Of a stretch of DNA of 10,165 nucleotides, positions 1 to 10,165 are shown one piece after another; within the stretch, counting starts at the first letter, position 1, and every line of letters starts with the position of its first letter. The stretch lies in assembly GCA_029239415.1 (NCBI GenBank), contig JAQZAY010000124.1:1-10165 (forward strand). The letters are read 5' to 3'. A model generated the notes under the pieces. That model saw nothing but the letters and a program-made list of their open reading frames with translations. It made no database searches and had not been told where the DNA came from. Made by a program: the position numbers and the translations under genes. The stretch comes from Pseudomonas sp. GTDB lineage: Bacteria; Pseudomonadota; Gammaproteobacteria; Pseudomonadales; Pseudomonadaceae.

Positions 1-1
1 C

Positions 2-424
2 AGCGAACAATGGACCGACAAGCAGACCGGTCAGAAGGTCGAAAAGACCGAGTGGCACCGTGTGTCGATGTTCGGCAAGGTTGCCGAGATCGCTGGCGAG
101 TACCTGCGCAAGGGTTCGCAGGTGTACATCGAAGGCAAGCTGCAGACCCGCGAGTGGGAAAAAGACGGCATCAAGCGCTACACCACTGAAATCATCGTCG
201 ACATGCAAGGCACCATGCAGCTGCTGGGCAGCCGTCAGCAGAACCAGGACGGTGGCAACCAGTACAACCAGGGCGGCGGCCAGGGCGGCAACAACTACAA
301 CCAGGCTCCGCCACGCCAGCAGGCCCAGCGCCCGCAGCAGGCCCCCCAGCGCCCGGCGCCGCAGCAGCCGGCTGCCCAGCCTGCGCCTGACTTCGACAGC
401 TTCGACGACGATATTCCGTTCTAG
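2..424 (+). CDS. ssb: Single-stranded DNA-binding protein SSB, 5' end outside window
   Basis: SSB coats single-stranded DNA during replication, recombination and repair and recruits partner proteins through its C-terminal tip. The open frame runs into the window from its left edge, giving 140 residues before TAG. By comparison with E. coli SSB about 35-40 N-terminal residues are missing. Visible parts are the second half of the OB fold ([19 protein letters not shown], then [16 protein letters not shown] and [17 protein letters not shown]), a disordered Q/N/G- then Q/P/A-rich linker of about 50 residues, and the acidic tip [11 protein letters not shown], the canonical partner-binding peptide. 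A GTG at 62 is in frame but lies inside the OB fold, so it is not the true start. The gene ends just before a strong terminator. Identification is essentially certain. Confidence 0.97.
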
Positions 425-446
425 GATTCTGAAGTCTCGGATCAAT

Positions 447-482
447 AAAAAGCCCCTGGCCGCAAGGTCCAGGGGCTTTTTT
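447..482. terminator. Bidirectional Rho-independent terminator between ssb and ansA
   Basis: A 9-bp perfect stem (AGCCCCTGG at 451-459 with CCAGGGGCT at 469-477) surrounds a 9-nt loop. It is flanked by A5 on the left and T6 on the right, so it reads as a hairpin plus U-tract on both strands. It lies 22 bp after the ssb stop and 18 bp after the convergent asparaginase stop, so it should terminate both. Confidence 0.93.
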
Positions 483-500
483 CATCACGCGGCTAGCGGG

Positions 501-1490
501 TCAGCTTCGCTCCCCACACAGGTCCAGCACGAACCAGCGCTCGGCCGCCTGCACATCCAGCCCCGTGCCCAGCAGCGCGAACATCTTGCCCAGTGCCGCC
601 TCGCGGGTCATGCCGCCGCCACTCACCAGCCCGGTATCACGCAAGCGGCTGCCAGCAGCGTAGGTGCCGAACTCCACCGCGCCCTCGGGGCACTGGCTGA
701 TCGCGGCGATCAGCACGCCGTTCTGGCGGGCGTCACGCAAGGCGTCGAGCAGGGCCTGGTCGTCCGACGGGCCGGTGCCGCTGCCGTAGCATTCGAGCAG
801 CAGGCCCTGGGCGCCGGTGGCCAGCAGGGCTTGCACATGCTGCGCCTGCAGGCCGGGAAACACCGGTAGCACGACCAGGTTCACCGTCTCGCGGACCTGG
901 CGATAGTCGAGGAACGCCGGGATCGACTCGGCTTTTTCACCCTCGCGGTGGCGGGGCAGGGCCACGAAGGCATCGAACGCCTCGCTGCGCAGCTTCGAGG
1001 TGCGCGCGCCGTGCAACAGCTGGCCGTTGAAGTACAACTGCACGCCGTCTTCCAGCTCGCCGGCAAACAGCTGCAAGGCACCTTCGAGATTGACCCAGGC
1101 ATCGCTGCCAGGCGCGCCGGCAGGCAGCATCGAGCCGGTCAGCAGCACCGGCACCGGCAAGCCCAGCAACAGAAAGGACAGCGCCGCGGCACTGTAGGCC
1201 AGGGTATCGGTGCCATGCAGCACCAGCACGCCGTCGTGGCCATCACGCTCGACCGCCTCGACGATGGCGTCGCGCATGGCCAGCCAGTTGGCCTGCTGCA
1301 TGTTGGCGCTGTCCAGCAGTGGGTCGAGCTCGCGCAGCGACCAGTTCGGCCGCGACGCATCAGGGCGTTGTGCCAGGTGCTCGCGCATCCGTGCTTCGAA
1401 GCCGCCTGCGGGCGCAAGACCCGCCGGCGTCTCGAGCATGCCGATGGTGCCGCCGGTGTAGAGGACGAGGAGGTTGTTGACTGCGCGCAT
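501..1490 (-). CDS. ansA: Type I (cytoplasmic) L-asparaginase
   Basis: It should hydrolyse L-asparagine to aspartate and ammonia in the cytoplasm. The product has 329 residues, close to the usual length of the family, and no signal peptide, which favours the AnsA type over the periplasmic AnsB type. Both catalytic threonine motifs are present: YTGGTIG at residues 11-17 (nucleophile T15) and LHGTDTLAY at 91-99 (T94, D95). A lysine matching the catalytic Lys of AnsA sits at K166 in RTSKLRSEAFDAF. I chose the ATG at 1490 because the motif follows it at the normal distance and GGAA lies 6 nt upstream. A longer reading from 1532 would begin inside a hairpin. It follows the alanine/glycine symporter gene on the same strand with a 72-bp gap, so the two may be partly cotranscribed. 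Some homologues are annotated simply as asparaginase; glutaminase activity cannot be judged. Confidence 0.93.
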   Translation of the reverse strand: MRAVNNLLVLYTGGTIGMLETPAGLAPAGGFEARMREHLAQRPDASRPNWSLRELDPLLDSANMQQANWLAMRDAIVEAVERDGHDGVLVLHGTDTLAYSAAALSFLLLGLPVPVLLTGSMLPAGAPGSDAWVNLEGALQLFAGELEDGVQLYFNGQLLHGARTSKLRSEAFDAFVALPRHREGEKAESIPAFLDYRQVRETVNLVVLPVFPGLQAQHVQALLATGAQGLLLECYGSGTGPSDDQALLDALRDARQNGVLIAAISQCPEGAVEFGTYAAGSRLRDTGLVSGGGMTREAALGKMFALLGTGLDVQAAERWFVLDLCGERS

Positions 1491-1522
1491 GGGGCGTTCC
1501 GTGGCGAGGGGAGATGAGAAGT

Positions 1523-1545
1523 GGCCGCCCACGGGAGGGGCGGCC
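1523..1545 (-). terminator. GC hairpin between symporter and asparaginase genes, no U-tract
   Basis: GGCCGCCC (1523-1530) pairs perfectly with GGGCGGCC (1538-1545) around a 7-nt loop, 17 bp downstream of the symporter stop. On the minus strand the sequence after the stem is ACTTCTCATC, with no real U-run. It may attenuate read-through or protect the symporter mRNA 3' end rather than terminate fully. Confidence 0.5.
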
Positions 1546-1562
1546 AGGGAAGCGCGAGGATA

Positions 1563-3005
1563 TCAGCCTTGGGTCTGGACCTGGCCGGTGGCCTTGTCAG
1601 CAGCTGTTTCGAACTGTGGGTTGGCCGGCCAGGCAGTGCGGTCCAGGTCCAGGTCGGCGAACTTGGCGGAGTCGAATACCGGCTGCCTGATGCCGGCGCG
1701 GCGCTGCTCGTCGTAGTCGCGCATCACCCGCAGGCCGACCTTGAACAGCATTGCCAGGGCGATCAGGTTGACGAAGGCCAGGCAGGTCATGGTGATGTCG
1801 GCGAAGGCGAACACGGTCGACAGGTTCTGTACCGAGCCCCACACCACCAGCGCCAGCACCAGGGCGCGGTAGCCCAGCAGCACCAGGCGGTTGCGGCTGA
1901 GGAACTGCAGGCTGGTCTCGCCCAGGTAGTAGTTGTAGAGGATGCAGGTGAACACGAACAGCGACAGCGCGACGCTGACGAACAGCCTGCCCCAGTCACC
2001 GACCACGGCGGCCAGCGAGTTCTGGGTCAGGACGATGCCATCGCCTTCGAAACCTGGGGTATAGAAGCCCGACAGCAGGATCAGCAGCGCGGTGCAGGTG
2101 CAGATCACGAAGGTATCGAGGAACACGCTGAAGGCCTGCACCACGCCCTGGGCACCCGGATGGCGCACGGCGGCGACGGCGGCGACGTTCGGCGCGCTGC
2201 CAAGGCCCGCTTCGTTGGCGAACACGCCGCGCTTCACGCCCATCACGATGGCGCTGCCGAGCAGGCCGCCAAACGCCGGGTCCAGGCCAAAGGCGCTCTT
2301 GAAGATGGTTTCCAGCATCGCCGGCACATGCTCGATCTGGCTGCCGATCACGTACAGGGTCACGCCGATGTAGGCCAGGGTCTTGACCGGCACCAGCAGG
2401 TCGGAGACCGACGCGATGCGCTTGATCCCGCCCAGGAAAACCACCGCCAGCAGCACGGCCAGGGCAAGGCCGGTGTGCTCCGGGGCAAAGCCGAAGGCGT
2501 TCTGCAGCGAGTGGGTCACGGTGTACGACTGCAGGCCGTTGAAGGCAAAGCCGTAGGTCACCAGCAGCAGCACCGAGAACACCATGGCCATGCGCTTGAG
2601 CTTCAGGCCATGCAGGATGTAGTAGGCCGGACCGCCGCGGTACAGGCCGTCACCGTCGGCACGCTTGTAGACCTGCGCGAGGGTGCACTCGAAGAAGCTG
2701 CTGGACATGCCCACCAGCGCGGTGACCCACATCCAGAACACCGCGCCCGGGCCGCCGAGCGTCACGGCGATGCCGACGCCCGCGATGTTGCCCGCGCCGA
2801 CACGGCCGGCCAGGCTCAGCATCAGCGCCTGGAACGAGCTGAGCTGCCCTGCCTGGCCCTTCAGGGATTCCTTGAACACACCGAACATGTGCCCGAAATG
2901 CCGGAACTGCACGAACCGCGAGCGAAGGGTGAAATAGCCGCCGAGTCCGACGATCAGTACGATGAGGAGTTTCCCCGAGAGGAAGTCGTTGAGCATTTCG
3001 AGCAT
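1563..3005 (-). CDS. AGCS-family sodium:alanine/glycine symporter
   Basis: A 480-residue inner-membrane protein that should import alanine and/or glycine with sodium. The family signature is present at residues 70-93 (GAGNIAGVGIAVTLGGPG and then AVFWMW), and a second conserved block, FANEAGLGSAP, lies at about 262-272. Many hydrophobic segments run from residue 12 to about 445, consistent with the usual 10-12 helices, and a soluble polar tail of about 35 residues follows. Length is typical for AlsT/DagA proteins. I chose the ATG at 3005 because GAGG lies 8 nt upstream; a second ATG at 2996 is possible, and the frame is open to 3062 without a better start. The gene is divergent from an HTH regulator gene and lies upstream of the asparaginase gene. 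Alanine versus glycine preference cannot be read from the sequence. Confidence 0.93.
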   Translation of the reverse strand: MLEMLNDFLSGKLLIVLIVGLGGYFTLRSRFVQFRHFGHMFGVFKESLKGQAGQLSSFQALMLSLAGRVGAGNIAGVGIAVTLGGPGAVFWMWVTALVGMSSSFFECTLAQVYKRADGDGLYRGGPAYYILHGLKLKRMAMVFSVLLLVTYGFAFNGLQSYTVTHSLQNAFGFAPEHTGLALAVLLAVVFLGGIKRIASVSDLLVPVKTLAYIGVTLYVIGSQIEHVPAMLETIFKSAFGLDPAFGGLLGSAIVMGVKRGVFANEAGLGSAPNVAAVAAVRHPGAQGVVQAFSVFLDTFVICTCTALLILLSGFYTPGFEGDGIVLTQNSLAAVVGDWGRLFVSVALSLFVFTCILYNYYLGETSLQFLSRNRLVLLGYRALVLALVVWGSVQNLSTVFAFADITMTCLAFVNLIALAMLFKVGLRVMRDYDEQRRAGIRQPVFDSAKFADLDLDRTAWPANPQFETAADKATGQVQTQG

Positions 3006-3127
3006 GGTGAAGCCCTCGATTCTTGTTTTTTTGCGTGAAAGACCGCAGCGGTGTCGTAGCACCGCACCTTGTGGGGCGAATGGTTGGTCATGACAAGAGT
3101 CGTTACAATTTCGCAGGTTGCTCTGAT

Positions 3128-3166
3128 TTGATGCGACCTGATGCTAGAATGGCGTCAGACGCATCA
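3128..3166 (+). promoter_or_regulatory. Putative operator and -10 region of the HTH regulator gene
   Basis: TGATGC occurs at 3129-3134 and again at 3139-3144, exactly 10 bp (one helical turn) apart. TGATGCG (3129-3135) also forms an inverted repeat with CGCATCA (3160-3166). The repeats flank a -10-like TAGAAT at 3145-3150, which has a poor -35 (TCTGAT, 3122-3127, 17-bp spacer). This arrangement would suit repression by the adjacent HTH protein. This is inference from spacing only. Confidence 0.35.
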
Positions 3167-3181
3167 TCTGGAAGGGCGCCC

Positions 3182-4000
3182 ATGAGCGAACATTTCGCCG
3201 CCAACCTCAAGCTCGCCTGCAGCCATTACCGCTCTATCTCGGAGGTTTGCCGGCAGCTTGCGATCAATCGCGCGCAGTTCAACAAGTACCTGAGCGGTCA
3301 GAGCCGGCCGACCGCCTACAACCTCAAGCGTATCGGTGACTTCTTCGGCGTCGAGGACTACGAGCTGGGCCTGCCGCCCGAGCAGTTCGCCCGCCTGATC
3401 GGCGCGCGCAATACCGAGAGCCTGGCACGCCAGCAGGGCAACCCGGTCAGCGACCTGCTCGAGCCCCTGCGCGCGCATGCGGGCAACCTGTCACGCTACT
3501 GCGGCTACTACTTCGAATACTCCAACTGCATGTCGGTACCCGGCACCATCCTGCTGTCGCTGGTCCACCTGTATGAAGAGCGCGGCAGCTTCCTGTTCGA
3601 GCGCCAGGAGCGCCAGGAACGCACCAGCAGCACCGACGTCCAGGCCGAGGACTGGGTACGCTGTCGCTACCTGGGCGCTGCCTTCCAGCTGCAGGACCGC
3701 CTGTTTCTCATCGACTACGAATCGCTGACCTTCAACGAGATGAGCCAGACCATCCTCATCCCCAGTTTCAAGAGCCGCATCACGCGCCTGAACGGCCTGA
3801 AGACCGGCGTGTCGAGCGGCGACCGCCGGAACCCGGCCTGCACCCGCGTGGTCTGGGAATACCTGGGGCCTGAGATAAACCGCATCAACGCGTACCGACA
3901 GGTGAAGCTGTATCGCCCGGATGACCCGCGTATCGACGATGACGTGCGCGAACGGCTGAACGTCGGGCCGATTCGCAATGGATTGTTCGAAATCGAATGA
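3182..4000 (+). CDS. XRE-like helix-turn-helix transcriptional regulator
   Basis: A 272-residue predicted cytoplasmic DNA-binding protein. Residues about 8-62 form a Cro/C1-type HTH: the segment ISEVCRQLAINRAQFNKYL gives the helix-turn-recognition-helix, followed by SGQSRPTAYNLKRIGDFFG, the conserved end of that domain. Residues from about 90 to 272 are a larger, non-repetitive domain that I do not recognise; it may sense a ligand. The ATG at 3182 has GGAAGG 6 nt upstream and starts right at the domain; the frame is open back to 3023 but would add 53 residues of low-quality sequence. It is divergent from the symporter gene and followed 96 bp later by the RmlD-like gene. It could regulate either side or itself. 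It resembles the regulator I recall at PA4070 in P. aeruginosa. Target and ligand are unknown. Confidence 0.85.
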   Translation: MSEHFAANLKLACSHYRSISEVCRQLAINRAQFNKYLSGQSRPTAYNLKRIGDFFGVEDYELGLPPEQFARLIGARNTESLARQQGNPVSDLLEPLRAHAGNLSRYCGYYFEYSNCMSVPGTILLSLVHLYEERGSFLFERQERQERTSSTDVQAEDWVRCRYLGAAFQLQDRLFLIDYESLTFNEMSQTILIPSFKSRITRLNGLKTGVSSGDRRNPACTRVVWEYLGPEINRINAYRQVKLYRPDDPRIDDDVRERLNVGPIRNGLFEIE

Positions 4001-4024
4001 TGCCATCCTGTCGCAGGCCTCGCG

Positions 4025-4055
4025 TTGGACTTCCCTCGCAGGAAACCGCAATAAT
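4025..4055 (+). promoter_or_regulatory. Weak candidate promoter for the RmlD-like/epimerase pair
   Basis: TTGGAC (4025-4030) and AATAAT (4050-4055, 5 of 6 to the sigma-70 -10) lie upstream of the ATG at 4097. The 19-bp spacer is longer than ideal and the -35 match is poor, so the pair may instead be read from the regulator promoter. Confidence 0.3.
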
Positions 4056-4096
4056 GTTCGCTTTCCTCGATCAACCTGTTCGGATCTGCTGACTCT

Positions 4097-4973
4097 ATGC
4101 GAATGCGCCTGATGCTATTGGGTGGTGGAAGTGCCCTCGGGCAAGCGCTGATTCGCCTCGGAGCCGAGGAGGATGTAGCCTTCATCGCGCCGCGCCCGCC
4201 AGACACCGGCTGGAATGCGGCAAGCTTGACCCAGCTGCTCGATGACACTCGCCCGGATGCGCTGATCAACCTGGCCTACTACTTCGACTGGTTCCAGGCC
4301 GAGTCGGTCAGCGACCAGCGCCTGGCCCAGCAGGAGCGGGCGGTCGAGCGACTGGCCGAGCTGTGCCAGCACCATGAGATCAAGCTGGTGCAACCTTCGA
4401 GCTACCGCGTGTTCAACGGTTTGCGCGCGACGGCCTACAGCGAGAAAGACGAGCCCGCGCCGCTGGGCCCGCGGGGCCAGGCCTTGTTGCGCATCGAGCA
4501 GAGCGTGCGCGCCATCTGCCCGCAACACGTGCTGCTGCGCTTTGGCTGGGTGCTCGACGAGAGCATCGATGGCGCGCTGGGACGTTTCCTGACCCGCGCC
4601 GAGCAACCCCACGAATTGCTGCTGGCCGACGACCGGCGTGGCAACCCGACACCCGTGGACGACGCGGCCCGGGTGATCCTGTCGGTGCTCAAGCAGCTGG
4701 ACTGCGCGGCGCCGCTGTGGGGCACCTATCATTACGCTGGTAACGAGGCAACCACGCTGTTGGCGCTGGGGCAGGCTATCCTCAGTGAAGCGGCCCAGTG
4801 GCACAAGCTGGCCGTGCAGGCGCCGACCCCGCAAGCCCACGCCTCGCGTCCCGATGCGAGCGATGAGCCGCAGCACGCGGTGCTGGCCTGCAAGAAAATC
4901 CTCCATACCTTCGGCATCAAGCCACGCGCCTGGCGCGCCGGCTTGCCGCCCCTACTGGATCGATTCTATCGTC

Positions 4974-4981
<8 letters not shown>
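4097..4981 (+). CDS. RmlD-like NAD(P)-binding protein, degenerate SDR active site
   Basis: A 294-residue extended-SDR protein of the RmlD (dTDP-4-dehydrorhamnose reductase) type. The N-terminal strand and glycine loop read LMLLGGGSALGQAL, where the usual middle glycine of GxxGxxG is serine. The segment PSSYRVFNG (100-108) matches the family motif STDYVFDG, and RFGWVLD (148-154) matches RTSWVYG. The catalytic YxxxK is not conserved: in the segment PLGPRGQALLRIEQ (122-135), which aligns with PxxxYGxxKLxGE, the Tyr and Lys positions are R126 and L130. It is therefore unlikely to be a working reductase and may bind nucleotide or partner with the epimerase. Its stop overlaps the epimerase start by 8 bp, which implies translational coupling. 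The start at 4097 has a poor ribosome site; ATG 4103 is an alternative. It resembles PA4069 as I recall it. Confidence 0.82.
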
Positions 4982-5909
<928 letters not shown>

Positions 5910-5911
5910 CG

Positions 5912-5940
5912 AAAAAACGGCGATCCGATCGCCTTTTTTT
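5912..5940. terminator. Bidirectional terminator between epimerase and oprG
   Basis: GGCGAT (5919-5924) pairs with ATCGCC (5928-5933) around a 3-nt loop, with A6 to the left and T7 to the right. It works in both directions and lies between two convergent genes, 10 bp from the OprG stop. Confidence 0.88.
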
Positions 5941-5949
5941 CGTCTGGAA

Positions 5950-6633
5950 TCAGAACTTGTAGCCGATGCCGACCATGTAGACCCACGGGTCGACATCCAC
6001 GTCGACCTTGGTTTTGCCCACGCCCAGGGCGGTCGGACCGTCGATGGTCGCCTTGGTGTCGATGTCGACGTACCAGACCGCGGCGTTGACCAGCAGGTTG
6101 TCGGTCACCATGTAGTCCATGCCCAGCTGCCCGGCGATGCCTACCGAATCCTGCAGTTTCATGTTGCTGAAGCCCTGCTGCTTGCGGGCACTGCTCAGGT
6201 CTTCATCGAAGAACAGCGTGTAGTTGATGCCCACGCCGGCGTACGGCTGGAACCTGGACGAGGCGTCCATCGGGTAGTACTGCAGCGACAGGGTCGGTGG
6301 CAACTGCTTGATGTCGGCCAGCTTGCCGTCCAGGCCGCCGCCCAGGCCCTTGACGCCTACGGTGTGCTTGAACGGTGTGGCGGCCAGCAGTTCGAGGCCG
6401 ACGTGGTCGGTGAGCATGTACGCGAATGCCAGGCCCAGCTGGGTGTCGCTGGTCAGGGTCGCCTTGGTGCCAGACATCCTGGCACCATCGAGTCTCAGCT
6501 CGCCGCTGTCCTCGTTCGGGGCGGTGGTGATGGCACCGGAGCGGATGACGAAATCGCCAGCCTGGTGGGCGTTGGCGACAGGCGCGGCGAGCGCCAGGGC
6601 GACGAGCGAGGCGCCGAGCAAGGACTTGTTCAT
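5950..6633 (-). CDS. oprG: Outer-membrane protein OprG, OmpW family
   Basis: A 227-residue precursor of an eight-stranded outer-membrane beta-barrel. OmpW/OprG channels are reported to let small hydrophobic molecules or small amino acids cross the outer membrane. The signal peptide MNKSLLGASLVALALAAPVANA ends at a clear AxA site, giving a mature start HQAGDFVIRSG, the typical OmpW N-terminus. Later blocks fit the family: LGLAFAYMLTDHVGLELLAA, LPPTLSLQYYP and YAGVGINYTLFF. The C-terminus GIGYKF ends in Phe, as outer-membrane barrels do. The ATG at 6633 has GGGAG 4 nt upstream and begins the signal peptide; the frame is open to 6693 but those residues precede the signal. It is transcribed separately from the zinc-type operon behind it, probably from an ANR-dependent promoter. 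Confidence 0.93.
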   Translation of the reverse strand: MNKSLLGASLVALALAAPVANAHQAGDFVIRSGAITTAPNEDSGELRLDGARMSGTKATLTSDTQLGLAFAYMLTDHVGLELLAATPFKHTVGVKGLGGGLDGKLADIKQLPPTLSLQYYPMDASSRFQPYAGVGINYTLFFDEDLSSARKQQGFSNMKLQDSVGIAGQLGMDYMVTDNLLVNAAVWYVDIDTKATIDGPTALGVGKTKVDVDVDPWVYMVGIGYKF

Positions 6634-6668
6634 GAAGCTCCCAAAGGACGTCAAAAAATTGTGGCCCA

Positions 6669-6710
6669 ATGGTACGGAGCTGTTTAACCGCAAAACTTGA
6701 TCTGGCTCAA
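6669..6710 (-). promoter_or_regulatory. ANR/FNR box and -10 element upstream of oprG
   Basis: TTGATCTGGCTCAA at 6697-6710 (reading TTGAGCCAGATCAA on the minus strand) matches the TTGAT-N4-ATCAA consensus at 9 of 10 positions. A -10-like TACCAT lies at 6674-6669 on the minus strand. If it is used, the box is centred at about -41.5, the normal position of a class II FNR-type activator. OprG of P. aeruginosa is reported to be anaerobically regulated, which agrees. Confidence 0.72.
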
Positions 6711-6739
6711 TGAAAGGTGCGTCCTAGACGGCCCAGTGC

Positions 6740-7264
6740 TCATTGCAGCTCATAGGTATAGATTTTCTCGGCGTCCATCCGGTAGCCGGCGTCGGCCAGT
6801 TCGCTGCGAGTGGCCTGCACCTGCATCTGCCCTTCGATCCAGTAGGGCTGGTAGAGGTCTTCGATGCGCACGCCCATTTCGCTGAAGATGTGCACGATCT
6901 GGTTCGGCGGTGGCGGTGGCACGTGGATGCAGGCGCCGTAATAGGGCACCAGCAGGAACTCGGTGGTACGGCCTCCCTCGCTGACCTCCAGCGGCACGAT
7001 GTAGCCCGGCAGCTTGACCTGTTGGCCGTCGAGCGCCTTGACCACCGGGGCGTCGGGCGCCGGCTGGGGGGCTGCTGGTGCGGACTCGGCCGCCAGGGCA
7101 TCGCCGAGCCGTGACAGTTGCGAAATGTCGTGCAGTGGCGTCAATTGCGGCTCGATCCGTGGTGCGCCTTCCGGGATCAGCTGTGGCCAGTCGAGGGTGC
7201 GCGGCTCGCCCGCCCACAGAGGAGTGACGAGGAACAGCAAGAGCAGCAGCAAGGTGCGGGGCAT
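6740..7264 (-). CDS. DUF3299 family secreted protein
   Basis: A 174-residue predicted periplasmic protein or lipid-free envelope protein of unknown function. The N-terminus MPRTLLLLLLFLVTPLWA is a signal peptide with probable cleavage after LWA. A P/A-rich linker (about 60-74) leads to the DUF3299 core: GYIVPLE (87-93), TEFLLVPYYGACIHVPPPPP (101-120) and NQIVH (121-125). C112 and H114 are candidate metal or redox ligands, which is inference. It is the last gene of the operon, starting 9 bp after the permease stop, with GAGAA upstream of the ATG. The position behind a zinc-type ABC system suggests a periplasmic accessory role. It resembles PA4066 as I recall it. No terminator is seen behind it. 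Confidence 0.87.
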   Translation of the reverse strand: MPRTLLLLLLFLVTPLWAGEPRTLDWPQLIPEGAPRIEPQLTPLHDISQLSRLGDALAAESAPAAPQPAPDAPVVKALDGQQVKLPGYIVPLEVSEGGRTTEFLLVPYYGACIHVPPPPPNQIVHIFSEMGVRIEDLYQPYWIEGQMQVQATRSELADAGYRMDAEKIYTYELQ

Positions 7265-7273
7265 GTCAGGTTC

Positions 7274-8539
7274 TCAGAGATGGATGGACAGGCCATCGGC
7301 CAACGATTGCCGATAGGCGCGCCAGGCCGGCACGCTGCCCATCAGCAACGCTGCGCCAAGGATGATCGCCAGCAGCGTCCATTCATGCGCGCTCGGCCAG
7401 GCCAGCGGCAGGTCCAGGCCGTAGTTGGCCTGGACATGGCCCCGGGCCACGGCGATACCCAGGTAGAGCAGGCCCAGCCCGGCAACGATCCCGCTCAGCG
7501 CCAGGGCCAGCGCCTCGAGCACCAGCAGCCCTGCGATATGCCAGGGTCGCGCGCCGACCGAACGCAGGATGGCCATCTCGCGGCGTCGCTCGTTGAGACT
7601 GGTGAGAATAGCCGTCAGCATGCCGATCAGCCCGGTCAGCACCACGAACAGCGAGACCACCAACAGCGCCTGCTCGGCCGTGCCCATCAGGCCCCACAGC
7701 TCCTGCAGCGCCACACCGGGCAGGATTGCCAGCAACGGCTCGCCGCGAAACTCGTTGATCTGCCGTTGCAGGCTGAAGGTGGCGATCTTGCTGTTCAGGC
7801 CCAGCATCACGGCGGTGATGGCGGTTGGCTGCAGGTCCATGGCCCGCGCCTGGTCCGCGCTGATGCGTCCGGCGCCGCGTGCCGGCACGCCGTTGTGCCA
7901 GTCGATATGGATCGCTTGCATGCCGCCCAGGCCGATGTGCAGGGTGCGATCGACCGGTGTGCCAGTGCGAGCCAGCACGCCGACCACGGTGAAGGGCTTG
8001 TCGTCGTGCTTGACCAGGCTGATCGCGGCCACGCCATGGGCCAGCACCAGCTTGTCGCCCAGCTTGTAGTGCAAGGCGTCTGCCACCTCAGCGCCCAGTA
8101 CCACCTCGAAAGGATCATCGGCGAACACGCGTCCCTGGCTCAGGTGCAGGTGCTGCCTGCGCCCGTACTGATAGTGCGCGAAGTACTCGCCAGTGGTGCC
8201 CATCACCCGGTAGCCGCGGTGCGAATCGCCCAGCGAGAGCGGGATTGCCCATTTCACCCGCGGGTCCTTGGCATAGTGCTGGTAGCTGTCCCAGCGGATA
8301 TTGTTGGTGGCATTGCCGATGCGAAAGACCGAGTAGAGCAGCAGGTTCACCGACCCGGAGCGAGCCCCGACGATCAGGTCGGTGCCGCTGATGGTGCTGG
8401 CGAAGCTGGTGCGGGCCTCGGTGCGCACGCGCTCGACGGCCAGCAGCAGGCACACTGACAGCGCGATGGCAAACGCGGTGAGAAAGGCGGTGAAGCGCCG
8501 GTTGGCCAGGCTGGCCAAGGCAAGGCGGAGCAGGTACAT
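7274..8539 (-). CDS. ABC transporter permease, MacB/LolE (FtsX-like) type
   Basis: A 421-residue inner-membrane permease. It has one N-terminal transmembrane segment (about 17-37), a large periplasmic domain of about 240 residues, and three C-terminal segments (about 290-313, 335-360, 385-408). This is the topology of MacB, LolC/E and FtsX, which move substrates in or out of the envelope mechanically rather than through a classical import channel. The C-terminal part shows the FtsX-domain hallmark NERRREMAILRSVGARPWHI. The periplasmic domain has several histidine clusters (YFAHYQYGRRQHLHLSQ, IHIDWHNG), which is interesting next to a His-rich partner but unproven as metal sites. Its ATG shares one base with the ATPase stop (TGATG), indicating translational coupling. 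Substrate is not readable; zinc-related function is inferred from context. Confidence 0.9.
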   Translation of the reverse strand: MYLLRLALASLANRRFTAFLTAFAIALSVCLLLAVERVRTEARTSFASTISGTDLIVGARSGSVNLLLYSVFRIGNATNNIRWDSYQHYAKDPRVKWAIPLSLGDSHRGYRVMGTTGEYFAHYQYGRRQHLHLSQGRVFADDPFEVVLGAEVADALHYKLGDKLVLAHGVAAISLVKHDDKPFTVVGVLARTGTPVDRTLHIGLGGMQAIHIDWHNGVPARGAGRISADQARAMDLQPTAITAVMLGLNSKIATFSLQRQINEFRGEPLLAILPGVALQELWGLMGTAEQALLVVSLFVVLTGLIGMLTAILTSLNERRREMAILRSVGARPWHIAGLLVLEALALALSGIVAGLGLLYLGIAVARGHVQANYGLDLPLAWPSAHEWTLLAIILGAALLMGSVPAWRAYRQSLADGLSIHL

Positions 8540-9258
8540 CAGGCCTCCCGGGGCGGGGTCGGGCTGGCCGCCCGATTGAGCTCGGCCAGGGACAGGTGAC
8601 GGTCGAACATGGGCGCCAGGCTCTGGTCATGGCTGACGAACAGCAAGCTCGAGCCGGCGTTGCGGCACTCGTCGAACAGCAGGCGGATAAAGGCTTCGCG
8701 GGTATCGGCGTCGAGCGCCGAGGTGGGTTCGTCAGCGATCACCAGCTCTGGCTGGCCGATCAGCGCCCGCGCGGCAGCTACCCGCTGCTGCTGGCCGATC
8801 GACAGGCTGCCGGCGCGCCGGGCAAGCAGCGCCGGGTCGCTCAGTCCAAGGTGCGCCAACAGCTGGCGGGCTGCCTGGTCGACACTGCCGTGACGCTGGA
8901 GGGCACGTGCGGCTCGGCTGCGCGAGAAGCGGCAGGGCAGCTCGACGTTTTCGCGCACCGACAGGAAGGGCAGCAGGTTGAACTGCTGGAAGATGTAGCC
9001 GGTGTGATCGACCCGGAACCGATCGCGAGCGCCCTGGCCCAGCTCGCCCAGGTTCTGGTCGAGCAGGCGAACGCTGCCTTGCCCAGGGCGATTCACCCCG
9101 CCCAGCAGGCCGAGCAAGGTGGTCTTGCCGCTGCCACTGGGGCCCTTGAGAAACAGCGCCTCGCCGGTCTCCAGGCGAAAGTGCGGTATGTCCAGCAAGG
9201 GTGGCTGGCCCGGCCAGGCAAAGACCAGGTCATGCAGCTCGATCAGCGGCGCACGCAT
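8539..9258 (-). CDS. ABC transporter ATP-binding protein, MacB/LolD type
   Basis: A 239-residue cytoplasmic ATPase that drives the adjacent permease. Motifs in order: Walker A GPSGSGKT (39-46), Q-loop QQFNLLPFLSVRENVELP (91-108, typical of the LolD/MacB class), signature LSIGQQQRVAAARAL (152-166), Walker B LVIADEP with catalytic E177, D-loop SALD, and H-loop H210. All catalytic residues are intact. Length is normal for LolD-like subunits. The stop codon of the upstream DUF2796 gene is at 9261-9259 and the ATG begins at the next base, so translation should be coupled. With the upstream gene frameshifted, coupling and transcription may be impaired here by polarity. Confidence 0.94.
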   Translation of the reverse strand: MRAPLIELHDLVFAWPGQPPLLDIPHFRLETGEALFLKGPSGSGKTTLLGLLGGVNRPGQGSVRLLDQNLGELGQGARDRFRVDHTGYIFQQFNLLPFLSVRENVELPCRFSRSRAARALQRHGSVDQAARQLLAHLGLSDPALLARRAGSLSIGQQQRVAAARALIGQPELVIADEPTSALDADTREAFIRLLFDECRNAGSSLLFVSHDQSLAPMFDRHLSLAELNRAASPTPPREA

Positions 9259-9681
9259 TCAGAACGCGACCACGGCCTGGGCCGGGCTGGCCTGCAGGCC
9301 TTTCTGGCCGTTGGGACCGATCAGTTGCACATTGATTGTCTGGGTGGCCGGGAAGGTCGTGAACAGAGGGCCAAGGTCGAGTCGAGCCAGTTTGCCCGGC
9401 TGGGCGCAGGTCAGTTGGTAGTGGGCGTGGATGTCAGTGTGTTCGTGGCCTGCCGCTGACGCATCGCCGAACAGCGGGCTCTGCAGGTCCTTGGCGCTTT
9501 CGCTGCAGCCAGCGTCCTGGGCAAGGCCGAACAGTGCCAGCGGTTGCTCCAGTTGCTGGCGCACGGCTGCGACCTTGGCCTTGTCGGCGTCGCTGCTGGC
9601 GGCGTGCTCGAAACCCACGAGGTTCATCGCCGGCGTGTCGAGTTCCAGCTCCAGCGTGTTGCCATCGAGTGCCACGTTCAG

Positions 9682-9731
9682 GCTGGCGACACCGTGCTCA
9701 TGGGCAGCTGGCGACACCGTGCTCATGGGCA
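9682..9731. repeat. Exact 25-bp tandem duplication causing the frameshift
   Basis: Copy 1 is 9682-9706 and copy 2 is 9707-9731, identical and adjacent; both begin GCTGGCGACACCG. 25 is not a multiple of 3, so the coding strand shifts by one base. The duplication encodes AHEHGVAS in the proper frame of one copy. Confidence 0.97.
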
Positions 9732-9750
9732 CCGAGGCTGCCGTGCTGGT

Positions 9751-9780
9751 GATCGTGATCGTGATCGTGCTCGTGCTCGT
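9751..9780. repeat. Hexamer repeat encoding Glu/Asp-His dipeptides
   Basis: Five units: three GATCGT followed by two GCTCGT. On the minus strand they encode EHEHDHDHDH, the metal-binding type stretch just after the signal peptide. Units are 6 bp, so copy-number change alters histidine number without moving the frame. Confidence 0.9.
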
Positions 9781-9876
9781 CGTGGGCATGGGCCAGGGCC
9801 AAGGGGAGCAGGGCAAAGGGCAGGGCGAGCAACAGACGGCGCATGAAGGACTCCGGTACGGATGCTGAAAGATTTC

Positions 9877-9894
9877 GTAATGTTATAACAACTT
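9877..9894. promoter_or_regulatory. Putative Zur box upstream of the zinc-type operon
   Basis: GTAATGTTATAACAACTT contains the perfect palindrome TGTTATAACA (9881-9890). The left half matches the GTAATGTTATAACATTAC-like Zur sites described in proteobacteria as I remember them; the right half is weaker after TAACA. It lies 33 bp before the operon's ATG, where a repressor would block transcription. In P. aeruginosa the apparent homologues PA4063-PA4066 are reported as zinc-starvation induced. Confidence 0.55.
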
Positions 9895-9975
9895 CGGCGG
9901 CATGCACCAGTGCGCTTGGCGACGTCGGGCGAGCATGGGAGCATAGGAGCCTTGGACCCGTGGAAGGATAGAACC

Positions 9976-10165
9976 GTGAGAATTCGAGGACAGATCGGCG
10001 AATGGCCAGTGGACCTGACCATCGAGCTGGATCCGGCGGAGTGGGCGCAGTTGGAGCGACAGCTCAAGACGCCGGTTGCCACCCCGGCCGCGCCGACACC
10101 GCAAGCCGCGCCGCGGCAGGACGACGGGCAATGGCTGGAGGCCTGTGACCTGTTGCGCCAGGCCG
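9976..10165 (+). CDS. Unrecognised protein, N-terminal part only
   Basis: An open frame starting with GTG at 9976, with GGAAGGA (9962-9968) 7 nt upstream, runs off the right edge. The 63 visible residues begin VRIRGQIGEWPVDLTIELDP, contain EWAQLERQL, then a P/A-rich linker (about 34-48), and then DDGQWLEACDLLRQAG. No signal peptide or membrane segment is seen. I do not recognise the family. It is divergent from the zinc-type operon and shares its 131-bp upstream region, so the putative Zur site might affect it as well. Confidence 0.75.
   Translation, partial: MRIRGQIGEWPVDLTIELDPAEWAQLERQLKTPVATPAAPTPQAAPRQDDGQWLEACDLLRQA

Follow-up and report, generated by a model that had tools for sequence, protein, structure and literature searches.

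A 25-bp tandem duplication breaks the frame of a zrgA-like gene in one putative Pseudomonas contig: recent null allele or assembly artefact

The stretch of DNA analysed here (the window, 10,165 nucleotides) contains a zrgA-like gene on the minus strand, inside which two identical 25-bp units abut at 9682-9706 and 9707-9731. This locus raises the question of whether the array is a mutation carried by the organism, a switch used by its population or a product of assembly. The nearest matches suggest that the DNA comes from a Pseudomonas lineage. We lean towards a 25-bp tandem duplication that arose once, and recently, in one such lineage and would leave a null or near-null zrgA allele, and we infer that the duplication is present in the organism itself.

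The array and the divided gene

Tandem Repeats Finder delimited the array at 9682-9731 with a period of 25, 2.0 copies and a 100% match. When up to three mismatches were allowed, the 25-mer was found twice in the window, both times exactly, against an expectation of 0.00 (200 shuffles). These results confirm the statement of an earlier, sequence-only reading that two identical units lie side by side. No matching bases were found at the edges of the array beyond its two units, and a hairpin at the array is not unusual (z 1.07; folding was equally or more stable in 177 of 200 shuffles). Neither edge homology nor folding accounts for the formation of the array. A near copy on a plasmid was considered and rejected: the two matches among 72,556 plasmid records were both 71% identical to the query and covered 66% and 16% of it. 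The longer match (H1, CP109682.1, 46726-47323) is a zrgA-related DUF2796 gene in a P. aeruginosa plasmid record of 424,881 bp.

The features of the locus are collected in Table 1. As the sequence-only reading had claimed, the product ends after 48 residues; it begins with a leader-like segment, continues through a His/Asp tract into A-H-E-H-G-V-A-S and is ended by the stop codon. The ZrgA-like gene was also correctly described as being out of frame, in that the body (9705-9262) matches the full PF10986 profile in another frame (E 2.6e-48; 164.5 bits against a curated cutoff of 27.4). An unbroken frame from the leader to the C terminus is absent from the zrgA of the window and is lost at the array. 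With the ZrgA equivalog model NF047873 of NCBIfam, the body piece scored 105.3 bits, below the cutoff of 185 bits, which the full-length proteins P0003, P0004 and P0008 also miss with 99.4-99.6 bits. The reading of the zrgA product as a secreted protein is drawn from its leader-like start only, and the protein may be considered a putative secreted one.

The 25-bp unit holds an ATG that lies outside the frame of the gene itself, and the ATG of copy 1 is in frame with the body. This opens a possible restart ORF, which the earlier reading overlooked. From the unit length and the frame it follows that, whatever the size of the array, its penultimate copy supplies an ATG in the frame of the body. 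Considering that no good ribosome-binding site can be read before the copy-1 ATG, its use as a start is doubtful. The two proteins corresponding to the parts of the gene, P0001 and P0121, have one member and one contig each, so that the array is seen in one contig only; both are predicted database entries of the window's own contig and are not independent evidence. For each of them the longest contig recorded is 10,165 bases, equal to the window, which is thus probably a complete contig.

Table 1. Positions of the zrgA locus features within the window
Feature	Position	Strand	Remarks
Upstream element GTTGTTATAACATTAC	9877..9892	-	upstream of zrgA; resembles what we take to be a Zur box
5' part of zrgA as it stands	9698..9844	-	ATG 9844, 48 residues, TGA 9700-9698; identical to P0121
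6-bp repeat encoding the His/Asp tract	9749..9780	-	12 bp longer than in PS910, in frame
Unit copy 1 (gene direction)	9707..9731	-	spans the conserved A-H-E-H-G-V-A-S stretch
Unit copy 2	9682..9706	-	identical and adjacent to copy 1; entered out of frame, holds the stop
Possible restart ORF, 155 aa	9259..9726	-	starts at the copy-1 ATG; no N-terminal leader; identical to P0001
zrgA body	9259..9705	-	undamaged, other frame; PF10986 profile positions 1-161 of 161
ABC transporter ATPase	8539..9258	-	ATG directly after the zrgA stop (TGAATG)
MacB/FtsX-type ABC permease	7274..8539	-	profile match and ORF list
DUF3299 protein (PF11736)	6740..7264	-	profile match and ORF list

Copy number and reading frame in relatives

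A genome scan covered the best 80 of 491 confirmed stretches, comprising 77 titled Pseudomonas, two titled Pantoea and one Paucimonas MAG. An open zrgA of 180-201 codons from a window-like start was present at all 80 loci, and an exact tandem repeat with a period of 13 to 79 bp around the unit was found at none of them. The nearest genome, PS910 (L001), showed a 90% match to the body and one copy of the unit. A further 48 loci, which are partly dependent (L081 and L101 are from the genome of L001, and others may repeat species), all had an open frame longer than 165 codons with start-like and G-F-E-H-like motifs. A search for perfect tandem repeats with units of 15-200 bp found none across the 80 loci (825,014 bases, with a run of N in L024 left aside) and none across the other 48 (184,302 bases). 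Accordingly, with no such repeat in related loci, the array is unusual and probably short-lived.

The protein set gave a similar view. Among the best 120 of 2,664 hits, 119 are 179-195 aa long and only P0001, from the window itself, has 155 aa. P0002-P0006 are full length and 99-100% identical to the window over the 148-aa body, the identity being 100% for P0002-P0004. The sequence-only reading had suggested aligning close relatives in order to see whether one copy is the norm, and this is the case for PS910, for the 79 other loci of the scan and for P0002-P0006, which are full length. A survey of the genus gave a protein match in 392 of 398 genomes and no inner stop among the matches listed; many genomes were matched in two pieces and were left outside the closer look.

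Among 21 short N-terminal zrgA peptides, one of which is the window's own, none of the 20 others ends at the same break. By eye, five of the 20 (P0122, P0126, P0131, P0136 and P0139) end in what we take to be translated adapters, and six (P0124, P0125, P0129, P0134, P0135 and P0140) look like contig ends. The other nine (P0123, P0127, P0128, P0130, P0132, P0133, P0137, P0138 and P0141) have frameshift-like tails at scattered places, which may represent either sporadic null alleles or errors.

Over window positions 498-10165, the alignment with PS910 showed 88.6% identity across 9,687 columns with 17 gaps, and by our reading the 25-bp insertion is the sole gap among them that would break a gene. 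A 12-bp insertion lies in frame in the His tract. Two groups of gaps, at 1507-1514 and 5876-5887, each net zero, and the gaps at 5912, 5926, 5941 and 6732 are intergenic. Those at 3072, 6634, 6658, 9945 and 9964 fall inside mechanically listed ORFs, upstream of the start judged likely. In the part compared, and with the PF10986 body undamaged, the earlier impression that no other damage is visible therefore held. The length of the His/Asp tract differs among the near-identical proteins P0002-P0006; judged from these sequences, the length-variable element of the gene is the 6-bp His tract, and it stays in frame.

Recent allele, artefact or switch

On the one hand, an exact array of 2.0 copies within a gene that is undamaged elsewhere, together with open frames at 80/80 and 48/48 related loci, argues for a real allele of recent origin. 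On the other hand, the array comes from only one contig, and the same exact array results when two ends that have 25 bp in common are joined. In this contig zrgA, which leads an operon resembling PA4063-PA4066, has lost its frame, and its body and the remaining operon genes are undamaged. If the duplication is real, it would have arisen once and recently. The 48-aa product, having a leader, a His tract and one H-x-H motif, presumably could not do the work of ZrgA. Any 155-aa product started at the copy-1 ATG would probably stay cytoplasmic because it has no leader, and the restart may keep the adjoining ATPase gene translated. Contraction to one copy would be possible, as in any short tandem repeat, with no sign of use as a switch.

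A precedent for the proposed event is found in lrp of Xenorhabdus, for which a published study gives tandem duplications of 26-116 bp as 3 of 25 distinct mutations (PMC6786866). Both cases concern a tandem duplication of tens of bases within a coding gene, whereas the Xenorhabdus mutations were found by sequencing isolates and the present array is known from one assembled contig. By analogy, a short tandem duplication would be an ordinary spontaneous change, and the mechanism is likely to be ordinary as well. The same study reports no genetic reversion in eight isolates; the legend names sense, nonsense, frameshift and transposon mutants among these but no duplications, and the result is therefore silent on the reversion of duplications (PMC6786866).

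The main competitor of a recent allele is an error of assembly or library preparation, to which we give a substantial chance, though short of an even one. In this case, two ends sharing 25 bp would have been joined unmerged, or a chimeric read would have been incorporated, beside a His tract that varies among strains, and the organism would have one copy. The junction might, for example, be a chimera between two strains. Exactly two units without extra matching bases are what an unmerged overlap gives. The array also adjoins the tract that differs among near-identical proteins, and the residue just before the unit varies (SLG in P0003 and P0004; SLA in P0002, P0005 and P0006). Its occurrence in a single contig fits an error too, and the five presumed adapter ends among the 20 other short peptides indicate that such errors occur in this kind of data. 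However, the rest of the contig is clean against PS910 where compared, and a de Bruijn assembler with k >50 would, by reasoning only, need reads spanning the array.

The sequence-only reading had further proposed a slippage switch that is on at 1 or 4 copies and off at 2 or 3. Each extra 25-bp copy shifts the frame by one, and unit 2 is always entered in the TGA-bearing frame. Therefore, every array of at least two copies stops at the same place within unit 2, and four copies would be off, so that the predicted on state at four copies is wrong. A switch between one copy (on) and at least two (off), frequent enough to give a mixed population, appears improbable. In its favour, exact direct repeats can contract, and near-identical full-length proteins exist. 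Nevertheless, no second duplication was found in 80 or in 48 loci (0/80 and 0/48), none of the 119 other listed proteins has the restart length, none of the 20 other short N-terminal peptides has the same end point, and the two copies present belong to a series in which the frame does not return at higher copy number. The relatives sampled comprise one genome per species, so that a rare state within a species could have escaped. The locus shares with contingency loci of phase variation a direct repeat of a length not divisible by three, but it differs in that copy number is invariant among the relatives examined, there are two copies, and the frame does not return. In the literature titles and abstract openings searched, a tandem-duplication switch of zrgA was not described.

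An elaborated form of this proposal is very improbable. In that form, a population would keep zrgA partly off by gaining and losing the 25-bp stretch with its H-x-H zinc-ligand motif. While zrgA is off, the cell would export a His-rich peptide about 30 residues long, and the copy-1 ATG would maintain translation of the leaderless body and of the neighbouring transporter genes. The operon would thus change from making a full zinc-binding protein to making a small peptide that binds zinc. We give the least credence of all to the idea that zrgA became a pseudogene long ago as selection on it relaxed in this lineage, which would account for the broken frame but not for two identical unit copies, for a 148-aa body identical to that of three full-length proteins (P0002-P0004), or for the finding of no other gene-breaking indel against PS910 in window 498-10165. 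The earlier view that the event is recent or an artefact is in line with one copy in the relatives examined, with the identity of the two copies and with the undamaged remainder of the gene.

If the recent duplication is real, the locus holds a natural null allele, of recent origin, of a Pseudomonas gene for a Zur-type metal-binding protein and hints that the operon is dispensable when zinc is abundant. If it is an artefact, it shows how an overlap left unmerged can mimic a frameshift switch. Either way, knowledge of zinc handling and of phase variation is unchanged.

The operon and the zinc motif

The body of the window gene resembles members of the ZrgA/PA4063 family (PF10986, DUF2796), namely the PA4063 structure 7ahw (E 1.1e-52) and chain 8ezw (E 1.5e-17), which is named only 'Zinc-binding protein' and which we take to be the structure of V. 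cholerae ZrgA. The window gene differs from this family in its broken frame. In the alignment with chain 8ezw, the A-H-E-H-G of the window falls opposite A-H-V-H-G (positions 13-17 of the chain). In V. cholerae ZrgA, the first zinc site is described as containing His 35 and His 37 (PMC9820375). If 8ezw is V. cholerae ZrgA and begins at Asp 22, both of which we infer, the aligned His residues would be His 35 and His 37. Accordingly, a zinc-ligand motif probably lies within the duplicated unit, and this may be a mere coincidence of place.

The gene is followed by an ABC ATPase and a MacB-like permease in the order of ZrgA (PF10986) operons. It heads the operon, and the succession of ATPase, MacB-like permease and a further protein fits the PA4063-PA4066 layout; the DUF3299 protein is equated with PA4066 solely on account of its position in the operon. 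The element at 9877-9892 is a candidate Zur box. Its core GTTATA[AT] occurs at most 75 bp upstream in 23 of the 23 starts located, the start pattern having missed 57 of the 80 loci.

In P. aeruginosa, PA4063-PA4066 is reported as a Zur-regulated operon and is proposed to export a pyochelin-cobalt complex through a MacB-type system (PMC11481552). In V. cholerae, zinc uptake by the operon is reported to require zrgA, with the internal His-rich loop being dispensable (PMC9820375), and from this the loss of zrgA should matter. The function of the operon, zinc import in V. cholerae versus pyochelin-cobalt export in P. aeruginosa, is not agreed, and 'zinc uptake' is therefore used here as a label and not as a result.

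Elsewhere in the window, the gene at 3023-4000 had no NCBIfam match. It precedes two adjacent sugar-nucleotide genes on the plus strand (4097-5909), one RmlD-like and one GalE-like according to NCBIfam matches that are both below the curated cutoffs.
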